The notes beneath the pieces are model-generated. The model was not told the origin of the DNA and searched no databases. It was given only the letters and a program-made list of their open reading frames with translations. This document shows positions 1 through 64,000 of a stretch of DNA of 64,000 nucleotides, one piece after another (within the stretch, counting starts at the first letter, position 1; each line of letters starts with the position of its first letter). A program made the position numbers and the translations under genes. Source of the DNA: Synechococcus sp. 1G10 (GTDB lineage: Bacteria; Cyanobacteriota; Cyanobacteriia; PCC-6307; Cyanobiaceae). The stretch is taken from contig NZ_NQKW01000002.1 of NCBI RefSeq assembly GCF_002252625.1, positions 1 to 64,000 on the forward strand, written 5' to 3'.

Positions 1-649
1 GTGAGCGAACAGTGGGCAAAATCTGCTCAATAACGTCTCATTGATGAGAATGAGACTGGGTTGTTTGGATTGAGCCGTCTTGATCAGAGCTTCCCTAGAA
101 GAATAAGCCCGACTGCGGAGCAAATGCGATCGAATTCTAGGCAGAGTGGTTCAGTACGGAAGGGCGCTCAGTGCAATTCGTGCTGCGACTAACACCCAGC
201 ATGGCGATGCCATGGCGCCGGCTGTGCTGGCCTCGGACCAGTGCCTCATTGGCAGCACCGCAGCCTGGCCATTGGGGCGCGAGATGAAACGGCATAGCTC
301 TAGCAGCGGCTGCTGGGCCTCGGCGCTCGGGAAGCATCTGTACGCCAGGGCGTATGCGAAATGCTGGAGATCGTCACCGTACTGGCCGGTGACATCGAAG
401 ACGCTGGCGATGATCTGGTGAATGAATTCGGTCGCTACAAGCTCGGCCGTAAGACATATCAGGGTGGCTCTTTTCTTGGCGGCTTGGTTCAAGCGGTGAT
501 CCGCTTCATCAGCCGCTGGACCCGCATCAAACAAAGTGAGAGTGGTAGAGCTGCCGCCGATCGTCCTGGACGGCAATGCCACAAGTGCCCGAAGAACTTG
601 TCGGCCGAGGTGGAGCACGTGGTCAGCCCATCAGCGGAGACTGGCGAGC
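1..649. other. stretch without a confident gene
   Basis: The first 33 bases read VSEQWAKSAQ then stop on the plus strand and could be the tail of a gene that starts before the window. From about 150 to 620 there is an open frame on the minus strand (155 residues) and shorter frames on the plus strand. None has a clear start context or a family I recognise, so I treat the stretch as intergenic or decayed. Confidence 0.4.
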
Positions 650-778
650 ATGGGCCTGATCACTGACACCCTGCGGGCCACCCTCGGGGATCTGGCCCAG
701 TCCGACGCCCGCCTCTACCGGGGTCTGCAGGAGGAACCCGCCGATACGGCTCCGGCTGCCAGGCAGCAGCCCCTCTGA
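650..778 (+). CDS. small hypothetical protein, first of a tight three-frame cluster
   Basis: A 42-residue frame starting MGLITDTLRATLGDLAQSDA. Its TGA stop overlaps the ATG of the next frame (ATGA at 778-781), the usual mark of translational coupling. The sequence is mostly helical and charged, with no signal peptide or membrane segment. I do not recognise the family. Support is only the coupling to the next two frames and a coding-like composition. The next frame is broken, so the whole cluster may be decaying. Confidence 0.3.
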   Translation: MGLITDTLRATLGDLAQSDARLYRGLQEEPADTAPAARQQPL

Positions 779-1047
779 TGGACGGCAAGGCCCGTGCCCG
801 CCGGGAGTAGCTGGAGGCTCTCTTCAAGACGGCGCTTTGGAAACTCTGCAAAGAGCACGGCATCAAGGGGCTGAGCAAGAGCACCAAAGGGTCCTGCACA
901 TTGGCGGTCAACGGCAAGGCCGGCAGAGCTGCACTGCAGCACCTGGAGCAACGCCTCGATCGACTGGAGCAGCTGGTGGTTCTGATCACTGAGCTGTTGG
1001 CGGGATCTATCCTCCCGCCAACCTCAAGCTCCAGCCGCAGTCCCTGA
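778..1047 (+). pseudogene. broken small gene with SAP-like motif, in-frame TAG
   Basis: Reading from the ATG at 778 gives MDGKARARRE, then an in-frame TAG at 808-810. The same frame then stays open to 1047 and reads LEALFKTALWKLCKEHGIKG followed by LSKSTKG. That segment resembles a SAP-type helix-turn-helix (leucine, LC, GI.G.SK..K spacing). The tail (LEQRLDRLEQLVVLITELLA) looks like a short coiled coil. Continuity on both sides of the TAG suggests one protein of about 89 residues with a nonsense change. A sequencing error or a restart after the stop are alternatives. Confidence 0.4.
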
Positions 1048-1049
1048 CC

Positions 1050-1238
1050 ATGCCCTCAGACCTGGAGAAGCTGGGCCGCTTTCTGCTGCGTGGCCTCCGC
1101 ATCGGTGCCAGCACGATCTCGATCGTGGAGCTCCTGCGCAGCGATTGGACTGGCGGCATCAGCGCCGGGGTGGCCTGGCTCGTGTTTCTGCAGGTGGAGC
1201 GGCGACTGCCGCCGGAACCGACGGACACCCAGAGTTGA
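1050..1238 (+). CDS. small hypothetical protein with one hydrophobic helix
   Basis: 62 residues, starting two bases after the stop of the preceding broken frame, so probably the third gene of a small operon. The N-terminal part is amphipathic (PSDLEKLGRFLLRGLRIG). Residues about 24-48 form a moderately hydrophobic helix (ISAGVAWLVFLQVE), so it may be membrane-associated. No known domain is recognisable. Confidence rests on the tight spacing and sensible start. If the upstream gene is dead, this one may be a remnant too. Confidence 0.4.
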   Translation: MPSDLEKLGRFLLRGLRIGASTISIVELLRSDWTGGISAGVAWLVFLQVERRLPPEPTDTQS

Positions 1239-1831
1239 GCGCCAGCCTGCAGGCCCTGGGAGTGTTGTCGGGCCTGCCGAGGGTGCAAGTTCCGGAGCCA
1301 TGAAGCCCTCTTCATGAAGACCAGTTGCCCTCGGTAACGACCGTTGTCGATCGCGCTGCAGCCCTTGCTGGCAGCGGCTGGCCGTCCGATTGTGACTACA
1401 TCAACAACCGGGAGGCTCCAGAGCATGGAAGACACCCCACCTGAGCATCAGCCAGGAGCGCGCTGACGATCCGGTCCCTGCTCCAACAATCTCGACGGAC
1501 CACTGACTTCCCCGGCGTGTGACATCGTCGCCGTCCACTGCACCGTTCACGGCCCAGCCTCAGGTGCCCAGGACCAAACGGGAGGTCCCACTTGTCAACT
1601 GGCCCCAGGTGCCAGCGTCAGCAGCTCCGCCCCCACAACCAAACTGCTTCAGAGCCCGGTGGCCTCGTCACCGGGCTTTGTCGTGCGGGCTCCAGGCTGC
1701 CTGGGGCGATTGAGCGAATCGGCTCGGGTTTGAGCATCGACGGGCCGAGCCTTGCTGTCTCGGTTGGCTGCCAGCCTGGGCACCGTTCCGGCTCTGATTG
1801 CTTGCCCCTCGATTCCGCCACCCTTCGGCCA
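1239..1831. other. intergenic stretch, nothing identified
   Basis: About 590 bases between the small-gene cluster and the P450. The P450 reading frame extends upstream through this stretch as far as 1592, but that extension is low-complexity and has no P450 similarity. I see no RNA gene or clear terminator. Confidence 0.5.
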
Positions 1832-3148
1832 ATGCCGTGCACACCAGCCATGGGCGGTGTGCTCGAGACCCTCGCCTTCCTGCGGGATCCTGATTTCGCT
1901 CGCTCACGCTTCGAGCGCTTCGGCGATGTCTACGAAACCAGCCTGCTGGGGCAGCGCACCGTCTTCATTCGCGGCGGGCAGGCGATCGGCGACCTGTTCG
2001 CTCAGGCTGATGCGGTTCAGGGCTGGTGGCCGGACAGTGTGCGGCAGCTGCTGGGGCCGCTGTCGCTGGCCAACCGCAACGGTGCCGATCACAAAGCCCG
2101 CCGTCGGGTGGTGGGCCAGCTGTTCGCCTCCGCGGCCCTTAAGCGGTACAGCCCGGCGATCGTGGCGCTGGTTGAGGCGCTCAACCAGGAGCTGCTTGGC
2201 GCGCAAGCGCCCGTCGCCGTGGTGCCAAAGCTGCGGCGCTTTGCCTTCAGCGTGATCGCCAGCACGGTGCTGGGGCTCGATGGTGTCGATCGTGATGCCC
2301 TGTTCGAAGACTTCGAAACCTGGTGCCAGGGCCTGTTCTCCCTGCCGTTCGCCCTGCCCGGCAGTCCATTCGCAAGAGCCCGTCAGGCCCGCAAGCGCCT
2401 GTTGCTGCGTCTGGGCTCTGTGCTCCAGAAGGCCCAGGCCGCCGCTGCCTCCGGAGCACCCCTCGCCGCCGGCGGACTCGATCTGCTGGCAGGAGGACTG
2501 GATGAAGCCGGTCTCCCCCTGGCCGACGACGACGTGGCCGAGCAGCTACTGCTCCTGCTGTTCGCCGGCTACGAAACCACTGCCTCCTCGCTGAGTTGCC
2601 TGCTGCTGACCCTTCTTCAGCATCCCGCGGAGTTGGCCTGGCTGCTGGAGGAACTCGACAGCTTGCCCTGGCCACCGCCGGAGGGGGAAGCGGTGAGCGT
2701 CTACGACGCCCTGCGCGCCCCACGTCTTGATGCGGTGGTGAAGGAAGTGATGCGGCTGACCCCGCCGGTGGGGGGCTTCTTTCGCCGCACCCGGGAGCCC
2801 ATCGCCCTGGGCGGTGTGCTGGTGCCTGCCGATCGGGTGGTGCAGGTGAGCATCAGCGCCAGCCATCGCCACGGCGCCGACCCCGATGATCTGGCGGCCT
2901 TTCGGCCCCAGCGGCATCTTTACGGAGACGCAACTGTGTTCCTGCTGCCCTATGGAGGAGGTGAGCGGGTCTGCCTGGGCAAGGCGCTGGCGGAGCTGGA
3001 AATCCGGCTGCTGGCGGTGGGCTTGCTCAAACAGCTGAGCCTGGAGATGGAGCCGGATCAGGACCTGACGCTCATGGTCATTCCCAGCCCCTCCCCGAAG
3101 GATGGCCTGCTGGTGCGCCCACGCCGCAGAGCCACTCCCCACAAGTGA
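1832..3148 (+). CDS. cytochrome P450, CYP120-like
   Basis: A 438-residue heme-thiolate monooxygenase. The oxygen-binding helix motif AGYETT is present, followed by the K-helix ExxR (EVMRLTPPVGGFFRRT). The heme loop is PYGGGERVCLG, with the iron-ligand cysteine at about residue 381. The PPVGG sequence after ExxR and the GGG-R-C-LGK loop resemble cyanobacterial CYP120, which acts on retinoids; the substrate here is not shown by sequence. There is no membrane anchor, so it is probably soluble. The start at ATG 1832 (MPCTPAMGG) gives the family length; a longer frame runs upstream but looks non-coding. No ferredoxin or reductase partner lies next to it. A 50-residue membrane protein follows. Confidence 0.9.
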   Translation: MPCTPAMGGVLETLAFLRDPDFARSRFERFGDVYETSLLGQRTVFIRGGQAIGDLFAQADAVQGWWPDSVRQLLGPLSLANRNGADHKARRRVVGQLFASAALKRYSPAIVALVEALNQELLGAQAPVAVVPKLRRFAFSVIASTVLGLDGVDRDALFEDFETWCQGLFSLPFALPGSPFARARQARKRLLLRLGSVLQKAQAAAASGAPLAAGGLDLLAGGLDEAGLPLADDDVAEQLLLLLFAGYETTASSLSCLLLTLLQHPAELAWLLEELDSLPWPPPEGEAVSVYDALRAPRLDAVVKEVMRLTPPVGGFFRRTREPIALGGVLVPADRVVQVSISASHRHGADPDDLAAFRPQRHLYGDATVFLLPYGGGERVCLGKALAELEIRLLAVGLLKQLSLEMEPDQDLTLMVIPSPSPKDGLLVRPRRRATPHK

Positions 3149-3189
3149 TCGGCCATGTGCTCAACGCTCTGAAACCCATCTGACTCCCC

Positions 3190-3342
3190 GTGGCCCAGCT
3201 GCTGCTTACGGTGCAGGAACACTGGGATGATCGAATGCCTCGCTGGCTCCAACGCCTTTCCCAGCGCCCCTCACTGCTGTGGAACACCGGCATCGGGCTG
3301 ATCATCTGCCTGTCGCTGCTGCGCTGGCTGCTGAAGCGCTGA
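3190..3342 (+). CDS. small single-pass membrane protein
   Basis: A 50-residue frame from GTG 3190, or 35 residues from ATG 3235 (MPRWLQRLSQRPSLLW). It ends in one hydrophobic segment (TGIGLIICLSLLRWLL) and a KR tail, the layout of a tail-anchored or single-pass peptide. It follows the P450 by 41 bases on the same strand and may be co-transcribed. The family is unknown to me. The coding call rests on the amphipathic arginine-rich helix followed by a clean membrane helix. Confidence 0.5.
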   Translation: MAQLLLTVQEHWDDRMPRWLQRLSQRPSLLWNTGIGLIICLSLLRWLLKR

Positions 3343-3453
3343 GGCGTTCAGGGAATGAAAAGTTCCTTGTAGCCGCCGCTTGTCGGAGCTGACCCAGCCT
3401 GAATGGGTTCCAGAAGATCATCGGCGCCAGGTTCATCACCCCGACCACCTCGT

Positions 3454-4257
3454 TCAGCCGATCAAGCGATCGAGCCGCAACTGATGGTCGGCGCTGGTGA
3501 GCCGTCTGTAGGCCAGGCCAACGACGCCGAACACGCCCAGCGCCGTCGCCGAAGCGATCATGAACAGGATCACGATCTGGTAGCGAACAGCCGCATCTGG
3601 CGCCGCCCCCTGGAGGATCTGGCCGGTCATCATCCCCGGCAGGCTCACCAGCCCCATCACCATCATCGAGTTGATCGTCGGGATCATTGCCACGCGGATG
3701 GCGTCACGCACCACCTCCTGGCAGGCCTCCCAGCGGGTCGCCCCCAGGGCCAGGGCTGTTTCCACCCGATCGCGCCAGCTGCGCAACCCCTCCATGAAGC
3801 GATCGAGCCCCAGGGAGATGCCGTTCAGCGTGTTGCCCAGCACCATCCCCAGCAGGGGGATCAGATACTGGGGGTCATACCAGGGCTGGGGCTGGATCAG
3901 CCCCGTCACCGCCAGGCCCGTGACCAGCGCCGAGGAGGCCATCACAGAGAGCAGGCTGTTGAGGTAAATGCCGGCGAAGCGGCGCCGGGTGCGCTGGACG
4001 GCTGAGACCCCCGCAATCATGGCCATGGCCGCACCCACCAGCACGATCAGCGGCGCATGGTCCTGGCGGAACAGCCACTCGAGCACGAAGCCCACCAGCA
4101 GCAGCTGCACCACCATGCGCACTGAAGCCACCAGCAGACTGCGCGTCAGGCCCAGGCGCAGCGCCGCCGAAAGCCCCACGTTCACCAGGATCAGCAGGGC
4201 GGAAAGCGCCAGGCGGCCATCGCTGATCGTCAGGGCTCCAGAGGTCACGGGCGTCAT
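3454..4257 (-). CDS. fetB: FetB/YbbM-type ABC exporter permease
   Basis: A 267-residue inner-membrane protein of the UPF0014 family, with about seven hydrophobic segments. The family hallmarks are an arginine-rich first cytoplasmic loop and a central region with GMVLGNTLNGISLGLDRF, then ALGATRWEACQEVVRDAIR and MVMGLVSLPGMMTGQILQG. Its ATG (4255-4257) overlaps the last codons of the ATPase gene (ATGA), so the two are translated together. In enterobacteria FetAB exports iron and protects against peroxide. The substrate here is inferred only from family membership. Confidence 0.85.
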   Translation of the reverse strand: MTPVTSGALTISDGRLALSALLILVNVGLSAALRLGLTRSLLVASVRMVVQLLLVGFVLEWLFRQDHAPLIVLVGAAMAMIAGVSAVQRTRRRFAGIYLNSLLSVMASSALVTGLAVTGLIQPQPWYDPQYLIPLLGMVLGNTLNGISLGLDRFMEGLRSWRDRVETALALGATRWEACQEVVRDAIRVAMIPTINSMMVMGLVSLPGMMTGQILQGAAPDAAVRYQIVILFMIASATALGVFGVVGLAYRRLTSADHQLRLDRLIG

Positions 4258-4904
4258 GGGCGGAGCTCCAGGGTGCGGGTGGCGAAGCGTTGGATCTGCT
4301 CGCTGTCGTGGCTGGTGAACACGCAGGCGCGCTGGCCCGCGGCGAGCCACTCGATCAGCAGAGCCTCAAGCGCAGCGGTGGTGGCCCCATCGAGGGAGGC
4401 CGTCGGTTCATCCAGCAGCAGTACGCTCGGATCGAACTGCAGGGCCCGCAGCAGCGCCAACAACTGCAGCTCGCCGCCGGAGAGCCGCTCGGCGTCGTAG
4501 GCCAGGAACGAGGGATCGCGCCCCAGGGCCTGCAACCAGCCCGTGATCCGCTCATAACGCCAGCCACCACGCCCCCGCAGCTCCTGGAACTCCCAGGGCG
4601 AGCGCAGGTTCGCCTCCACTGTCCCCCCATGGGCGATGGGCCGCTGGGCGAGATACAACACCATCGAGCGCCAGCGGGGCAGACCCCAGGAGGCCGGCGG
4701 GCGCCCCTGCAGGCTGATCGTGCCGGCCTGCAGGGGATCGAGCAGGGCCAGGGCTCGCATTAACAAGGTCTTGCCCGCCCCCGAGGGTGCCACCAGCCCG
4801 ATGCGATCACCGGCGGCCAGCACCAGATTCAGCTGACTCCAGAGGAGTCGATCCCCCAACTGACGCTTGAGCCCCTCGGCGCGCAGGAGCAGGAGGCGGT
4901 CCAA
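4254..4904 (-). CDS. fetA: FetA/YbbL-type ABC transporter ATPase
   Basis: A 216-residue nucleotide-binding subunit. Walker A is APSGAGKT, the signature is LSGGE, Walker B is VLLLDEP, and the switch histidine follows in VFTSHD. Length and gene order (ATPase first, overlapping the permease by four bases) match the YbbL/FetA half of iron exporters. It should dimerise in the cytoplasm under the FetB permease. It is the first gene of the minus-strand pair, so the promoter should lie above 4904. I see no regulator of iron or oxidative stress next to it. Confidence 0.85.
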   Translation of the reverse strand: MDRLLLLRAEGLKRQLGDRLLWSQLNLVLAAGDRIGLVAPSGAGKTLLMRALALLDPLQAGTISLQGRPPASWGLPRWRSMVLYLAQRPIAHGGTVEANLRSPWEFQELRGRGGWRYERITGWLQALGRDPSFLAYDAERLSGGELQLLALLRALQFDPSVLLLDEPTASLDGATTAALEALLIEWLAAGQRACVFTSHDSEQIQRFATRTLELRP

Positions 4905-4981
4905 GGCGGGCTACAAGGCAGGACTCAGTTTGATCCCAGCCGCCATGGTCAACGCCAGACGTGTCATACCGTGCTGCCCCA

Positions 4982-5338
4982 TCAGGGGTTGATGGCGTCG
5001 AACTTGGCGGCCAGGACGGCATCGGCTCGCGTCAGGCCATCGGCTTTGTGGGTGTAGATGTCAATCTCCACGTAGCCCCAACCCACGCGAAAGTCGCCGT
5101 GGTGGCCCTGGTCTTCACAGATGGCGCCGGCCTGATTCAGCCAGGCCAATGCCGCACTGAAGTCGGGGAAGCTGATGCGCCTGTGGAGGTGGTGGCCTTC
5201 AAGGACCTCCCAATCCGGCAGTTCAGCCTGCAAGGAGGCCAGTTCATCCGCCTCAAGGGTGGGGCCACCATCTCGGCAAGGCACACAGATTTCGTCGCGT
5301 AGGGCCATTTGGTTGACATTCAACAGGGCTGCTTTCAT
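4982..5338 (-). CDS. phhB: pterin-4a-carbinolamine dehydratase
   Basis: A 118-residue PCD/DCoH-family enzyme, cytoplasmic, which dehydrates 4a-hydroxytetrahydropterin in pterin recycling. The active-site histidine pair is seen in EDQGHHGDF, and the C-terminal strand-helix WGYVEIDIYTHKADGLTRAD is diagnostic. The N-terminal extension (MKAALLNVNQMALRDE) is slightly longer than in minimal members. It lies on the same strand as fetBA with a 77-base gap, so a separate or shared transcript is possible. No phenylalanine hydroxylase is in view. In cyanobacteria this family has also been linked to molybdopterin and pterin-glycoside metabolism; which role applies here cannot be decided. Confidence 0.9.
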   Translation of the reverse strand: MKAALLNVNQMALRDEICVPCRDGGPTLEADELASLQAELPDWEVLEGHHLHRRISFPDFSAALAWLNQAGAICEDQGHHGDFRVGWGYVEIDIYTHKADGLTRADAVLAAKFDAINP

Positions 5339-5587
5339 CGTGCCTCACGACTGGTGCGGCGGCACAGGTGATAACCCCACCCACTTGAAGAGATCCCAGG
5401 CGTCGAGCTCGACGGGACAGGATTCTCAGCCTGCTGTGAATAGAAATTGCTCTCGCTAATTCTATGTCCTATTCTCTAATCGCCTGCAGGTGGATATCCG
5501 GTCACTACATCTTGTAAAGCAACACGACTGCTGGCCGGGGGCGCGGCAACGCTTGAGGGATGAACGGTCGTCAATCAGGAGAAGACC
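5339..5587. promoter_or_regulatory. divergent intergenic region between phhB and the DUF305 gene
   Basis: About 250 bases separate two divergent genes, so both promoters must lie here. The part from 5440 to 5490 is AT-rich (ATTCTATGTCCTATTCTC), unlike its neighbours, and is the likeliest place for promoter elements. A purine-rich AGGAG stands at 5577-5581, seven bases before the DUF305 ATG, and is its ribosome binding site. Confidence 0.4.
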
Positions 5588-6274
5588 ATGCCCTCCTTCA
5601 TTCGCGGCTCCCTCCGCAGGCTTGGTCCCACAGCGCTGCGGCTCGCGGGCGCAGGGCTTGCCCTGACCGTGCTGTCCGGAGCGATGCCGGTGGCTCGGAC
5701 TCAGACATCAGAACCCTCTGTGCGGCAAGCGCAGGTCGTTGCACCTCACTGGAGTGCTCGGATGGGTCCGAGTGATCAGCGTTTCATCGAGATGATGGTT
5801 CCCCATCACGATGGAGCCATCGCGATGGCCGATCTGGCCCTGACCCGCGCCCGCCGACCAGAGATCAAAGAGCTGGCCCGCAGCATCAAGGTCAGCCAGA
5901 CCCGAGAAAATGAGCAGATGCGGCGCTGGTATAGGCAGTGGTTCAACGCCGATCTCCCCAAGTGGGAACCAGGGATTGGCTGGGGCTGGCACCGCGGCGG
6001 GATGATGGGAGGAATGGGCATGCCAGGCAGTGCTGGCAGAGGCAGAGGGCCTTGGATGGGCACCAACCTCGCGGCTCTCAAGCAGGCATCCGACTTCGAT
6101 CGGGTGTTCATCGAGCAGATGATTCCCCATCACCAGATGGGCGTGATGATGGCGACCATGGAGCTCAACAGTAGCCAGCGCCCTGAAATGCGCAAGCTCG
6201 CTGAAGACATGGTGCGCGTGCAAAGTGATGAGATCAATAAGATGCAGCGCTGGTACCGTAACTGGTATTCCTGA
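5588..6274 (+). CDS. secreted protein with two DUF305 domains
   Basis: 228 residues. It has an N-terminal signal peptide (arginine-rich start, then LRLAGAGLALTVLSGAMPVA). Two DUF305 units follow: FIEMMVPHHDGAIAMA (histidines 73-74) and FIEQMIPHHQMGVMMA (histidines 181-182). They are separated by a Gly/Met/Trp-rich linker (GMMGGMGMPG). DUF305 proteins are ferritin-like four-helix exported proteins often found with metal-resistance genes; their exact reaction is not known. The methionine- and histidine-rich composition suggests copper or another soft metal, but that is inference. A good AGGAG site precedes the ATG. A small membrane protein follows 56 bases downstream. Confidence 0.85.
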   Translation: MPSFIRGSLRRLGPTALRLAGAGLALTVLSGAMPVARTQTSEPSVRQAQVVAPHWSARMGPSDQRFIEMMVPHHDGAIAMADLALTRARRPEIKELARSIKVSQTRENEQMRRWYRQWFNADLPKWEPGIGWGWHRGGMMGGMGMPGSAGRGRGPWMGTNLAALKQASDFDRVFIEQMIPHHQMGVMMATMELNSSQRPEMRKLAEDMVRVQSDEINKMQRWYRNWYS

Positions 6275-6330
6275 AACGTCAGGCCTGAGTCTTCTGTTGG
6301 CAATCAATCCTGTTCAGCGGGCTGGATATC

Positions 6331-6576
6331 ATGACATCAACAAGCGGCTACGCATTTCGCTGCACTCTCGCCTACGGAGATATCTATGGGCAGATTCTTG
6401 TGTGGTTGCTGGTCATCTTCCTGAGCCTTGCTGCAGGCATGGCGCTAATGGGCGCCACCCATCCCGTGGCTGGCATCGCGGTGATCGGGCTGATTTTCGT
6501 GCTGTCGCTGCCGTTTCTGATGTTTGCCTTCGTGACCACCTTGTTCAGTCATGTCGCTCTTGACGAGCAGTCTTAG
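6331..6576 (+). CDS. small two-helix membrane protein
   Basis: 81 residues with two strong hydrophobic segments (about 22-43 and 47-70) joined by a short GATHP loop. No domain is recognised. It follows the DUF305 gene on the same strand and could belong to the same transcript. Its stop overlaps the stop of the opposing thioredoxin-fold gene by four bases, so the two are convergent. The coding call rests on the clean hydrophobicity pattern. Confidence 0.6.
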   Translation: MTSTSGYAFRCTLAYGDIYGQILVWLLVIFLSLAAGMALMGATHPVAGIAVIGLIFVLSLPFLMFAFVTTLFSHVALDEQS

Positions 6577-6902
6577 TTGCTGGCGGATTCGCGCAGCAGC
6601 TCCTGCAGGCGTGCCTGAAATCTGTCCTCAGGCATGCCGCCGGCGATTTCGCCATGAATGCTGAAATCCCCCTCAGGGCTTTCCACCAACAGATAGGTGG
6701 GTAGCCCCAGGTTTTGCTTGAGGGGATAGTGATGCAGCAATATCTTGCGGTATCGCCCGTAGATCAGTGGATTCTTCATGTCGACATCCACAAAAGCCAA
6801 TCCCAGCTCCTCGGCCACTTTGGCGTCAAAAGCAGCCATCCTCTGGCAGATTGAACAGTCATGGGTGCTGTACTTCAGCAGGGTGAGCATGCCCATCGCC
6901 AT
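6573..6902 (-). CDS. thioredoxin-fold protein with CSIC motif
   Basis: About 109 residues from ATG 6902 (MAMGMLTLLKYSTHDCSICQ); an in-frame upstream start would add 13 residues. The first strand is followed by the redox motif CSIC and a helix (QRMAAFDAKVAEELGLAFVDVD). Later comes a cis-proline-type loop (NLGLPTYLLVESPEG), the pattern of small thioredoxin-like proteins. There is no signal peptide, so it should be cytoplasmic and may act in disulfide exchange. Its substrate is unknown. It converges with the small membrane protein gene. Confidence 0.75.
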   Translation of the reverse strand: MAMGMLTLLKYSTHDCSICQRMAAFDAKVAEELGLAFVDVDMKNPLIYGRYRKILLHHYPLKQNLGLPTYLLVESPEGDFSIHGEIAGGMPEDRFQARLQELLRESASN

Positions 6903-7270
6903 CGGCTCTCTCAGGCCTCTAGTATAACTGTGGTTCACCACCTCGGCTGCTCATGCCTGCAACTGAGAGTGTCGCTGCAGGGGGCACCAGTGGTTGCGTT
7001 CATTCGACCTCTGCCAGGCGATCATGCCGGACTATCCCGCCAGAATGGTTTTGATGGAGTCAATGAACGAGCGGGAAGGGGCGACGGCTATCGGTTGAGG
7101 CAGAAGCGCAGGCCCGCCGGTGAGTAGCTCAGCTGAAACGGCTGACTGCGGACCAAGTGCCTCGGGCAACAGCACGCTACCTCGAGAGCCTTTGCCGTTC
7201 AAGGCAATGAGAATGGCGGCGGCTCAATCTATGGTCGCTTGATTGACTATGCGAGTCGAATGTCGGCCAA
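6903..7270. other. intergenic stretch, nothing firm
   Basis: About 370 bases. Only short open frames on either strand, one of about 60 residues on the minus strand near 7030-7230 that I cannot assign. No RNA gene or terminator is evident. Confidence 0.4.
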
Positions 7271-7888
7271 TCATTCTGCGGCGGCCCCCAGGAAGATTGA
7301 AGATACCTGGCCATCCTTAAGAGAAAAGATAAGCCCGCCGTACACTGATCCGACGACTAACGACTGAGGGTAATCACTCTCTGGTAAATTGATCTCAGCC
7401 TTGTAAGCGCTCATCACGGTCTGAGCATCAGTTCCAACGCCAACTCCTCTCTTCGTTTTAAATTTGCAAGGGCCGCTGGCTTTGATCGTGGCAATTCTTT
7501 GCTCGTCAGCTTCGGTCACCATGTCGAAAAGAAGGCCCGCCTTATTGTAAGCCCATTGCTGATGTTCTTGGGCGTCCGCTGGCCAAACTCTCTTTGGCGA
7601 TTTGGTCTCAGGACTTCCAAGAAGTGCGACGGTTTCGCTGGAAGACAATCCGATTCGTAGAGGGCCTAAGCTTTCTGTTTTCAGCAAATCCCAGCCAATA
7701 GCAGAAAAGTCTGTTCCCGCCCCGCTTACATCTTGAGCGCTCGTAGCAGGTCGTAATTGCGTGATATTGGGAGGTTCTGCTTTGCTCTCATTGTTGATGA
7801 GGCACAGGGTCAAAAGTGCAATGCACATGATGCTGCATCTTGAGTTCCTCATCAGTGGTCTCGTCATCTTGGTCCGATATTGATGCAA
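7271..7888 (-). CDS. exported hypothetical protein, low GC
   Basis: Up to 205 residues. Internal starts at residues 8 and 13 are possible; the one at residue 13 places a signal peptide (SIMCIALLTLCLINNESKA) at the N-terminus. The mature part has a repeated pattern (GPLRIGLSSSETVALLGSPE, then GVGVGTDAQTVMSAYKAE) seen in small exported proteins whose halves each resemble a BLIP/SmpA-like fold. I do not recognise a named family. Base composition is clearly more AT-rich than its neighbours, which together with the flanking IS66 debris suggests recent transfer. Confidence 0.65.
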   Translation of the reverse strand: MHQYRTKMTRPLMRNSRCSIMCIALLTLCLINNESKAEPPNITQLRPATSAQDVSGAGTDFSAIGWDLLKTESLGPLRIGLSSSETVALLGSPETKSPKRVWPADAQEHQQWAYNKAGLLFDMVTEADEQRIATIKASGPCKFKTKRGVGVGTDAQTVMSAYKAEINLPESDYPQSLVVGSVYGGLIFSLKDGQVSSIFLGAAAE

Positions 7889-8172
7889 AGCGACCAGCAG
7901 TTTCCCTTGATTCAGGCCACCACAGCCAACTTAGCCGCTTCGGCTCCGGTTTCAGGTGGTGAAGTCAGATCTCTGCAACCTGATGACCTTGTGCACAGTC
8001 AAGGGCGTGGATGAGCAGATCCCCGCCACGCACAACGCCTACCCGTTGATGTGCAAGTCACTGGAGCAGATGGTGCTGTGCGGGGAACTGCGGTGTCCAC
8101 GGGAGATCAGTGCCGTGGAGAAGACCCTCATTCTCTCGCGCCTGCTCGGCGTCAACTACTTAGGCGGCGAGT

Positions 8173-8325
8173 CAACGCCCTGGGCCCAGAGGGTGCGCAC
8201 CTGCCGGCAACTCGCGCAATGTCAGCAAGCGCTCTGGACCTTTCTGGAGAAACCAGGGATCGAGCCCACCAGCAACGCTGCAGAGCGAGCGGGTGGGGCT
8301 CTACCGCCCCGCCGGTTGCTGGACT
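8173..8325 (+). pseudogene. IS66 transposase C-terminal fragment
   Basis: This stretch encodes TPWAQRVRTCRQLAQCQQAL and then FLEKPGIEPTSNAAERA. It is nearly identical in DNA to 11429-11545 inside the larger IS66 remnant. NAAERA is the conserved C-terminal motif of IS66-family transposases. The frame is joined to unrelated sequence on both sides, so it is a short relic, probably left by recombination between two copies. Confidence 0.7.
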
Positions 8326-8469
8326 GAGGCTTGGGTCTTCCTGGTGGAGCCCGTCAAGCCGCCCTGATCCAAGGCCGGGCCCGCAGCCATCACGACTGGA
8401 TCCAGAGCCTGGCCGACGACCCCCAGGCAATCCCTTGTATTATTAATGTATTGCACATGGAGCGAATCG

Positions 8470-8760
8470 GTGAGGACGATTTCCGTGCGCCTGGATGACG
8501 GCAGCGAGGTCAGGCTCGAAAGCCTTTGCCAGGCCCTCGGCCTCAGCCAGACCGAAGTGGTGAAGGCCGGCCTTGAGCTGCTGCAGCGGCAATCCGCCAG
8601 CCCCGCGGCCCTGGCGGAGCGCCTTGGCCTGATCGGCTGCTTCTCCAGTGGCGCCCCGGGCAGCGCCAGCAGCAGCCGGGGACGGGACCATTCGGCTCAA
8701 CTCCGCCAGAAGCTGAGCGGGCAGCACAAGCGGCAACAGCTGAGCGAACCGGACGCGTGA
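8470..8760 (+). CDS. vapB: ribbon-helix-helix antitoxin
   Basis: 96 residues from GTG 8470. The N-terminus (RTISVRLDDGSEVRLESLCQ, then ALGLSQTEVVKAGLELLQRQ) is a ribbon-helix-helix DNA-binding fold of the CopG/Arc type. The C-terminal half is serine- and glycine-rich and then basic, as expected for a toxin-wrapping tail. Its TGA overlaps the GTG of the PIN-domain toxin. By analogy with VapBC pairs it should neutralise the toxin and repress its own promoter. An upstream ATG at 8446 in the same frame would add eight residues. Confidence 0.75.
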   Translation: MRTISVRLDDGSEVRLESLCQALGLSQTEVVKAGLELLQRQSASPAALAERLGLIGCFSSGAPGSASSSRGRDHSAQLRQKLSGQHKRQQLSEPDA

Positions 8761-9185
8761 GCCGCTCCAGCTTTCGCGGTGCCACCCTCGTCGATACGGG
8801 CCCTCTGGTCGCCTGGTTCGATCGCAGTGATCAGGACCACGAGGCCTGTGCCGCTTTTTTCCTGGAGCACAGCGGGGCCTTGGTTTCCACCTGGCCGGTT
8901 CTCACCGAGGTCTGCCATCTGATCCCAGCGGATGTGGCACCTCGCCTGCTCGGTTGGGTCTCGCTCGGGGGCCTGAGCGTTTTGGAACTGAGTGGGTCTG
9001 CCCTGGAGTTGATGGCCCGCTGGATGCGGCAGTACGGCGATCTGCCGATGGATCTGGCCGATGCCTCATTGCTCTGGCTGGCCCATGAGCATGGGCTGCG
9101 CCGAATCGCCACGCTTGATCGACGCGATTTCGGCGTCTATCGACTGCCCGGTGGAGACAGTCTCGAAAACCTGCTGGTGACGTGA
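8757..9185 (+). CDS. vapC: PIN-domain toxin, VapC-like
   Basis: 142 residues from GTG 8757, overlapping the antitoxin stop by four bases. The PIN-domain acidic residues are visible. The first aspartate is in LVDTGPLVAWFDRSD, a glutamate in VLTEVCHL, the central aspartates in PMDLADASLLWLA, and the last in IATLDRRDFGVYR. Members of the family are Mg-dependent endoribonucleases that cut tRNA or rRNA; the target here is unknown. The acidic set looks complete, so the toxin is probably active. The pair sits beside IS66 debris, a common setting for mobile toxin-antitoxin modules. Confidence 0.85.
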   Translation: MSRSSFRGATLVDTGPLVAWFDRSDQDHEACAAFFLEHSGALVSTWPVLTEVCHLIPADVAPRLLGWVSLGGLSVLELSGSALELMARWMRQYGDLPMDLADASLLWLAHEHGLRRIATLDRRDFGVYRLPGGDSLENLLVT

Positions 9186-9630
9186 GACGCCATCGAAGAG
9201 AGAGATCAGGTGACGGATAACCTGTGAAGAGGGCGCAGCAACACGGTCCGTGTGATCGACGCCATTTTCTAAGATTGGGGCTGTCCTTTAATCAGCTTGA
9301 ACCCCTACGCAAGGAACCCCACGCTGCTGCAGATCACCAGGGGATGGGGGTTGTACATGTCAGCTGTGGTGAAGCCGTGCGAGGGAGCGTCGAAGTCGAC
9401 GCTGGGGACTTCGATCTTGTTGAGCTGTGGCCCCAGGTAGTGGCGTCGTGACTGAGGCCCTGGTCCTTCATAGGCCGATCAGTGGAACTGCAGCGGGAAT
9501 AGGGCCAGAGCGCCTCGGGTCTGCACTTGGCACGAGTCATGCCGCCTTGCATTGACTGTCGATTCATGACGCAGGGCCGATCCGAGCTTCACCGGCATCA
9601 GCCTGGAAGGGATCAACCTGGAGAACCGTC
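9186..9630. other. intergenic stretch, nothing identified
   Basis: About 445 bases after the toxin gene. Short open frames exist on both strands, none with coding-like features that I can support. Confidence 0.45.
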
Positions 9631-9942
9631 ATGCGTCAGCTGATGAAGGTGCGTTTCGACAATGCCGCCGCCAATGTGGCACTGGCCGATCCTCAATTCG
9701 GTGAAAAGATGCAACGACTGCTGACGGACATCCATGCCGAAGCGGCTTATTTCACGGCCGTTGATGGTCAGCGGGGTGCCTATATCGTCCTTGATCTGGA
9801 GAGTGCAGCGCAGATTCCTGCGGTCGCTGAACCCTTCTTTCATTGGCTCAAGGCGGAGCTCTCCTTTGAACCGGTGATGATCCCTGCTGACCTCGCCCAG
9901 GCAGGGCCCGCCATCGCAGAGGCCGCCAGGGCCTGGGGGTAG
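9631..9942 (+). CDS. small hypothetical protein, ferredoxin-like fold suspected
   Basis: 103 residues, soluble and acidic, beginning MRQLMKVRFDN. The pattern of short strand, long helix, strand (YFTAVDGQRGAYIVLDL), helix (VAEPFFHWLKAELSFEPVMI) resembles dimeric alpha/beta-barrel proteins that handle small molecules. The PVMIPADLAQAGP ending fits that fold. It has no clear catalytic residue. The DUF3303 protein encoded on the other strand nearby has a similar architecture. No RNA or phage feature is near. Function unknown. Confidence 0.65.
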   Translation: MRQLMKVRFDNAAANVALADPQFGEKMQRLLTDIHAEAAYFTAVDGQRGAYIVLDLESAAQIPAVAEPFFHWLKAELSFEPVMIPADLAQAGPAIAEAARAWG

Positions 9943-10167
9943 CCCCAGGAGGCGCCAAAGCTCTTGGCAGACAAGCAGCATCCTGATCCTTTGACGAGCC
10001 GAGCGTCGTTCCTCAGGATCCGTGCGGAGCTCCAGGACAACGACAGGTTCATCACGCCGGAGCAGTGGGCACTGGCCAGCGACTGAACGCAAAATGGGGG
10101 CTTCCAGGTGCGATCTGAGTCGTGGGCACCATCCTCACACAAGTCGTCTCATCCGGCAGCAGGTTGG

Positions 10168-10482
10168 TTACCCTGCCGGGAGCGAATCACGCCAGTGGAT
10201 CGCCTCAAGCTCCACCCTTACCGCCTCCTCCACGGGAATCACCGGGCGAGCCTGGAACTCGAAAGCTGGAAAGGTGGAGCAGAGCTTGTGGACCGTCAAC
10301 GGGTCATCGCAATCCACCAGCAGATGGCCGCCCCATTCACCAACGCGAACCACGAAGAGCTCGATCCGAAGATTGGCGGGTGCCTTCCACTGACCAAATA
10401 CCTCAAGGATCCGCTTCTGGGCTTGCTCGTACTCCGCTGAAGAACCCTGCGGGCGCTCGAACCAACTGATCATGTATTTCAT
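10168..10482 (-). CDS. DUF3303-family protein
   Basis: 104 residues beginning MKYMISWFERPQGSSAEYEQ, the typical start of DUF3303 proteins, which are predicted dimeric alpha/beta barrels. The second half (GGHLLVDCDDPLTVHKLCST) keeps the strand-helix pattern ending in a conserved PV.P.EEA segment. The role of the family is not established. The gene is alone on its strand; the region on both sides lacks genes for more than 200 bases. Confidence 0.75.
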   Translation of the reverse strand: MKYMISWFERPQGSSAEYEQAQKRILEVFGQWKAPANLRIELFVVRVGEWGGHLLVDCDDPLTVHKLCSTFPAFEFQARPVIPVEEAVRVELEAIHWRDSLPAG

Positions 10483-10779
10483 GGCAGCAACATTGCCTCA
10501 GAACATCATCCGTATGAACGTTAGATCGGCCCTGAAGGCGTGATCACCGCAAGGCACGAACGGACACATGCAGCCCTCCGGGCTCAATGAACGTCGAACC
10601 GCTCACAGCCCTGCTTGATCGTCTCGAGTGCAGGACCGGGGCGTTGGGCCCGAAGCGCTCCAACGGCACATCAGGAGCGAAGGTAGCCTGCTCTGCTTGC
10701 TGCCCTCTGAACCGTCATGCTGGGCATTAACAACGGCCCCAGCAGAACCTGACGCCAGCCAGTTGGGCACGTTCTTCGA
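10483..10779. other. gene-free flank of the IS66 remnant
   Basis: About 300 bases with no supported gene. It may hold eroded 5' parts of the adjacent IS66 element, whose transposase lacks its N-terminal part, but I cannot align it by eye. Confidence 0.4.
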
Positions 10780-11743
10780 TTGGGATGCCCGGCTTGCCCT
10801 CTGTCAGCCCCTTGCCAGCTGAACCTGGTGGGACTGCTTAGCAGCGCCTTCCCCTTGAGTTTCGGCAGAACCCAGGCGCTGCTGGATGTGGAAATCAGCC
10901 GGGGTGCCATCGCCACCATTTTCGAGCGGCTGAGCGCTTGCCTGCAACACTCTGCGGCGGAGGCGCTGGAGCTGGCCCGGCAGCAGCCGGTGGCCTACAT
11001 GGATGAAACCGGTGCTCCCACGGGCACTGCGGATGGGGCAATCCTGATGGCCGGCGCGGCTGGCAATGGGGCATGGTGACGCCGGTGGTGACGGTGTTCC
11101 TGCAGGGCCTGAGCCGCTCGGCCATGCCTTTGCCGGGATTGTGGTGAGTGATCGCTTCGCGGCCTACAACCATCTGCCCATTGATCAAAGGCAGCTGTGC
11201 TGGGCGCACCTGATCCGTGACCTCACCGTCATTGAGCAGCGGCCTGGCGGCAGCGGTGAGATCGGCATGGCGCTGCTGGCGTTGCAGCGGCAGCTGTTTG
11301 AGCAATGGAATGACAGGAATGTTGGCCAGAACAACCACCAGCAGCTACAGGACAGCTGCCTGCCGATCCGGCTGGCGTTCGAGGCCACGCTGCAGCGGGT
11401 GGTGGATCTGGGCTGTGAGCGGGGTGAGCGAACGCCCTGGGCCCAGACGGTGAGCACCTGCCGGCAACTCGCGCAATGTCAGCTAGCGCTTTGGACCTTT
11501 CTGGAGAAACCAGAGATCGAGCCCACCAATAACGCCGCCGAGCGAGCACTGCGCCAGCCGGTGATTCACCGCAAGATCAGTCATGCCGTCCAGTCCGCCA
11601 GCGGTGCTACCTGCCGAAGCCGCCTGCTCACGGTCACGGCCACCCTCAGGCAGCAGGGCAGAGATGTCTGGAGCTTCCTGGAGCAGGCCTGGATCGCCCA
11701 GCGCCTCGGTGGCGTGATGCCATCGCTGGTGCCAGATCGCTGA
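10780..11743 (+). pseudogene. IS66-family transposase, frameshifted and N-terminally truncated
   Basis: The catalytic core is recognisable in pieces. Frame one gives LLSSAFPLSFGRTQALLDVE and AYMDETGAPTG, holding the first DDE aspartate. A second frame from about 11055 reads RGWQWGMVTPVVTVFL. The third frame from about 11130 reads FAGIVVSDRFAAYNHL, with the second aspartate, then CWAHLIRDL and NNAAERALRQPVIHRK. Two frameshifts are therefore needed, near 11040-11055 and 11120-11130. The upstream zinc-finger part and the partner tnpB are absent. The element is dead. Confidence 0.85.
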
Positions 11744-11879
11744 GACGACAGTCACAAAAGCCAGCAACCGATTGCCCCTTTCCAAGGAGCAATCGGGCTC
11801 TCATTGGCGCGATGGGCTGTCCCGACCCCTGAACGCACACCATGGTTTTCAGCCTTCGGTAACCGGGTGCCTACATGTC

Positions 11880-13136
11880 TTACCTTTTCGAGCCAGACGG
11901 GCCAGCCTGAGAACCACGAACGGAGCTGCCGTTGGCCGGCAGCGGGTGCGCATTCCCCGGGAAAATCACCACCTTCTGCTCGGCCGGAAGGAAGCGACGG
12001 GGCAGGCTCGGCCCCGAACCAGGCCCTTTCCTACGAGCCTGCTCATAGGCCTTCAGAACGGCCGCATCCGGCTCCGCAGCTGAGGTGGAGAGGAACACAT
12101 CGGCGCAGGATCGTGGATCGATCCCGGCAGCGGCCATCAGCCGCACCGCTTCGGCCTGGGCTTGTTTTCGCTGCTCCTCGATCACCTCATCCCGTTCCTG
12201 AGCGGCGACGCCGAACCACCCGTCGATATGCCCCCAGGCCTTACTGAAGATTGTTTCGGTACCAAAATAATAAGGATTACCTTCCGGCAGGCTGCGCAGC
12301 TCCATCAATGCAGTCACCACTGCTGGTGCATGCTGTTGCAGCACCTGCCAGTGGGGGGACTCGGCCAGACGGGCATTGATCCAGCGGCCCAGGTTCCTGC
12401 CTGGGATTCTCGTTGCAGTACCAACCGCCGTGTGTAAGGGCATGGAGATCATCAGTATTCCTGTGATCACTTTTTCCAGGTTCGATGGGCGAGGGTTTGC
12501 CACACCCGCCACCAAGCTGATCCGCTCCGCCAGCTGGGTATGGATGCGATCGAAACTCTCCTGCTGTTGCTGCGGCTGGCCCAGCTGAACGGCGGCGAAT
12601 TCCTGGGCGATCCTGCAGGTGGCTTCGGGCGGGAGAACGGGCCCTGCCTCTCTTCCGTGCCGCGTTGCAGGCGTGGAAGCCTGCCAGATCAATTCCAGGC
12701 GTTTGGCATTGAGCAGGATCGTGTGCCCCTCGATGGCGGCCGAGGGTCGTTCAGGATCGCTTGCCGGGTCGGCCTGACGCTGCAACGACACCACGAAGGG
12801 CACGAAGAACCCCTGCCGAAGTCGTGGCGGCAGCTCAAAGCCGCTCAGACAGATGCCCGACTCTGATGGTGGCTGCGTTGTGGCGGCCGCCTGGGTGCGG
12901 GCCACTGGATCGACCGCCTGCGGCGGGCAGACCTCGCCGCGGAACGGTCGCACGACGAGGGTGATCGGGGCCTTGATCGAAGCCGGTGCCATCAGCCGAT
13001 CCAGCACCCGGTAGGCCGCAAGCAGTTCCGGGGCAGGATCGGTCGCAGCAGGGGGTACAGCGAAGCTGGGCAGCGAGCCAAGTGAGAGCAACCAGAGGGA
13101 GGCCACCTCCCTGAGTTGCCGTTGCCATGGTTCCAT
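11880..13136 (-). CDS. large exported protein of unknown function
   Basis: 418 residues from ATG 13136, chosen because GGAGGAAGAG lies just upstream and because the resulting N-terminus is a signal peptide (EVASLWLLSLGSLPSFAVPP). The mature protein has a beta-rich first half (APITLVVRPFRGEVCPPQ, then SGICLSGFELPPRLRQGFFV). A helical second half follows (KAWGHIDGWFGVAAQERDEV), with a Gln/Glu-rich helix EEQRKQAQAEAVRLMAAAGI. Two cysteines near residues 80 and 100 could form a disulfide. I do not recognise a domain. It is divergent from another exported protein. Confidence 0.75.
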   Translation of the reverse strand: MEPWQRQLREVASLWLLSLGSLPSFAVPPAATDPAPELLAAYRVLDRLMAPASIKAPITLVVRPFRGEVCPPQAVDPVARTQAAATTQPPSESGICLSGFELPPRLRQGFFVPFVVSLQRQADPASDPERPSAAIEGHTILLNAKRLELIWQASTPATRHGREAGPVLPPEATCRIAQEFAAVQLGQPQQQQESFDRIHTQLAERISLVAGVANPRPSNLEKVITGILMISMPLHTAVGTATRIPGRNLGRWINARLAESPHWQVLQQHAPAVVTALMELRSLPEGNPYYFGTETIFSKAWGHIDGWFGVAAQERDEVIEEQRKQAQAEAVRLMAAAGIDPRSCADVFLSTSAAEPDAAVLKAYEQARRKGPGSGPSLPRRFLPAEQKVVIFPGNAHPLPANGSSVRGSQAGPSGSKR

Positions 13137-13331
13137 CGACCCCTCTCTTCCTCCTATTCTCGATCGCGTGCAACGGCTGCTGTTGTTGCCGTGGGCTTCG
13201 TTGTACCCCCGCCGCGTGTGTGGATCCCGATAATCGGACACACCCGTCCACGAGCCCCTTGTGGCATGGGTTCCTCTGCCTTACAGCCGGCGATGTCTGG
13301 CATGCTGAGCGGCAGCGGGGATGGGGATTCC

Positions 13332-13886
13332 ATGGGCAGATTCCTTTCCCTTGTTCCGTTCACACTTTTCCTGCCCGCCTTTCTGGCTTCCCTCGGCTTC
13401 GGAGTGGCGGTACCTGGCCAGCCCACCTCAGCGCCGGGTCCGCGAACCACTGGGCAGCTTCAACGCTGGGACGGCGCCGGCCCCGCTCCTGCAGCAGCTC
13501 CCGATCCCAGGATCGAGCGGTACAAGGTCCAACTACTTTCCTGGAGCAGTCTGCCTTTTGAATCCTGGATCGTGTTCGACGTGATCGCAGGCACCACGAC
13601 CATCCTGATGAAACATGCAACCACAAACACCGCGAAGTGGTGGGATCACCCCATCCTTTCAAGTAATGCCTGTCGGATCATCAAGGCCGACGGAGGCGAC
13701 CGGCTGGTGGACTGTCTCCGGGGCGCCAGCGCCGGCCCTGCAAAACAGCTGCGGATCGTTCTGCCGGAAGGCGCTTCCCTTCATGACTACCTGTTCACCT
13801 TCACGTGGCAGGAAAGTGGCAGGGTCCACGAAGGGGTGACCCGCATCGATCGCACGATCAAACCCACACTGATCCGGTCACGGTGA
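13332..13886 (+). CDS. exported hypothetical protein
   Basis: 184 residues from ATG 13332 (MGRFLSLVPFTLFLPAFLAS), which gives a clear signal peptide; the frame is open further upstream but without coding character. The mature protein is small and beta-rich (ESWIVFDVIAGTTTILMKHA), has two cysteines (SSNACRIIKA and VDCLRGA) and ends with a strongly basic tail. No family recognised. It diverges from the large exported protein at 11880-13136 across about 195 bases, so the two may share control. Confidence 0.65.
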   Translation: MGRFLSLVPFTLFLPAFLASLGFGVAVPGQPTSAPGPRTTGQLQRWDGAGPAPAAAPDPRIERYKVQLLSWSSLPFESWIVFDVIAGTTTILMKHATTNTAKWWDHPILSSNACRIIKADGGDRLVDCLRGASAGPAKQLRIVLPEGASLHDYLFTFTWQESGRVHEGVTRIDRTIKPTLIRSR

Positions 13887-14078
13887 TGCCGCCGAGGCGT
13901 CAGCTCGCCAGCGAGGAGACAAGCAGCCAGGGCCCGAGGCATCGTCGCAGCCGATCAGTTCCAGCACCCACCCAGCCTCCAGTCATTTTAGCTAAAGAGG
14001 CTCTGATCAAGACTGCTTAAACCCCCTGGTTTCAGGAAAGAGGTCACCCCTTTCATCGGTACACCTGAGGTGGGTGCC

Positions 14079-15342
14079 TTTTATTGGACAGATACGACCT
14101 CTGACATCGTTAACCCCGGACGGGAGGAACAGGGTTCGGTCTCAGTGTAGATCTCTTGAGGAGTTTTGCCTCCCAGTGCACTGTGGGGGCTTACATGGCA
14201 ATACCTCCATAGGAAGTGGGCCAGGCTGACTTCCGCCTCCCAGCCATCGCTGTAGGCACGCAGGTACACCTCCTCGTACTTGACGGTGCGCCATAGCCTC
14301 TCCACCAAGATGTTGTCGTAGCAGCGTCTACGGCCCGACCAGCTGATCTCAATCTCTTCTTCCTTGAGCCTGCCCACGAAGGCTGTAGAGGTGAACTGAC
14401 AGCCCTGATCGGAGTGGAAGATCTCTGGCTTGCGGTCATTGCCCAACGCCATGTCCAAGGCGTCCAGGCAGAATTACGTTTCAAGGCTGTTGGAGAGTCT
14501 CCAACTGAGCACATGCCTGGAGAAGAGATCAACCACCGCCACCAGGTACAAAAAGCCCTTCTGCAGCGGGATGTACGTGATGTCGGTTGCCCACACCTGA
14601 TCTACTGACGTGATCTGATTGAGGTCCACCAGGCAGGGGAATCTCTCAGCTGGCTCGCCTGGCACCGTGGTGCGTGGCTTTTGGTAGATCGCCCGTAAAC
14701 CCATGCGCCGCATGAGGTTTCGTACGCGGTCGCGGCTGATCGGGATTCCTTCTCTGGCCAGGTAGTCCACCATTCGACGACTGCCGCTGCAGGGATCCTC
14801 CAGATAGAGCGCATCGATCCTGGCCATGATCCGCAGCGTCGATTCGCGCACTGGAGTGGGCCGGTAGTAGAGCGTGGATGGAGGCAGGCCCAGCAGCTCG
14901 CATTGACGGCTGACCGTGAGCTCAGAGTGGTCGTGATCGACCAGGTTCCGCAGTTCACCGGGCATCAGAGCAGTTGAGACTTTTTTCAGCCACTCCAGCT
15001 CCATCTGAAGCTTGCCGATCTGCTGGAACAGCTCAGCTTCCTTGGCCTGGGTTTCGTCCTTAGCCTGCGTCTTCTTCCCTCGCGTGAACAGCTCGTTGGC
15101 TCCTTCCAGCAACTGCTTCTTCCACTGGCTCACCTGGATCGGGTGGACCGCATGGGCAGCGGCGATCTCCTGAAGCGTTCTGCGACCTGAAATCGCCTCC
15201 ATGGCGACCTACCGCAAGCGGAAGCCTTCGGCTAGGGCCTTGAACTCGGGGCTGTGCGTGCGGCGTTTGCTCATGGGTGGGAGCCCCTTGTCAGGGGCGG
15301 TGCCCCGCCTCACAGGTTAACGATGGGGTCTGTCCAGAAAAA
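14079..15342 (-). mobile_element. IS3-family insertion sequence, inactive
   Basis: The element is bounded by a short imperfect inverted repeat: TTTTATTGGACAGA at 14079-14092 and, on the other strand, TTTTTCTGGACAGA at 15329-15342. This gives about 1.26 kb, normal for IS3. It contains one degenerate transposase. Directly at its right end begins a truncated IS630 transposase, so this copy seems to have inserted into or recombined with that element. No target duplication is evident. Confidence 0.6.
14081..15274 (-). pseudogene. IS3-family transposase with two in-frame stops
   Basis: Reading from ATG 15274 gives MSKRRTHSPEFKA, then LAEGFRLR and a TAG, then VAMEAISGRRTLQEIAAAHA. Related transposases run directly from FKA-R to VAMEA, so about 24 extra bases carrying a stop have been inserted. 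The OrfA helix-turn-helix and leucine zipper join in frame to the OrfB part (RQCELLGLPPSTLYYRP). The DDE residues follow in VWATDITYIPL, IFHSDQGCQFTS and the E-containing NILVERLWRTVKYEE. A second stop (TAA at 14474-14476) replaces a glutamine codon in LSNSLET-x-FCLDALD. It cannot make full-length transposase. Confidence 0.85.
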
Positions 15343-15600
15343 CCAGACCACCTCATCCACTTCCATTTCGCGCCCACCTACGCCTCCTGTCGCAACCAGC
15401 TGGAGCGTTGGTTTGGGGTCATCACCCAGCGGGCCATCCGGCGGGGCAGCTTCTTCAGCGTCCTAGGAGCAGGCTTCCGCGCAGCGGTGGGAGTTGATTG
15501 CCAGGATCGATCAGTTCGTGGCGGCCTACAACAAGACCAAGGCCCCATTCAACTGGAACGCCACAGCGGATTAAATTCTCGAGAAGTTCAAGCGATTTTA
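15343..15600 (+). pseudogene. IS630-family transposase fragment
   Basis: Plus-strand pieces read HLHFAPTYASCRNQLERWFG and ITQRAIRRGSFFSV. After a frame change come IARIDQFVAAYNKTKAPFNW and, past an in-frame TAA, ILEKFKRF. These are the C-terminal DDE segments of IS630 transposases, with the N-E residue pair of the third catalytic motif. The 5' part is missing at the IS3 boundary. Clearly inactive. Confidence 0.8.
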
Positions 15601-16012
15601 CACACAAATCTCCATAACAACATACTTGCTTGGCGCCTTTGATTGGCTCAAACCAGCTGTATTGCAGGGATTTTGCATTTTTCAGGAGTCCCGAAATAGA
15701 AGTGGGTTTGAACACCTCGTCCAGTTTTCCCTTCAGCGAGCTCGGCAACACCATCAGCGGCCCGTTGCAGTTGGATGTGATCCTGCTGGGACAGGGTCGC
15801 TTTGGCAGCGCGATCGACAGCCAGATGTAGCCTCACAATCTCACAATTGTTCCTGCCGACCTCGACCACCTGGCCCTGCGGCTGGAAACGGCCAGTTTTC
15901 AGGGCAGCCGCCATGGCGGCTGCAAGTGCATTGGGTGTTGCTCGATCAACTGACCGGCAAACAAAGCTGATTTTTCCGCCGGGTTTTCCCTACGCGGCAC
16001 TCGCTGAGAGGG
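15601..16012. other. decayed sequence, possible remnant of an exported or lipid-binding protein gene
   Basis: On the plus strand one frame reads SFPFSELGNTISGPLQLDVI and LLGQGRFGSAIDSQM before a stop. A second frame further on gives PADLDHLALRLETASFQGS. The two look like parts of one protein of the DUF2993 kind, split by a frameshift and stop. The identification is weak. Confidence 0.25.
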
Positions 16013-16540
16013 TCATGGTTGGGGCACGCGAAGGTGGTGCAGTCGTGTGATCAGATCGGCGATTGAGTCGTCTTTGGCTGGATGGCTGCTGTTGCTCACC
16101 AGCTGACGGCCCACCACATGGGCACCCAGGTGGGCGAGCTGCAGCCGCAGGGCCGTCATAACGGTGTGGCCGCCACCACCGGAGTGCGTGGCGATCGCTA
16201 CGGGGCGACCATTGAACAGGGCTCTGAAGTCGTCGCCCTGCACCGACAGCCAGGCAATGGCACTGGTGAGCACCGGCGGAATCGAGCCGTTGTACTCCGG
16301 AGCACAGATCACCCAGCGGGGGTAAGCACTGAGACGGGCCTCCAGATCGGCCAGCGCAGGCGGTGTGCCGGCTGCTTTGGCTCGGGGCGTGAACAGGGGC
16401 AGCGCGACGGTGGTCAGGTCCAGCACCTCGGCGGAATGGCCCTGTTCCCTGGCAGCGGAGGCAAAGCGCTCAGCCAGCTTGAGATTCTCGCCATTGCTGG
16501 CGGCGATCACCAGCAGATCTGGGGTCTGGGGCAGGTTCAT
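16013..16540 (-). CDS. NAD(P)H-dependent FMN reductase
   Basis: 175 residues from ATG 16540 (MNLPQTPDLLVIAASNGENL). It is a flavodoxin-like reductase. The phosphate-binding loop follows strand 1 (IAASNGENLKLAERF). The isoalloxazine loop is ICAPEYNGSIPPVLTSAIAW, the signature of the SsuE/ChrR/azoreductase group. Later GRPVAIATHSGGGGH is a second flavin contact. It should be a soluble dimer reducing FMN or quinones. Longer starts upstream are poorer. A terminator for the HLIP gene lies between the two, so it is probably transcribed separately. Confidence 0.88.
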   Translation of the reverse strand: MNLPQTPDLLVIAASNGENLKLAERFASAAREQGHSAEVLDLTTVALPLFTPRAKAAGTPPALADLEARLSAYPRWVICAPEYNGSIPPVLTSAIAWLSVQGDDFRALFNGRPVAIATHSGGGGHTVMTALRLQLAHLGAHVVGRQLVSNSSHPAKDDSIADLITRLHHLRVPQP

Positions 16541-16631
16541 GGCTGGGTAATGAGGTTCCTCATCAAAGCTGGATAGAACGCATCCCCGCGCTCTGCCATG
16601 ACGACCGCGAGGCACTGATGGCACCTACAAC

Positions 16632-16654
16632 AAAACCCCAGGCAGTACCCGGGG
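16632..16654 (-). terminator. Rho-independent terminator after the HLIP gene
   Basis: On the minus strand CCCCGGGTACTGCCTGGGG forms a seven-pair stem (one G-T pair) with a TACTG loop, followed by TTTTGTTG. It lies 30 bases past the stop of the HLIP gene and before the FMN reductase start. Confidence 0.65.
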
Positions 16655-16684
16655 ATTTGAAGTAGTTGCGCTTTCGCGCAAAGG

Positions 16685-16921
16685 TCAGAAGCAGAAAGGC
16701 AGAAACTGGGTGCGGCAGGCGGCGTAACCGTCCACCAGGGGTCCGAGACCGATCTGGTGGGCAATGCCGAAGCCCGTGAGGCCTTCGACCACCACCCCGA
16801 TCACGATGCCGATCATGGCAGCGCGGCCATTGAAGAGTTCGGCGCGTTTGAGCTGATCCAGGTGGATCTGCTGCTCGGTGGGCTGCTGGAAACGTGGGGC
16901 GTCGACTGGAGTGTTGGTCAT
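16685..16921 (-). CDS. hli: high-light-inducible protein (HLIP/SCP)
   Basis: 78 residues from ATG 16921. A hydrophilic N-terminus leads into a single membrane helix carrying the chlorophyll-binding signature ELFNGRAAMIG (residues 29-39). The helix continues VIGVVVEGLTGFGI. HLIPs are thylakoid proteins that bind chlorophyll a and carotenoid and protect photosystem assembly under light stress. The tail ends TQFLPFCF, unusual in having phenylalanines and a near-terminal cysteine. A second, shorter HLIP gene lies 230 bases upstream on the same strand, and the two may form one stress-induced transcript. Confidence 0.92.
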   Translation of the reverse strand: MTNTPVDAPRFQQPTEQQIHLDQLKRAELFNGRAAMIGIVIGVVVEGLTGFGIAHQIGLGPLVDGYAACRTQFLPFCF

Positions 16922-17032
16922 GGGTTTAAGAGGTGAATGGAAAAGGACTGAAGCGTCAGTCAGCAACTTCTGGCTGAAGCAGGGCGCCAGCGAGCTAGGT
17001 GCTGAACAGGACGACGGTGAGGGTGGCGGCGA

Positions 17033-17149
17033 TCATCGTGATGACTGAGAAAGGTCGCTGGGACGGCTGAGCAAGTAAGTCACCATGCCCGTCAGAACAA
17101 TGACGAGGCCGATGACGGCGGCGGTAGCTGCGGTGTAGTCGGTGCTCAT
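17033..17149 (-). CDS. 38-residue membrane peptide between two HLIP genes
   Basis: Reads MSTDYTAATAAVIGLVIVLT then GMVTYLLSRPSDLSQSSR. One hydrophobic helix spans residues about 8-27, the N-terminus is probably lumenal or periplasmic, and the C-terminus is polar. Its ATG lies five bases after the stop of the short HLIP gene, tight enough for one operon. Size and layout resemble small photosystem-associated peptides, but I cannot match it to a named one. Its stop region contains a second ATG overlap (ATGA) leading into only 13 codons. Confidence 0.55.
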   Translation of the reverse strand: MSTDYTAATAAVIGLVIVLTGMVTYLLSRPSDLSQSSR

Positions 17150-17154
17150 GACGA

Positions 17155-17298
17155 TCAACCCAGTCCGATCTGGGAGAGGATGCCCTGGCCGGTGAGCAGC
17201 TCGGTGCCGAGCCCGATCACGAAGCCGAGCATGGCGAGGCGGCCATTCCAGGTTTCGGCGAAAGCGACAAAACCGAAGCGGGAAGCGGAGTCAGCCAT
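17155..17298 (-). CDS. hli: short high-light-inducible protein
   Basis: 47 residues: MADSASRFGFVAFAETWNGR then LAMLGFVIGLGTELLTGQGI and LSQIGLG. The ETWNGRLAMLG segment (residues 15-25) is the conserved chlorophyll-binding motif, with E and N/R as pigment ligands. This is the minimal HliC/ScpB-like size. It is the first gene of a probable minus-strand unit with the 38-residue peptide and the longer HLIP. About 390 bases without a gene precede it, leaving room for a light-responsive promoter. Confidence 0.9.
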   Translation of the reverse strand: MADSASRFGFVAFAETWNGRLAMLGFVIGLGTELLTGQGILSQIGLG

Positions 17299-17688
17299 GT
17301 GTGTTACGGGTTGTTTCAAGAACTGTAACAGGTTGTTAAGCGTTTAGGCAATGCGGGCCCCAAGGCCGTGCGCTCGGCTGAATCCGCCCGCTTGCGGCAA
17401 GGCTGAGCGCTGCTTCCGTTAGACCTGCGCCCGGTGGTGGGGCGCCATCACCACATCGATAGATCAGCTCTCACAGGGGAATCGATGCCTGCGGGGACGG
17501 GCAGCACCGGATTGCTGCGGCGATCCGCCGGTTGGGCATGGAGCTGGTTGTGATCGACACCGGCACCTGGCATCCGGACTCCGGGCTGGGGGCCGAGTGA
17601 CTGCATGCAGATCGGTGGCCGAGCGTGCAGATCTGACGGTGTTCTTGGTTTCAGGCCTTCATGGAAGGCTGATCAACACAGGGATTCT
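17299..17688. other. upstream region of the HLIP cluster, no gene seen
   Basis: About 390 bases. It should contain the minus-strand promoter of the HLIP genes. Short open frames on the plus strand near 17490-17600 have no recognisable features. Confidence 0.4.
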
Positions 17689-18132
17689 TCAGTGGCTGGG
17701 GTGCTCACGGCAGGGCATCCAGAGTGAGCCCATGGCATGGACGCCCTCGCACCCCAGTTCCTTCGCCTTCTGGAGCGCCACCTGTTTGCTCGGGTAGGCA
17801 TAAACGTTCTGTTTGGCCCCTTGCTGCCCGTGGTGTTGATGAACCTGCCCGCTTTGGCTCCGCAGACGGAAGGGGCCCATACCCTCGATCCCAACCCACC
17901 ACACACCCATCACGTTCACCCCAGCGATCAGGATGCCCATGCCCACCACAGAGGCATTGATCACTCCCATGGCGACGGCGCCGATGCTCAACACCCCCAT
18001 CGGCACGACGCCAATGCTGACCACACCCATGGGCACGATGCCGATCGAGATGATGCCCAGGGGGGCAATGCCGATGGCAACGATCTTCGGTCGACCACCG
18101 CAAGCCGGTGGCGATACAACCGGAGTTGTCAT
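17689..18132 (-). CDS. ten-residue repeat protein with C-terminal DUF3721
   Basis: 147 residues. Residues about 20-89 are seven consecutive ten-residue units of the type IGIVPMGVVS, with glycine at positions 2 and 7 of most units. These could make a beta-roll or a membrane-embedded repeat. The C-terminal part (NVYAYPSKQVALQKAKELGC, then EGVHAMGSLWMPC) is a DUF3721 domain with its cysteine and WMPC ending. DUF3721 is a short domain of unknown role found mainly in marine and freshwater picocyanobacteria. There is no classical signal peptide. The gene starts within the stop of the upstream DUF3721 gene, so the pair is translationally coupled. Confidence 0.8.
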   Translation of the reverse strand: MTTPVVSPPACGGRPKIVAIGIAPLGIISIGIVPMGVVSIGVVPMGVLSIGAVAMGVINASVVGMGILIAGVNVMGVWWVGIEGMGPFRLRSQSGQVHQHHGQQGAKQNVYAYPSKQVALQKAKELGCEGVHAMGSLWMPCREHPSH

Positions 18133-18386
18133 CAGTGCGCAGCTGGGCTGGAATGGCTACCGGAGGCCTCGCCATGCCTGGCGCATGGCATCCATAGGTT
18201 GCCCATCCTGTGGGCGCCTTTGTAATTGAACTGCTTGGCGGCGGCTTCAGCCTCAGCTTTTGTGGCGAACATCGCCTTCTGTGCCCCCTGGCCTGCATGC
18301 TGAGCGCTGGCGGGTCCGGCGTAAAGGCCGGCAATGAGTCCGCCAATGGCTGCAAGCAAGGTGAGGACCTGTCGGTGGTGTGTCAT
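18132..18386 (-). CDS. exported DUF3721 protein
   Basis: 84 residues with a signal peptide (VLTLLAAIGGLIAGLYAGPASA). The DUF3721 domain follows (KAMFATKAEAEAAAKQFNYK, then GAHRMGNLWMPCARH). The G-H-x-MG-x-LWMPC ending is shared with the downstream repeat protein, whose start overlaps this stop by one base. The tail is histidine- and serine-rich, which may bind metal. Its ATG overlaps the stop of the truncated SDR gene upstream, so the present gene may owe its expression to that broken gene's promoter. Confidence 0.8.
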   Translation of the reverse strand: MTHHRQVLTLLAAIGGLIAGLYAGPASAQHAGQGAQKAMFATKAEAEAAAKQFNYKGAHRMGNLWMPCARHGEASGSHSSPAAH

Positions 18387-18874
18387 GCCGGCATCACCAG
18401 TCCGTCGGTGTCGGTGACACCGGGGCTGATCTGATTGACGGTGATCCCGCGGGGCCCCAGCTCCTTGGACCAGGCCATGCCGAACTGTTCCACCGCCGCC
18501 TTGCTGGCGGCATAGACGTCGGCGGCCACGTGACGGGCCGCCTCCTGGAGGGCAAAGAAGGTGCCGCGTGCATTGGTGTTCATCACTCGGTCGTAGTCGT
18601 CTTCTTCGATTTCGGTGGTGGGTTTGAACACCGACATCCCCACGTTGTTGACGACGATGTCGAGACGACCGAATTGCTCGAGCACGGTGGCAAACCTATG
18701 TTGCGTGTGGTGCACCTGGCTGAGGTCGGATTGGAGGGCGAACGCCCGTACCCCGGCTGCACGGATTATGGCCGCAACGGCTTCCGCATCACGGCCCAGG
18801 CGCTCGGCGATGGCCCGGCCAATGCCGCGGGATCCGCCGCTGACCAGGGCCACCTTGGCTTGCAGTCGCGTCAT
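18383..18874 (-). pseudogene. short-chain dehydrogenase with internal deletions and lost C-terminus
   Basis: The N-terminus is a good SDR Rossmann start (KVALVSGGSRGIGRAIAERL), followed by VVNNVGMSVF and the YAASKAA active-site YxxxK. Intact relatives have a second strand after GRD and a strand bearing the catalytic serine between EAARHVA and YAASK. Both are missing here, and the protein stops at 163 residues, where about 245 is normal. Without the serine strand it should be inactive. It is fused by an ATGA overlap to the DUF3721 gene, so a deletion joined the two units. Confidence 0.75.
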
Positions 18875-18970
18875 GGACGGGGGGAAGCGATGGTCAACCT
18901 GTGGAGATCCGCTTCGGAAAGGAAGGACTTACCGTCAGGCGCGCTCCAGGGCAGGACTTCGGCAGCTCGA

Positions 18971-19080
18971 ATGAACGCCATCCAGCCCTGGGGCGCTGGT
19001 CCCATCGAAGCAAGCCTCTTCGTTCGAGCTGCCCTCCAGTTGCTGGCGGGCAAGTGGACGCTGCCGATCCTCTGGCTAGA
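18971..19080 (+). pseudogene. possible HxlR-type regulator remnant
   Basis: A short plus-strand stretch reads ALQLLAGKWTLPILW, resembling the start of the HxlR winged helix (GGKWxLLIL). HxlR regulators are often divergent from SDR genes, which is the arrangement here. The similarity ends after about 20 residues, at the start of the MscS gene. Weak evidence. Confidence 0.3.
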
Positions 19081-19106
19081 ACGGCGGCTGACTTTGGAGC
19101 CCCAGG

Positions 19107-20528
19107 GTGAATCTCGAGCGCCTCCAAAGATTCTTCACGTCTCCATTGTTTCCACTGGGACGTCAGAGTTTTTCCCTGTTGTGGGTTCTTCAGGTTCTGC
19201 TGCTGCTGGTGGCCGTGAGCCTGGCGGCGCGGCTGTTGAAGCGTCTGCTGGCCGGTCGTGTGCTGCTCTGGTTCTCCCTGCCGGAGGGGCGGCGCGAAGC
19301 GGTCGCTACCCTCGTGTCCCTGGGCCTGGCCGCCCTGGGCTATGTGGTGGTGGCCCAGGGCATGGGGCTCGACTTCGGCGCTCTCGCTGTGCTTTTCGGG
19401 GCCTTGGGTGTGGGGGTGGGCTTTGGACTGCAGGAGCTCACCCGCAACCTGAGCAGCGGCCTCACTCTGCTGATGGAGGGAAAGCTGAAGGTGGGGGATC
19501 TGATCGAGTTCGGCAACACCACCGGTTACATCCGAGAGATCTCGATCCGCTCCACCGTGATCCGCACCTTTCAGGGCGCCGAGATCGTGGTTCCCAACTC
19601 GGCCATCACCAATGCGCCGGTGAAGAATCTCAGCTACCTGAGCCCGGATGGCCGGGTGGATGTGGAGGTGACCGTGGCCCACGGCAGTGACGCTCTGGCC
19701 GTGACCGAAGTGCTGCTGGAAGCGGCACTTGCCGAACCCTCGGTGCTGGCCGATCCGCCGCCGAAGGTTCTGCTCCACGGACTGCAGGGCCAGGGGCTGG
19801 CATTCGAGCTCTGGGCCTGGACCTCACAGATCCATGCCAGCCTCAGCCTGCGCAGTTCCCTCAACTACGCGATCGAGCAGGGGCTCCGCGATCGACAGAT
19901 CGAACTGGCCGGTGCCCGTCAGCAGGTCCAGCTGCTCACCTCCAGGCACGGGGCCGCCAAGGACGCAGAGGCGCAAGAACGGAGCCCGCTGCGCAGCTCC
20001 CTGCCGGACCATCCCTGCTTCAGCAGCATGGATGAGCGGCGCCTGCGGGAGCTCGTGGGCAGCGGCGCCCGCCGCTTCCTCCCCACCGGCACGGTCCTGG
20101 TCCGTCAAGGTGAGGAGGGGCGTTTCTTTTACATGGTGCTGAACGGCGCCATGGACGCCATCCACGAAACCGAGCGGGTCAGCCGCAAGCTGTTCACCTT
20201 CGACGCTGGCGAGTTCTTCGGCGAACTGCCGCTGCTGCTCCAGGTTCCTTACCCGACAACGATGGTGGCGGCTCAGGACACGACGCTGTTCGTGGTTCCC
20301 AGCGGCAGCTTCCGCGCTCTGCTGGCCTCGAGACCCGAATTCGCCGACACCGTGGCCCAGGAGGTGGCCCGGCGCAGCGATGTTCTGCGCAGCTATGAGG
20401 ACTGCCTGCGCCAGCGTGGCCTGCTTGAAGACGCTGATCTGGGTCATCCCCTGCAGTGGTTCCGTGAGCGGCTGCGGCGGGTGCTGGCGGGCCGCCCGCC
20501 ACTGGCAACGATCGAGGTGGAGGAATAA
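19107..20528 (+). CDS. MscS-family channel with C-terminal cyclic-nucleotide-binding domain
   Basis: 473 residues from GTG 19107. Three hydrophobic helices lie at about 20-110; the third carries the glycine-rich pore pattern (LFGALGVGVGFGLQELTRNL) of MscS. The beta domain follows (LKVGDLIEFGNTTGYIREIS, then TFQGAEIVVPNSAITN). After a linker, residues about 300-430 form a cNMP-binding beta-roll (GTVLVRQGEEGRFFYMVLNG and FFGELPLLLQVPYPTTMVAA). This is the bCNG type of channel, in which cyclic nucleotides may gate ion flow instead of tension alone. It sits in the inner membrane. The PTTMVAA segment departs from the usual R-S/A-A/T phosphate-binding cassette, so ligand binding is uncertain. Confidence 0.9.
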   Translation: MNLERLQRFFTSPLFPLGRQSFSLLWVLQVLLLLVAVSLAARLLKRLLAGRVLLWFSLPEGRREAVATLVSLGLAALGYVVVAQGMGLDFGALAVLFGALGVGVGFGLQELTRNLSSGLTLLMEGKLKVGDLIEFGNTTGYIREISIRSTVIRTFQGAEIVVPNSAITNAPVKNLSYLSPDGRVDVEVTVAHGSDALAVTEVLLEAALAEPSVLADPPPKVLLHGLQGQGLAFELWAWTSQIHASLSLRSSLNYAIEQGLRDRQIELAGARQQVQLLTSRHGAAKDAEAQERSPLRSSLPDHPCFSSMDERRLRELVGSGARRFLPTGTVLVRQGEEGRFFYMVLNGAMDAIHETERVSRKLFTFDAGEFFGELPLLLQVPYPTTMVAAQDTTLFVVPSGSFRALLASRPEFADTVAQEVARRSDVLRSYEDCLRQRGLLEDADLGHPLQWFRERLRRVLAGRPPLATIEVEE

Positions 20529-20776
20529 GTCACCTGCTTTTGATGAGCCGTGTCTGCAGTTTTCCCCGGACGTCTGACCGGAAGGTTGGGGCCGTTCCCA
20601 TCACCTCGCTTGGGGGAATTGTTCTACCAGCCGGCCAGCAACCCCCGCAGTTCCGCTCTGAGTTACCGCACCTCCTTGATCCGCCCAACGCTCAGGATCA
20701 GCGGCGGGCAGGAACCCAAAGGATTCATCAAGAATTTCTAGCCCCGGCCGCTGGATCTTGATGTTAGAGAGTGGCA
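20529..20776. other. intergenic stretch between convergent genes
   Basis: About 250 bases between the channel gene and mazF, which converge. It must hold their 3' ends. I see no strong hairpin with a T-tract and no further gene. Confidence 0.4.
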
Positions 20777-21124
20777 TTAACTGTCGGGATCCAGCAAAGG
20801 TAAAATTCTAGACGTCACTTGCTGGACAATCGGTGCCGGTGCACAATCAATCAACCTGGCTTTCCGAGCTCGCCAGTCCAAGCTCTTTAGCTGATCAGAA
20901 AGAACTACGCCACCAACCTCAAGACCATCGGGTAGGCGAACCTCAAAGGGATAACCTTTGATCCGCGATGTCACTGGACAGACAAGGGCTAACCCAACCT
21001 TCTTGTTGTATGTCCTTGGTGACATAATCAGAGCCGGGCGTTTCCCCGCTTGCTCGCTTCCAGCCTGAGGTGTGAACTCAAGCCATACCAAGTCTCCTCT
21101 ATCGGGTACATAGGCGGCTGGCAT
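20777..21124 (-). CDS. mazF: MazF/PemK-type mRNA-cutting toxin
   Basis: 115 residues. The N-terminus (YVPDRGDLVWLEFTPQAGSE) and the conserved RPALIMSP strand are typical of MazF, as are VCPVTSRIKGYPFEV and VVLSDQLKSLDWRARKARLI. The family cuts single-stranded RNA at short sequence motifs. Residues equivalent to the catalytic arginine (GKRPAL) and threonine (CPVTS) are present, so it is likely active. The start overlaps the mazE stop (TGATG), as usual for this module. It lies next to an IS91-type unit, suggesting mobility. Confidence 0.92.
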   Translation of the reverse strand: MPAAYVPDRGDLVWLEFTPQAGSEQAGKRPALIMSPRTYNKKVGLALVCPVTSRIKGYPFEVRLPDGLEVGGVVLSDQLKSLDWRARKARLIDCAPAPIVQQVTSRILPLLDPDS

Positions 21125-21366
21125 CAGAGGATCTCCACGCCAACAGCTTCTCCAGTGTCCACTGCTGAATGGAGATTTTCAGGAGTGATTCCTGCGAGGA
21201 GATCTTCTAGCTTGAACCGAGTAGGAAACGCCGGCTTCACGATCAGCTCACCCTCAAGGACACTCAGACTGACTTCTGAACCAGGGCCGACTCCGACTTC
21301 TTCGGCAAGAGCGCGCGGGATCCGTACCCCAAGGCTGTTTCCCCATTTCTGGATCCGTGTTTGCAT
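21124..21366 (-). CDS. mazE: MazE-type antitoxin
   Basis: 80 residues from ATG 21366 (MQTRIQKWGNSLGVRIPRAL). This is a SpoVT/AbrB-like swapped-hairpin DNA-binding domain with the hallmark WGNSLGVRIP. The acidic C-terminal tail (LEDLLAGITPENLHSAVDTG) should wrap the toxin. Upstream in-frame codons exist but the family always begins at this point. The sequence just upstream (TATACAAAGAGTATAC, near 21380-21396) is a near-perfect palindrome and could be the autoregulatory operator. Confidence 0.92.
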   Translation of the reverse strand: MQTRIQKWGNSLGVRIPRALAEEVGVGPGSEVSLSVLEGELIVKPAFPTRFKLEDLLAGITPENLHSAVDTGEAVGVEIL

Positions 21367-21379
21367 GGCCTGAAAGCGA

Positions 21380-21396
21380 CTATACAAAGAGTATAC
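21380..21396. promoter_or_regulatory. palindrome upstream of mazE, candidate operator
   Basis: TATACAAAGAGTATAC has arms GTATAC/TATAC about a short spacer and stands 14 bases before the mazE start. MazEF complexes bind palindromes in this position to repress their own operon. Confidence 0.45.
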
Positions 21397-21450
21397 GGCA
21401 CCTTGCCGTAGGGGCTGCGAGCCACTCCGCCGCCGTCTCTCTAAACGATT

Positions 21451-21550
21451 AACGATTATGGATAGATCGTGCGCAGCCACGATCTTATCCGAAGTTGAAC
21501 AAGCCTGCAACTCCGGAATCCAGGGCCTACTGCAGAAATATCCGGCCTGA
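21451..21550. repeat. left copy of hairpin-bearing direct repeat
   Basis: About 100 bases that recur at 23920-24028 in the same orientation. The core is an imperfect palindrome: GGATAGATCGTG, a six-base loop, then CACGATCTTATCC with one bulged T. It is followed by GTTGAACAAGCCTGCAA. The two copies flank the IS91-type transposase/recombinase pair. Confidence 0.7.
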
Positions 21551-21739
21551 TTTCACAGTTGCTCCAGATTGACTATGGAGGCAGAGGCCTGTCGCATGAC
21601 CCACATGGGTGTGGCGTTGCGTGACTATCCATTATATGGGCGCAGCCGTGCCGGTAGGCCATTTCTCTCTACGGGAACTGGCCTGGAGCAGGCTATAGGA
21701 TTTATCTCTAGATTGATCTTACAGCCCTTCTTGTTCAGC

Positions 21740-22798
21740 TCAGCAGAGTAGTGGCGCCATACTGCGCACCCGTACGGCGATGATGCTCATCACCCCTCTG
21801 CAACGGGGGCAGAGAACGGGGGGCTTCTGGCTCGCCGCTGGCTGATCTGGTAGCGACACCTTGAGCAGGAGTTGCACCAGTTGAATCAGTTGCTTGCAAT
21901 TGCCATGCAGGATGCCGAAATCCCGCACGCGACGGAACCGTTTGGGCAGCACATGCCGCAGAAGCAGCCAGAGGAAGTCACCCCCACAGACGGTCTGGAT
22001 CGTCTCGTGTCCCTGGTTGTCCGTCGTCCGGAACGTTACCTTGCCATCCGCGTCCGAAAGGATGTTCTCCTCAGGTAGCACGCCGCGATACAAATAGCGG
22101 CCAAGGTAGAGCAATACCTTGTCGCCATGGCCCACATGCTTGCAGTCCACCACCCATTCCTGCGGCAGGGTTGTCTTGACCTGCAAGCCAAGCCGCCGCA
22201 TTCCCTCGTACCACTTCGCACGGAAGACCTTGGCCAGGTTGGCAGCATGAAACAGGTACTGTGTGGCCTTGGTCCGCCATTCATGACGCTGCTGATTCAC
22301 GGCACCTGCAGGCACGATCAGATGCACATGTGGATGGAAATAGAGTCTGCGGTTATGGGTGTGCAGCACAGCGTGGGCACCGATCTGCCCTCTGAGTTTC
22401 GGGTCACGTCGAGCGAATGAATCAATCGTTTGCCAGGCTGTTTTCAGCAACAGATCGTAGGCGGTGCGCTGATGCTGCCAGATCAATGGCCGTAGTTCTG
22501 CTGGTACCGTGAAGGTGATCAGGAAATATTGTACTGGCAGCAGCTTGGCTCGTTGCCGTTTAATCCACTGTTGGCTTTCATGATGTTGGCAGTGCGGACA
22601 ACTGCGATGGCCGCAGGAATGGGGGATCTTGATGGTGTGCTCACAGTCAGAACAGTGGAGCACCATTTGGTCACTGCCCTGCTGTCGGCAGCGCCGCATC
22701 GCCTGCAAGGCCTGGCGATGGCTCGGCAGCAGTTGAGGGCCATGGCGGCGTTCCAGGTCATCCTGGTAACGCTCCACCAATTGGGAGAGAAGAATCAT
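21740..22798 (-). CDS. IS91-family rolling-circle transposase
   Basis: 352 residues. The N-terminal zinc-binding segment is HCSDCEHTIKIPHSCGHRSC followed by PHCQ. The HUH metal-binding motif is FHPHVHLIV. The catalytic tyrosine region is LLYLGRYLYRGVLPEENIL. This is the Y1/Y2 HUH architecture of IS91 transposases, which nick one strand and transpose by rolling circle. The C-terminus has another CPRCRG cluster. All motifs appear intact, so it may be active. It overlaps the recombinase gene upstream by four bases, an arrangement common in this family. Confidence 0.92.
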   Translation of the reverse strand: MILLSQLVERYQDDLERRHGPQLLPSHRQALQAMRRCRQQGSDQMVLHCSDCEHTIKIPHSCGHRSCPHCQHHESQQWIKRQRAKLLPVQYFLITFTVPAELRPLIWQHQRTAYDLLLKTAWQTIDSFARRDPKLRGQIGAHAVLHTHNRRLYFHPHVHLIVPAGAVNQQRHEWRTKATQYLFHAANLAKVFRAKWYEGMRRLGLQVKTTLPQEWVVDCKHVGHGDKVLLYLGRYLYRGVLPEENILSDADGKVTFRTTDNQGHETIQTVCGGDFLWLLLRHVLPKRFRRVRDFGILHGNCKQLIQLVQLLLKVSLPDQPAASQKPPVLCPRCRGVMSIIAVRVRSMAPLLC

Positions 22799-23703
22799 GA
22801 CTCCTCCACCCAGCGCAGCTGGAAGCCGCTCAGCAGCGTTTCAATGCGATCGCCGGTGTGATCGCGAACCACCTTGGTGATGTGGGCGTAGCGGGCTGTG
22901 GTGTTGCTATTGCTGTGGCCGAGCAGGGACTGGATCAGGCGCAGGTCCATCCCCTGCTCCAGCAGGTGGGTGGAGTAGGCGTGCCGCAGCGTGTGAACCG
23001 TGAGCCTCTTCTCGATCCCACACTCCAGGCGGGCTGCTTTCAGTGCCGCCTGCACGCCGCTGGCATCCATCGGTGCACTGGCGATCCGCACGATGAACTG
23101 GCTGCCGGCCGGGCTGGTGAACAGCAGTCGGGGATGGCGGTGGGTCGTCCAGAACCGACGCATGGCCTGCAGCGTCAGCGCCGGCATGGGTACGTAGCGA
23201 TCCTTGCCGCCCTTGCCATCGCGGATGTGCACGCGCCGCTGTGAACCGTCGATGTCGGCGACTTCCAAGGCCAGACCTTCACTGATGCGCAGGCCCAGGC
23301 TGTAGACCACCAGCACAAAAATCCGATAGCGCAACTTGCGCACCGTATTGATCAGCCTGTGCACCTCCTCCCGAGTTGGAATATCTGGTAGGCTGCGAAC
23401 TCGAGGTGGACGGATGATCTTGATCCACTCCATCTCGCGATCGAGAACATAGCGATGGAAAAACTGCAGACTGCAGAGATCGACCTTGATCGTGCTCCAC
23501 GAATACTGCTCAAGCAGAGCGGCAAAGTAGTCTTTGAGTTCAGAAGGGCTGAGATCATCAGGGCAACGATCGAAATGGCCGGCCACTCGACGTAGCGTTC
23601 GGCTGTAGCTGTCGATCGTCTTGCTGCGTAAGCCGTGCAGCCTCATCGCTTGCAGGTTCGCATCAAACAGGCAATCAAAGCGCTCCTGTTCAGCAGGATC
23701 CAT
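22795..23703 (-). CDS. tyrosine recombinase of the IS91-type unit
   Basis: About 302 residues from ATG 23703 (MDPAEQERFDCLFDANLQAM); a start at 23745 would add 14. It has a SAM-like N-terminal core-binding domain. The catalytic set is RISEGLALEV (Arg I), KGGKDRYVP (Lys), HTLRHAYSTHLLEQG (H-x-x-R), LLGHSNSNTT (His) and ARYAHIT (nucleophile Tyr). It lacks the extra helix that marks integron integrases. Such recombinases accompany IS91-like transposases and probably resolve or integrate the element. All five catalytic positions are present. Confidence 0.92.
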   Translation of the reverse strand: MDPAEQERFDCLFDANLQAMRLHGLRSKTIDSYSRTLRRVAGHFDRCPDDLSPSELKDYFAALLEQYSWSTIKVDLCSLQFFHRYVLDREMEWIKIIRPPRVRSLPDIPTREEVHRLINTVRKLRYRIFVLVVYSLGLRISEGLALEVADIDGSQRRVHIRDGKGGKDRYVPMPALTLQAMRRFWTTHRHPRLLFTSPAGSQFIVRIASAPMDASGVQAALKAARLECGIEKRLTVHTLRHAYSTHLLEQGMDLRLIQSLLGHSNSNTTARYAHITKVVRDHTGDRIETLLSGFQLRWVEES

Positions 23704-23889
23704 TGCGGTAGCTTCCCGATGGAAAGACGAAGGGAGTGGGCGCATCTACAGATGCACTTCCCTCAGTGTCTTCTTCGGCAGGCGCAGGCTCGCAAGAGGC
23801 TGCAGAGGCCTTGCCATCGACAATGGCTCGGCAGCAGGACATTGATCTACAGTGAGCCCTGCAACGAGGCAGGTTTGCTATGCTTATTC

Positions 23890-24028
23890 TTGGAATCTGC
23901 CGCGAAGCGGCTTAGTTCAAACGATTATGGATAGATCGTGCGCAGCCCCGATCTTATCCACAGTTGAACAAGCCTGCAAATCTGAAGCTCTGCCGGGCGG
24001 GGACTACTGCAGATAAGTCCGGCCGTTT
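23890..24028. repeat. right copy of direct repeat, preceded by a CCGC-GAA-GCGG hairpin
   Basis: From 23890 to 23920 an imperfect palindrome reads TTGGAATCTGCCGC, GAA, GCGGCTTAGTTCAA. It runs directly into the second copy of the 100-base repeat (ACGATTATGGATAGATCG and so on). The repeat core is bounded by GTTCAA and GTTGAAC as outermost inverted arms. A second copy of the small palindrome stands at 24204-24235. Confidence 0.7.
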
Positions 24029-24198
24029 TTCAGGTTTCCTTCATGATTGCCGTGGCTGGTAAGTAGAAGTACCTGCTCCATGGCCCCCATGGCTTCATGA
24101 AGAGTGTAGTTGGCTTTCAGCTGATCTTGGTGTGAGGGTGCACACTGCGAATGTGGAAGTATCGGAATAGTAAAGAGTGAAGCAATGATTGTTTTCAC
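24004..24198 (-). CDS. possible small exported peptide gene
   Basis: 64 residues beginning MKTIIASLFTIPILPHSQCA, which looks like a short signal or lipoprotein-like leader, then a polar region (HQDQLKANYTLHEAMGAMEQ). The frame lies exactly between the two small palindromes and ends inside the 100-base repeat, as a gene cassette would. Composition is more AT-rich than the neighbours. No homology is recognisable and the frame is short, so this is tentative. Confidence 0.3.
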   Translation of the reverse strand: MKTIIASLFTIPILPHSQCAPSHQDQLKANYTLHEAMGAMEQVLLLTSHGNHEGNLKNGRTYLQ

Positions 24199-24203
24199 GG
24201 GCT

Positions 24204-24235
24204 GTTGAATCTGCCGCGCAGCGGCTTAGTTCAAC
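24204..24235. repeat. second copy of the small imperfect palindrome
   Basis: GTTGAATCTGCCGC, GCA, GCGGCTTAGTTCAAC. It differs from the copy at 23890-23920 at only a few positions, and its outer arms GTTGAA/TTCAAC are perfect. It may be an element end or a REP-like sequence. Confidence 0.6.
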
Positions 24236-24806
24236 GCTAATTGGACGGACCGGCACAACACTGTTCGCGTTGTCACGCAAGTTCGGCTGGGTTGGTGTTG
24301 CCAGGTTGGTCGCTGTTGCTGAATATCTTTTCAACATTCTTAACTGCAATTGCGCCAAAGGATCAGCAGGTTGGTGAGAGCTCAGCACTCCACTCAGTCA
24401 ACTTCTGCACGTCGATGACGCAGGCACCATGCTGGACGTGAGGCGGTCCACTTCGACAACCTTGCAGATCGCACCACGGGTGCGCAGCCCTGCGGGACAG
24501 GGCCAAACGTTGCTGAGTCATTGGCACTTGGTCATTCCCCAGCATGCCGATGAAGGGTGTGCGGCCCGAGTGGGTGGTCGGCATGGGGGTAGGGGGTGTC
24601 GTTCGCCTCGATCGGGCTGCGCTTCCTGCTCACCAAGGCGGTTGCCCTGCTGCTGTTCGGTTTGCGGGTTCGATCCGCACGGTCGGGTCCCGATGCCTGC
24701 CCAGGAGAGATATGGGTTTTCTGCTGGGCTGGAGCGCTGCTTTTCTGATCTGCCGCCAGGTTCCGGTGGGGGAGCTGCTTGGCCGGCTCGTGATCGGAGC
24801 CATGGG
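24236..24806. other. decayed stretch before the broken CbiO gene
   Basis: About 570 bases. Near 24600-24660 one frame reads IGLRFLLTKAVALLLFGL and near 24715-24810 another reads MGFLLGWSAAFLICRQVPVG. These hydrophobic scraps could be remnants of the CbiM/CbiQ membrane genes that normally precede a CbiO ATPase, but no frame is continuous. Confidence 0.3.
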
Positions 24807-25400
24807 ATGAGCGGATTCCTGGTTCCGGCCGCCATCGAGGTCAGCCAGCTGGCCTTCACCTATGCCGATGGCACCCCTGCCCTGGATGGAATCTCGCTCA
24901 CCATTGCCCCCGGCGAATCCGTGGCGGCGATGCTCACCGGCCTGCTCGAACCGGCGGCCGGCTCCATCCACATCGGCGGACTCCGGCGGGGGAGCTGCAG
25001 CCTGGCGGAGATCCGCCGCTCGCTAGGCATTGTGTTCCAGGATTCCGACGACCAGTTGTTCATGCCCACCGTCGCGGAGGACGTGGCCTTCGGGCCGGTG
25101 AACCTGGGCCTGCCGCCGGAGGCGCTGCTGCTGCTCGATGAGCCGAGCGCGAACCTCGATCCACGCGCCCGCCGCAGGCTGATCCGTTTGCTTCAGGGAC
25201 TTGCCCATACCAGGCTGGTGGCCACCCACGATCTCGATCTGGTGCTCGACCTCTGCGAGCGCACGCTGGTGCTGGCGGCCGGCCAAATCGTCGCCGACGG
25301 CCCCACCGACCGGATCTTCGTCGATACGGCCCTGCTGGAGCGCTATGGCCTTGAGCCACCCCTGGCCCTGCAGCGCTGCCCGATCTGCAGCCGGGGCTGA
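24807..25400 (+). pseudogene. CbiO/NikO-type ABC ATPase missing Walker A and signature
   Basis: 197 residues. The beginning (QLAFTYADGTPALDGISLTI) and GIVFQDSDDQLFMPTVAEDV are diagnostic of the energy-coupling-factor ATPase for cobalt or nickel. But the sequence jumps from APGESVAAM straight to LTGLLEPAAGSIHIGG, so the P-loop (GxxGxGKST) is gone. It then jumps from VNLGLPPE to ALLLLDEPSANLDPRARRRL, so the LSGGQ signature is gone. Walker B and the switch histidine (VATHDLD) remain. Both deletions keep the frame. It cannot bind or hydrolyse ATP normally. Two HupE/UreJ genes follow on the same strand. Confidence 0.8.
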
Positions 25401-25445
25401 CCGCCTCAGCCGGACTGCCCACTCCAGCCCTTTTTTCTCTCTGCC

Positions 25446-26039
25446 ATGAAACGGTCCTTCCTTCCAGTTCCTCTGGGTCTGCTGCTGGCCCTTTCTCCCC
25501 TGGCGGCTCTCGCCCATATGGAGCACGGCCATAGCGGGGGGTTCGTGGCTGGGTTCCTCCATCCGATCACGGGGCCCGACCATGTGGTGGCGATGGTGGC
25601 CGTTGGGCTCTGGGGGGCGGTGCTGGGACCGCCGGCCGTCTGGGTGCTGCCGGTGGCCTTCCCCCTGGTGATGGCCTTCGGCGGCCTGCTCGGCCTTCTG
25701 GGGATCCCGATTCCCGGCGTCGAAATCGCCATCGCCGCTTCGGGTCTGGTGCTGGGTCTGATGGTGCTGTTCGAGGTAAGGGCTCCGCTCTGGTTGGCTG
25801 CGCTGATCGTGGCCGCCTTTGCGGTGTTTCACGGCCATGCCCACGGCAGCGAGCTTCCTGCCGGCAGCAATGCTCTTCTCTACAGCCTGGCGTTCGTGAT
25901 GGCCACCGGGCTGCTCCATCTCACAGGCATCCTGCTGGGGGAGACGCGCCGATGGCCTGGGGGACGCAGGTTCGTGCAGGGCGCTGGAGCGGTAGTGGCC
26001 CTGGTGGGGCTCTTCTTCCTGGAGCAGGCGCTGACATGA
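25446..26039 (+). CDS. hupE: HupE/UreJ-family nickel (cobalt) permease
   Basis: 197 residues. A signal sequence (LGLLLALSPLAALA) is followed by HMEHGHSGGFVAGFLHPITG and PDHVVAMVAVGLWGA, the conserved histidine-rich HupE motif thought to bind nickel. The remaining five or six hydrophobic segments include FHGHAHGSELP, a second conserved histidine cluster. The family mediates diffusion or uptake of Ni or Co across the inner membrane. It overlaps the second HupE-like gene by four bases. No hydrogenase or urease gene is in view. It follows the broken CbiO gene by 45 bases. Confidence 0.9.
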   Translation: MKRSFLPVPLGLLLALSPLAALAHMEHGHSGGFVAGFLHPITGPDHVVAMVAVGLWGAVLGPPAVWVLPVAFPLVMAFGGLLGLLGIPIPGVEIAIAASGLVLGLMVLFEVRAPLWLAALIVAAFAVFHGHAHGSELPAGSNALLYSLAFVMATGLLHLTGILLGETRRWPGGRRFVQGAGAVVALVGLFFLEQALT

Positions 26040-26659
26040 GCTCCGCAGGTGTCCGCCGCGGCAAGGGATGGTCAGGCGTGTTCCTGATGGCAGCTTTGGC
26101 GATTGCTGCCCCACCTGCCGGCGCCCATCTGGTGCAGACCGGCCTGGGTGGTTTCGCGGATGGCGCCGCCCGTTTGGTGCTGACGCCCTCCGACCTGCTG
26201 CTCGTCTGCGGTCTGTCCGCCTTGGCGGTTCAACAGGGAGCGGCCTGTGCTGTGAGGCTGCGGTTGGCCCTGCCCTTGTCCTGGTTGCTGGGCGGAATCG
26301 TGGGGCTACAGCTGCCGTTCGAGCTGTCGACGCCTTGGCTGAACACGATTGCCTTCTCGCTGGTGGGCCTGCTGGTGGCGCTCGAGGTGCCGATGGGCAG
26401 GCGGGCGACCATGGCTTTGACAGTGCTGGTCGGTCTGTGGTTCGGCCTGATCAATGGATCAGCCCTGGCCTTTCACTCCGGCGCTGCCCTGGCCTTGGTG
26501 GGTGGCGTCGTGGGCGTCACTGCGATGACAACGATGCTCACCCTGGCGCTGACCCCACCGCATCCAGCCTGGCTGCGCATCGGCCTGCGGGTGGCAGGAA
26601 GTTGGATGGCTGCTTCTGGCCTGCTGATGCTGGGCTGGCTGATCAAGTACTCGTCTTGA
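26036..26659 (+). CDS. second HupE/UreJ-like membrane protein
   Basis: 207 residues starting in the stop of hupE (ATGA). A cleaved or uncleaved N-terminal segment (LMAALAIAAPPAGAHLVQTG) is followed by LTPSDLLLVCGLSALAVQQG. Six hydrophobic stretches cover the rest, ending in a polar KYSS tail. The first histidine after the leader (AHLVQTG) matches the HupE/UreJ-2 type. The other histidine cluster is reduced to SALAFHSGAALA. It may act with HupE as a pair for nickel transport; that is inference from coupling. Confidence 0.75.
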   Translation: MSSAGVRRGKGWSGVFLMAALAIAAPPAGAHLVQTGLGGFADGAARLVLTPSDLLLVCGLSALAVQQGAACAVRLRLALPLSWLLGGIVGLQLPFELSTPWLNTIAFSLVGLLVALEVPMGRRATMALTVLVGLWFGLINGSALAFHSGAALALVGGVVGVTAMTTMLTLALTPPHPAWLRIGLRVAGSWMAASGLLMLGWLIKYSS

Positions 26660-26861
26660 AGAGACATTCCAAAGACCAATCCGATCCCGGTGTGCGAGGG
26701 GTTGCTGATCTCTTCCCAGCCCACTGCGCCTACCGGGTGAGGATCCGGCGATCGCCGTCCAAAAGCCAGCGCGATCAGGCTGTTGCGGCGCCCTTTCCTC
26801 GCGAACATCTGTGTGCCAGCTCAGACTGGGGGCAGGCGTTGATTCGGGGGATGGTGCGCTG

Positions 26862-27128
26862 ATGTCAGGGCCGGTTCCCCCCGCTGACGGCCCGCAGCCC
26901 GTGGATCTGCCCGCCGGCCGCTCCTACCTCTGCAGCTGCCGCCGCAGCCGCCAGGGCTGGTTCTGCGACGGCGCCCATCTGGGCAGTGGGCTGATTGCCC
27001 GTGAGATTCAGCTGGAGCAGCCGGGCACCGTGCTGATGTGCGGTTGCGGCCGCTCCCGCCGCTACCCCCTCTGCGACGGCAGCCATGGTCGAGCGGCTGT
27101 AAAGCCCTGGTGGAGCTGGTGGAGATGA
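26862..27128 (+). CDS. double CDGSH iron-sulfur protein
   Basis: 88 residues from ATG 26862. There are two CDGSH-type motifs. The first is CSCRRSRQGWFCDGAHLG (histidine kept, serine replaced by alanine). The second is CGCGRSRRYPLCDGSHG, the full C-x-C-x(n)-C-x-x-x-H pattern. Each should bind a 2Fe-2S cluster with three cysteines and one histidine. The family is small and soluble, with roles in iron or redox homeostasis. Its stop overlaps the start of the VOC protein, so the two are coupled. An upstream start at 26811 is possible but lacks support. Confidence 0.85.
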   Translation: MSGPVPPADGPQPVDLPAGRSYLCSCRRSRQGWFCDGAHLGSGLIAREIQLEQPGTVLMCGCGRSRRYPLCDGSHGRAAVKPWWSWWR

Positions 27129-27499
27129 AGGGCTCGATCGTGCTGGCCGCCGACGATCCAGCGGAACTGGCCGGCTTCTATGGCTGCCTGCTTGCGGTGG
27201 AGCCGCAGCGGGGCCTGAGCGCCTCCCACTGGCGGTTGGCCTGGCCTGCCGGCGGGTTCCTGGAGATCTATGCCCCGTCGAGCAGTCGGCCCCAGCCCCG
27301 GCAATTGGGCCGTGTGGCGCTGTGCCTGCAAGGCCACGCCGATGGCGGCGATCCCACCCAGGTGCTCCACGACTGGATTGGGCAGGCAACAGCTCAGGGG
27401 GCATCACTGCTCACACCCCCGCGGCAGGAACCGTTCGGGGTGGAAGCCTGGCTGCTGGATCCGGAGGGCAACCGCCTGCTGTTGCTGGTGCAGGCCTGA
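27125..27499 (+). CDS. VOC (glyoxalase/dioxygenase fold) protein
   Basis: 124 residues from ATG 27125, overlapping the CDGSH stop. One VOC unit is seen: strand-helix DDPAELAGFYGCLLAVEP, then SHWRLAWPAGGFLEIYAP. The second half is RVALCLQGH, helix, and FGVEAWLLDPEGNRLLLLVQ. The closing D-P-E-G-N-R pattern is diagnostic of the glyoxalase/bleomycin-resistance superfamily. Metal ligands are not all obvious, so the reaction is unknown. It ends ten bases before the convergent HPP gene. Confidence 0.8.
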   Translation: MKGSIVLAADDPAELAGFYGCLLAVEPQRGLSASHWRLAWPAGGFLEIYAPSSSRPQPRQLGRVALCLQGHADGGDPTQVLHDWIGQATAQGASLLTPPRQEPFGVEAWLLDPEGNRLLLLVQA

Positions 27500-27508
27500 G
27501 CCGTCTGG

Positions 27509-28027
27509 TCAGAACCAGTGGTGGGGATAGGGATCATCCCCGGGCCGCAGACGGCTGAACAGCACCGCCATCAGCGTCAGCAGCAGGGAACCCGTCAACA
27601 TCGGCATCACCACAAATCCTGGCTGGACCTTGAGCAGCACGCCCAGCAAGGCGACGGCGCCGGCAGGTGGATGCAGGCAGCGCAGCAGCTGTCCCAGGGC
27701 GATCGTGACCCCAACCGCCAGGCCCATCGCCCAGGGAGTACGACCCAGCGTCGCGACACACACCACACTGACAGCGGCCGCCACCGTGTTGCCCAGCACG
27801 ATGTTGCGCGGCTGGGCCAGGGGGCTGCCGGGATGGCCGAACAACAGCACGGTGGAGGCCCCGAAGGGTGCGACGACCAGGGGGTAGTGGCTCCAGGAAC
27901 TGATCAGACTCAGAGCTGTGATCGCCAGCAGACCGCCCAGCCAAGAAGCCACGACATCATGGAGCTCAAAGCGTGGCTGGAAGGCCCGGCCGCGCAGCCG
28001 CTGCTCCTGAATCCGGCGCCAGGCCAT
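27509..28027 (-). CDS. HPP-family membrane protein
   Basis: 172 residues with four to five transmembrane segments. The family name motif is present (CLHPPAGAVALLGVLL), along with PLVVAPFGASTVLLFGHPGS and PLAQPRNIVLGNTVAA, conserved loops of the family. In several cyanobacteria an HPP protein (NrtS) takes up nitrite, but nothing nitrogen-related is adjacent, so the substrate is open. The start at 28027 gives the standard length. It converges with the VOC gene. Confidence 0.88.
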   Translation of the reverse strand: MAWRRIQEQRLRGRAFQPRFELHDVVASWLGGLLAITALSLISSWSHYPLVVAPFGASTVLLFGHPGSPLAQPRNIVLGNTVAAAVSVVCVATLGRTPWAMGLAVGVTIALGQLLRCLHPPAGAVALLGVLLKVQPGFVVMPMLTGSLLLTLMAVLFSRLRPGDDPYPHHWF

Positions 28028-28141
28028 CAGTTGTGTAGCCGTTCATACAATTAAAGCGTTTCATGAATGGCCTCCGAGCTCTCGGAAAAGCGCTGTCCAG
28101 GCCGATCCACAGGCCGCTGATCACCTGAATGGCGACAGCTC

Positions 28142-29509
28142 TCACCCCACCAGCTGCGCCAGCAGTTGGGTTCCGGCACCGATGGCTGCAGCCGCGCCAA
28201 TCACCTGCAGCACACTCCAGCGCAGTTTCACCAGGACCAGCAGGGCGAGGGCCACCACCAGTGCTGCTGCGGGATTAAGGCGTCCGTTGGGCCAGAGCAC
28301 CGGTCCGGCGAAGAACACCGCCAGGCTGGCGATCACCCCCACCACAGCCGCTGTGATCGCTGTGAGCGGTGCACCCAGGCGCAGATCGCCGCGGCTGGCC
28401 TCCACGAGCGGCGCCCCGGCCAGGATGAATCCGAAGGAGGGAAGAAAGGTGAACCACACCGTGACCAGGGTGGCGGCGGCGGCGGCGGGCCAGCTGCCCT
28501 GGGTGCTGTTCCAGCCGCCCATGAACCCCACGAAGGCCACCACCATGATCAGCGGGCCCGGGGTGGTTTCCCCCAGGGCCAGGCCATCGACCATCTGGCC
28601 GGCTGAGAGCCAGCCGAACTGCTCAACCGCCCCCTGGGCCACATAGGGCAGCACGGCATAGGCCCCACCGAAGCTCAGCAGCGCCACCCGGGAGAAAAAG
28701 CGGGCCATCAGCGCGAGGTTGCCGTTCCAGCCGCCGGCAGCGGTGAGCAGCGCCAGGGGAATCAGCAAGGCCATTCCCCAGGCCAGCAGGGTGAGTGCCA
28801 GGCGGCGGCGGCAGAAGCGGGCGTGCTCCGGCGTCGACGTGTGGTCCCCGTGGATGGGCTCCACCTCGGACATGCCGGCGTTTGATGCTGTGGTGCTTTT
28901 GGTCTGCTGAGCCGGTGGGGCTGAATGACCTGGCACCAGCAACAGCCCCGATCGCCAGCGGCCCACTACCAGGCCGCAGAGGGCTGCCCCCACCACCACC
29001 AGTGGATAGGGAAGCTGCAACACCGCCAGGGCCAGGAACGCCGCGACGGCAATGCCGATCAGCACGGGGGTGCGCAGGGTGCGCAGGCCCAGCCGCCAGG
29101 CCGCCACCAGCACGATCGCCAGCACGGTCGGCTTGAGAACGGCAAACACCGAAACGAGCAGGGGCAGCTGGCCCCAGAGGGCATAGACCGTGGCCAGGGC
29201 CGTGAGCACCAGCACCGAGGGGGCCAGAAACAGCCCACCGGCGATCAGGCCACCAGACACCCCATGCATCAGCCAGCCCAGATAGGTGGCCAGCTGGGTG
29301 GCCTCCGGACCGGGCAGAAGCATGCAGTAATTGAGGGCATGCAGGAAGCGCCGCTCGCTCAACCAGCGCCGCCGCTCCACCAGCTCCCGGTGCAACAGGG
29401 CGATCTGCCCGGCCGGCCCACCGAAGCTCACCAGCCCGAGCTTCAGCCAGAAACGTGACGCCTCGCTCAGGCTCACGGCTGAGGCCTGAGAAGCCGGTTG
29501 CGTGGTCAT
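28142..29509 (-). CDS. chrA: ChrA-type chromate transporter
   Basis: 455 residues made of two homologous halves. The first half begins FWLKLGLVSFGGPAGQIALL and has MLLPGPEATQLATYLGW. The second begins FFSRVALLSFGGAYAVLPYV and has LGETTPGPLIMVVAFVGFMG. The paired FGG and PGP motifs are those of long-chain ChrA proteins, which export chromate by proton antiport. The halves are joined by a polar linker (about 205-245). Ten or more transmembrane segments are expected. Sulfate/chromate similarity makes its place at the edge of a sulfur island notable, but it is on the opposite strand from the next gene. Confidence 0.92.
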   Translation of the reverse strand: MTTQPASQASAVSLSEASRFWLKLGLVSFGGPAGQIALLHRELVERRRWLSERRFLHALNYCMLLPGPEATQLATYLGWLMHGVSGGLIAGGLFLAPSVLVLTALATVYALWGQLPLLVSVFAVLKPTVLAIVLVAAWRLGLRTLRTPVLIGIAVAAFLALAVLQLPYPLVVVGAALCGLVVGRWRSGLLLVPGHSAPPAQQTKSTTASNAGMSEVEPIHGDHTSTPEHARFCRRRLALTLLAWGMALLIPLALLTAAGGWNGNLALMARFFSRVALLSFGGAYAVLPYVAQGAVEQFGWLSAGQMVDGLALGETTPGPLIMVVAFVGFMGGWNSTQGSWPAAAAATLVTVWFTFLPSFGFILAGAPLVEASRGDLRLGAPLTAITAAVVGVIASLAVFFAGPVLWPNGRLNPAAALVVALALLVLVKLRWSVLQVIGAAAAIGAGTQLLAQLVG

Positions 29510-29691
29510 GGCTGGCCGATCCAGTTCGGAACCATCACGATCTCACCCCAACCGCATTGCTCAGAAACCGCTCCAGGGGGCCTGTGGAAGTTGACGATTC
29601 GATGATCAGCACACAGGCGGCTGTACCTGAAATTACACACAATCTGTCGATCTGATTTCTAACATCATATCCCCGCTCGTCTTTGCGTACA
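29510..29691. promoter_or_regulatory. divergent promoter region between chrA and the exported rhodanese
   Basis: About 180 bases separate two divergent genes. The part next to the rhodanese (29630-29690) is AT-rich, with ATTACACACAATCTG and AACATCATAT, and is the likeliest promoter. No terminator is expected here. Confidence 0.4.
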
Positions 29692-30678
29692 ATGTTCTTT
29701 GTCTCTCGGCTTCCACTACGGCGTCGGTGGATCTCTGCAGGCCTCGGAATGATCGCAACCGTGTCCCTGGCCCTCCCGCTGACTCTTCCCTCCATTGCCA
29801 AGGTGGCTTCAGGCTCCACCAACTTTCAGATTCTCACTCCTGATCAGGCAGCTGCTGGCCTGAAGTCCGGCGACTGGAAGGTGCTGGATGTGCGCCCAGT
29901 ACCTCCCCTTGATTACATCGGCGGTCACGTGCCTAGAGCCGTTCACATCTCCGAGCAGGCTTTCCGTGGGCCGAACGGCCGGCTTCCCTTTCAGATCTGG
30001 GGGCCCAGCGAGCTAGCTGGTCTGTTGAGCCGGGCTGGCATCAGCAACAAGGACTCGGTGCTGATTTACTCCGATGGCAACAATGTGCTCGGCGCTTCTC
30101 TGGTGGCCTACATCCTTGAAAAAAGCGGCGTGCCCAAGGTGGCCATCCTTGATGGCGGCCTCTCCGGTTACAAGGCCTCTGGCGCCGAAACCACCAAGGC
30201 ATTCCCCACCTTCAATGCCGGCAGCTTCAAGCCCTCCACTGTTGAGGGTCTCAATATCTACTTGGATGAGCTGCTACCACTGGTGGGCAGAAAGAACGTG
30301 GTGATCGTCGATCCGAGGCCAAAGGCCCAGTTCGAGGGCACCGACCAGACCTTCATCCGTAACGGCCACATCCCCGGAGCTCGCAACATCCCTTGGCAGC
30401 TGCTGACCGAGGCCAATAATCCGGATGCAGCGAAGAGTAACCCCCACAAGCTCAAGTCTATCGAAGACTTGAGGGCTCTGTTCGTCAGTAGGGGCATCAC
30501 TCCCGACAAGACGGTGATCATCTCTTGCAGCACCGGGCGTGAGGCCAGCCTCCAGTTCCTGGCGCTCAAGCATCTGTTGAAATACCCCAACGTGCGCATC
30601 TACGAGGGATCGTGGACCGAATACAGCGCCTCCCCCCACCCGGTGCAGACCGGGCCAGAAAAAAGCCCTGCCAGCTGA
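29692..30678 (+). CDS. exported tandem rhodanese (thiosulfate sulfurtransferase type)
   Basis: 328 residues from ATG 29692. The signal peptide is arginine-rich (LPLRRRWISAGLGMIATVSL, then ALPLTLPSIA). Two rhodanese domains follow. In the first the active loop is YSDGNNVLGA with no cysteine, so it is structural. In the second the loop is ISCSTGREASLQF, with Cys279 as the sulfur-carrying residue. Two-domain rhodaneses move sulfane sulfur from thiosulfate to thiophilic acceptors; this one should act in the periplasm. A small exported peptide and a YeeE/YedE transporter follow on the same strand, which suggests extracytoplasmic thiosulfate handling coupled to uptake. Confidence 0.9.
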   Translation: MFFVSRLPLRRRWISAGLGMIATVSLALPLTLPSIAKVASGSTNFQILTPDQAAAGLKSGDWKVLDVRPVPPLDYIGGHVPRAVHISEQAFRGPNGRLPFQIWGPSELAGLLSRAGISNKDSVLIYSDGNNVLGASLVAYILEKSGVPKVAILDGGLSGYKASGAETTKAFPTFNAGSFKPSTVEGLNIYLDELLPLVGRKNVVIVDPRPKAQFEGTDQTFIRNGHIPGARNIPWQLLTEANNPDAAKSNPHKLKSIEDLRALFVSRGITPDKTVIISCSTGREASLQFLALKHLLKYPNVRIYEGSWTEYSASPHPVQTGPEKSPAS

Positions 30679-30683
30679 CTTCC

Positions 30684-30857
30684 ATGGCCTCGTTTCTCCA
30701 CTCCTCGAACAGCCCCGCCAACAGGTTCAACTCTGTCGGTTTCAATGGCGCTCTGACGATTGCCCTGGTTTCTGTAGCCACACTGATCCCGCTGCAGGTC
30801 CTGGCCTGTGAAACAGGCAGCGAAAGTCCGCCGCCACCGAAAACCAGGAACCGTTGA
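30684..30857 (+). CDS. small exported peptide between rhodanese and transporter
   Basis: 57 residues from ATG 30684, five bases after the rhodanese stop. The hydrophobic core (FNGALTIALVSVATLIPLQV) ends LACETGSES, which could be a lipoprotein signal cleaved before the only cysteine, or a simple single-pass anchor. The rest is short and polar (PPPPKTRNR). Tight spacing on both sides argues for a real member of the operon. No family is recognised. If lipidated, it could hold partners at the membrane. Confidence 0.55.
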   Translation: MASFLHSSNSPANRFNSVGFNGALTIALVSVATLIPLQVLACETGSESPPPPKTRNR

Positions 30858-30865
30858 TCAGGATT

Positions 30866-32050
30866 ATGAGATTCGTCGTGCCCGGAGCCCTGCTCCTGGC
30901 AGCTGCCTTCGCCCTGGCTGCCATCGACGGCCGTGATTGCCTGATCTGGCTGCTGGGATGTGCCCTCGGTCTGGTGCTCACCCTTAGCCGCTTTGGATTC
31001 AGTTCGGGCTACCGACGGCTGATCACCGAGCGGGATCCTGGAGGCATCCAGGCCCAGTTGCTACTGGCGGCACTGCTGGTGGTGGCTATGGGCCTGGCTC
31101 TGGCTTTCGGGGCGGCCGTGGGCCTGGAGCCAAAACTGCTGCGCACTCCCCTGTCGCTGCCTTTTCTTGGCGGTGCCTTCCTTTTCGGGGTGGGGATAGC
31201 CCTGGCCCGGGGATGTGCGTGCGGAACCCTGGCCGCCACCTCCCGGGGCGGATGGGGGGTCATGGTGGCCCTGGCGGGACTCGTGGTCGGGGCGTTCTTG
31301 GGCAGCCTGCAGCGTCCGCTGCTGGCTGCCCAGCCTCAGGTGTTGTCGCCAGTAATCCTTGACCACCTCGCCCTTCCCTGGACGGTGCTGCTTCAGCTGG
31401 CAGGTCTTGCTCTATTGGCCTGGTTGCTTCAACGCTGGAGAGGCCGATCCATCGGCTCCAGCCCAGTGCCGTACGGAGGGGCTGCTCTACTGGCCCTGGC
31501 GGCGACCGGGGTGCTGCTCGTCACGGGGGAGCCCTGGAAGGTGCTCTGGGGGTTGGCGATCACCGGAGCCAAGGCGGCCACCTGGCTGGGCTGGAATCCC
31601 GAAGCTTCAGGATTTTGGTCAGCGCCTGCCCGGATGGCACTGCTGCAGGGTCCCCGGCCCTGGTGGTTACAGGAAGCGGTACTTCTCGATCTGGGGCTGA
31701 TCTCGGGTGCCCTAGCGGGGGGATTTTCCGGTGGCACCCTCCGTTGGCGAGGTCCCGGGGAACTCAATCCGTCCGATCTGATGCGCCGTGGCATCGGGGG
31801 TCTTGCGATGGGCTTCGGGGGGCTGCTCGCCTCCGGCTGCAACGTCAATGCTTTTCTCGGAGGGGTGATGAGCTTCAGCCTGCACGGTTGGGTATGGATA
31901 ATCGCCGCCCTGCTGGGTTTCGCCACGGCGCTCAAATGGAGTGGTCCTGGCACTGTTTTCTCATGGGGCGCTGCAGAGAGCAGCCGTTGCCAACCTGGCC
32001 CATCGATGGAGAGCAATGGAATCACCAAGAACCGCAAAGGCGGTTGGTGA
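30866..32050 (+). CDS. YeeE/YedE-family sulfur-compound transporter
   Basis: 394 residues from ATG 30866, or four more from TTG 30854. About ten hydrophobic segments form two repeats. The first carries ARGCACGTLAATSRGG and the second ASGCNVNAFLGGVMS. These cysteine-containing G-C loops are the signature of the YeeE/YedE (TsuA) family, in which conserved cysteines pass thiosulfate through the membrane. The protein is about the length of the long TsuA type. It directly follows an exported rhodanese and precedes the encapsulin operon on the opposite strand. Thiosulfate is the likely substrate, but selenium or other sulfur species are possible for the family. Confidence 0.85.
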   Translation: MRFVVPGALLLAAAFALAAIDGRDCLIWLLGCALGLVLTLSRFGFSSGYRRLITERDPGGIQAQLLLAALLVVAMGLALAFGAAVGLEPKLLRTPLSLPFLGGAFLFGVGIALARGCACGTLAATSRGGWGVMVALAGLVVGAFLGSLQRPLLAAQPQVLSPVILDHLALPWTVLLQLAGLALLAWLLQRWRGRSIGSSPVPYGGAALLALAATGVLLVTGEPWKVLWGLAITGAKAATWLGWNPEASGFWSAPARMALLQGPRPWWLQEAVLLDLGLISGALAGGFSGGTLRWRGPGELNPSDLMRRGIGGLAMGFGGLLASGCNVNAFLGGVMSFSLHGWVWIIAALLGFATALKWSGPGTVFSWGAAESSRCQPGPSMESNGITKNRKGGW

Positions 32051-32295
32051 CACCTCCGCCTGAATCGCTCAAGGCTCTACCCGCCGTGGCTGAACTGTTC
32101 CACGAGAAGATCCGGTTGTTGGAGAACGAGTCCTCACCACTTTCCTGTGGCAGTTCGCTTCACTTCTGCCAGGATCGCCGGACTGTCACGGCAATCAAGA
32201 GATGGGCCGCTGCAGTGGCAGGAGATCGGAAGATGTCGGTTTCCAACGGGCTTGGTATGGGGAGGTTGCCGGGACGGATGCCGCCCACGGCTTTC
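32051..32295. other. intergenic stretch between convergent genes
   Basis: About 245 bases between the YeeE-type gene and the cysteine desulfurase, which converge. I see no further gene and no convincing terminator hairpin. Confidence 0.4.
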
Positions 32296-34041
32296 TCAGG
32301 CCCTGGACCCGGCCAGCTGTTGGAGGGCGCTTACCAGTGCATCCACATCGTGTCGGGTGTTGTACAAGGCCAGCGTTGCCCGCACCGTGGCCTCCACCCC
32401 AAAGCGCCGCAGGATCGGCTGGGCGCAGTGGTGCCCGGCCCGCACGGCAATGCCCTGAAGGTTGAGGGCGCTGCCCACCTCATCGGGTGTGTAGCCGGCA
32501 AGCAGGAACGAGAGGACGCCGGCCTTGTGTTCAGCATTCCCGAACAGCCGCAGACCCGGAATCGCCAGCATGCGCGGCGTGGCGTAGGCCAAAAGCTCCT
32601 GTTCGGCCCGCTCGATGGCATGCATGCCGACGCGCTCCACGTACTCGAGCGCAGCTCCGAGTCCCACGGCATCTGCGATGTTGCCCGTACCCGCCTCGAA
32701 GCGATGGGGAGGATCCTGGTACAAGGTTCGCTCGAAGCTCACATCGCGGATCATGTTGCCGCCCCCCTGCCAGGGGGGCATGGACTCGAGTAGATCTCGC
32801 TTGCCGTAGAGAGCACCGATACCCGTGGGGCCATAGATCTTATGGCCAGAGAATACGTACCAGTCGACATCGAGAGCCTGCATGTCGACCGGCGTGTGGG
32901 CGACTCCCTGAGCACCATCAAGAAGAACACGTGCACCGTGGCGGTGAGCGATCGCGATCATCTCCTGGACGGGGAGAACCGTGCCCAGAGCATTGGAAAC
33001 TTGGGTGAAGGCGGCCAGTTTTGTCCGACTGCTGAAAAGGCGTTCGTAGCCTTCGAGAATTATCTGACCGGTGTCATCAACGGGAGCAACGCGCAGCCGG
33101 GCGCCCTTCTCGTGCGCAAGCTGCTGCCAGGGCACGATGTTGGCGTGGTGCTCCAGATGGGTGAGCACGATCTCGTCGCCTACTTCGATATGCTGGCGCC
33201 CCCATGACTGCATCACCAGATTGATGCCTTCGGTGGTTCCCCTCACGAAGACGATCTCTTCGCTACTTGAGGCGTGCAGAAAACGCGCGACGATAGAACG
33301 TGCCTCCTCGTAGGCATTGCTGGCCCGGGCCGCCAGCTCATGGGCCGCCCGGTGGATGTTGGAATTCTCCGTGCGGTAGAAGCGGGAAAGCCGATCAATG
33401 ACCGCACTGGGTTTTTGGGTGGTGGCACCGTTGTCAAGCCAGACCAGGGGATTGCCGTGAATGCGCTCCTGCAGGATCGGAAAGTCGCGCCGGACGAAGG
33501 CTGAATCGAGCGGCTGCGCTGAACTGATGGGTCCAAGCGTCTTGAGCGGATCGAGGTCGACTCGTTCACTGGTCTGCGGCCCTAACAGCGGTGGCTCGAT
33601 CCTGGGAGGTGCGGCAAAGGTGCCTTGCAGGAAGTAGGGCACATCCGACGCCAACGGATGCTGGTCCAGGATGGAGCCGAGGGGCGGAACGGTGTGGGGA
33701 ATCATGATCGGGGCCAGGGTCCCTATCCACGGTTCAACGGCCGCTGGATCAAGTGCCGCCGGATCAACGACCTGGCTGAGATGGGTGGTTCTGACATCGT
33801 CGCGCAGATGAGGCTCCACACTGAGTTCGATGGCATCCGCACTGGTCCCGGCCAGAGGCACCGCCGGCGAGGGAGGCTCTCTGCCGGGATGGTTGTAGCG
33901 GGCAGAATTTGCCCGGTCCGCGAGTACCGGAGCGTCGCCGAGTTCCTGATAGAGGCGGCTGGCGAGTTTGCTCAACTCCAGCTCATCTGGAAAACCTAGC
34001 GGCAGGGGCCTGGTCACAGGGAAGGCATCAGAGGTAGTCAT
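32296..34041 (-). CDS. cysteine desulfurase with long N-terminal region, encapsulin cargo type
   Basis: 581 residues from ATG 34041. Residues 1 to about 178 are proline-rich and low-complexity, with short hydrophobic islands (ELSKLASRLYQ near 22-31, VPYFLQGTF near 134-142). Residues 180-581 are a SufS-type class II desulfurase. Landmarks are LDNGATTQKP, THLEHHANIVPWQ, the PLP lysine 401 in VFSGHKIYGPTG, and the sulfur-carrying Cys539 in VRAGHHCAQP. The enzyme removes sulfur from cysteine to give a persulfide and alanine. In family 2A encapsulin systems this same extended enzyme is packaged in the SrpI shell through its N-terminal region. Its start overlaps the srpI stop by 14 bases. Confidence 0.95.
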   Translation of the reverse strand: MTTSDAFPVTRPLPLGFPDELELSKLASRLYQELGDAPVLADRANSARYNHPGREPPSPAVPLAGTSADAIELSVEPHLRDDVRTTHLSQVVDPAALDPAAVEPWIGTLAPIMIPHTVPPLGSILDQHPLASDVPYFLQGTFAAPPRIEPPLLGPQTSERVDLDPLKTLGPISSAQPLDSAFVRRDFPILQERIHGNPLVWLDNGATTQKPSAVIDRLSRFYRTENSNIHRAAHELAARASNAYEEARSIVARFLHASSSEEIVFVRGTTEGINLVMQSWGRQHIEVGDEIVLTHLEHHANIVPWQQLAHEKGARLRVAPVDDTGQIILEGYERLFSSRTKLAAFTQVSNALGTVLPVQEMIAIAHRHGARVLLDGAQGVAHTPVDMQALDVDWYVFSGHKIYGPTGIGALYGKRDLLESMPPWQGGGNMIRDVSFERTLYQDPPHRFEAGTGNIADAVGLGAALEYVERVGMHAIERAEQELLAYATPRMLAIPGLRLFGNAEHKAGVLSFLLAGYTPDEVGSALNLQGIAVRAGHHCAQPILRRFGVEATVRATLALYNTRHDVDALVSALQQLAGSRA

Positions 34042-34957
34042 GCGCGTACTGATGGAACTTGTCAACTTCGACGTTCTCGAGCACGGCGATGGCGTCGTCG
34101 GTGAGAACAGCCAAGGAGCAGTAGAGCGAGATCAGGTAGGAAGCAATGGCCTTGCGGCTGATGCCCATGAACTTCACTGACAGGCCCATGCCCTGCTCAC
34201 CGGGCAGGCCAGGCTGATACAGACCTACCACACCCTGGCGGGATTCGCCGGTACGCAGCAGCAGGATGCTGCTTCTTCCATTTTCAATCTTCACCTTGTT
34301 GCTGGGCACCAGAGGAAGTCCGCGCCAGGTGATGAACGGAGAGCCATAGAGCGTGATGGTGGCCGGTGGTACGCCGCGGCGAGTGCATTCACGCCCAAAG
34401 GCAGCGATCGTGCGCGGATGCGCCAGGAAGAAGGCGGGCTGCTTCCACACCTTTGTGATCAGTTCATCGAGGTCATCAGGCGTGGGGACACCAGAGACAG
34501 GCTGGATTCTCTGGCTGGAAACGATGTTGTTCAGGAGGCCGTATTCAGCATTGTTGATCAGTTCGCTTTCCTGGCGCTCCTTGATGGTCTCGATTGCCAG
34601 CCGCAGCTGTTGCTGGATCTGATCATGGGGGCTGCTGTAGAGATCAGAGATCCGGGTGTGGATGTCGATCGTGGTGGTGACGGCACTGAGGAAATATTCC
34701 CGAGGTCGTTCTTCATAGTCGACAAACGTCTCAGGGAGGTCGTTCTCGTCTCGCTGGGAACAGGCGGTGAGAACCCTGGTTTCGTCCTTGACCTTGTTGA
34801 CCCTGTAGATGCCTGCCTCTACACCGACCCAGGAGAGCAGGGGAACCAGCCAGCGGGGCGAGATGCCAAGCAACTGGGGAACGGTCTTGGTGGCATTTGC
34901 AAGCTGGCGGGCCGCCTCGTCCCCCAGGGCCAAATGAGATGGAGTGGAATGGGTCAT
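34028..34957 (-). CDS. srpI: SrpI family 2A encapsulin shell protein
   Basis: 309 residues from ATG 34957 (MTHSTPSHLALGDEAARQLA). The beginning, including ATKTVPQLLGISPRWLVPLL and GVEAGIYRVNKVKDE, and the later segments EYGLLNNIVSSQRI and HPRTIAAFGRECTRRGVPPA, match the SrpI lineage. Also matching are LYGSPFITWRGLPLVPSNKV and GLSVKFMGISRKAIASYLIS. SrpI has the HK97 capsid fold and forms closed protein shells. In Synechococcus elongatus it is induced by sulfur starvation and encloses a cysteine desulfurase. Here the desulfurase gene overlaps it directly downstream and a serine acetyltransferase and cysteine synthase lie upstream, so the assignment is firm. No cNMP-binding insert, as found in family 2B, is present. 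Confidence 0.95.
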   Translation of the reverse strand: MTHSTPSHLALGDEAARQLANATKTVPQLLGISPRWLVPLLSWVGVEAGIYRVNKVKDETRVLTACSQRDENDLPETFVDYEERPREYFLSAVTTTIDIHTRISDLYSSPHDQIQQQLRLAIETIKERQESELINNAEYGLLNNIVSSQRIQPVSGVPTPDDLDELITKVWKQPAFFLAHPRTIAAFGRECTRRGVPPATITLYGSPFITWRGLPLVPSNKVKIENGRSSILLLRTGESRQGVVGLYQPGLPGEQGMGLSVKFMGISRKAIASYLISLYCSLAVLTDDAIAVLENVEVDKFHQYAHDYL

Positions 34958-35189
34958 GAGATTCAATGAGGCAGATGGAAAAACAAAGAAGCTGAAAGGG
35001 CAAGGTGTTCAGCACCTTGGTTGCCCTCGTCGATCACGTCAGTGATGCAACATCGACCGACAGGGAAGAGCGTTAAGCGATTAAGAACTGATCAACAGGT
35101 GTAATCTCTAGGATGGCTTCTGGAGCAACAAGAGTCCAAGCCCTATGCTCGGCCGATATCAGGATAGCCCTTGTTATGGCGGACATCTA
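34958..35189 (-). promoter_or_regulatory. 232-base gap between serine acetyltransferase and srpI
   Basis: The only sizeable gap in the encapsulin operon. It contains AT-rich patches (TTAAGCGATTAAGAACTGATC near 35073-35093, TCTATCATATTCC near 35185), so a separate promoter or processing site for srpI and the desulfurase is plausible. This would allow shell protein to be made in higher amounts than the enzymes upstream. Confidence 0.35.
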
Positions 35190-36182
35190 TCATATTCCTG
35201 CTCCTTCATTGAATGTCTCATTGCGCGCGCGGGCCTGGGTGATTGTGGTGCCGGCAGGAATGCTGCGGGTGAGCCAAACGTTGCCGCCTATCGTCGATCC
35301 CTTGCCAATGGTGACTCGACCCAGGATGGTGGCACCGGCATAAATCACCACATCATCTTCAACGATCGGATGGCGTGGTTCACCCTTGACCAGATGGCCA
35401 TGATCATCGACAGGGAAATGCTTTGCGCCGAGGGTGACGGCCTGATACAGGCGCACACGCTTGCCAATTACAGCCGTGCCGCCGATCACGACACCGGAGC
35501 CATGATCAATGAAGAAACTCTCTCCGATCTCAGCGCCGGGATGTATATCAACACCGGTGGATGAATGGGAGATCTCAGCGATGATTCGGGCTATTACAGG
35601 AGAGCCAAGGCCATACAGAGCATGGGCGAAACGGTGATAGGTGATCGCCTTCACTCCGGGGTAGCAGACGAGCACCTCATCGATGCTTCCAGCCGCTGGA
35701 TCACCAGTGAATGCAGCTTGGAGGTCTGTATCCAGAATGGCAAGAATGGACGGCAACTGGTCTGCAAAGTCGGCCACGATTGAGGTGGCGCGATGCTCGA
35801 GATCCCGTGTCTGCTGTTCTCGGCTTCTTGGCGGCTCGCAGGCAGCCAGTTCAATTCGGATCTGATCGCGAAGGCTGCGCAGACTCGCGTCGAGGGTATG
35901 GCCCACGAAGTAGTCGGTGGCCGATAGGGGTGTGGGTAAGCCGAAAAGGTCAGGTTCCGGCTGTCCCAGCCGATGGGGATACAGCGAGGCGCTGAGGCCC
36001 TCGAGGGCTTGACCAAGTGCCTTGCGTGAGGGCATCTGGACAAGGGAATGGGGATGACGCCAAGAGAGGTGGGAGCGATCCCTGATGCCTCGCAGGGAGG
36101 CAACAATGGCCGCCAGATTCCAGCTTTCCTTTTGGCCTTCAACGGGAGATGGCTGCGGTGGGCTGACCATGGCTTCGCTCAT
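35190..36182 (-). CDS. srpH: serine O-acetyltransferase (SrpH-type)
   Basis: 330 residues. The N-terminal helical part (about 1-190) is longer than in minimal enzymes and matches the cyanobacterial/plastid-like SrpH type. The left-handed beta-helix follows: [40 protein letters not shown], then [20 protein letters not shown]. The histidines in DIHPGA and IDHGSG are the catalytic pair region. It makes O-acetylserine from serine and acetyl-CoA, the carbon skeleton for cysteine. Its ATG overlaps the stop of the cysteine synthase gene (ATGA), so the two are coupled and can form the cysteine synthase complex. The tail ends NEGAGI, an isoleucine end typical for docking into the synthase active site. 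Confidence 0.93.
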
Positions 36183-37198
36183 GGCGCCAACCCTTCGTCG
36201 TTGAACAGGCCTTCGAACAGAACCGTGCTCAGGTAACGCTCGCCGGAGTCGGGCAGCACCACCACGATCGTCCGGTCCACGAAGGCCTCCTCATGGGCCA
36301 GGGTTACCGCCACGGAAGCGGCTGCGCCACTGGAGATGCCCGAAAGGATTCCCTCCTCACGGGTCAACCTTCGTGACATTGCCACCGCATCGGCACTGCT
36401 GATCCGCTCGATCCGGTCCACCAGATCTAGGTGGAGGTTCGCTGGCACGAAACCCGCTCCGATGCCCTGGATCTTGTGTGGGCCGGGCTGTAATGGTTCA
36501 CCGGATACGGTCTGGCTGATTACAGGGCTCTCCAGTGGTTCTACTGCCACGGAAACCAGGGGTTTGCCGAGCGTGCGTTTGATGTATTCACTGACACCTG
36601 TGATAGTCCCCCCGGTGCCGACTCCCGCCACCAGCACGTCCAAGTTGCCCTTTGTGGAAGACCAGATCTCAGGACCAGTGGTGTCGTGATGAATGCGGGG
36701 GTTGGCGGGGTTGGAGAATTGCTGCAGAAGCACATAGCGCCTAGGGTCGGAGGCGACGATCTCCTGTGCTGCGGCGATGGCTCCAGGCATGCCCTTGCTG
36801 CCTTCGGTGAGAACGAGCCTTGCACCGTAGGCTGTGAGCAACTTACGCCGCTCCAGGCTCATCGTCTCCGGCATGGTGAGGGTAAGCGGGATGCCGCGGG
36901 CAGCTGCGACGAAGGCAAGAGCTATGCCGGTATTGCCACTTGTTGCCTCAATCAGTTCTTTACCAGATCCCAGCAGGCCGTCTTTTTCCGCCTGCCAGAT
37001 CATTGCGGCTCCGATGCGGCACTTCACCGAATAGGCGGGATTGCGCCCCTCGATCTTCGCGTACACCTTGGCCTTGGCATCCCCGATCACACGGTTCAAC
37101 CGCACCAATGGCGTATGTCCGATCGATAGACTGTTGTCATCGAATGGAGGCGTAATCTCTGCTGTCTGCGAAGGCAGAACTCCTGTGGCAACAGTCAT
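36179..37198 (-). CDS. srpG: cysteine synthase (O-acetylserine sulfhydrylase, SrpG-type)
   Basis: 339 residues. The PLP lysine is Lys59 in [14 protein letters not shown]. The substrate loop is [20 protein letters not shown], and the phosphate loop is [16 protein letters not shown]. The C-terminal [16 protein letters not shown] and [13 protein letters not shown] are standard. The SVKCRIG variant, with cysteine where most plant-type enzymes have aspartate, is shared with enterobacterial CysK, suggesting a bacterial CysK origin. It joins O-acetylserine with sulfide. As first gene of the encapsulin operon it probably supplies cysteine that the desulfurase later consumes. A long upstream region (37199-37586) holds the promoter. 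Confidence 0.95.
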
Positions 37199-37586
37199 CG
37201 CAGTAGCTGCAGTAGCGTCGTGAACCTGACTTGGTTAACCGGGTCGGCTCGCCTAATCCACTCCTAGCCAAGACCTCATTGCAGACGATGTAATCCCAGG
37301 CACTCCGCACCACGCCTGGGAGCACATGTCGCAAAGCTGCTGGATAGTGATCCATAAGCTGTTGATCAGGAGTGAATCATGTCGTAGTCATCTGGATGAC
37401 CTATTGTCGGCTTGCCTTGGCCGGCATATCCATGATAAATACCTTGGCTTGCAGAAGCGTAGATCTATTTCTTATGCCTGTCCGGTATAGGCACTGACTG
37501 CCTTCGCTACTGGTCACAGGACATCAGTCCGCAGGGTAATCAGCCATTGAAAGTCATCGCTCTACTGATGTGACGTCGATCACTGG
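37199..37586 (-). promoter_or_regulatory. upstream region of the encapsulin operon
   Basis: About 390 bases before srpG without a supported gene. AT-rich parts lie near 37430-37480 (GATAAATACCTTGG, TCTATTTCTTATGCC). Expected to hold the operon promoter and any sulfur-responsive operator. A short minus-strand open frame (37137-37355) overlaps the srpG start and has no coding support. Confidence 0.45.
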
Positions 37587-37898
37587 TCAAGACTTCTGAG
37601 CTCCCTTCCCTCGATACCTCTTGGCCCCATGTCTGCGGGGAGCTAACCGCCGGCCTGCAAGGTTAAGGTCTTCGATTACTCGCCGCAGGCGCCCCATCGA
37701 TCCGGCAAGATGCGGAAGCGCCAAGGCTCCATCGGCTGATCGCACCTTGGCGAGTCCGAGGAGCAAGAGCGGAAGCCCGATTATCACAGGTGCTGTCAGT
37801 AGGCCAAGGGCCAGCAGCAGGGTCGCACCGAGGTTGTTCGGCACGGGGGTGAAGGCATATCCCTCTGCAGTAGTGGGTGCTTCAGCATCGGCTGTCAT
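37587..37898 (-). CDS. small membrane protein upstream of the encapsulin operon
   Basis: 103 residues. A hydrophobic hairpin (about 24-52: ATLLLALGLLTAPVIIGLPL, then LLLGLAK) is followed by a basic tail rich in arginine and lysine (RRLAPRRHGAKRYRGKGAQK). One or two transmembrane segments with a cytoplasmic, possibly nucleic-acid- or lipid-binding tail are expected. I do not recognise the family. It lies on the same strand as the encapsulin operon but 390 bases away, and 84 bases downstream of another small membrane protein gene. Confidence 0.6.
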   Translation of the reverse strand: MTADAEAPTTAEGYAFTPVPNNLGATLLLALGLLTAPVIIGLPLLLLGLAKVRSADGALALPHLAGSMGRLRRVIEDLNLAGRRLAPRRHGAKRYRGKGAQKS

Positions 37899-37982
37899 GG
37901 CAATTCAGGAACAACATCTTCGTCGAACATGAAGCTGGAGCGTGAACCGGTGGCTGCCGCCACAGGTCGATGTGGTTGTGGA

Positions 37983-38231
37983 TCAGGAGTTACGTAGCCA
38001 ACCACAACACAGGCAGAGCACCCCGATGAGAACGAACACCAAAGGGGAGAAACCGATCACGTGCCCAATCGATACACCTGCAAGGAGCACGATCCAGCTG
38101 TGCCAATTCGTCCAAGGGCTGAAGAAGGACTCGCGATCGACAACCTCTTTAGAGACAGGCCCGACCATTGGCTTGCCCGACAGATGGAGGGGCTTATCAC
38201 TGCCGCTCCGTGAGTCTGTCTGGGTATTCAT
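37983..38231 (-). CDS. small membrane protein
   Basis: 82 residues from ATG 38231 (MNTQTDSRSGSDKPLHLSGK). The first half is polar, the second has two hydrophobic segments (WIVLLAGVSIGHVIGFSPLV and FVLIGVLCLCCGWL) with a CLCC cluster that could bind metal or be acylated. No family recognised. It may form a unit with the 103-residue protein downstream. The AT-rich stretch beyond 38231 probably carries the promoter. Confidence 0.6.
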   Translation of the reverse strand: MNTQTDSRSGSDKPLHLSGKPMVGPVSKEVVDRESFFSPWTNWHSWIVLLAGVSIGHVIGFSPLVFVLIGVLCLCCGWLRNS

Positions 38232-38521
38232 CGCATGACCCTGTAGTTCCGTAACAATGAGACGGAGTAAGGGCAGCCTGCCGAGGACTTGGCCGACCGG
38301 GTGTAACTTGAACCACATCGGTGTCTCATGGAATGAACTTCAGCAGCACACTCAGAGCACGCACAGGCTCAGTGACCACTGCTCTTAGGCACTGCTTGCC
38401 TACCCAGAGTGAATTTTTTAACGGTTATTGCTCATGACGATGTACTTGCTGTCGTGAGCATAGAGCTGTTGACGACCTTCGAGGAATAACTACTGCTTCA
38501 AGGGCGAGGAGTGGTGCATTG
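38232..38521. other. intergenic stretch, AT-rich
   Basis: About 290 bases with no supported gene. AT-rich patches near 38410-38430 (GAATTTTTTAACGG) may hold promoter elements for the minus-strand gene at 37983-38231. Confidence 0.35.
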
Positions 38522-38944
38522 TCAGCTGACTTCAATCGACAGTTCCGGCGAACCTGAAGCCAGGCAGAACACGTGACCGTAACCTAGGCTGAGCAGATGC
38601 TCCGCCAGCTGCACGGCTGGCTTGGAGGCTGCGCCGTCCTTCCCAATTCCCATGCACAGAAGTGGCATGGTGCTGTCTGGCAGCATATCCCGAATCTGAC
38701 GCTCTTCCATGTCTGCTTCCAGCTGGATGGCGCTCTGCAGCGGATCGCTGAGTGGGTGTTTTGGTTGCACCAGGGTGGCACCTTCCCAGAGCATTCTGCG
38801 TACCTCCAGTGGCTGCAGCTCGTGAATCTGGCCACGCCGGATACCCGCGCGATCGAACAGACCTGCCACTCGATCCTGGTTCCAATCGTGATCGTGGTGA
38901 TATCCCATCAAGATAGGGTCAATTGATTTCGTCGTTCTAAGCAT
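38522..38944 (-). CDS. rhodanese-like protein with a cysteine in the loop
   Basis: 140 residues from ATG 38944; an upstream start at 39028 or internal one at 38908 are possible. The N-terminus has a HHDHDW histidine/aspartate cluster. The middle (IHELQPLEVRRMLWEGATLV) and the end (MPLLCMGIGKDGAASKPAVQ, then LAEHLLSLGYGHVFCLASG) follow a rhodanese fold: strand, loop starting with Cys, helix, strand V-x-x-L-x-x-G. The loop CMGIGKD is unusual in length and charge. It may carry sulfane sulfur, but the assignment is structural by pattern only. A second rhodanese-like protein is encoded divergently nearby. Confidence 0.55.
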   Translation of the reverse strand: MLRTTKSIDPILMGYHHDHDWNQDRVAGLFDRAGIRRGQIHELQPLEVRRMLWEGATLVQPKHPLSDPLQSAIQLEADMEERQIRDMLPDSTMPLLCMGIGKDGAASKPAVQLAEHLLSLGYGHVFCLASGSPELSIEVS

Positions 38945-39098
38945 GCCTCGACAGAGCTTCTCGCCATGTGTGTTCAAGCAACCGCCGCTGTGCTCATAGC
39001 CACTTTTAAAGCGCCCTGGGAGCGCCAAGATGTATGTGCGCTCGACACAGAGCGGGTACGGGATAACAGGGGGTCTCGCTAGATAGTGAGACCCTTTT
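38945..39098 (+). ncRNA. possible small RNA ending at a strong terminator
   Basis: No protein gene on the plus strand precedes the strong terminator at 39071-39098. The bases upstream include a possible hairpin (GCGCCCTGGGAGCGCC, near 39010-39026) and a GC-rich structured stretch. A short non-coding transcript starting near the divergent promoter of the rhodanese-like gene would explain the orphan terminator. Speculative. Confidence 0.3.
39071..39098 (+). terminator. strong Rho-independent terminator
   Basis: GGGTCTCGCT, AGAT, AGTGAGACCC makes a ten-pair stem with one G-T pair, followed by TTTTTC. It points along the plus strand, although no plus-strand protein gene ends just before it. Confidence 0.85.
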
Positions 39099-39216
39099 TC
39101 ATGCCTTGGTCCAGCATTCTGATGCTTTGTTGTGGCATTACAACGTCTTGTCGCTCGGAATACCGCTGTTAACGTTGAGCTGCTGCAGTATTGGGTAGTT
39201 GCCGGTACGGGGCGCC

Positions 39217-39696
39217 ATGAGCCATGCCGTTTTTATTCCAGTGTCCAGTTCTGCTTCCGGTGATCTGTTGACGCCCCAGGAAGTCTTCAGTCTGGTGAAC
39301 ACTAGTGGGCCTACGCGAAAGAGCTCCCATCAGCTGATCATCGATCTTCGCTCTAGATCTAGCTATCACAAGAGCCACGTACCAGGCAGTCACAGCATCC
39401 CCAGCGGATGGCTGCTTAGTGCTGACCCGCCGGACGGGGATCTGATCCTGGTGGGTGACAGCAACGATCACTCAGCTGAAGTGATTGAACATCTGCATGG
39501 CCATGGCTATGCCCGCAGGATTCGCCATCTCTCAGGTGGGTTCGAGGCTTGGGTGCGCCAAGAGCTGCCTGTGGCAGGTTGCCAGCGGTCATGGTTTCCA
39601 TTCCCAGCGAGTCAGCGGCTCCTTGTGGCCGGCGGCGGGCTGCTCATCGCTTGGCTTTTACTGCATCCGCCGGTGGCCCTGATTGCACTGGCATAA
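39217..39696 (+). CDS. rhodanese-like domain with C-terminal membrane helix, no active cysteine
   Basis: 159 residues from ATG 39217. The rhodanese fold is clear (LIIDLRSRSSYHKSHVPGSH, SIPSGWLL, then GDLILVGDSNDHSAEVIEHL and HLSGGFEAW). In the active loop the sequence is VGDSNDHSAEV, so the catalytic cysteine is absent. The end (LLVAGGGLLIAWLLLHPPVA) is a transmembrane anchor. Related anchored rhodanese-fold proteins may act as sulfur-species sensors or docking proteins. It is in a sulfur-gene setting and precedes the metY relic and metX on the same strand. Confidence 0.75.
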   Translation: MSHAVFIPVSSSASGDLLTPQEVFSLVNTSGPTRKSSHQLIIDLRSRSSYHKSHVPGSHSIPSGWLLSADPPDGDLILVGDSNDHSAEVIEHLHGHGYARRIRHLSGGFEAWVRQELPVAGCQRSWFPFPASQRLLVAGGGLLIAWLLLHPPVALIALA

Positions 39697-39743
39697 GTCA
39701 CAAGCCATCGCTCCCTCATGACCTTCTTCCTTGCTTCCACAAC

Positions 39744-39937
39744 ATGACGTTCAGTTTCGAAACCCGTCAGCTCGATACCAGATCGATACCAGAACGACAA
39801 CCGACCATGCCGCCAAGGTCTCCGGTCTTCGGGAACTTGGCAATATCGACACCAGCATCATGATTCCCATCCATGCCGCCTTTGAGCAGCGACTGGCGGA
39901 CCTGGAGTGCGGTTTCAGCCCAATGCGAGGGTGCTGA
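39744..39937 (+). pseudogene. metY: relic of O-acetylhomoserine sulfhydrylase gene metY
   Basis: The start MTFSFETRQL is the usual N-terminus of MetY. After a frame change the sequence reads DHAAKVSGLRELGNIDTSIM then IPIHAAFEQRLADLE. It matches the MetY segment DHAAxLFGLREFGNIYTRIMNPT-x-xVFEQR-x-AALE. Between them about 20 codons are lost, and everything after residue 75 (PLP site and the rest of a 430-residue enzyme) is gone. The relic stops just before metX, its normal operon partner, so metY was deleted here. Confidence 0.85.
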
Positions 39938-39939
39938 TC

Positions 39940-41076
39940 ATGGCGAGCACCGCGACGAGCCACCCCCTCCAGCAACGGAAGCGCCATGGGGGCTGGCGGT
40001 GGGGTGATCCCATTGGCAATCGAAGATTCGCTTTGTTGTTCCGCCGCCGCCAGTTGAATCTGGAATCGGGCGCGCGGCTGGGTCCGATCACGATCGCCTA
40101 CGAGAGCTGGGGTCAGCTCAATGCCGCGCGCGACAACGGGGTGCTGCTGCTGCATGGCTTCAGTGGCGACAGCCATGCCGCCGGACCGGCAGGCCCTGGC
40201 CACGGCATCCGGGGCTGGTGGGATGGGTTGATCGGCCCTGGACTCGCGATCGATACCGACCGGTACTTCGTGGTTTGCACCAATGTGCTGGGGGGCTGTC
40301 AGGGCAGCACAGGCCCGGCTGGTCTGGCACCCGATGGCAAACCCTGGGGTAGCCGGTTCCCCCAGCTGACGATCCGCGATCAAGTGGAAGCGGAGGTGGC
40401 CTTCGCCGACCACATGAACATCCTTGAATGGCACGCGCTGATCGGCGGCTCCATGGGCGGCATGCGGGCCCTGGAATGGGCGATCGGCCATCCCGAGAGG
40501 GTGAAGCGGCTGGTGCTACTGGCCACCACCGCTCGCTGCACCGCCGAAAACATCGCCTTCCACAATTGCCAGATCCAGGCGATCCGCCAGGACCCGGACT
40601 TTCTGGGAGGGGATTTCTACGATTGTCCGTCCGGCGGACCGGTGGACGGTCTGGCCCTGGCGCGTTCGATCGCCCGACTCACCTATGGATGTGAGCGTGA
40701 GATCAACATGCGCATCTCCGCCGCTGGCACCGAGGCCACCGAAGACGGCATCACCACCTTTCTCGCCAGGGAGGGGCGGGGCTTTGTGGAGCGGCTGGAC
40801 GCCAACAGCTACATCCTCCTCACCCAGGCCATGAGCGGACATGACGTCGGCCGAGGGCGCGGCGGGGTGGCTGCGGCCCTGGCCAGAATCACGGCCCGTG
40901 CCCGCGTGGTGTCTGTGAGCTCCGACCGCCTCTTCCCACCGCACAGGCAGCAGGAACTGGCCATGGCGATCGGCAAGCGCGTCACCTACACCTCAATTGA
41001 AAGCCACCTTGGCCATGATGGATATCTGGAAGAACAGTCTCAGCTGAAATCGGTCCTGCGCCAATCGCTTGGCTGA
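39940..41076 (+). CDS. metX: homoserine O-acetyltransferase
   Basis: 378 residues from ATG 39940. It is an alpha/beta-hydrolase. The oxyanion and substrate region is LLLHGFSGDSHAAG. The nucleophile elbow is GGSMGGMRALEWA, and the acid/base pair are the aspartate in VSSDRLFPPHRQ and the histidine in SHLGHDGYL. It activates homoserine with acetyl-CoA for methionine synthesis (MetX). The product normally goes to MetY, whose gene is a relic just upstream, so homocysteine must come from MetB/MetC-like enzymes or a MetY elsewhere. The C-terminus converges with the amidotransferase gene with a 12-base gap. Confidence 0.93.
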   Translation: MASTATSHPLQQRKRHGGWRWGDPIGNRRFALLFRRRQLNLESGARLGPITIAYESWGQLNAARDNGVLLLHGFSGDSHAAGPAGPGHGIRGWWDGLIGPGLAIDTDRYFVVCTNVLGGCQGSTGPAGLAPDGKPWGSRFPQLTIRDQVEAEVAFADHMNILEWHALIGGSMGGMRALEWAIGHPERVKRLVLLATTARCTAENIAFHNCQIQAIRQDPDFLGGDFYDCPSGGPVDGLALARSIARLTYGCEREINMRISAAGTEATEDGITTFLAREGRGFVERLDANSYILLTQAMSGHDVGRGRGGVAAALARITARARVVSVSSDRLFPPHRQQELAMAIGKRVTYTSIESHLGHDGYLEEQSQLKSVLRQSLG

Positions 41077-41088
41077 TTGCCGATGCTC

Positions 41089-41916
41089 TCAGCCCCTGAG
41101 GTTGATGAGAGATGGGAGAACTGTTGATTTGATTGTTCTCTCCTGAAGCCTGCCACGGATCTCGCCGTTGATCAGCAGCATCGACTCACCCTTCTGAAAG
41201 GGGTGCCACAACTCATCGGTGGTGAGTGGCTCCGTGCTCAGGATCGTCACCACATCATCGGCCGTGGTGACAGCGGAGAAATCCACCTGAAGGGGCGCAT
41301 CAGCCAGGGTGGCAGTGCGAAAGGGGGCCCGGCGGCTGAGCCAGTGCAACCGGCTGGTGGCGGTGGCAAACAGCCACTGGCCATTGCTGATCAGGGCATT
41401 GAAGGTGCCTCGTTGGGCCAGCTGCGAGGCGCAGTGATGCAGGAGGGCAAACAGGGCACCGGCATCCTCCGGATCAACCCGGGCTCGATCGAGCTGCTCG
41501 AGGATCCAGCAGAAGGCGGCTTCGCTGTCGGTTGTGCCGAACGGGCGATAGCGATCGCCCAGGGGGATCTCGCCCTTCAGGTCGCCGTTGTGGGCCAGCA
41601 CCCAGCTCTGGCCCTGCCATGTGCGCGCGAAGGGATGGCAGTTCTCCAGCGCCACCACCCCGCGGGTCGCCTGACGGATGTGGGCGATGCTCACCAGAGC
41701 TTTGGCAGAGCTTTCAGACAGTTGATTCGCCAGGGCGGAGAAGGCGGCCGGGGCGTCCTCCCGCAGCAGGGTGAGGCCATGGCCAGTGGGGCTGAAACTG
41801 GCCAGCCCCCAGCCATCGGCGTGCTCGCCGGTGACACCACCGCGGCGACTGAGGCCCCGAAAGGAAAAGCCCATGTCGGTGGGGGTGTTGGCGTTGAGGG
41901 CCAGCAGCTCGCACAT
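41089..41916 (-). CDS. class II glutamine amidotransferase, YafJ-like
   Basis: 275 residues. The N-terminal nucleophile is Cys2 after removal of Met (MCELLALNANTPTDMGFSFR). The glutamine pocket follows: GEHADGWGLA, IAHIRQATRG and WVLAHNGDL. The domain is the Ntn-hydrolase part of glutamine amidotransferases, standing alone as in YafJ and EgtC. EgtC cuts gamma-glutamyl sulfur compounds in ergothioneine synthesis, which would suit the sulfur setting. But no other ergothioneine gene is seen, so the target remains unknown. It is next to, and on the same strand as, the sulfate-binding protein genes. Confidence 0.88.
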   Translation of the reverse strand: MCELLALNANTPTDMGFSFRGLSRRGGVTGEHADGWGLASFSPTGHGLTLLREDAPAAFSALANQLSESSAKALVSIAHIRQATRGVVALENCHPFARTWQGQSWVLAHNGDLKGEIPLGDRYRPFGTTDSEAAFCWILEQLDRARVDPEDAGALFALLHHCASQLAQRGTFNALISNGQWLFATATSRLHWLSRRAPFRTATLADAPLQVDFSAVTTADDVVTILSTEPLTTDELWHPFQKGESMLLINGEIRGRLQERTIKSTVLPSLINLRG

Positions 41917-41923
41917 GGCCGGA

Positions 41924-42964
41924 TCAGCGGGTTTTGGCGAAGAGACGATCCCAGAGTCCGTCTTTGCCGAAGAACTCCTTGTTCACCAGGCCCCAGCCTC
42001 CGAAGTCCTGCACAGTGAAGTACTGCTTCACGGGGGCAAAGCGATCTTTGACTTGTGACCAGATCGTGGGGTTGGTGGGGCGGAATCCCTCCTCGGCAAA
42101 GATGGCCTGTGCCTCTTCAGAGAACAGATACTTGGCAAGGGCTTCTGCCGCCTTACGGGTGCCCTTTCGCTCCACATTCTTGTCTACCACGGCAACCGGA
42201 CCCTCGATGCGGATGTTTACTTCTGGCACCAGGAACGGATCTTTGAGATCACCGGTCCTGGTGGCAAGGATGGCCTCGTTTTCGTAGTTCAGAAGCACGT
42301 CACCCTGATCTTTCTTGAGGAACACGTCGGAGGCTTCTCGTGCATCCTTGGGCAGGTTGTCAACGTTCTTGTACACGCTGGTCACATAGGCCTCGGCCTG
42401 CTGTTGGTTGCCTCCCGTCTGGGTCACAGAGCCCCAGAGGCCCAGGAAGTTCCAGCGGGCACCGCCTGAAGTTTTGGGATTGGCTGTCACCACCGTGATG
42501 CCTGGCTTGATCAGATCGGCCCAGGAGGCGATCTGCTTGGGGTTGCCAGGACGGGTCAGGAAAGCGACCGTTGAGTTGGTGATGATGCTGTTGTTGGGCA
42601 ACTCCTTCTCCCAGCCGGCATCCACCAGTCCAGCTTCCTCGAGCTTGAGTACGTCAGCCGAGAGGGCCAGGGTCACCACATCGGCATCGAGGCCATCGAT
42701 CACCGCCCGGGTCTGGGTGCCTGAGCCGCCGTAGCTGGTTTTGATCTCCAGCTCCTGGCCCGTTTTGGCTTTCCACTGCGAGATGAACTTGGGAACGATC
42801 CGGTCGTAAGCCCCCTTGGTGACGGCGTAACTCACAAGCAGCAGCTGTTTCTGGCCGTCCGGCCCGCCAGTGCCGGAGCTTTGTGGTGGCCCACCGCAGC
42901 CCGCCAGGAGGACCAGAGAGCCAGCCGCAAGCAGGGCGGAGAGGCGCTGGGGAGCATTAGTCAC
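41924..42964 (-). CDS. sbpA: sulfate-binding lipoprotein (first of two)
   Basis: About 346 residues from GTG 42964, or 12 more from GTG 43000. The lipobox is LVLLAGCGG. The mature protein has LLVSYAVTKGAYDRI, TSYGGSGTQTRAVIDG, DVVTLALSADV, TANPKTSGGARWNFLGLWG and GDVLLNYENEAILA. All are conserved in periplasmic sulfate-binding proteins of the CysA/T/W importer. The serine/glycine loop YGGSGTQTRAV holds the oxyanion. It should feed CysTWA. A second paralog follows upstream on the same strand. The start region contains GGTGATACGT, also found at cysT. Confidence 0.92.
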   Translation of the reverse strand: MTNAPQRLSALLAAGSLVLLAGCGGPPQSSGTGGPDGQKQLLLVSYAVTKGAYDRIVPKFISQWKAKTGQELEIKTSYGGSGTQTRAVIDGLDADVVTLALSADVLKLEEAGLVDAGWEKELPNNSIITNSTVAFLTRPGNPKQIASWADLIKPGITVVTANPKTSGGARWNFLGLWGSVTQTGGNQQQAEAYVTSVYKNVDNLPKDAREASDVFLKKDQGDVLLNYENEAILATRTGDLKDPFLVPEVNIRIEGPVAVVDKNVERKGTRKAAEALAKYLFSEEAQAIFAEEGFRPTNPTIWSQVKDRFAPVKQYFTVQDFGGWGLVNKEFFGKDGLWDRLFAKTR

Positions 42965-43065
42965 GTTTTCCGGCCGGAAATTCGAGGTACAGGATACCAC
43001 GGTTGTCCGACCGGTGATACGTCAATCTGCCTGCCCTGATCTGGTGCTCCGCTGGACGTCCTGTC

Positions 43066-44127
43066 TCAGCGGGTACTGGCGAAGATCTGATCCCAGACTC
43101 CCCCTTTGCCGAAGAACTTCTTGTCCACACCGGCCCAGCCGCCGAAGTCACTCACCTTGAAGAAGCTGGCGTTCTGGAACCTGCCCTTGGCATAGGCCTT
43201 GCCCTGTGGTGTCACGGGGCGGAAGCCGTTGTCCACGAAGATCTTCTGAACCGGCGGCGTGTAGAGGAATTTCACAAAGGCCTCCGCCACCTTGCGGCTG
43301 CCGCGGCGATCCACCACCTTGTCCACCACGGTGACGGGCTGCTCGGTCAGGATGTTGGGGCTGAACAGTTTGTAAGGGGCCGTCCATTCCCCTTTCTGTT
43401 TGGCCAGAACCGCTTCTGTTTCCCAGTTCAGCAGCACATCGCCCTGCTTGCGCTTGATGAACAGATCGGTGGCTTCGCGGGCGTCCTTGGGCAGCACATC
43501 GGCATTTTTGTACACACCTGTGATGAAGCTGCGGGCCTGAGCTTCCGAGCCGCCCGAGCGGGTGATGGCGCCCCAGAGGGCCAGGAAGTTCCAGCGGGCT
43601 CCGCCGGAAGTCTTCGGGTTGGCCGTGACCACGTCCACATTTTTGTTGTCGAGGTCGCGCCAGCTGTTGATCTTCTTGGGATTACCGGGACGCACGAAGG
43701 CCACCACGGTGGAGTTGATCGGTGTGGAGTTGTTGGGGTTTTCGTTCTCCCAGCCAGGTTTGATCAGGCCGGCCTGCTGGATCTTGGTTACATCAGCGGT
43801 CATGGCCAGGCTGACCACATCGGCCTCCAGGCCATCGATCACGGCGCGGGTCTGGGAGCCGGAGCCGCCGTAACTGCCCCTGAAGGTGACGGTCTGCCCC
43901 GTTTTCTTCTTCCAGTCATCAGAGAACAGCTTGAAGATTCTGTCGTAGGCGTTCTTGGTGACGGCGTAGGACACAACAGTGAGGGTCAGCGGCTTGGGCG
44001 CCTGCTGGGCCTCAGCGATTGAAGCGTCGAGGCTGGTGGCAACAGCTACGGCAAGGGGCAGGGCGGCGAGCCCCGTCAGCGCCAGCTGCCGGCGACGCAG
44101 AGGAGCGGGAGATGGAATTGTATCCAC
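43066..44127 (-). CDS. sbpA: sulfate-binding periplasmic protein (second paralog)
   Basis: 353 residues. A signal peptide with RRR (LRRRQLALTGLAALPLAVAV, ending SIAEA) suggests export, perhaps by Tat, not lipid anchoring. The body (LTVVSYAVTKNAYDRIFKLF, SYGGSGSQTRAVIDGLEADV, TANPKTSGGARWNFLALWGA, GDVLLNWETEAVLA) is the same family as the neighbouring protein, roughly half identical. Two binding proteins could differ in affinity or substrate (sulfate against thiosulfate). It is divergent from the Rrf2 regulator across 141 bases, which should include both promoters. Confidence 0.92.
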   Translation of the reverse strand: MDTIPSPAPLRRRQLALTGLAALPLAVAVATSLDASIAEAQQAPKPLTLTVVSYAVTKNAYDRIFKLFSDDWKKKTGQTVTFRGSYGGSGSQTRAVIDGLEADVVSLAMTADVTKIQQAGLIKPGWENENPNNSTPINSTVVAFVRPGNPKKINSWRDLDNKNVDVVTANPKTSGGARWNFLALWGAITRSGGSEAQARSFITGVYKNADVLPKDAREATDLFIKRKQGDVLLNWETEAVLAKQKGEWTAPYKLFSPNILTEQPVTVVDKVVDRRGSRKVAEAFVKFLYTPPVQKIFVDNGFRPVTPQGKAYAKGRFQNASFFKVSDFGGWAGVDKKFFGKGGVWDQIFASTR

Positions 44128-44268
44128 GGTTTGTCGATCGGGAACTGGCGCAAAGTAAGCCCGCGTCTGCCAGGGCCGGTGTGACCTGGGGCACAGACGT
44201 GTGTAGGCATATTCCCTATCTGCTAACCGTCCTTTCTGCTAAGATCGGCCAACGCTCTCGATCAAGCC
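44128..44268. promoter_or_regulatory. divergent promoter between sulfate-binding protein and Rrf2 genes
   Basis: 141 bases. TAAGAT near 44238-44243 is a plausible -10 element for the Rrf2 gene. TAGGCATATTCCCTATCTG (44197-44215) is a near-palindromic AT-rich stretch that could bind the Rrf2 or CRP-type regulator encoded beside it. Confidence 0.4.
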
Positions 44269-44700
44269 ATGGCCTTCAGCGCCAAAACGGAATACGGACT
44301 GGTGGCTTTGATCGACCTGGCCGCGGCTTCCTCCTCTGGAGTGCTGGTGCAGGTGGGTGAGATCAGCCGCCGCCATGGTCTGCCCGAGCGGTATCTCGAG
44401 CAGATGCTCACGGCACTGCGCAAGGGGGGGTACCTCAACAGCATCCGCGGGCCCCGCGGCGGCTTTCAGCTGAGCAGGCCGCCGGAGCAGATCACCATCG
44501 CGGAGGTGGAGGAATGCCTGGAAGGCGAGGCCCGCTCGGAGCGCCAGGGTGATCGCCAGGACGCCGAGTTCCGCGTACTCAAGGGCCTGGCCCATCGGGC
44601 CGAACAGGCCCGCATGGCAGTGCTGCAGTCCACCACCTTGGCCCAGCTGCTGCTGGAGCGGGACAGCCTGCAGCAACCGGCACCAATGTTCTACATCTGA
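44269..44700 (+). CDS. Rrf2-family transcription regulator
   Basis: 143 residues. It has an Rrf2 winged helix (FSAKTEYGLVALIDLAAASS, EISRRHGLPERYLEQMLTAL, then GGYLNSIRGPRGGFQLSRPP). No cysteine occurs in the protein, so unlike IscR it cannot bind an iron-sulfur cluster. This points to the CymR type, which controls cysteine and sulfur genes by binding cysteine synthase (CysK). That is an attractive match because srpG and sulfate transport genes are near. The role is inferred from context and missing ligands. A CRP/FNR-type regulator gene follows downstream. Confidence 0.88.
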   Translation: MAFSAKTEYGLVALIDLAAASSSGVLVQVGEISRRHGLPERYLEQMLTALRKGGYLNSIRGPRGGFQLSRPPEQITIAEVEECLEGEARSERQGDRQDAEFRVLKGLAHRAEQARMAVLQSTTLAQLLLERDSLQQPAPMFYI

Positions 44701-44863
44701 GACCAACGCGTCGCTGTTCGTGTGCCTGGAAATACCGGTACACCTATCGGAATTAGGGCATACTCCAGGCAAGTTGCTTGCCCGCCATGGCCTGTTGTCT
44801 GCGAATGCCCCTGCTTGTCCGCCTGTCGTTGATCGAACAACCGCCCCATCGCCCACCAGCCCG

Positions 44864-45418
44864 GTGACGTCTTCTTTGCTCAAGCAGCCCTTGCAGTTCA
44901 CGCTCCATCCCAAGGACGTCCTCCCTGAAGGGATGAGCTGGCGCCTGCATGAGGGCTATGTACGGTCTGCAAGCTGGGATCTCGAAGGCGAGTGCATCGC
45001 CCTGGGCCTATGGGGCCCTGGTGATGTGATCACCTCGGAGAATCCTGTGGTCCAGCCGTTGGAGTTGCAGTGCCTCACCACCGTGGTGGTGGAGCACATC
45101 GAGCTCGATCCCCGCGATCAACACCAACACCTGCAGCGGGAGCGCCAGATGCTGGCGGAGCTCCTCACCATCCAGCGCATCCGCTCCGGGGAGCGCCGTC
45201 TACTCACCCTGCTCAGCTGGATTGGCGGGTCCCATGGCCAGGTCAACCGCCACGGCTGCCGCCTCTCGCTCAGTGAGCTCAACCTCACCCACCAGGCCCT
45301 GGCCGATCTGTGCGGCTTGACCCGGGTCACGGTGACCAAGCTGCTCTGCCGCTTTCGCGCTGAGGGCCGGTTGTTGGCCGTGGGCGACAGCGACCTGTTG
45401 ATCCCCCTCCAGCCATGA
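44864..45418 (+). CDS. cysR: CRP/FNR-family regulator, CysR-like by context
   Basis: About 184 residues from GTG 44864; the frame is open further upstream but the earlier part is non-coding in character, so the start is uncertain. The N-terminal part is a reduced sensor (SWRLHEGYVRSASWDLEGEC, LGLWGPGDVITSENPV). It lacks a cyclic-AMP binding cassette. The C-terminal helix-turn-helix is LTHQALADLCGLTRVTVTKL. In Synechococcus elongatus the CRP-family protein CysR lies beside the sulfate permease genes and is needed for their expression under sulfur limitation. The gene sits between the binding proteins and cysA/T/W as CysR does. Symbol given on context and family. Confidence 0.75.
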   Translation: MTSSLLKQPLQFTLHPKDVLPEGMSWRLHEGYVRSASWDLEGECIALGLWGPGDVITSENPVVQPLELQCLTTVVVEHIELDPRDQHQHLQRERQMLAELLTIQRIRSGERRLLTLLSWIGGSHGQVNRHGCRLSLSELNLTHQALADLCGLTRVTVTKLLCRFRAEGRLLAVGDSDLLIPLQP

Positions 45419-45606
45419 CCATCCACACTCCTCCCTGGTGCCTGCACTGGGACCGTGACGGCGAGTTGGCGGCAGGCGATCGCCAGGATCTCTTGATCAC
45501 GCTTGTCGTTCGTGAGCATGGAATGACGCCAGGAGGAATCCCCTCAGGGCCCGAATTCATAAGCGTCTTCAACGAACAGGGCCTGCCCGTGGGCTCTCGG
45601 CCCTGA
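45415..45606 (+). CDS. small hypothetical protein coupled to the CRP-type regulator
   Basis: 63 residues with an ATG overlapping the regulator's stop (ATGA). It has one cysteine near the start (PPWCLHWDRDGELAAGDRQD) and no membrane segment or signal. It ends four bases before the convergent cysA stop. The tight coupling suggests that it is real and may modulate the regulator, but nothing about its fold is apparent. Confidence 0.5.
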   Translation: MTIHTPPWCLHWDRDGELAAGDRQDLLITLVVREHGMTPGGIPSGPEFISVFNEQGLPVGSRP

Positions 45607-45609
45607 AGC

Positions 45610-46638
45610 TCAGATCACAAAGTCCGGCACAAAGGTGCGTGTTTCACGGCTGGTGATGTGCAGGGCATCACCGGCCTTGAGCTCGCGGTAATCGATCCGC
45701 TCGCGAGGGAGTTGGGCCACCACAACCTCTCCACTGGCGAGGGTGAGTTCTGCCTGGATGTCACGGCCCATGTGGGTGAGCCGGCACAACACAGCGGGCA
45801 CACTGCCGCTCTGGGGGCTGCGGTGCAGCTCAAGATCGTGGGGGCGGATGAAGATATCGCCGCCTTGACCTTCGTCTCCTGAGCGTTCAGCAGCGGCAAG
45901 GGCCAGGGGCACGTGCGGAGGCAGCACGTTCACCGCACCCACAAAGCTCATGACAAAGGGGCTGGCTGGCTGGTCGTAAATCTCAGCCGGGCTGCCGATC
46001 TGCTCGATCTTGCCGTGGTTCATCACCACGATCCGATCGGCCACCTCCATGGCTTCTTCCTGGTCGTGGGTGACGATCACCGTGGTGACGTGCATCTCGT
46101 CGTGGAGGTTGCGCAGCCAGCCGCGCAGCTCCTTGCGCACCTTGGCATCGAGGGCACTGAACGGTTCATCGAGGAGCAGGACCCGTGGCTTCACCGCCAT
46201 GGCCCGGGCCAGGGCAACCCGCTGGCGCTGGCCGCCGGAGAGCTGGGACGGGTAGCGGTTGCCAAAGCCCTGCAGCTGCACCAGCTCCAGCAGCTCATCC
46301 ACGCGCCGGCGGATCGCCTCGTGCTTCCAGCCACGCAGCTCAAGACCGAAGCCCACGTTCTGACGCACCGTGCGGTGCTTGAAGAGTGCGAAGTGCTGGA
46401 ACACAAATCCCACCTGGCGCTCCTGCACCGAACGGCTGGTGGTTTCTTCCCCGGTGATCCAGATGCGGCCGGTATCGATCTCCTCCAGGCCTGCGATCAG
46501 GCGTAAAAGAGTGCTCTTACCAGAACCGGAGGGGCCGAGCAGTGCCACCAGGGAGCCGGTCTCGACATCAAGGCTGACGTTGTCGACCGCCCGGAACGAG
46601 CCGAACTCCTTGCTCACACCAGCGACGCGGATGCCCAT
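45610..46638 (-). CDS. cysA: sulfate/thiosulfate import ATPase CysA
   Basis: 342 residues from ATG 46638 ([20 protein letters not shown]). Walker A is GPSGSGKST, the Q-loop is [13 protein letters not shown] (the FALF-H typical of CysA), the signature is [16 protein letters not shown], Walker B is [12 protein letters not shown], and the switch is VTHDQEEA. The C-terminal part contains a TOBE-like regulatory domain ([29 protein letters not shown]). It energises CysT/CysW. The gene is divergent from cysT, so shared control is likely. Confidence 0.95.
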
Positions 46639-46750
46639 GGCAGGGAAAAACGGATTCGATGGCACGATCCTATAGCAAACACACATTTCCCCACCGGCTT
46701 ACCGTTGTATAAATCGGCAAATGGTGATACGTTCCCACGGATCTGTTCCC
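46639..46750. promoter_or_regulatory. divergent control region of cysA and cysT
   Basis: About 110 bases. TTGTATAAAT (46704-46713) could serve as a -10 region. GGTGATACGT at 46723-46732 recurs at 43013-43022, before the first sulfate-binding protein gene. CCACCGGCTTACCG nearby has similarity to CCGACCGGTGATACG at the other site. Candidate operator for a sulfur regulator. Confidence 0.4.
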
Positions 46751-47623
46751 ATGACCTCGTCCATGGCTCCTGCCTCTCCGGCCCGCCTCAGGCGCCCGGC
46801 GCTTCCCAGCTGGCTGCAGCTCAGTTGGTCCTGGCGAATCACCTGGCTCTATCTGGCCCTGGTGCTGTTCCTGCCCCTGGGGGCCATGGCCCTGAAGGCC
46901 GCTGCAGTCGGCCCGGTCCAGTTCTGGCAGCTGGCCACCACCGCTGAAGCGCTGGCGACCTACCGAATCAGCTTCGGGTTGGCGCTGGTGGCTGCCCTTG
47001 TCAATGGTGTGTTCGGCGTGGTGATCGCCTGGGCCCTGGTGCGCTGCTCCTTCTTCGGCAGGCGGTTGCTCGATTCACTGATCGATCTTCCCTTCGCGCT
47101 GCCTACCGCCGTGGCGGGCCTGGCGCTGGCGTCGATCTACAGCTCCAATGGCTGGCTCGGGGCCCCGCTCTATGCCCTCTTCGGACTGAAAGTGTCCTTC
47201 ACCTGGCTGGGGGTGGGCATCGCGATGATGTTCATCTCGCTGCCGTTTGTGGTGCGCAGTGTGGAGCCGGTGCTGGAAGCCCTCGAGCGTGAGCAGGAGG
47301 AAGCGGCCTGGTGCCTCGGCGCCAGCCCTCGCCAGACCCTGCTGAAAGTGGTGCTGCCCCAGCTGATGCCAGCGATCCTGGCCGGCGTGGCCCAGGGCTA
47401 CAGCCGTGCTGTGGGCGAGTACGGCTCGGTGGTGATGATTTCCTCCAACGTGCCCTTCAGGGACCTGATTACCCCCACCTTGATCATCCAGAAGCTTGAG
47501 GAATATGACTTTTCCTCGGCAACAGTGATCGGCATGGTGATGTTGATGTTCTCGCTTGTGAGCCTGCTGGTGATCAACGGGCTGCAGGTGTGGGGCCGGC
47601 ACTGGGAAGGCAATCCCGCCTAA
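46751..47623 (+). CDS. cysT: sulfate ABC transporter permease CysT
   Basis: 290 residues from ATG 46751 (MTSSMAPASPARLRRPALPS); a start at ATG 46721 would overlap the shared GGTGATACGT motif. Six transmembrane segments. The cytoplasmic EAA loop reads EEAAWCLGASPRQTLLKVVL, and the conserved DLPFALPTAVAGLAL segment before it is typical of CysT/CysU. The VPFRDLITPTLIIQKLEEYD ending marks the sulfate family. It pairs with CysW encoded 30 bases downstream and the CysA ATPase encoded divergently. Confidence 0.94.
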   Translation: MTSSMAPASPARLRRPALPSWLQLSWSWRITWLYLALVLFLPLGAMALKAAAVGPVQFWQLATTAEALATYRISFGLALVAALVNGVFGVVIAWALVRCSFFGRRLLDSLIDLPFALPTAVAGLALASIYSSNGWLGAPLYALFGLKVSFTWLGVGIAMMFISLPFVVRSVEPVLEALEREQEEAAWCLGASPRQTLLKVVLPQLMPAILAGVAQGYSRAVGEYGSVVMISSNVPFRDLITPTLIIQKLEEYDFSSATVIGMVMLMFSLVSLLVINGLQVWGRHWEGNPA

Positions 47624-47653
47624 TTCTGTTGAAATCCACCCGCCGTTTTTCCC

Positions 47654-48514
47654 ATGCGTTCCCTGTTGCGTTTCCTGCGTCGTGGCAAGATCCGCCCATC
47701 CGCCTCGGTGCTGATCCCGCTGATTGCTGGCCTCTATGTTGCAGTGATCATTCTGCTGCCAGCTCTGGAAGTGGTATCGGGTGCCTTTGCCAAGGGCCTG
47801 CAGCCCTTTCTGGATAACTTTGAATCGGAAGAGCTGCACTCGGCGGTGCGGATGACGCTGATGATGACGGCTATCGCCGTGCCTGCCAACACCATCTTTG
47901 GCCTGTCAGCAGCCACGGCTATCGCCCGTCGCCAGTTCCCCGGCAAGGCCTTTCTGCTGAGCGTGATTGATCTGCCGTTCTCGATCTCGCCAGTGGTAGT
48001 CGGCCTGATGCTGGTCTTGCTCTACAGCCCCACCAACGGACTGCTGGGCGGGATCGTGACCAGCCTGGGCTGGAAAATCATCTTCTCCTGGCCCGGGATG
48101 ACGCTGGCCACGATCATCGTGACCTTCCCCTTCATGGCCCGGGAGGTGATCCCCCTGCTGGAGGAGGAGGGTTGGGACCAGGAGGAGGCGGCCCGCACGC
48201 TTGGTGCCAGTAGCTGGCAGGTTTTCTGGAAGGTCACCCTGCCCTCCGTGCGTTGGGCCGTTCTCTACGGGTTGATCCTCACCACGGCCCGGGCGCTGGG
48301 TGAGTTCGGAGCTGTCGCCGTTGTGAGTGGCAACATCGCCGGCCAGACCCAGACCCTGCCCCTGTTTGTGGAGGACGCCTACAAGCAGTACGACACCGAA
48401 CTGGCCTATGGCGCCGCACTGGTGTTGGGGGGTGTGGGCCTGGTTTCCCTGCTGCTCAAGCTGCTGGTGGAGCAGGTCATTCGCGGAAACAAAGAAACTG
48501 AGCCGATGAACTGA
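47654..48514 (+). CDS. cysW: sulfate ABC transporter permease CysW
   Basis: 286 residues, six membrane segments. Landmarks: VIDLPFSISPVVVGLMLVLL, the EAA loop EEAARTLGASSWQVFWKVTL, RALGEFGAVAVVSGNIAGQT and PLFVEDAYKQYDTELAYGAA. The N-AGQTQTLPLFVE and Y-x-x-YDTELAY segments are specific for CysW. It follows cysT by 30 bases and should form the heterodimeric pore. The stop is 15 bases before the convergent cupin gene. Confidence 0.95.
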   Translation: MRSLLRFLRRGKIRPSASVLIPLIAGLYVAVIILLPALEVVSGAFAKGLQPFLDNFESEELHSAVRMTLMMTAIAVPANTIFGLSAATAIARRQFPGKAFLLSVIDLPFSISPVVVGLMLVLLYSPTNGLLGGIVTSLGWKIIFSWPGMTLATIIVTFPFMAREVIPLLEEEGWDQEEAARTLGASSWQVFWKVTLPSVRWAVLYGLILTTARALGEFGAVAVVSGNIAGQTQTLPLFVEDAYKQYDTELAYGAALVLGGVGLVSLLLKLLVEQVIRGNKETEPMN

Positions 48515-48529
48515 ACACAGACTGCGAGC

Positions 48530-49225
48530 TCACGTCTGCAGCAGGCCCTCTGATCCATCCGGCCCAAGCGTGGCAGGCAGGTGGCCGGTCTTGACCCAGA
48601 TCGTGCAGCCCTCCTCGCTCCAGGGCCGGTGGATGCTGCCGGGTGGATTGCGCAGCCAGCTGCCGGCGGGATAGCTGCCCTGTTCGTCCTGAAACACGCC
48701 CTCAAGCACCAAGATCTCCTCGCCGCCGGGATGGCTGTGGGGTTGAAACAGCGTGCCGGGTGCCCAGCGCACCAGGGCCCCATGCTCTGAACCAAAGGCG
48801 TGCAGCGGCATCACCTCCAGGCCCGCCACCAGGCCGGGCAGCCACTCAGCGCTGTGGGTGTCGATCACCAGCTGCTGCTGGTCGGCCGGGTGCATCTGGT
48901 GCAGTTTCACCAGGATCGTGCAGCCCGGCTCGCTGAAGGGAGCGTGGCTAGAGCCAACAGGGTTGCGCAGGTAGGTGCCGGCCGGGTAGTCGCCCCGTTC
49001 ATCGGAGAAGGTGCCTTCCAGCACAAGGATCTCTTCGCCGCCGCCATGGACATGCCGATCAAAGTGGCTGCCGGGGGCATAGCGCACGATCGAGGTGGCC
49101 CGGGCCACTTCCCCGCCGCGGCGATCGAGCATGCGCCGGTCCACGCCCGCCATGGGTGAGGGTGTCCAGGGCAGGGCGGTGGTGTCGAGCACCACCCGCT
49201 GGTCGAGATCGGCGTTCAGATCCAT
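48530..49225 (-). CDS. double-cupin protein, ChrR-like
   Basis: 231 residues from ATG 49225. Two cupin units are seen. The first is [20 protein letters not shown] and [20 protein letters not shown]. The second is [20 protein letters not shown] and [20 protein letters not shown]. In each, the H-x-H, E and later H residues would bind one metal, as in the cupin half of anti-sigma factor ChrR. The zinc anti-sigma half is absent, so it is likely an enzyme or sensor of unknown substrate. It converges with cysW. A small DMT-like protein gene is divergent. Confidence 0.88.
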
Positions 49226-49279
49226 CCCCCCATTCTCGGCGGCGTGGCCGTCCCAGCGGCGCCGTCGATCTGGCGGGGG

Positions 49280-49630
49280 ATGATGGTGGCGCGCCAACGC
49301 CTTGCTGTGCTCAGAACGACTGGCCTGTTTTTGATCACAGCCGTCGCCGAGATTCTGGGCTGCTATCTCACGGATCTGGTGGTCAAGCAGCAAAGGCCCC
49401 TGTGGTTGCTGGTGCCTGCCGCTTTGTCGCTGGCGCTGTTCGCCTGGTTGCTCACCCTTCACCCCACGGCTTCTGGACGGGTCTACGCCGCTTATGGAGC
49501 GGTTTATGTGGCAATGGCGTTGATCTGGCTGCGCCTGGTGGATGGTTCACCCTTCACCGGCCGCGACCTGCTGGGCTCCGTTGTGGTTCTCAGCGGCATG
49601 GGGATCCTGATGGGAAGAGCGCCGCAATAA
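49280..49630 (+). CDS. UPF0060 (YnfA-like) membrane protein
   Basis: 116 residues from ATG 49280 (an ATG three bases later is also possible). Four transmembrane helices, with the family hallmarks [15 protein letters not shown] and [20 protein letters not shown], then [20 protein letters not shown]. YnfA proteins resemble half of a small multidrug-resistance or EamA-type transporter; their substrate is not established. It is divergent from the double-cupin gene. Confidence 0.9.
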
Positions 49631-49672
49631 GCGGCTGATCAGGCGGATCGCCGAAACCACTGGCTCAGCGAC

Positions 49673-50194
49673 TCAACCCAGGGCGGAGCGGCCCAGGCCC
49701 TCGCCGTCGTTGCGGAAGAAGGAGCTGAGGTTTACGCCTGCTTCATGGGCTGCCACGGTGACCTGCAGCTTCTGCTCGTCGTCGAGGCCATCCCAGAAGG
49801 CGTGGAAGAGATCGAGGGAGGCTTTGGCGGTGCCCACCACCCCCATCAGGGAGAGGGGAAGCGTGAGCCAGGGGAACACCAGCAGCAGCACCGAGAGCAC
49901 GGCCCCGACAGCCACGCCCGCTTTGGCTGATTCGAAAGTGGTGCTGAGCACCAGCCGCACCTGGGTGGCCCGGTCGAGTTCGCCGCGCTTACGCAGGGCC
50001 TCGGTGCGCAGGGCCGTGAGCAGCGCCTGGTAGGCAGCAAAGCAGACGACCCCGCCCACGGTGGATTCAGAGAAGAATTCCTTGCCCGTGAAGGCCCCGC
50101 CGTTCTGGTTCAGATCGATCGAGGCCAGCCCCGCCAGGGGAGCAGCTTCCCAGCCGGCGCGGGGGATGCGGAAGGGGTCGCGTTCGCGGGTCAT
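49673..50194 (-). CDS. conserved-looking membrane-associated protein, unknown
   Basis: 173 residues from ATG 50194 (MTRERDPFRIPRAGWEAAPL). The first third is polar. Then come helix GGVVCFAAYQALLTALRTEA, basic KRGELDRATQVRL and a transmembrane hairpin (AGVAVGAVLSVLLLVFPWLT, then LPLSLMGVVGTAKASLDLFH). The C-terminus is soluble. I cannot name the family. There is a strong hydrophobic pair in the middle, so it is probably anchored in a membrane. Gene starts at several upstream codons are possible. Confidence 0.65.
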   Translation of the reverse strand: MTRERDPFRIPRAGWEAAPLAGLASIDLNQNGGAFTGKEFFSESTVGGVVCFAAYQALLTALRTEALRKRGELDRATQVRLVLSTTFESAKAGVAVGAVLSVLLLVFPWLTLPLSLMGVVGTAKASLDLFHAFWDGLDDEQKLQVTVAAHEAGVNLSSFFRNDGEGLGRSALG

Positions 50195-50505
50195 GGCTGG
50201 CGGCTGATCCAGTGAGACCCAGCTTGCTCCATTCCAGGGGCTGCTGCCAGGCTGAAGGCCCTGCAGGTCAAGAATCAAGTGCTTTTAGGGAGTGATCGAG
50301 GCGGCTTCGATTAACCTTTGGTCATGGATCTTGTCCGTTTGTTCTGAGTTGAACGGGCAGGATCCAGCGATCTTTTGACGTGGCGCTCAGGGCTGGCTCC
50401 GATTGTGGCCAGAGCGCCATGATCTCTCACTTGATTAAGTATAAATACTGGCCTGACTGCACCCTTTTCTGGTTAGGGTTGAAGCAACAACAGTTTGAGG
50501 TCGCC
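50195..50505. other. intergenic stretch, candidate promoter region
   Basis: About 310 bases between the membrane protein gene and the Nif11-like gene, which diverge. TTAAGTATAAATACTGG near 50433-50449 is AT-rich and a likely promoter. No RNA gene recognised. Confidence 0.4.
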
Positions 50506-50763
50506 ATGATCAATGCCACCCCCATGATTGCCCCCGGGGCCGCCAGCGTGGCGGCCTTGACTGGAACGGTGCACGAAGCGATGGACGCGCTCCATGCCCT
50601 GCAGCAACTGGCCAGCCAAGACCCCTCCTTCGCCCAGGCGCTGAAGCAGACCGACTCCACCCATGCCGCAGCCAGCCTGGCTCGTCGCCATGGCCTTCAT
50701 GTGAGCTCGGAAGCCCTCTGGCGTAACCGCGGACGCCACGGCCTGCCCACCTGGCGTGGTTGA
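50506..50763 (+). CDS. Nif11-like small protein
   Basis: 85 residues from ATG 50506. The central part (ALHALQQLASQDPSFAQALK, then STHAAASLARRHGLHVSSEA) has the helix, D-P-x-F/L and A-x-x-x-G-x-x-x-S-x-E-x-L pattern of Nif11-type leader or helper proteins. These are abundant in cyanobacteria and include lanthipeptide precursor leaders. No double-glycine cleavage site and cysteine-rich core follow, so it is not an obvious precursor. The phoX gene starts 23 bases downstream, so the two may be transcribed together. Confidence 0.55.
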   Translation: MINATPMIAPGAASVAALTGTVHEAMDALHALQQLASQDPSFAQALKQTDSTHAAASLARRHGLHVSSEALWRNRGRHGLPTWRG

Positions 50764-50786
50764 CTGCCGCGGGCCTGGCCTGAGCG

Positions 50787-52922
50787 ATGCAACGCCGCGA
50801 TCTCTTTGCCCTCTTCGGCCTGGGGGGATCAGCGGCCCTCGCCTCTGGCTTGCCCCTGAAGGCCCTGCCAGTGCCATCTGCCAGCGGGCCCTTCACGCCT
50901 GTGCCCGTGCCGCTGCCACTCCCAGGCGATGGGCAGAGCGCAACTGAGCAGCAGCGCACACAGCGCCGGGTGTCCCTCGTCGACAGGCTGGTGGTGCCCC
51001 TTGGTTACCGGGCCGATCTGCTTGCCGCCTGGGGGGAACCCTTGGCGGATGGCCACTTTGGCTTCAACAACGACCACCTCTCCTTCACGGATCTGGGTGA
51101 AGACCGGGCCCTGCTCACGGTCAACTTTGAATACATCAGCCCGAAGCCCTGGAGCGAGGGCTACGCCGACGCCACCGGCGAATCATTGCCCTGGCTCGAG
51201 CTGATCGAGGCACTCAGATCTTTCGATGGTGTGGTGGATGTCACGGCTCTGAGGGCCGACGATCCCCTGCGCCAGTTGGCCCGCACCGTGGCGGGCGCCG
51301 CCCTGCGCGATCAGGGCATCGGTGTGATCGAACTCCGCCGGGAGCCCTCGGGGCAGTGGCGTCGCCGGAGTGGCAGTTTCGATCGGCGCGTCAGTGGCCT
51401 CGAAGGCCTCGACGATCCCGCCAGGCGCCTGCGGGTGAGTGGTCCGGCGGCGGCAGTGTTCAGAAGCCCGCAGCGCCTCGGCTACGACGATGGCCTCCAG
51501 GACCGGGTGATCGGCACCTTCGCCAACTGCGCCGGCGGCGAAACCCCATGGGGAACGGTGCTCTCGGCCGAGGAGAACGTCCAGAGCCAGGTGGTGGAAG
51601 CGGTCCATGCCGATGGCTCCTCGCCGGCCCCCGCCGTGTTGCCCCTGCGCTGCGATGGCCGCAAGTTCGATGGCCTCGGCAATGCCTTTGGCCTGGCCGG
51701 GAACAAGTACGGCTGGATGGTGGAGATCGATCCGCGTCAGCCCCAGCGGCCGGCGGTCAAGCACAGCTGGCTGGGGCGCTACCGCCATGAGGCCGTGGCG
51801 GTGCAGGCCCGGGCCACCGAGCCGCTGCTGGTTTATTCCGGCTGTGACCGCCATGGCGGCCACCTCTACCGCTTCGTGAGCGAGGGGCGGATCACAGATC
51901 CGAGCGATCCGGCCAATTCAGCGCTGCTGGAGGCCGGCCGGCTGGAGGTGGCTCGTTTTGAGCCCGATGGGAGCGGCCGCTGGATTCCGCTTGATCCCGC
52001 CACCCCGCTCAACCCCCAGCGGCCCAGCCACTACGAGGGTTTCGGCCTCAAGCAGCCCACCCTGGTGCCCCACAGCGACCGCAGCCAGCCAGGGGCCGAG
52101 GCATTGGCCAGTGACCAGGCGGTGGAGACCTATCTCCAGCGCTATGGAACCCTCGCCGATCTCTATCCCGGCCGCAGCGAGGAGCGTCTCGGCGCCATCC
52201 TGATCGATGCTCACCTGGCGGCCAATGCGGTGGGCGCCACCGCCGCTGCAAGGCCGGAAGACACGGTGATCGATCCCAGCAGCGGTGATCTGCTGGTGGC
52301 CTTCACCGCCGGCGGCTCCGATGCTGGCGGCAGCGCCGATCCGGCGATTTTTCATGGACCCGGCGGGGAGAACCGCTGGCCCCATGGCTGGATCATGCGC
52401 CTGCAGGATCAAGGCTTCGCCGAGGCGGGCCGGTTCCGCTGGCGCATGTTGGCCACCGGCGGTGCCCCCTGGCAGGGAGGGCTGGGGTTCTCCAGCCCCG
52501 ACAACCTCGCCGTCGATCGCACCGGCAACGTCTGGCTGGTGACCGATCGCGGTGGCGGCAAGCCCGAGCTGGATCTGTTCGGCAACAACTCCTGCTGGGT
52601 GCTGCCCAGCCAGGGGGCCGCGGCGGGAAAGCCTTTCTGCTTCGCCACCGGGCCGATGGAGTGCGAGCTCACCGGCCCCTGCTTCGATGCGCCGGAGGCC
52701 ACCCTGTTCCTCTCGGTGCAGCACCCGGGAGAGAGCAACGGCACCCGCTCCAGCGGGGCCGGTGAATGGCAGGCCATCCGCCTGCGTGACCGCGACGGCC
52801 AGGAGTTCGAGCAGCTGCGCTGGGTGCCCCTGGGCTCCAACTGGCCCTCGGGGGTGCCGGGGCGCAGCCCCCGCCCGGCCGTCGTGGCGATCCGACGCAG
52901 TGGGGGCGGCCCGCTGCTGTAG
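50787..52922 (+). CDS. phoX: PhoX-type alkaline phosphatase
   Basis: 711 residues. The start has a Tat-type signal (QRRDLFALFGLGGSAALASG). The body has the PhoX landmarks: FGFNNDHLSFTDL, NFEYISPKPW, NCAGGETPWGTVLSAEENVQ, GWMVEIDPRQP, GRYRHEAVAV, VYSGCDRHGGHLYRFVSEG and SSPDNLAVDRTGNVWLVTD. The glutamates, cysteine and histidines in these bind the iron-calcium cofactor. It releases phosphate from organic esters in the periplasm and is usually induced by phosphate starvation. No clear Pho box is visible in the short upstream gap, so the promoter may lie before the Nif11-like gene. Confidence 0.93.
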   Translation: MQRRDLFALFGLGGSAALASGLPLKALPVPSASGPFTPVPVPLPLPGDGQSATEQQRTQRRVSLVDRLVVPLGYRADLLAAWGEPLADGHFGFNNDHLSFTDLGEDRALLTVNFEYISPKPWSEGYADATGESLPWLELIEALRSFDGVVDVTALRADDPLRQLARTVAGAALRDQGIGVIELRREPSGQWRRRSGSFDRRVSGLEGLDDPARRLRVSGPAAAVFRSPQRLGYDDGLQDRVIGTFANCAGGETPWGTVLSAEENVQSQVVEAVHADGSSPAPAVLPLRCDGRKFDGLGNAFGLAGNKYGWMVEIDPRQPQRPAVKHSWLGRYRHEAVAVQARATEPLLVYSGCDRHGGHLYRFVSEGRITDPSDPANSALLEAGRLEVARFEPDGSGRWIPLDPATPLNPQRPSHYEGFGLKQPTLVPHSDRSQPGAEALASDQAVETYLQRYGTLADLYPGRSEERLGAILIDAHLAANAVGATAAARPEDTVIDPSSGDLLVAFTAGGSDAGGSADPAIFHGPGGENRWPHGWIMRLQDQGFAEAGRFRWRMLATGGAPWQGGLGFSSPDNLAVDRTGNVWLVTDRGGGKPELDLFGNNSCWVLPSQGAAAGKPFCFATGPMECELTGPCFDAPEATLFLSVQHPGESNGTRSSGAGEWQAIRLRDRDGQEFEQLRWVPLGSNWPSGVPGRSPRPAVVAIRRSGGGPLL

Positions 52923-52991
52923 GCGAGTCGCCAAGGGCGCACCCACTTCATGCGTGGCCCGGCATACTTAAAAGAGTGTCAACCAGTCGCC

Positions 52992-53336
52992 ATGGGCGCT
53001 TTCGCGGGTGGAGCCAGGCCCAGCCCGGAGCTGATGGAGGAAATCAGCCGCTTCTTCCGGCTGCTGAGTGAGCCGGCTCGCCTGCAGCTGCTCTGCCTGC
53101 TGCGCTCTGAGCCCACGGATGTCTCCAGCCTGATCAAGACCACCGGATTCAGTCAGTCGCACATCAGCCGCCAGCTGGGGCAGCTGCAGCGCGCTGGCCT
53201 GGTGCGCTGCGAGCGCGACGGCTCCCGCCTGATCTACTCCGCCGATGACGAGCTGGTGGAGGAACTCTGCGCTCTGGTGCAGGGACGCCTCAGGCAGCGG
53301 CTCGAGGCCCAGCTTCTGCAGCTGCAGGCGGCCTGA
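52992..53336 (+). CDS. ArsR/SmtB-family regulator, possible sulfide/persulfide sensor
   Basis: 114 residues from ATG 52992. It has a winged helix with RLLSEPARLQLLCLLRSEPT and SQSHISRQLGQLQRAGLVRC. Cysteines are at positions 35, 73 and 93. In SqrR/BigR regulators two cysteines, one in the helix before the winged helix and one in the last helix, form a tetrasulfide with persulfide. Cys35 and Cys93 lie in such places, but are about 58 residues apart compared with 66 in SqrR. So the match is approximate, and metal sensing is an alternative. A likely promoter (GCATACTTAAAAGAG) precedes it. It sits beside rhodanese, TauE and persulfide dioxygenase genes. Confidence 0.82.
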   Translation: MGAFAGGARPSPELMEEISRFFRLLSEPARLQLLCLLRSEPTDVSSLIKTTGFSQSHISRQLGQLQRAGLVRCERDGSRLIYSADDELVEELCALVQGRLRQRLEAQLLQLQAA

Positions 53337-53394
53337 GCCGGCGGTTTCCTGCGCCGTTCGTGGCCAGACTGAAGCCATTCCCTGCACTGCACGC

Positions 53395-53958
53395 ATGGGC
53401 AGGTCGCTGCCGCAACGACTCCAGGCCTGGGGTTTCAGCTGGCCAGGGCTGCTCGACAACCGCCACGGCGAATGGTGGCTGCTAGCCCAGATGGCCCTGA
53501 TCACGGCTCACCTGCTGCCGGCATTCCCCAGCCCCGCCGCCCTCGGCTTCAGCTGGCCGCCCGTGTTGCGGGTGGTGGGTCTCAGCCTGTTTGCCGCCGG
53601 CCTGCTGCTGGCCGGCCAGGGAGCGCTGAACCTGGGCGAGAGCCTCACCCCCCTGCCTGAGCCCATGGCCGGCGCGCCCCTGGTGACGGCCGGGGCCTAC
53701 GGCCGCTGCCGCCATCCCCTCTACCAAGCCCTGCTGGTCTGCTCCCTTGGGGTGACACTGGCGCGGGGAAGCCTGCTGCACCTGGCTCTGTTGCTCGCCC
53801 TGGCGCTGGTGCTGGGCTTTAAGGCCCGCCGCGAAGAGCTGAGCCTCTGCGCCGTCCATGTGGATTACGCCGCCTACCGAACCGCAACGCCGGCGATCGT
53901 GCCCCGCCTGCCCTGGCTCGACTGGCGCACAGGTCCCACCGCCCCAGCGACGGGCTGA
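53395..53958 (+). CDS. isoprenylcysteine methyltransferase-like membrane protein
   Basis: 187 residues from ATG 53395. It has four or five membrane helices. The C-terminal half has the ICMT/PEMT pattern: LVTAGAYGRCRHPLYQALLV, with the GxYxxxRHPxY S-adenosylmethionine site, and later FKARREELSLCAVHVDYAAY with the RREE motif. It transfers methyl groups to small or lipid thiols or amines. Such genes sit near ArsR regulators in sulfide-response clusters of other bacteria. The last 85 bases overlap, on opposite strands, the end of the TauE gene. Confidence 0.85.
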   Translation: MGRSLPQRLQAWGFSWPGLLDNRHGEWWLLAQMALITAHLLPAFPSPAALGFSWPPVLRVVGLSLFAAGLLLAGQGALNLGESLTPLPEPMAGAPLVTAGAYGRCRHPLYQALLVCSLGVTLARGSLLHLALLLALALVLGFKARREELSLCAVHVDYAAYRTATPAIVPRLPWLDWRTGPTAPATG

Positions 53959-54764
53959 GCTGAGCGGTGGATGATCGTGCTGGGCCCCACAGGCCCATAG
54001 TTCTGGCGGCGCAGCGCCTCGAAGCCGGTGAGCAGGGCCGAGCCGATCAACAGGCCGGCGAAGCCGAGCCGCAGTCTGCGCTCACTCAGGTGCTGGGACA
54101 GCCGCTGGCCCAGCACGGCACCCAGGGCGCCGCCGGCCAGCAGGGGCAGCATCAGAGCCAGGCTGGCGGCGGGCCAGTGGCCCAGCGCCAGCAGGGCCAC
54201 CAGGCTGTTGGTGCTGATCAGCAGCAGGCTGGTGCCGCTGGCGAGATGCATCGGCAGGCCGGCCAGCAGCACCAGGGCGGGCACGATCGCGAAGCCGCCG
54301 CCCACCCCGGCGATGCCGGTGAGCAGACCCACCAGCACCCCCTGGGCCGCGAGGGCCTGGGGTGATCCGCCCCGGCCGGGTCTGGGCGGCCGCGTCAGCA
54401 GCCAGGAAGCCACCAGGGCCGCCACGGTGAACACCCCCAGTTGAACCGCCTCGGGGATCAGCCCGGCCTTCACCAGGCTGCCGCCGATCCAGGCACCTGC
54501 CAGGGCCGGCACCCCCAGGATCAACGCCGGCCGCACAGCCACCTGGCCGCGGCGGATGTAGGGCCCCACATTGCCCAGGGCCAGCAGGGTCACCACCAGG
54601 AGCGAGAGCGGAACGGCCTCCTTGGCGGACAGGCCCGCTCCGCTCACCAGCAGGGGCAGCAGCAGGATTGAGCCACCGGCACCAAGCACGGCGAGCAGAA
54701 CACCGATCACGAGTCCGCCGCTGAGCATCAGCAGCACCGTGCTGATGCCGATGCCGAGGATCAC
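53874..54764 (-). CDS. TauE/SafE-family sulfite/sulfonate exporter
   Basis: 296 residues. Eight membrane segments in two repeats. The family motifs are LLAVLGAGGSILLLPLLVSG (first GAGGS) and LTGIAGVGGGFAIVPALVLL (second GVGGG). The C-terminus is unusually long (VGPSTIIHRSAQPVAGAVGP and on), and this tail overlaps the opposite-strand methyltransferase gene. The gene overlaps the rhodanese gene upstream by four bases. Its likely job is to remove sulfite made from persulfide oxidation. Confidence 0.92.
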   Translation of the reverse strand: MILGIGISTVLLMLSGGLVIGVLLAVLGAGGSILLLPLLVSGAGLSAKEAVPLSLLVVTLLALGNVGPYIRRGQVAVRPALILGVPALAGAWIGGSLVKAGLIPEAVQLGVFTVAALVASWLLTRPPRPGRGGSPQALAAQGVLVGLLTGIAGVGGGFAIVPALVLLAGLPMHLASGTSLLLISTNSLVALLALGHWPAASLALMLPLLAGGALGAVLGQRLSQHLSERRLRLGFAGLLIGSALLTGFEALRRQNYGPVGPSTIIHRSAQPVAGAVGPVRQSSQGRRGTIAGVAVR

Positions 54765-55288
54765 GCCCGCACCCGGTTCCAGGGCATGGCCCCCAGCAGG
54801 CGGGCCATGCCGCAGAAGCCGCTGATGCCGGCAAAGATGAGGCCAGCCCCCACGAAGCCCGCCAGCCAGATCCAGCCCGGCGCCACGGTCTGGCTGAGGA
54901 TCGCCCCCAGCAGCACGAGGCTGCCGGCGGCGATCTGCACCTGGCGCATCAGCGGCAGGGGTGCCCCCTGGCGTCGCGTCATCGGCAGGCCTGCCTGCTG
55001 CCAGGCACTCATGCCGCCGTCGAGGTCGGCGAGGGGATGGGGATGGCCCCTGCGCAGCAGGTCGGCGAGGCCCTTCTCGCTGCGGATGCCGCTCTGGCAG
55101 ACCAGCACCAGCGGCCCTGAGGGGAGGGTGGCGCTGGCGAGGCGGGAGAGCGGGATGTTGTGGCTGCCGGGAATATGGCCGCCCACGTATTCCATCGGCT
55201 CGCGTACATCGATGACGCTGATCCGGCCGCTCTGAATCTGCTCGGCGAGTTCTCTGGCGTTGAGGTGTGCGCTGTTGGTGATAGCCAT
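54761..55288 (-). CDS. YgaP-like membrane rhodanese
   Basis: 175 residues. Residues 10-105 are a rhodanese domain (VIDVREPMEYVGGHIPGSHN) with the active loop VLVCQSGIRS, Cys64. The C-terminal part (VQIAAGSLVLLGAILSQTVA and WIWLAGFVGAGLIFAGISGF) is a DUF2892 membrane hairpin. This is the YgaP layout, in which a membrane-held rhodanese passes sulfane sulfur. It lies between the persulfide dioxygenase (three bases upstream) and TauE (overlapping), in one operon. Confidence 0.93.
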   Translation of the reverse strand: MAITNSAHLNARELAEQIQSGRISVIDVREPMEYVGGHIPGSHNIPLSRLASATLPSGPLVLVCQSGIRSEKGLADLLRRGHPHPLADLDGGMSAWQQAGLPMTRRQGAPLPLMRQVQIAAGSLVLLGAILSQTVAPGWIWLAGFVGAGLIFAGISGFCGMARLLGAMPWNRVRA

Positions 55289-55291
55289 GGT

Positions 55292-56419
55292 TCAGGCCGG
55301 GGTGACGGTGACCAGCGGATACCCGGCGGCCTGCCAGCTCAGCAGCCCGCCGTGCAGGTTGGCCACCTGCTGGCGACCCGACCGCAGCAGTTGCTGGGTG
55401 GCCAGGGCCGAGCGGCTGCCGGAATGGCAGAGCACGACCGTGGGGGTGTCCGCCGGAATTTCGCCGGCCCGCTCCTCCAGCTCCGGAAGCGGAATCAGCA
55501 GGCTGCCGGCGATGTGACCATCCGGGCCTTGAAACTCCTCCACCGAGCGCACATCCACCAGGGTGAGCTCACCCTGGTGGGCGGCGACCCAGGCCGGGGC
55601 AAGTTCCGGCAGCCCTGCGTAGCTGCGCCGGGTCGGCGCCCAGGCGGCTGCCCCTTGGTCTGCGTCCTCCCGGGGCTTGCCGCTGCGCATGTTGGCCGGC
55701 AGGGCCTCGGCAATCCTGTGGGGATGGGGCAGCTTCATGGCCTGCATGTAGATCACGAAGTCGTGCTCATCGGCCTCTCCGCCGAGGCGGGCGTTGTAGG
55801 CCTTCTCCTCGGTCACGGAGGTGACGCTGCGGCCGGTGTAGTCGTGGGCGGGGTAGAGCAGACAGGAGTCGGGCAGCGAGAGAATCTGCCCAGTGATCGA
55901 TTCGTACAGGGTCTGGGCATTGCCCTGCTGGAAATCGCAGCGGCCGCAGCCCCGCACCAGCAGGGCGTCGCCGCTGAAGGCCAGGCTGTGGTCGTCGAGC
56001 ACAAAGGTGAGGCAGCCGTCGGTGTGGCCGGGGGTGGCGCGTACCTCCAGCGTGCGGCCGCCGAAGGCCACCCGATCACCGTGTCGCAGGGGCAGGGTCA
56101 CGTTCTTTGCGCCGACAGTGGCGGCCAGGCCAATGGCGCTGCCGGTGGCGGCGTGCATCAGCCAGCTGCCGGTCACGTGGTCGGCGTGGGCGTGGGTGTC
56201 GAGGCAGGCCACCAGTTGCAGGCCCAGCTCCTGGATCAGGGCGAGATCACGGTCGTGCTGCTCGAAGACCGAATCGATCAGCAGGGCCTGGCCGCTGGCC
56301 ACCTCGGCGATCAGGTAGGTGAAGGTGCCGGTGTCGGCATCGAAGAGCTGGCGGAACAGCAGGGGGTTGCCTCCAGCTGCGGCAGCGAGGGAAAAGGAAC
56401 TGGCGGGAGCGACGGCCAT
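55292..56419 (-). CDS. persulfide dioxygenase-rhodanese fusion
   Basis: 375 residues. Residues about 20-230 are an ETHE1-type metallo-beta-lactamase fold. It has THAHADH (His76, His78, Asp80, His81), ATPGHTDGCL (His132) and FSGDALLVRGCGRCDFQQG (Asp151). That GDALL-x-RGCGR-x-DFQ segment is specific for persulfide dioxygenases. Residues about 270-375 are a rhodanese with Cys331 in VLCHSGSRSALA. The enzyme oxidises glutathione persulfide, made from sulfide, to sulfite, and the rhodanese part can move sulfane sulfur. It is first in an operon with a YgaP rhodanese and TauE exporter, and the promoter lies in the 53-base gap to pdxH. Confidence 0.95.
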   Translation of the reverse strand: MAVAPASSFSLAAAAGGNPLLFRQLFDADTGTFTYLIAEVASGQALLIDSVFEQHDRDLALIQELGLQLVACLDTHAHADHVTGSWLMHAATGSAIGLAATVGAKNVTLPLRHGDRVAFGGRTLEVRATPGHTDGCLTFVLDDHSLAFSGDALLVRGCGRCDFQQGNAQTLYESITGQILSLPDSCLLYPAHDYTGRSVTSVTEEKAYNARLGGEADEHDFVIYMQAMKLPHPHRIAEALPANMRSGKPREDADQGAAAWAPTRRSYAGLPELAPAWVAAHQGELTLVDVRSVEEFQGPDGHIAGSLLIPLPELEERAGEIPADTPTVVLCHSGSRSALATQQLLRSGRQQVANLHGGLLSWQAAGYPLVTVTPA

Positions 56420-56472
56420 GGGTGGGCTCGATCGACAACTTATATGAGCATAGCCGCATAGCAGGACGCAGG
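56420..56472 (-). promoter_or_regulatory. candidate promoter/operator of the persulfide operon
   Basis: On the minus strand the gap reads GCTATGCGGCTATGCTCATA then TAAGTTGTC. It contains a direct repeat GCTATGC-G-GCTATGC next to an AT-rich CATATAAG. The site before the ArsR gene (GGCATACTTAAAAGAGTG) has a related CATA-n-TAA-AG core. Possible targets of the ArsR-type regulator. Confidence 0.35.
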
Positions 56473-57138
56473 TCAGGGGGCCAGCCGCTCGATGCTCCAG
56501 GCCCCGCCGCTGCTCCCGCCCGCCTGCGGGTCAGCGGGCCTGTAGCGGAAGCGATCGTGGAGGCGGTTGGTGCGGCCCTGCCAGAACTCGAACTCGAACG
56601 GCACCACCCGCAGGCCGCCCCAGGACGGCGGCAGCGGCACCTCGCCATCGGCGAAGCGGCGCTTCATCGCCTCCCACTGCATCTCCAGGATCGAGCGGGA
56701 GCCGATCACGGCGCTCTGCTGAGACACCCAGGCCCCCAGACGGCTGCCGATCGGGCGCGAGAGGAAATAGCTGAGTGATTCGGCGGCGCTGATCCGCTCG
56801 GCCCGCCCCAGGATCGCCACCTGGCGCTCCAGTCCGTACCAGGGAAACAGCAGGCTCACCTCCTGGTGGGCGGCGATCTCGGTGGCCTTGCGGCTCTCGT
56901 AGTGGGTGAAGAACACGAATCCCCGAGCGTCGAACGCCTTGAGCAGCACGGTGCGGGCGCTGGGGCGCTGGCCGTTGCTGGTGCCCAGCACCATGGCGTT
57001 GGGCTCATCCAGCTGGGCGGCCACGGCCTGGTCGAACCAGCGCCGGAACTGCGCCACCGGATCGGCCGCCAGATCGGCCCGTCGCAGGTCCTCCCGGCGA
57101 TAGTCGCGGCGGAGCTGGGCGGGGTCAGTGGAATCCAT
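56473..57138 (-). CDS. pdxH: pyridoxamine 5'-phosphate oxidase
   Basis: 221 residues from ATG 57138. Signatures: [60 protein letters not shown] and the C-terminal [20 protein letters not shown] with LHDRF. These bind FMN and substrate phosphate. It makes pyridoxal phosphate from pyridoxamine or pyridoxine phosphate, the cofactor used by cysteine synthase and desulfurase among others. A longer frame is open upstream but lacks family similarity. The minus-strand gene is followed by the persulfide operon. Confidence 0.95.
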
Positions 57139-57254
57139 CAAGATCCTGCCGGCAGGCACAGGGTTTCTGGTTCCCTCAGGATCCTGTATCGGCAGTCGGA
57201 GACCAGCGCACTGACCAGGCACCACACCGAGCAGGAGGCATCGCCGTAGAGCAG

Positions 57255-57716
57255 GTGCAGGCTCAGAACAGCGCTGAGGACCGTTGCACAGAATCAGCGG
57301 CTGAGACGCCGGTGGCACTGGTCTGTGCAGCTGCTCCCTCCGCCTTGGCCACCCGCGCCGTCTACTCCTTCACCGGCTTTCCCGGCGCCGCCGTGCGCCA
57401 TCTCTACCTCCACCACGACGGCTACCCAACCGGCGCTGCCTGGCGGTTCGCGTCCGCCCTGCGTCTGGGTGGTGATGCCGCCGACTTTCTGGCCTCCTTC
57501 CTGAGCAGCCAGCCCAGGGCGGAGGCCCTGACCCGAGCGGAAGAGGCCGCAGACGCCGACTATCGCTACGGGGTGCATCTGGTCGGAGGCGCGGATCCCC
57601 ACCACCAAGTGGAGTGCTGGCGGCGGTTGCCGGGTGACACCTGCTGGCAGCACCGCTGCGGACCGATGACCCTTGAGCTGTTCATCCGGCGTTTCCTGCC
57701 CGGTGATCCGCTCTGA
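57255..57716 (+). CDS. hypothetical protein
   Basis: 153 residues from GTG 57255, or shorter from GTG near 57312. The middle ([40 protein letters not shown], then [14 protein letters not shown]) resembles small phage-related or cyanobacterial proteins with a G-Y-P-x-G-A segment, which read a display-like grid region. The end has [16 protein letters not shown] with three cysteines. I do not recognise the family firmly. Cytoplasmic, no signal. Confidence 0.55.
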
Positions 57717-57950
57717 AGGCAGTCATGTCGGGGCAAGGGGGCGATCGGGTTCTGTCCCCGCGGGCCCTGCCAGCGCCCAAAAAAAAAGAGGTGGACCCAA
57801 GCCAGGCCCGCCCCTCGGAACGTCTAACAAAATGTAACGTCTCCGGCGGGTCCAGCGTGGATTTCCCTATGGGGATTTCTACTCAACTTTTTCGGCCTTA
57901 ACCGGCAGCGCGCCCCCACTCAGACTGCGGCACCGGGCTTCAGGTCTAAA
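57717..57950. other. intergenic stretch with a nine-A run
   Basis: About 230 bases. A run of nine A at 57779-57787 (read as T on the minus strand) follows a GC-rich stretch and might be a minus-strand terminator, although no minus-strand gene ends nearby. Nothing else seen. Confidence 0.35.
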
Positions 57951-58307
57951 TTGGGGCGGTTGCATCGGGCGCTCGCCTTGCCCTGGTTCGTGAAGCTGGA
58001 GCAGGGTCTGGTCGACCGTGCCCATTTTGATGAGCACCTGCGCGACCACCTCGACTGGGTGGCCGAGCTGCAGCGGCGCGGCCACCAGGCCAGCAGTGGC
58101 TACTGGCGCGAGCGCAAGGGCATGAACGGTGAAGGCGCCGGTGGAATGTTGCTGTTCCACGCCAGTGACTGGCAGGAGGCCGAGGCGATCGTCCAGAGCG
58201 ATCCCCTGATTCGCTCCGGTTGCGTCAGCTGGGTGCTGCACGAGTGGCGGGTGGTGGCGGGTGCGGTACCGGCGGTTGCTCCCTCTCAGGCTCCCGCCCC
58301 ATGGTGA
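57951..58307 (+). CDS. YCII-like small protein
   Basis: 118 residues from TTG 57951 or TTG 57960. The pattern FVKLEQGLVDRAHFDEHLRD HLDWV, then MLLFHASDWQEAEAIVQSDP and LIRSGCVSWVLHEW, matches YCII-type dimeric alpha/beta-barrel domains. They have a conserved His/Asp pair, with His in LRDHLDW and Asp in QSDPLIRSG. Role in cyanobacteria is unknown. Its last seven bases overlap the start of the BudA-like gene, so the two are coupled. Confidence 0.65.
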   Translation: MGRLHRALALPWFVKLEQGLVDRAHFDEHLRDHLDWVAELQRRGHQASSGYWRERKGMNGEGAGGMLLFHASDWQEAEAIVQSDPLIRSGCVSWVLHEWRVVAGAVPAVAPSQAPAPW

Positions 58308-59410
58308 TCCTCTCGATCGCCAACACGATCAGCGACCTGATCCAGGGGGACGTGAACGAGCATCTGCCCCTGGAGCGGATTCCGCTCGAGGGCGATGTGC
58401 TCGGCCTGGGCACCACCACCAGCCTCGACAACGGCGAGCTCACCTTCCTGCACCAGCCCGGTGCTGCCCGCACCCACCTCTACAAATGCCAGGCCCTCGA
58501 TGGCGGCATCCGGCGGCTGCGCCCCGGCGACGGGGCCTCCCACTTTCCCTATGTGTGCTTCAGCGGTGATGCCAGCGCCCTGCGCCAGCCGGTGGACCTT
58601 GCCGGGCTGGGCCCCAGCGCCGGGGTGCCGCTGCAGGAGCTGGTGGGGCAGGCGATCGCGGATTCGATCGCGTCGGGCCGGATGGAGCCTGCGCCGATCG
58701 TGGGGGTACGCCTGCGGGCGACCTGGAGCAGCCTGCTGATCACCGTAGCCTCCAAGCTCTGCATGGGCCAGCGCCGCCGCAACACGGACTCCGTGGATCC
58801 GGACGCGGGGGCAAGTCTCTACGCCAGCCTTCAGCACTACCGCCTGGCCCCGCGGGATCCAGGCGACCCCGCCGATCCGATCCATTACCTGGGCCGCAGC
58901 CTGGAGTGGGACTGCTGCGGCTTCTGGGACACCCGGCCCGAGAGCGGGCGCGTCACGGTGCCTCAGGCGGACGCCCATCTGCATCTGCACGGCTGCAGCA
59001 GCGACCTGCTCCACGGCGGCCATCTGCACCATGAGCACCCCGGCACCCAGCTGCTGCGACTGGAGTCCCTGGCCCTCTATCCACTTCAGGAGCTGCGCCA
59101 CCTGGGCGCCGACCTGGCGGTGGAGCGGGCCAGCTACGATGCTGGCTTGCTGCGGTTTGCCATCACCAACCGGGGTACGCTCGATGTCAGCGATGTGGGA
59201 GTGGCGGTGGTGATCGACGACCGCTACGCCGGCCACCGCTACCTGCGCCTGCCCTGGCTGGCCGCCGGCGCCGAGGAATCCTTTGCCCTGACGCTCGAGC
59301 TGGCACCTGGAGCCCATGAACTCCTGGTGCTGGCGGATCCGGAGCGTCAGGTGCTCGAACCCCTCGCCCTGCAGGAGAACAACAGGGCCCGGTTGCAGGT
59401 GGTGGCTTGA
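58301..59410 (+). CDS. acetolactate-decarboxylase-like protein with C-terminal CARDB-like domain
   Basis: 369 residues from ATG 58301. The first 245 residues follow BudA. They show DLIQGDVNEHLPLERIPLEG, GLGTTTSLDNGEL, FPYVCFSGDA, and then a histidine-rich metal site ADAHLHLHGCSSDLLHGGHL (residues about 224-241). This compares with the H-x-H...GGH zinc ligands of acetolactate decarboxylase. Residues about 277-369 (ASYDAGLLRFAITNRGTLDV, YLRLPWLAAGAEESFALTLE) look like a CARDB beta-sandwich. BudA turns acetolactate into acetoin. Extra histidines and the added domain are unusual, so a different reaction is possible. Coupled to the YCII-like gene. Confidence 0.55.
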   Translation: MVILSIANTISDLIQGDVNEHLPLERIPLEGDVLGLGTTTSLDNGELTFLHQPGAARTHLYKCQALDGGIRRLRPGDGASHFPYVCFSGDASALRQPVDLAGLGPSAGVPLQELVGQAIADSIASGRMEPAPIVGVRLRATWSSLLITVASKLCMGQRRRNTDSVDPDAGASLYASLQHYRLAPRDPGDPADPIHYLGRSLEWDCCGFWDTRPESGRVTVPQADAHLHLHGCSSDLLHGGHLHHEHPGTQLLRLESLALYPLQELRHLGADLAVERASYDAGLLRFAITNRGTLDVSDVGVAVVIDDRYAGHRYLRLPWLAAGAEESFALTLELAPGAHELLVLADPERQVLEPLALQENNRARLQVVA

Positions 59411-61287
59411 GCAGCAGCATGGGTCCCTCAGGTCTGCGCCGCTGGTTGATTGGCGAGCCCCTGCCCACCAGCGCCCACGCCGAGGAGAGGCTGAGCAATG
59501 GCGAAGCCCTGGCGATCCTCAGCTCCGACGCCCTCTCCTCGGTGGCCTATGCCACCCAGGAGATCGTGTTGGTGCTCAGCCTGGCGGGTGCTGCCGCCCT
59601 CAGCGAAACGGTGCCGATCACCGGGCTGATCGTGGCGCTGATGCTCGTGGTGGCGATCAGCTATCGCCAGACCATCAAGGCCTATCCCCAAGGCGGCGGC
59701 TCATACCGGGTGTCCCACGACAATCTGGGGGTGGTGCCCGGTCTGATCGCTGGGGCCTCACTGGCCATTGACTACGTCCTCACCGTCTCGGTGAGTGTGG
59801 CGGCGGGTATTGCCGCCATCACCTCTTACTTGCCGGCCCTGGCCCCGGAGCGAATACCGCTCAGCCTGCTGGCAGTGGGTGTGCTGATGCTGGTGAACCT
59901 GCGCGGGGTGCGCTCCAGCGCACGCCTGCTCAGCCTGCCCACATTCCTGTTCATGGGAATGGTGGTCACCCTGGTGGTCCTGGGACTGGTGAAGCTCAGG
60001 CTTGGGCTGCTGCCACCGCTCGACGCCGCTGCCCAGACCCGTCAGCTGGCGGAGGTTCACGGCGGGGAGCTGGCGGCCCTGGGCCCGGTGCTGCTGATGC
60101 GTGCCTTCAGTTCCGGTTGCGCCGCGCTCACCGGCATCGAGGCCATCAGCGACAGCGTGATGGTGTTTCAGCCTGTGGAATGGCGCAATGCGCGTCGGGT
60201 GCTGACTGGGATGGTGATCGTGCTGGCAGTGATGTTCAGCGGCATCAGTGTGCTGGCCAGTCAGTTGGGCTTGGTGTATGTGGAAAACGGCCCCACGCTT
60301 CTGTATCAGCTGGGGGCCCGGGTGTTCAACAACGGCCCTCTGCTCACGGTGCTGCAGCTCAGCACGCTGTTGATCCTGCTGCTGGCGGCCAATACCGCCT
60401 ACGCCGATTTCCCCCGCCTGGCTGCTTTCCTGGCCCAGGACGGCTACATGCCCCGCCAGCTCGCCTCTCTGGGCGACCGGTTGGTGTTCAGCAACGGCAT
60501 CGCCCTGCTCAGCGGATTCGCCACGGTGCTCCTGGTGTTGTTCGAGGGGAGTGTCACCCGTCTGATTCCCCTCTACGCCGTGGGGGTGTTCACCAGCTTC
60601 ACCCTGTCCCAGGCGGGCATGGTGATGCACTGGTGGAAGGAGCGAGGTGCCGGCTGGTTGGGCAAGGCCCTGATCAATGCTCTGGGCTGCCTGGTCACGG
60701 CGGTGGTGTGCGGAGTTCTGCTCTACAGCAAGTTCAGCCACGGCGCCTGGGTGATCGTGGTGGCGGTGCCCCTGCTGGTGGCGCTCCTGCTCACGATCAA
60801 GAGCCACTACCGGCTGGTGGCCCGCCGCTTGCGGTTGTCTGCGGAGGTGCGTCTGAAACTGCCGGAACCCCTTCGGGAGGGTGGCTCGCCCGTGGTGGTG
60901 CTTGTGGGACAGCTGCACCGTGGCAGTTTTGAGGCCCTGCGCTACGCCCGCACCATCGCCGACACCCTGGTGGCGGTGCATGTGGACCTCGGCGACGGCC
61001 GGGCCGAGGCTTTTCAGGAGCAATGGAAGCGCCAGCTGCCGGGAGTGGAGCTGGTGATCCTGGCTTCGCCATATCGCTCCTTGATCGATCCTGTCAAGGA
61101 CTTCATTCACCAGTTCGAGCGTGATAACCGCAAGGATGGGGAGCACTTCTGCACCGTGGTGCTGCCGGTGTTCGTGACCCGGCACCGATGGCAGAACCTG
61201 CTGCACAACCAGTCCACCTACTTTTTGCGTAATGCCCTGCGCCGGGAAGGAACACGCGTTGTGACAACAGTCGGTTTCTATCTATGA
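59407..61287 (+). CDS. KimA-like APC-superfamily transporter
   Basis: 626 residues from TTG 59407 (overlapping the previous stop) or 622 from ATG 59419. Twelve transmembrane segments are predicted from the hydrophobic pattern. The early segment EALAILSSDALSSVAYATQE is specific to the KUP-unrelated KimA/YdaO potassium-importer group. QTIKAYPQGGGSYRVSHDNL and LMRAFSSGCAALTGIEAISD also support APC membership. The soluble C-terminal part (about 470-626) includes VVVLVGQLHRGSFEALRYAR and a USP-like fold. Family members import potassium and are controlled by cyclic di-AMP; the substrate here is not proven. Confidence 0.85.
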   Translation: MSSSMGPSGLRRWLIGEPLPTSAHAEERLSNGEALAILSSDALSSVAYATQEIVLVLSLAGAAALSETVPITGLIVALMLVVAISYRQTIKAYPQGGGSYRVSHDNLGVVPGLIAGASLAIDYVLTVSVSVAAGIAAITSYLPALAPERIPLSLLAVGVLMLVNLRGVRSSARLLSLPTFLFMGMVVTLVVLGLVKLRLGLLPPLDAAAQTRQLAEVHGGELAALGPVLLMRAFSSGCAALTGIEAISDSVMVFQPVEWRNARRVLTGMVIVLAVMFSGISVLASQLGLVYVENGPTLLYQLGARVFNNGPLLTVLQLSTLLILLLAANTAYADFPRLAAFLAQDGYMPRQLASLGDRLVFSNGIALLSGFATVLLVLFEGSVTRLIPLYAVGVFTSFTLSQAGMVMHWWKERGAGWLGKALINALGCLVTAVVCGVLLYSKFSHGAWVIVVAVPLLVALLLTIKSHYRLVARRLRLSAEVRLKLPEPLREGGSPVVVLVGQLHRGSFEALRYARTIADTLVAVHVDLGDGRAEAFQEQWKRQLPGVELVILASPYRSLIDPVKDFIHQFERDNRKDGEHFCTVVLPVFVTRHRWQNLLHNQSTYFLRNALRREGTRVVTTVGFYL

Positions 61288-61347
61288 GTTGACGCGGTCC
61301 CATAACCTAACTGCAGTTAATCAGTCCCTCCGTGGCTTTGTTGCTTC

Positions 61348-61533
61348 GTGAAATATACGCACAAAGTTTCTTGCTCGATTGAGTTCGAATTTGAGTCAGA
61401 TCTGCAAGACTGGCGCTCCGCTCTTGATGAGGTCATTGTCGAGGAAATTCCCTTGAAAGATCTCACCACTGCCTAAAAATGGGAGTGGTTTGAAGAGCAG
61501 GCGCCTGGCAGTCTTGATGATTATCTTGTTTAG
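61348..61533 (+). pseudogene. small gene with an internal TAA
   Basis: From GTG 61348 the frame reads VKYTHKVSCSIEFEFESDLQ, DWRSALDEVIVEEIPLKDLT, TA, then TAA at 61474-61476. The same frame then continues KWEWFEEQAPGSLDDYLV to a stop at 61531-61533. The continuation is coding-like (acidic, ends DDYLV), so a 62-residue protein with one nonsense change is likely. AT content is higher than around it. Confidence 0.4.
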
Positions 61534-61566
61534 GTCGAAACCAGGCCGATGTCCGACTGATCGGGC

Positions 61567-63627
61567 TCAGATCAGTCGCGACCCACTGGCCTGGCGGCGC
61601 TGGCTGGGGTCGAACACCGCCGCGATCGTGCGGATCAACCAGCGGCCCACGTCTGTCACCTCCAGGCTGTTGGCCCCCAGCCGCACCAGGCCGTCGGCTT
61701 CGAGAATCTGCAGATCGGCCCACTCGCTGGCGAACTGGCGCTTCGCCTCAAGGGGTTGCCCCAGGGCGATGGTGTCGAAATCCACCGCGAAGTGGCACAT
61801 CAGGCTCTGGATGATCGAGCGCCGCAGCAGCACCTCGGGATCCCGCACCACCAGGCCCCGCTCCACGGGCAGATGGCCCTCGTCGAGGGCCTGGACATAG
61901 CCCTTCAGTGAGCGCTGGTTCTGGCTGAACAGATTCTGGAACTGGCTGATCGCCGTCACGCCGATGCCGAGCAGGTCGCGCTCGCCGCCGGTGGTATACC
62001 CCTGGAAATTGCGGTGCAGCCGCTCCTGCCGCGCCGCCACCGCCAGGCTGTCGCTTGAAAGGGCGAAGTGGTCCATGCCGATGGCGTCGTAGCCATCGCC
62101 GGTGAAGGCGGTGAAGGCGTGCTGCAACATCCGGATCCGCTCCCGCTGGCTGGGGAGGTCGTCGGCGGCGATCTTGCGCTGCATGGGCAGCTGCTCGGGC
62201 AGGTAGGCGAAGCTGAACAGCGACACCCGGTCGGGCCTCAGCTCCCGCACCAGGGCGATGGTTTTGGCGAACCGCTCGGGGGTCTGCAGAGGCAGCCCGC
62301 AGATCAGATCGACGTTCACGCTCTCGAAGGCCGCCTCCCGCATCCACTCCATCACCCGCCGGAGCTGCTCCACCGGCACGATCCGGTTCACGGCCGCCTG
62401 CACGTGCGGGTCGGCATCCTGGATTCCGAAGCTGATCCGGTTGAAGCCCAGACGGCGCAACTCCAGCACCTGATCACGGCTGAGGAACTCCGGATTCACC
62501 TCGATCGAGGCCTCCAGGTCGGGCGCCAGATCCAGCTGCTCCCCGATCAGATCCCAGAGTTGGCCCTGCTCCTGGGAGTTGAGGTAGTTGGGCGTGCCGC
62601 CACCCCAGTGCAACTGCCCCAGCCGCCTGCGCCGGCCCGAGGCCTGGGCCACCAGCGCCAGCTCTTTGGTCAGAGCCTCTAGGTAGGGCCCCACCACGGC
62701 CGAGCCGGCCTGGGTGGTGATTCGGTTGCAGCCGCAGTACCAGCAGGCATGGCGGCAGAAGGGCACGTGCACGTAGAGCGAGAGATCGGCCGTGCTCGCC
62801 TGCCCCAGCTGGCTCTCCAGGTCGGCGGGACCCACGCCGTCGTGAAACGCCGCGGCGGTGGGATAGCTGGTGTAGCGGGGAACGGGCTTGTCGTACTTGA
62901 GCAGCAGGGGGAGCGGATCCGCTCGGGGCGTGGTGAGTTCGCCCAGCTCGGCCAGCAGGCTCTGGGTGTCGAGGAAGGCGGTCACCGCCTCTTCCAGCAG
63001 CTCCGCTTCCTCGGCTTCGTTGAGCTCGAGCTGCTCGAAGGCGTCGTGGAGGGCCTGCTTCAGTTCCGGGATCGGCCGCTCGAACTGCCAGAAGCGCAGG
63101 GAGGGCAGACCATGGGCGGCCAGGATCGCGTTGGCCTGCTGGGCTAGCTGCTGCCCGCCGGAGAGATCGCCGCCGTAGCGCACATACACATGGGCGAGGA
63201 AGCGGTGCGGTGCCTGCTGGGCGAGTTTGCCGAGGTGCTCCAGCCAGGCCTGGCCTGCGGCTGAGGGTCCGCTGGCTTCGATGCCGGCCAGCAGGGCCAC
63301 GTCGTGGCGCAGGGCTTCGCTGCGGCTGAGGGCACCCCAGGGAAGGTCGGGGGCGCCAAGGGCTGCTGCCAGTTCGGGGCCGGTTTGCTCGATCAGCGCG
63401 TAGGCGGGGCCGAGGGCGCGGATCAGGCCCGCCAGCTGCAGTGGGCTGGCCTGACCTGCCAGGAGTGCACGGGAGAAGTCCATGCCCTCCGCCTTGTGGT
63501 GGGCGGCGCCGATGCGGGCGTGCAGACGCCGCACCCGGGGTCCGAAACCCTTGCGGGCGGCGACATCCGCTGGCCTGGCGTGGTCGGAAATGGCGCCGGA
63601 AACAGCTTCAGGGAGGGTGCTGGTCAT
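61567..63627 (-). CDS. heme oxygenase-HemN fusion protein
   Basis: 686 residues from ATG 63627. Residues about 30-225 are a heme oxygenase: RIGAAHHKAEGMDFSRALLA (proximal histidine at 43 or 44) and HVYVRYGGDLSGGQQLAQQA (distal helix). Residues about 240-686 are an oxygen-independent coproporphyrinogen III dehydrogenase: VPRYTSYPTAAAFHD, YVHVPFCRHACWYCGCNR (radical-SAM cysteines 291, 295, 298 plus 300), WGGGTPNYL and CGLPLQTPERF. In cyanobacteria ho2 and hemN are normally separate genes, induced together at low oxygen. Here they are one continuous frame with no stop or frameshift. So one protein would carry heme breakdown to biliverdin and the anaerobic step of tetrapyrrole synthesis. Confidence 0.92.
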   Translation of the reverse strand: MTSTLPEAVSGAISDHARPADVAARKGFGPRVRRLHARIGAAHHKAEGMDFSRALLAGQASPLQLAGLIRALGPAYALIEQTGPELAAALGAPDLPWGALSRSEALRHDVALLAGIEASGPSAAGQAWLEHLGKLAQQAPHRFLAHVYVRYGGDLSGGQQLAQQANAILAAHGLPSLRFWQFERPIPELKQALHDAFEQLELNEAEEAELLEEAVTAFLDTQSLLAELGELTTPRADPLPLLLKYDKPVPRYTSYPTAAAFHDGVGPADLESQLGQASTADLSLYVHVPFCRHACWYCGCNRITTQAGSAVVGPYLEALTKELALVAQASGRRRRLGQLHWGGGTPNYLNSQEQGQLWDLIGEQLDLAPDLEASIEVNPEFLSRDQVLELRRLGFNRISFGIQDADPHVQAAVNRIVPVEQLRRVMEWMREAAFESVNVDLICGLPLQTPERFAKTIALVRELRPDRVSLFSFAYLPEQLPMQRKIAADDLPSQRERIRMLQHAFTAFTGDGYDAIGMDHFALSSDSLAVAARQERLHRNFQGYTTGGERDLLGIGVTAISQFQNLFSQNQRSLKGYVQALDEGHLPVERGLVVRDPEVLLRRSIIQSLMCHFAVDFDTIALGQPLEAKRQFASEWADLQILEADGLVRLGANSLEVTDVGRWLIRTIAAVFDPSQRRQASGSRLI

Positions 63628-63766
63628 GACGAAGGGTGCCGAAAAGGTGCCGAAATGAGAGCGGCACCCCGGGAGGGCGCCCTCGGCAAACGGTATAACG
63701 TTACTGTTGTCATGCTGTCCTGTCGTTGCGTTTTCGTTGCAACGCGCTCGCCACCCCTCACCCGCC
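63628..63766. promoter_or_regulatory. divergent promoter region of the fusion gene and the last gene
   Basis: 139 bases. GGTATAACGTTACTGTTG (63692-63709) contains TATAAC, a good -10 element, and the palindrome TAACGTTA. GTTGCGTTTTCGTTGCAACG (63724-63743) holds two GTTGC copies and GTTGCAAC. Either could bind an oxygen- or iron-responsive regulator such as ChlR or Fur; this is not shown. Confidence 0.45.
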
Positions 63767-64000
63767 ATGACTGCCGCCCCCTTCACCCCGGCCGCTCCTG
63801 TTTCGGCCCGAAGCCTGCCGCTCCTGCTGGCACCGCTGGGCCAGCTCAGCGGCGATGGTCAGCTGCGCGAACTGATCGAAGAGCGCCGCGACCGCATAGG
63901 GCCTGACGTGGAGCTCTGGTACCTGGAGCCGGCGCTGGTGGACGAGCTCAACCTGCGGCAGGCGCTCAGCAACCCGCCAGAGCAAGGGCGCCCAACCCGC
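63767..64000 (+). CDS. hypothetical protein, cut by the window end
   Basis: 78 codons from ATG 63767 without a stop. It reads MTAAPFTPAAPVSARSLPLL, LAPLGQLSGDGQLRELIEER, RDRIGPDVELWYLEPALVDE and continues. It has a proline/alanine-rich start, then an alpha/beta soluble region. No signal peptide and no recognisable domain in the visible part. It is divergent from the heme oxygenase-HemN gene and could be its regulator or an accessory protein, but nothing supports that yet. Confidence 0.6.
   Translation, partial: MTAAPFTPAAPVSARSLPLLLAPLGQLSGDGQLRELIEERRDRIGPDVELWYLEPALVDELNLRQALSNPPEQGRPTR

Follow-up and report, generated by a model that had tools for sequence, protein, structure and literature searches.

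Heme oxygenase (HO) cleaves heme to biliverdin in a reaction that depends on O2 and draws electrons from ferredoxin, and HemN, the oxygen-independent coproporphyrinogen III oxidase, is sensitive to O2. The two enzymes meet in what looks like a single polypeptide near the end of the window that we analysed, a stretch of 64,000 nucleotides from the picocyanobacterium Synechococcus sp. 1G10. Is this fusion genuine, how did it come into being, and what might the cell make of it? The original prediction, drawn from the letters of the DNA, had seen an uninterrupted frame running from a heme oxygenase, implied to be HO2, through a short linker into a radical-SAM HemN.

One frame, two complete enzymes

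The coding features on which the argument rests are the following.

61567..63627, minus strand: HO-HemN fusion gene, 686 amino acids, a single open frame from the ATG at 63627 to the stop at 61567-61569; loci L058, L059, L060 and L061 are fused as well
62971..63525, minus strand: heme oxygenase domain, residues 35-219 (PF01126; alignment with C. diphtheriae HmuO; fold match)
62908..62952, minus strand: linker, residues 226-240, from the last HO helix to the HemN N-terminus; deletion junction by comparison with split relatives
61591..62907, minus strand: HemN domain, residues 241-679 (TIGR00538; E. coli HemN 1olt)

From HO into HemN the frame runs on without a stop or a frameshift, and there is no internal start at the passage. 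It recurs in four further assemblies of the genus at 87-98% identity: J7-Johnson (G001, 98%), Cruz-7E5 (G002, 96%), the CZS48M bin (G007, 89%) and CS-1329 (G006, 87%). As the assemblies are drafts, and as several fused relatives come from metagenome bins, an artefact of assembly or a frameshift had to be considered. The junction region around position 62900 is nevertheless also open in the independent isolate genomes J7-Johnson, Cruz-7E5 and CS-1329, and the recurrence of the same fused frame in four further assemblies rules out an assembly error; we give the artefact practically no credence, and the uninterrupted frame stands as it had been proposed.

A domain search finds both enzymes complete within this frame, with the identities originally given to them. 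In the first half, the Pfam model PF01126 (Heme_oxygenase) matches residues 35-219 with 83.2 bits for a cut-off of 23, and sequence matches extend to C. diphtheriae HmuO, human HO-1 and Synechocystis HO1 and HO2. The proximal-histidine segment AHHKAEG lies at residues 42-48, with His43 as the proximal histidine, and the distal motif GDLSGGQ at residues 153-159; both align with HmuO and are kept in the relatives, whether fused or split. In the second half, PF04055 (Radical_SAM, Pfam) covers residues 285-459, and the NCBIfam equivalog model TIGR00538 (hemN) covers residues 241-679 with 504-506 bits for a cut-off of 325, while the scores of the HemW, HutW and HemZ models all remain below their cut-offs. 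The motif CRHACWYCGC occupies residues 291-300, with the CxxxCxxC cluster at 291-298 and a fourth cysteine at 300. Homology with E. coli HemN (1olt) is full-length (chain residues 10 to 448, E 6e-109), and it includes the N-terminal segment of that enzyme, the alignment starting at chain residue 10. A model computed with AlphaFold from 28 relatives (mean pLDDT 77.8, pTM 0.59) matches 1olt with Z 43.1 over residues 236-676, and rat HO-1 with Z 25.0, in both cases across almost the entire domain; solved heme oxygenases, with their all-helical fold, are matched at a Z of about 25 along model residues 28-234. Because pTM is 0.59, the relative orientation of the two halves in this model is unusable.

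The linker is short, as predicted, with about 15 residues (226-240), of which residues 233-237 are modelled with low confidence. In a comparison between the two fused subgroups of the genus, it varies more than either half; in that same comparison dN is 0.04-0.10 and dS 0.27-0.45 for both halves, which points to purifying selection acting on each of them since the fusion. A short, variable and poorly modelled linker might suggest that the two products are separated after all, by proteolysis at that place or by an internal start of translation, and one other fused locus, L040, does carry an ATG near the start of HemN. In the window gene, by contrast, a codon scan finds no ATG, GTG or TTG between residues 215 and 265, so that a separate start near the N-terminus of HemN is impossible, and a HemN begun at the GTG of residue 265 would lack its conserved N-terminal segment. 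A separation of the two products has little chance of being the right account, and we go on with a single protein carrying both enzymes.

Repeated fusion in the Cyanobiaceae

How widely does the fusion occur? Among 400 Cyanobiaceae genomes sampled, 87 gave a strong match, most of them with the same HO adjoining hemN. In most relatives the two are adjacent but separate genes, mostly with short spacers; among the 61 named loci scored for both genes, 54 have two genes and seven a fused one. Fused copies are found beyond the genus of the window (L063, L065, L040 and L042/L077), and at least nine fused copies keep both halves. The HO-HemN fusion occurs, then, in several freshwater and brackish picocyanobacteria and is not unique to Synechococcus sp. 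1G10. Outside the Cyanobiaceae all the HO/hemN loci checked consist of two frames, without any fusion, and a search for a plasmid-borne fusion returned no plasmid record covering 80% of the query.

The quality of some bins deserves a word of caution. The WB8_1B_136 bin holds both the fused locus L077 and a split locus, L092, from distant branches, and is probably mixed. The Cyanobiaceae locus described here also turns up in the bins of L107 and L110, whose labels, Bifidobacterium breve and Prochlorococcus marinus MIT 9215, are probably wrong.

On concatenated HO and HemN trees the fused state requires five changes, four of which are forced by well-supported branches, and placing all fused rows in one clade, as a single origin would have it, is rejected (p-AU 1e-64). 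With at least four changes of state and this rejection, we can conclude that the fusion arose repeatedly in the family, by deletions that removed a stop codon, a spacer and a start codon. The break points differ among the fusions: in the subgroup of the window the end of HO runs straight into the HemN leader, whereas CZS48M and CS-1329 retain 8-10 extra residues of the former leader. Within the same genus, BSA11S is split and retains stop, spacer and ATG close to where split relatives have them. We read this as two separate fusions inside the genus, a single one with BSA11S placed outside not being rejected (p 0.18). Readthrough of the stop codon in split relatives was also considered but found no support: HO and hemN lie in the same frame in 13 of the 54 split pairs, which does not exceed the chance expectation.

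Must these events have been of any use? The fusion could be a neutral accident of closely spaced, co-transcribed genes, without functional gain, as suggested by the short spacers of most split relatives, by small deletions with different break points and by the split state of BSA11S inside a fused genus group. Yet at least four changes of state took place within one family, with both halves maintained in nine copies or more, a record that still allows for neutrality, and the hemN loci that we checked in other families showed no such fusion. We see neutrality as a possibility of real weight, if not the one that we would choose, and it is compatible with the explanation that we prefer for the protein itself, a bifunctional enzyme probably made under low oxygen.

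A heme oxygenase of its own in a predicted low-oxygen gene set

The implied identification of the heme oxygenase as HO2 did not hold. HO1 and HO2 share 44-52% identity, while the hemN-linked HO of Cyanobiaceae reaches about 28% with HO1 and 27-32% with the HO2 that accompanies hemN in other orders. It forms a clade of its own (support 100) on a very long branch, and in a grouping test the HO of the window did not fall among the hemN-linked HOs of other cyanobacterial orders; together these observations exclude HO2. Among the matches listed from 390 genomes of the class (E up to 1e-14), no HO outside the family was more than 33% identical. A third, divergent lineage of cyanobacterial HO, as defined by these sequence comparisons, thus occupies the place of HO2.

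Divergence of this extent raises the question of catalysis. The HO half may have lost or changed its activity and become a heme-binding sensor, or a regulatory domain, for HemN; the very long branch and the identity of about 28% to other cyanobacterial HOs would fit, as would the presence in the same genome of two ordinary HO1-type genes. The proximal histidine, GDLSGGQ and the fold are nonetheless conserved across the clade, fused or not, and in most relatives this HO is a single-domain protein, which therefore needs no attachment to HemN. A sensor appears improbable to us, and we retain an active heme oxygenase whose catalytic activity and regiospecificity we infer from sequence.

The rest of the genome has a single HemF, and the fusion carries its only hemN. 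A second cyclase gene, chlA_II, lies on the same strand 13 kb upstream of the fusion (C83:76987-78054), and the two are not in one operon here. A chlA_II of this type occurs in 77 of 87 genomes that have this hemN, compared with 1 of the remaining 313, a co-occurrence inflated by the relatedness of the genomes; some of the ten hemN genomes that lack it may be broken assemblies or have a broken chlA_II. The usual order in relatives is arsR, chlA_II, variable genes, a small divergent gene, HO and hemN. The variable genes comprise, in differing combinations, desaturase, glycosyltransferase-like and aldehyde-decarbonylase-like genes. Between chlA_II and HO, at L065:6236-7872, in L091, L080 and others, lie genes for a fatty acid desaturase and for an aldehyde-decarbonylase-like protein (PF11266), which could possibly serve at low oxygen as isozymes of further enzymes that require O2. 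RedBA-s (G005), of the same genus, has kept just a C-terminal remnant of hemN, and its chlA_II is broken (L184 / L131), a joint decay of the low-oxygen set; G004 has neither hemN nor chlA_II.

The protein divergent to chlA_II in this genome is an ArsR-type regulator (PF01022) without cysteines, and not the MarR-type, four-cysteine ChlR. Such a regulator (L182:14088-14450 and homologues) is divergent to chlA_II in nearly all relatives, a 52% identical homologue lies near chlA_II in the Oscillatoriaceae bin L121, and it is ChlR that holds this position in Synechococcus PCC 7002. Upstream of the fusion two further features come into play.

63689..63711, minus strand: conserved motif GACAACAGTAACGTTATACCGTT, with dyad AACnnTA-N6-TAnnGTT, 62-84 nt upstream of the ATG
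63767..64000, plus strand, continuing to C83:64207: small divergent gene sharing the intergenic region; its position is kept in most relatives

The protein of the small gene (LLAPxxxLSGDGQLREL...WLQLRFGG) has no Pfam match. The motif, 23 bases long with consensus aAcAACagTAnCGTTATAnCGTt, is found in 58 of 62 HO upstream regions, and the best site of the window, itself part of the training set, scores 35.4 bits against 8.2 for the next. Upstream of chlA_II, 28 of 55 loci have a related string above the 95th percentile of shuffled sequence; as some loci are duplicates or close relatives, these motif counts are not independent. As a hypothesis, a common regulator might control the fusion and chlA_II through this motif.

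Elsewhere among cyanobacteria, ChlR induces chlA_II, ho2 and hemN when oxygen is low, and the marine picocyanobacteria surveyed earlier were listed as lacking hemN and ho2, except for single exceptions (PMC4500134). Chlorophyll builds up in anoxic darkness in Black Sea picocyanobacteria equipped with hemF as well as hemN (PMC6776005). The link to a low-oxygen gene set made in the original prediction is borne out by the co-occurrence with chlA_II and by the conserved gene order; we may thus place the fusion, conditionally, in a low-oxygen regulon with chlA_II, joined in many relatives by the desaturase and the aldehyde-decarbonylase-like protein.

What the fusion may do, and how it compares

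What would be gained by joining the two enzymes? HemN makes protoporphyrinogen IX, from which protoporphyrinogen oxidase and ferrochelatase are still needed to reach heme. Since two enzymatic steps separate the product of HemN from the substrate of HO, direct channelling between the two sites is unlikely. The claim that the fusion couples heme degradation to heme synthesis is right, then, in the physical sense of one polypeptide, and not as a direct transfer. What is left would be a fixed co-expression, or a local effect of the O2 use of HO on the O2-sensitive HemN. If the tether itself were functional, the O2-consuming, ferredoxin-fed HO half protecting or feeding the HemN half, the repeated fusions would reflect selection for local coupling; we consider this improbable.

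The most likely reading is a bifunctional enzyme whose two activities are intact and expressed together. Two adjacent genes became one by deletion of what lay between their coding parts; the resulting protein would probably be made under low oxygen, its halves active and produced together, and the fusion would mainly fix their co-expression at a 1:1 ratio, while no metabolite would pass straight between the two active sites. Taken as a whole, namely a low-oxygen bifunctional HO-HemN that arose by repeated deletion, belongs to the chlA_II regulon and sets a 1:1 ratio without direct transfer, we regard this account as probable.

The pairing of HO and HemN at low oxygen is already known. What is new, provisionally and as far as we have seen, is that the two are joined covalently, that this happened more than once and that another HO lineage has taken the place of HO2: searches of the open full-text literature brought up no account of HO and HemN fused in one protein. 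Evolution has here physically joined, several times over, an enzyme that consumes O2 and another of the same pathway that is sensitive to it. For picocyanobacteria this provides a low-oxygen tetrapyrrole set open to testing, which has an HO lineage to itself, a candidate regulator and a candidate operator, and one genus, which holds natural fused and split homologues, offers a ready comparison of the effect of fusion.

Compared with enzymes of known structure, the HO half shares its fold, proximal-histidine segment and GDLSGGQ with HmuO (1iw0) and with Synechocystis HO1 (1we1) and HO2 (1wov), but its identity to them is low and its C-terminus continues into HemN. The HemN half has full-length homology, the cluster motif and the N-terminal segment in common with E. 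coli HemN (1olt), which lacks the heme oxygenase added at the N-terminus of the fusion. Another union was noticed at L155 (1-2994, minus strand; G666:C2, around 534000-536500), where a very long hemN frame runs from HemN (TIGR00538, 724 bits) in frame into BchE (TIGR02026, 755 bits), the anaerobic Mg-protoporphyrin monomethyl ester cyclase. This cyanobacterium belongs to the same class, and in it too HemN has been joined to a further enzyme of tetrapyrrole metabolism, but the partner is BchE, placed C-terminal to HemN, and HO is a separate gene.

The closest known system is the chlA_II-ho2-hemN cluster of Synechocystis PCC 6803 and Synechococcus PCC 7002 (PMC4500134). There as here, HO is directly upstream of hemN, and chlA_II, in some genomes with a desaturase, belongs to the same set. 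In that cluster, however, HO and hemN are separate genes, the HO is an HO2 close to HO1 and the regulator is the MarR-type ChlR, whereas here the two genes are fused, the HO belongs to a third lineage and an ArsR-like regulator stands beside chlA_II; the relatives of our locus further add to the set the aldehyde-decarbonylase-like gene and the small divergent gene.
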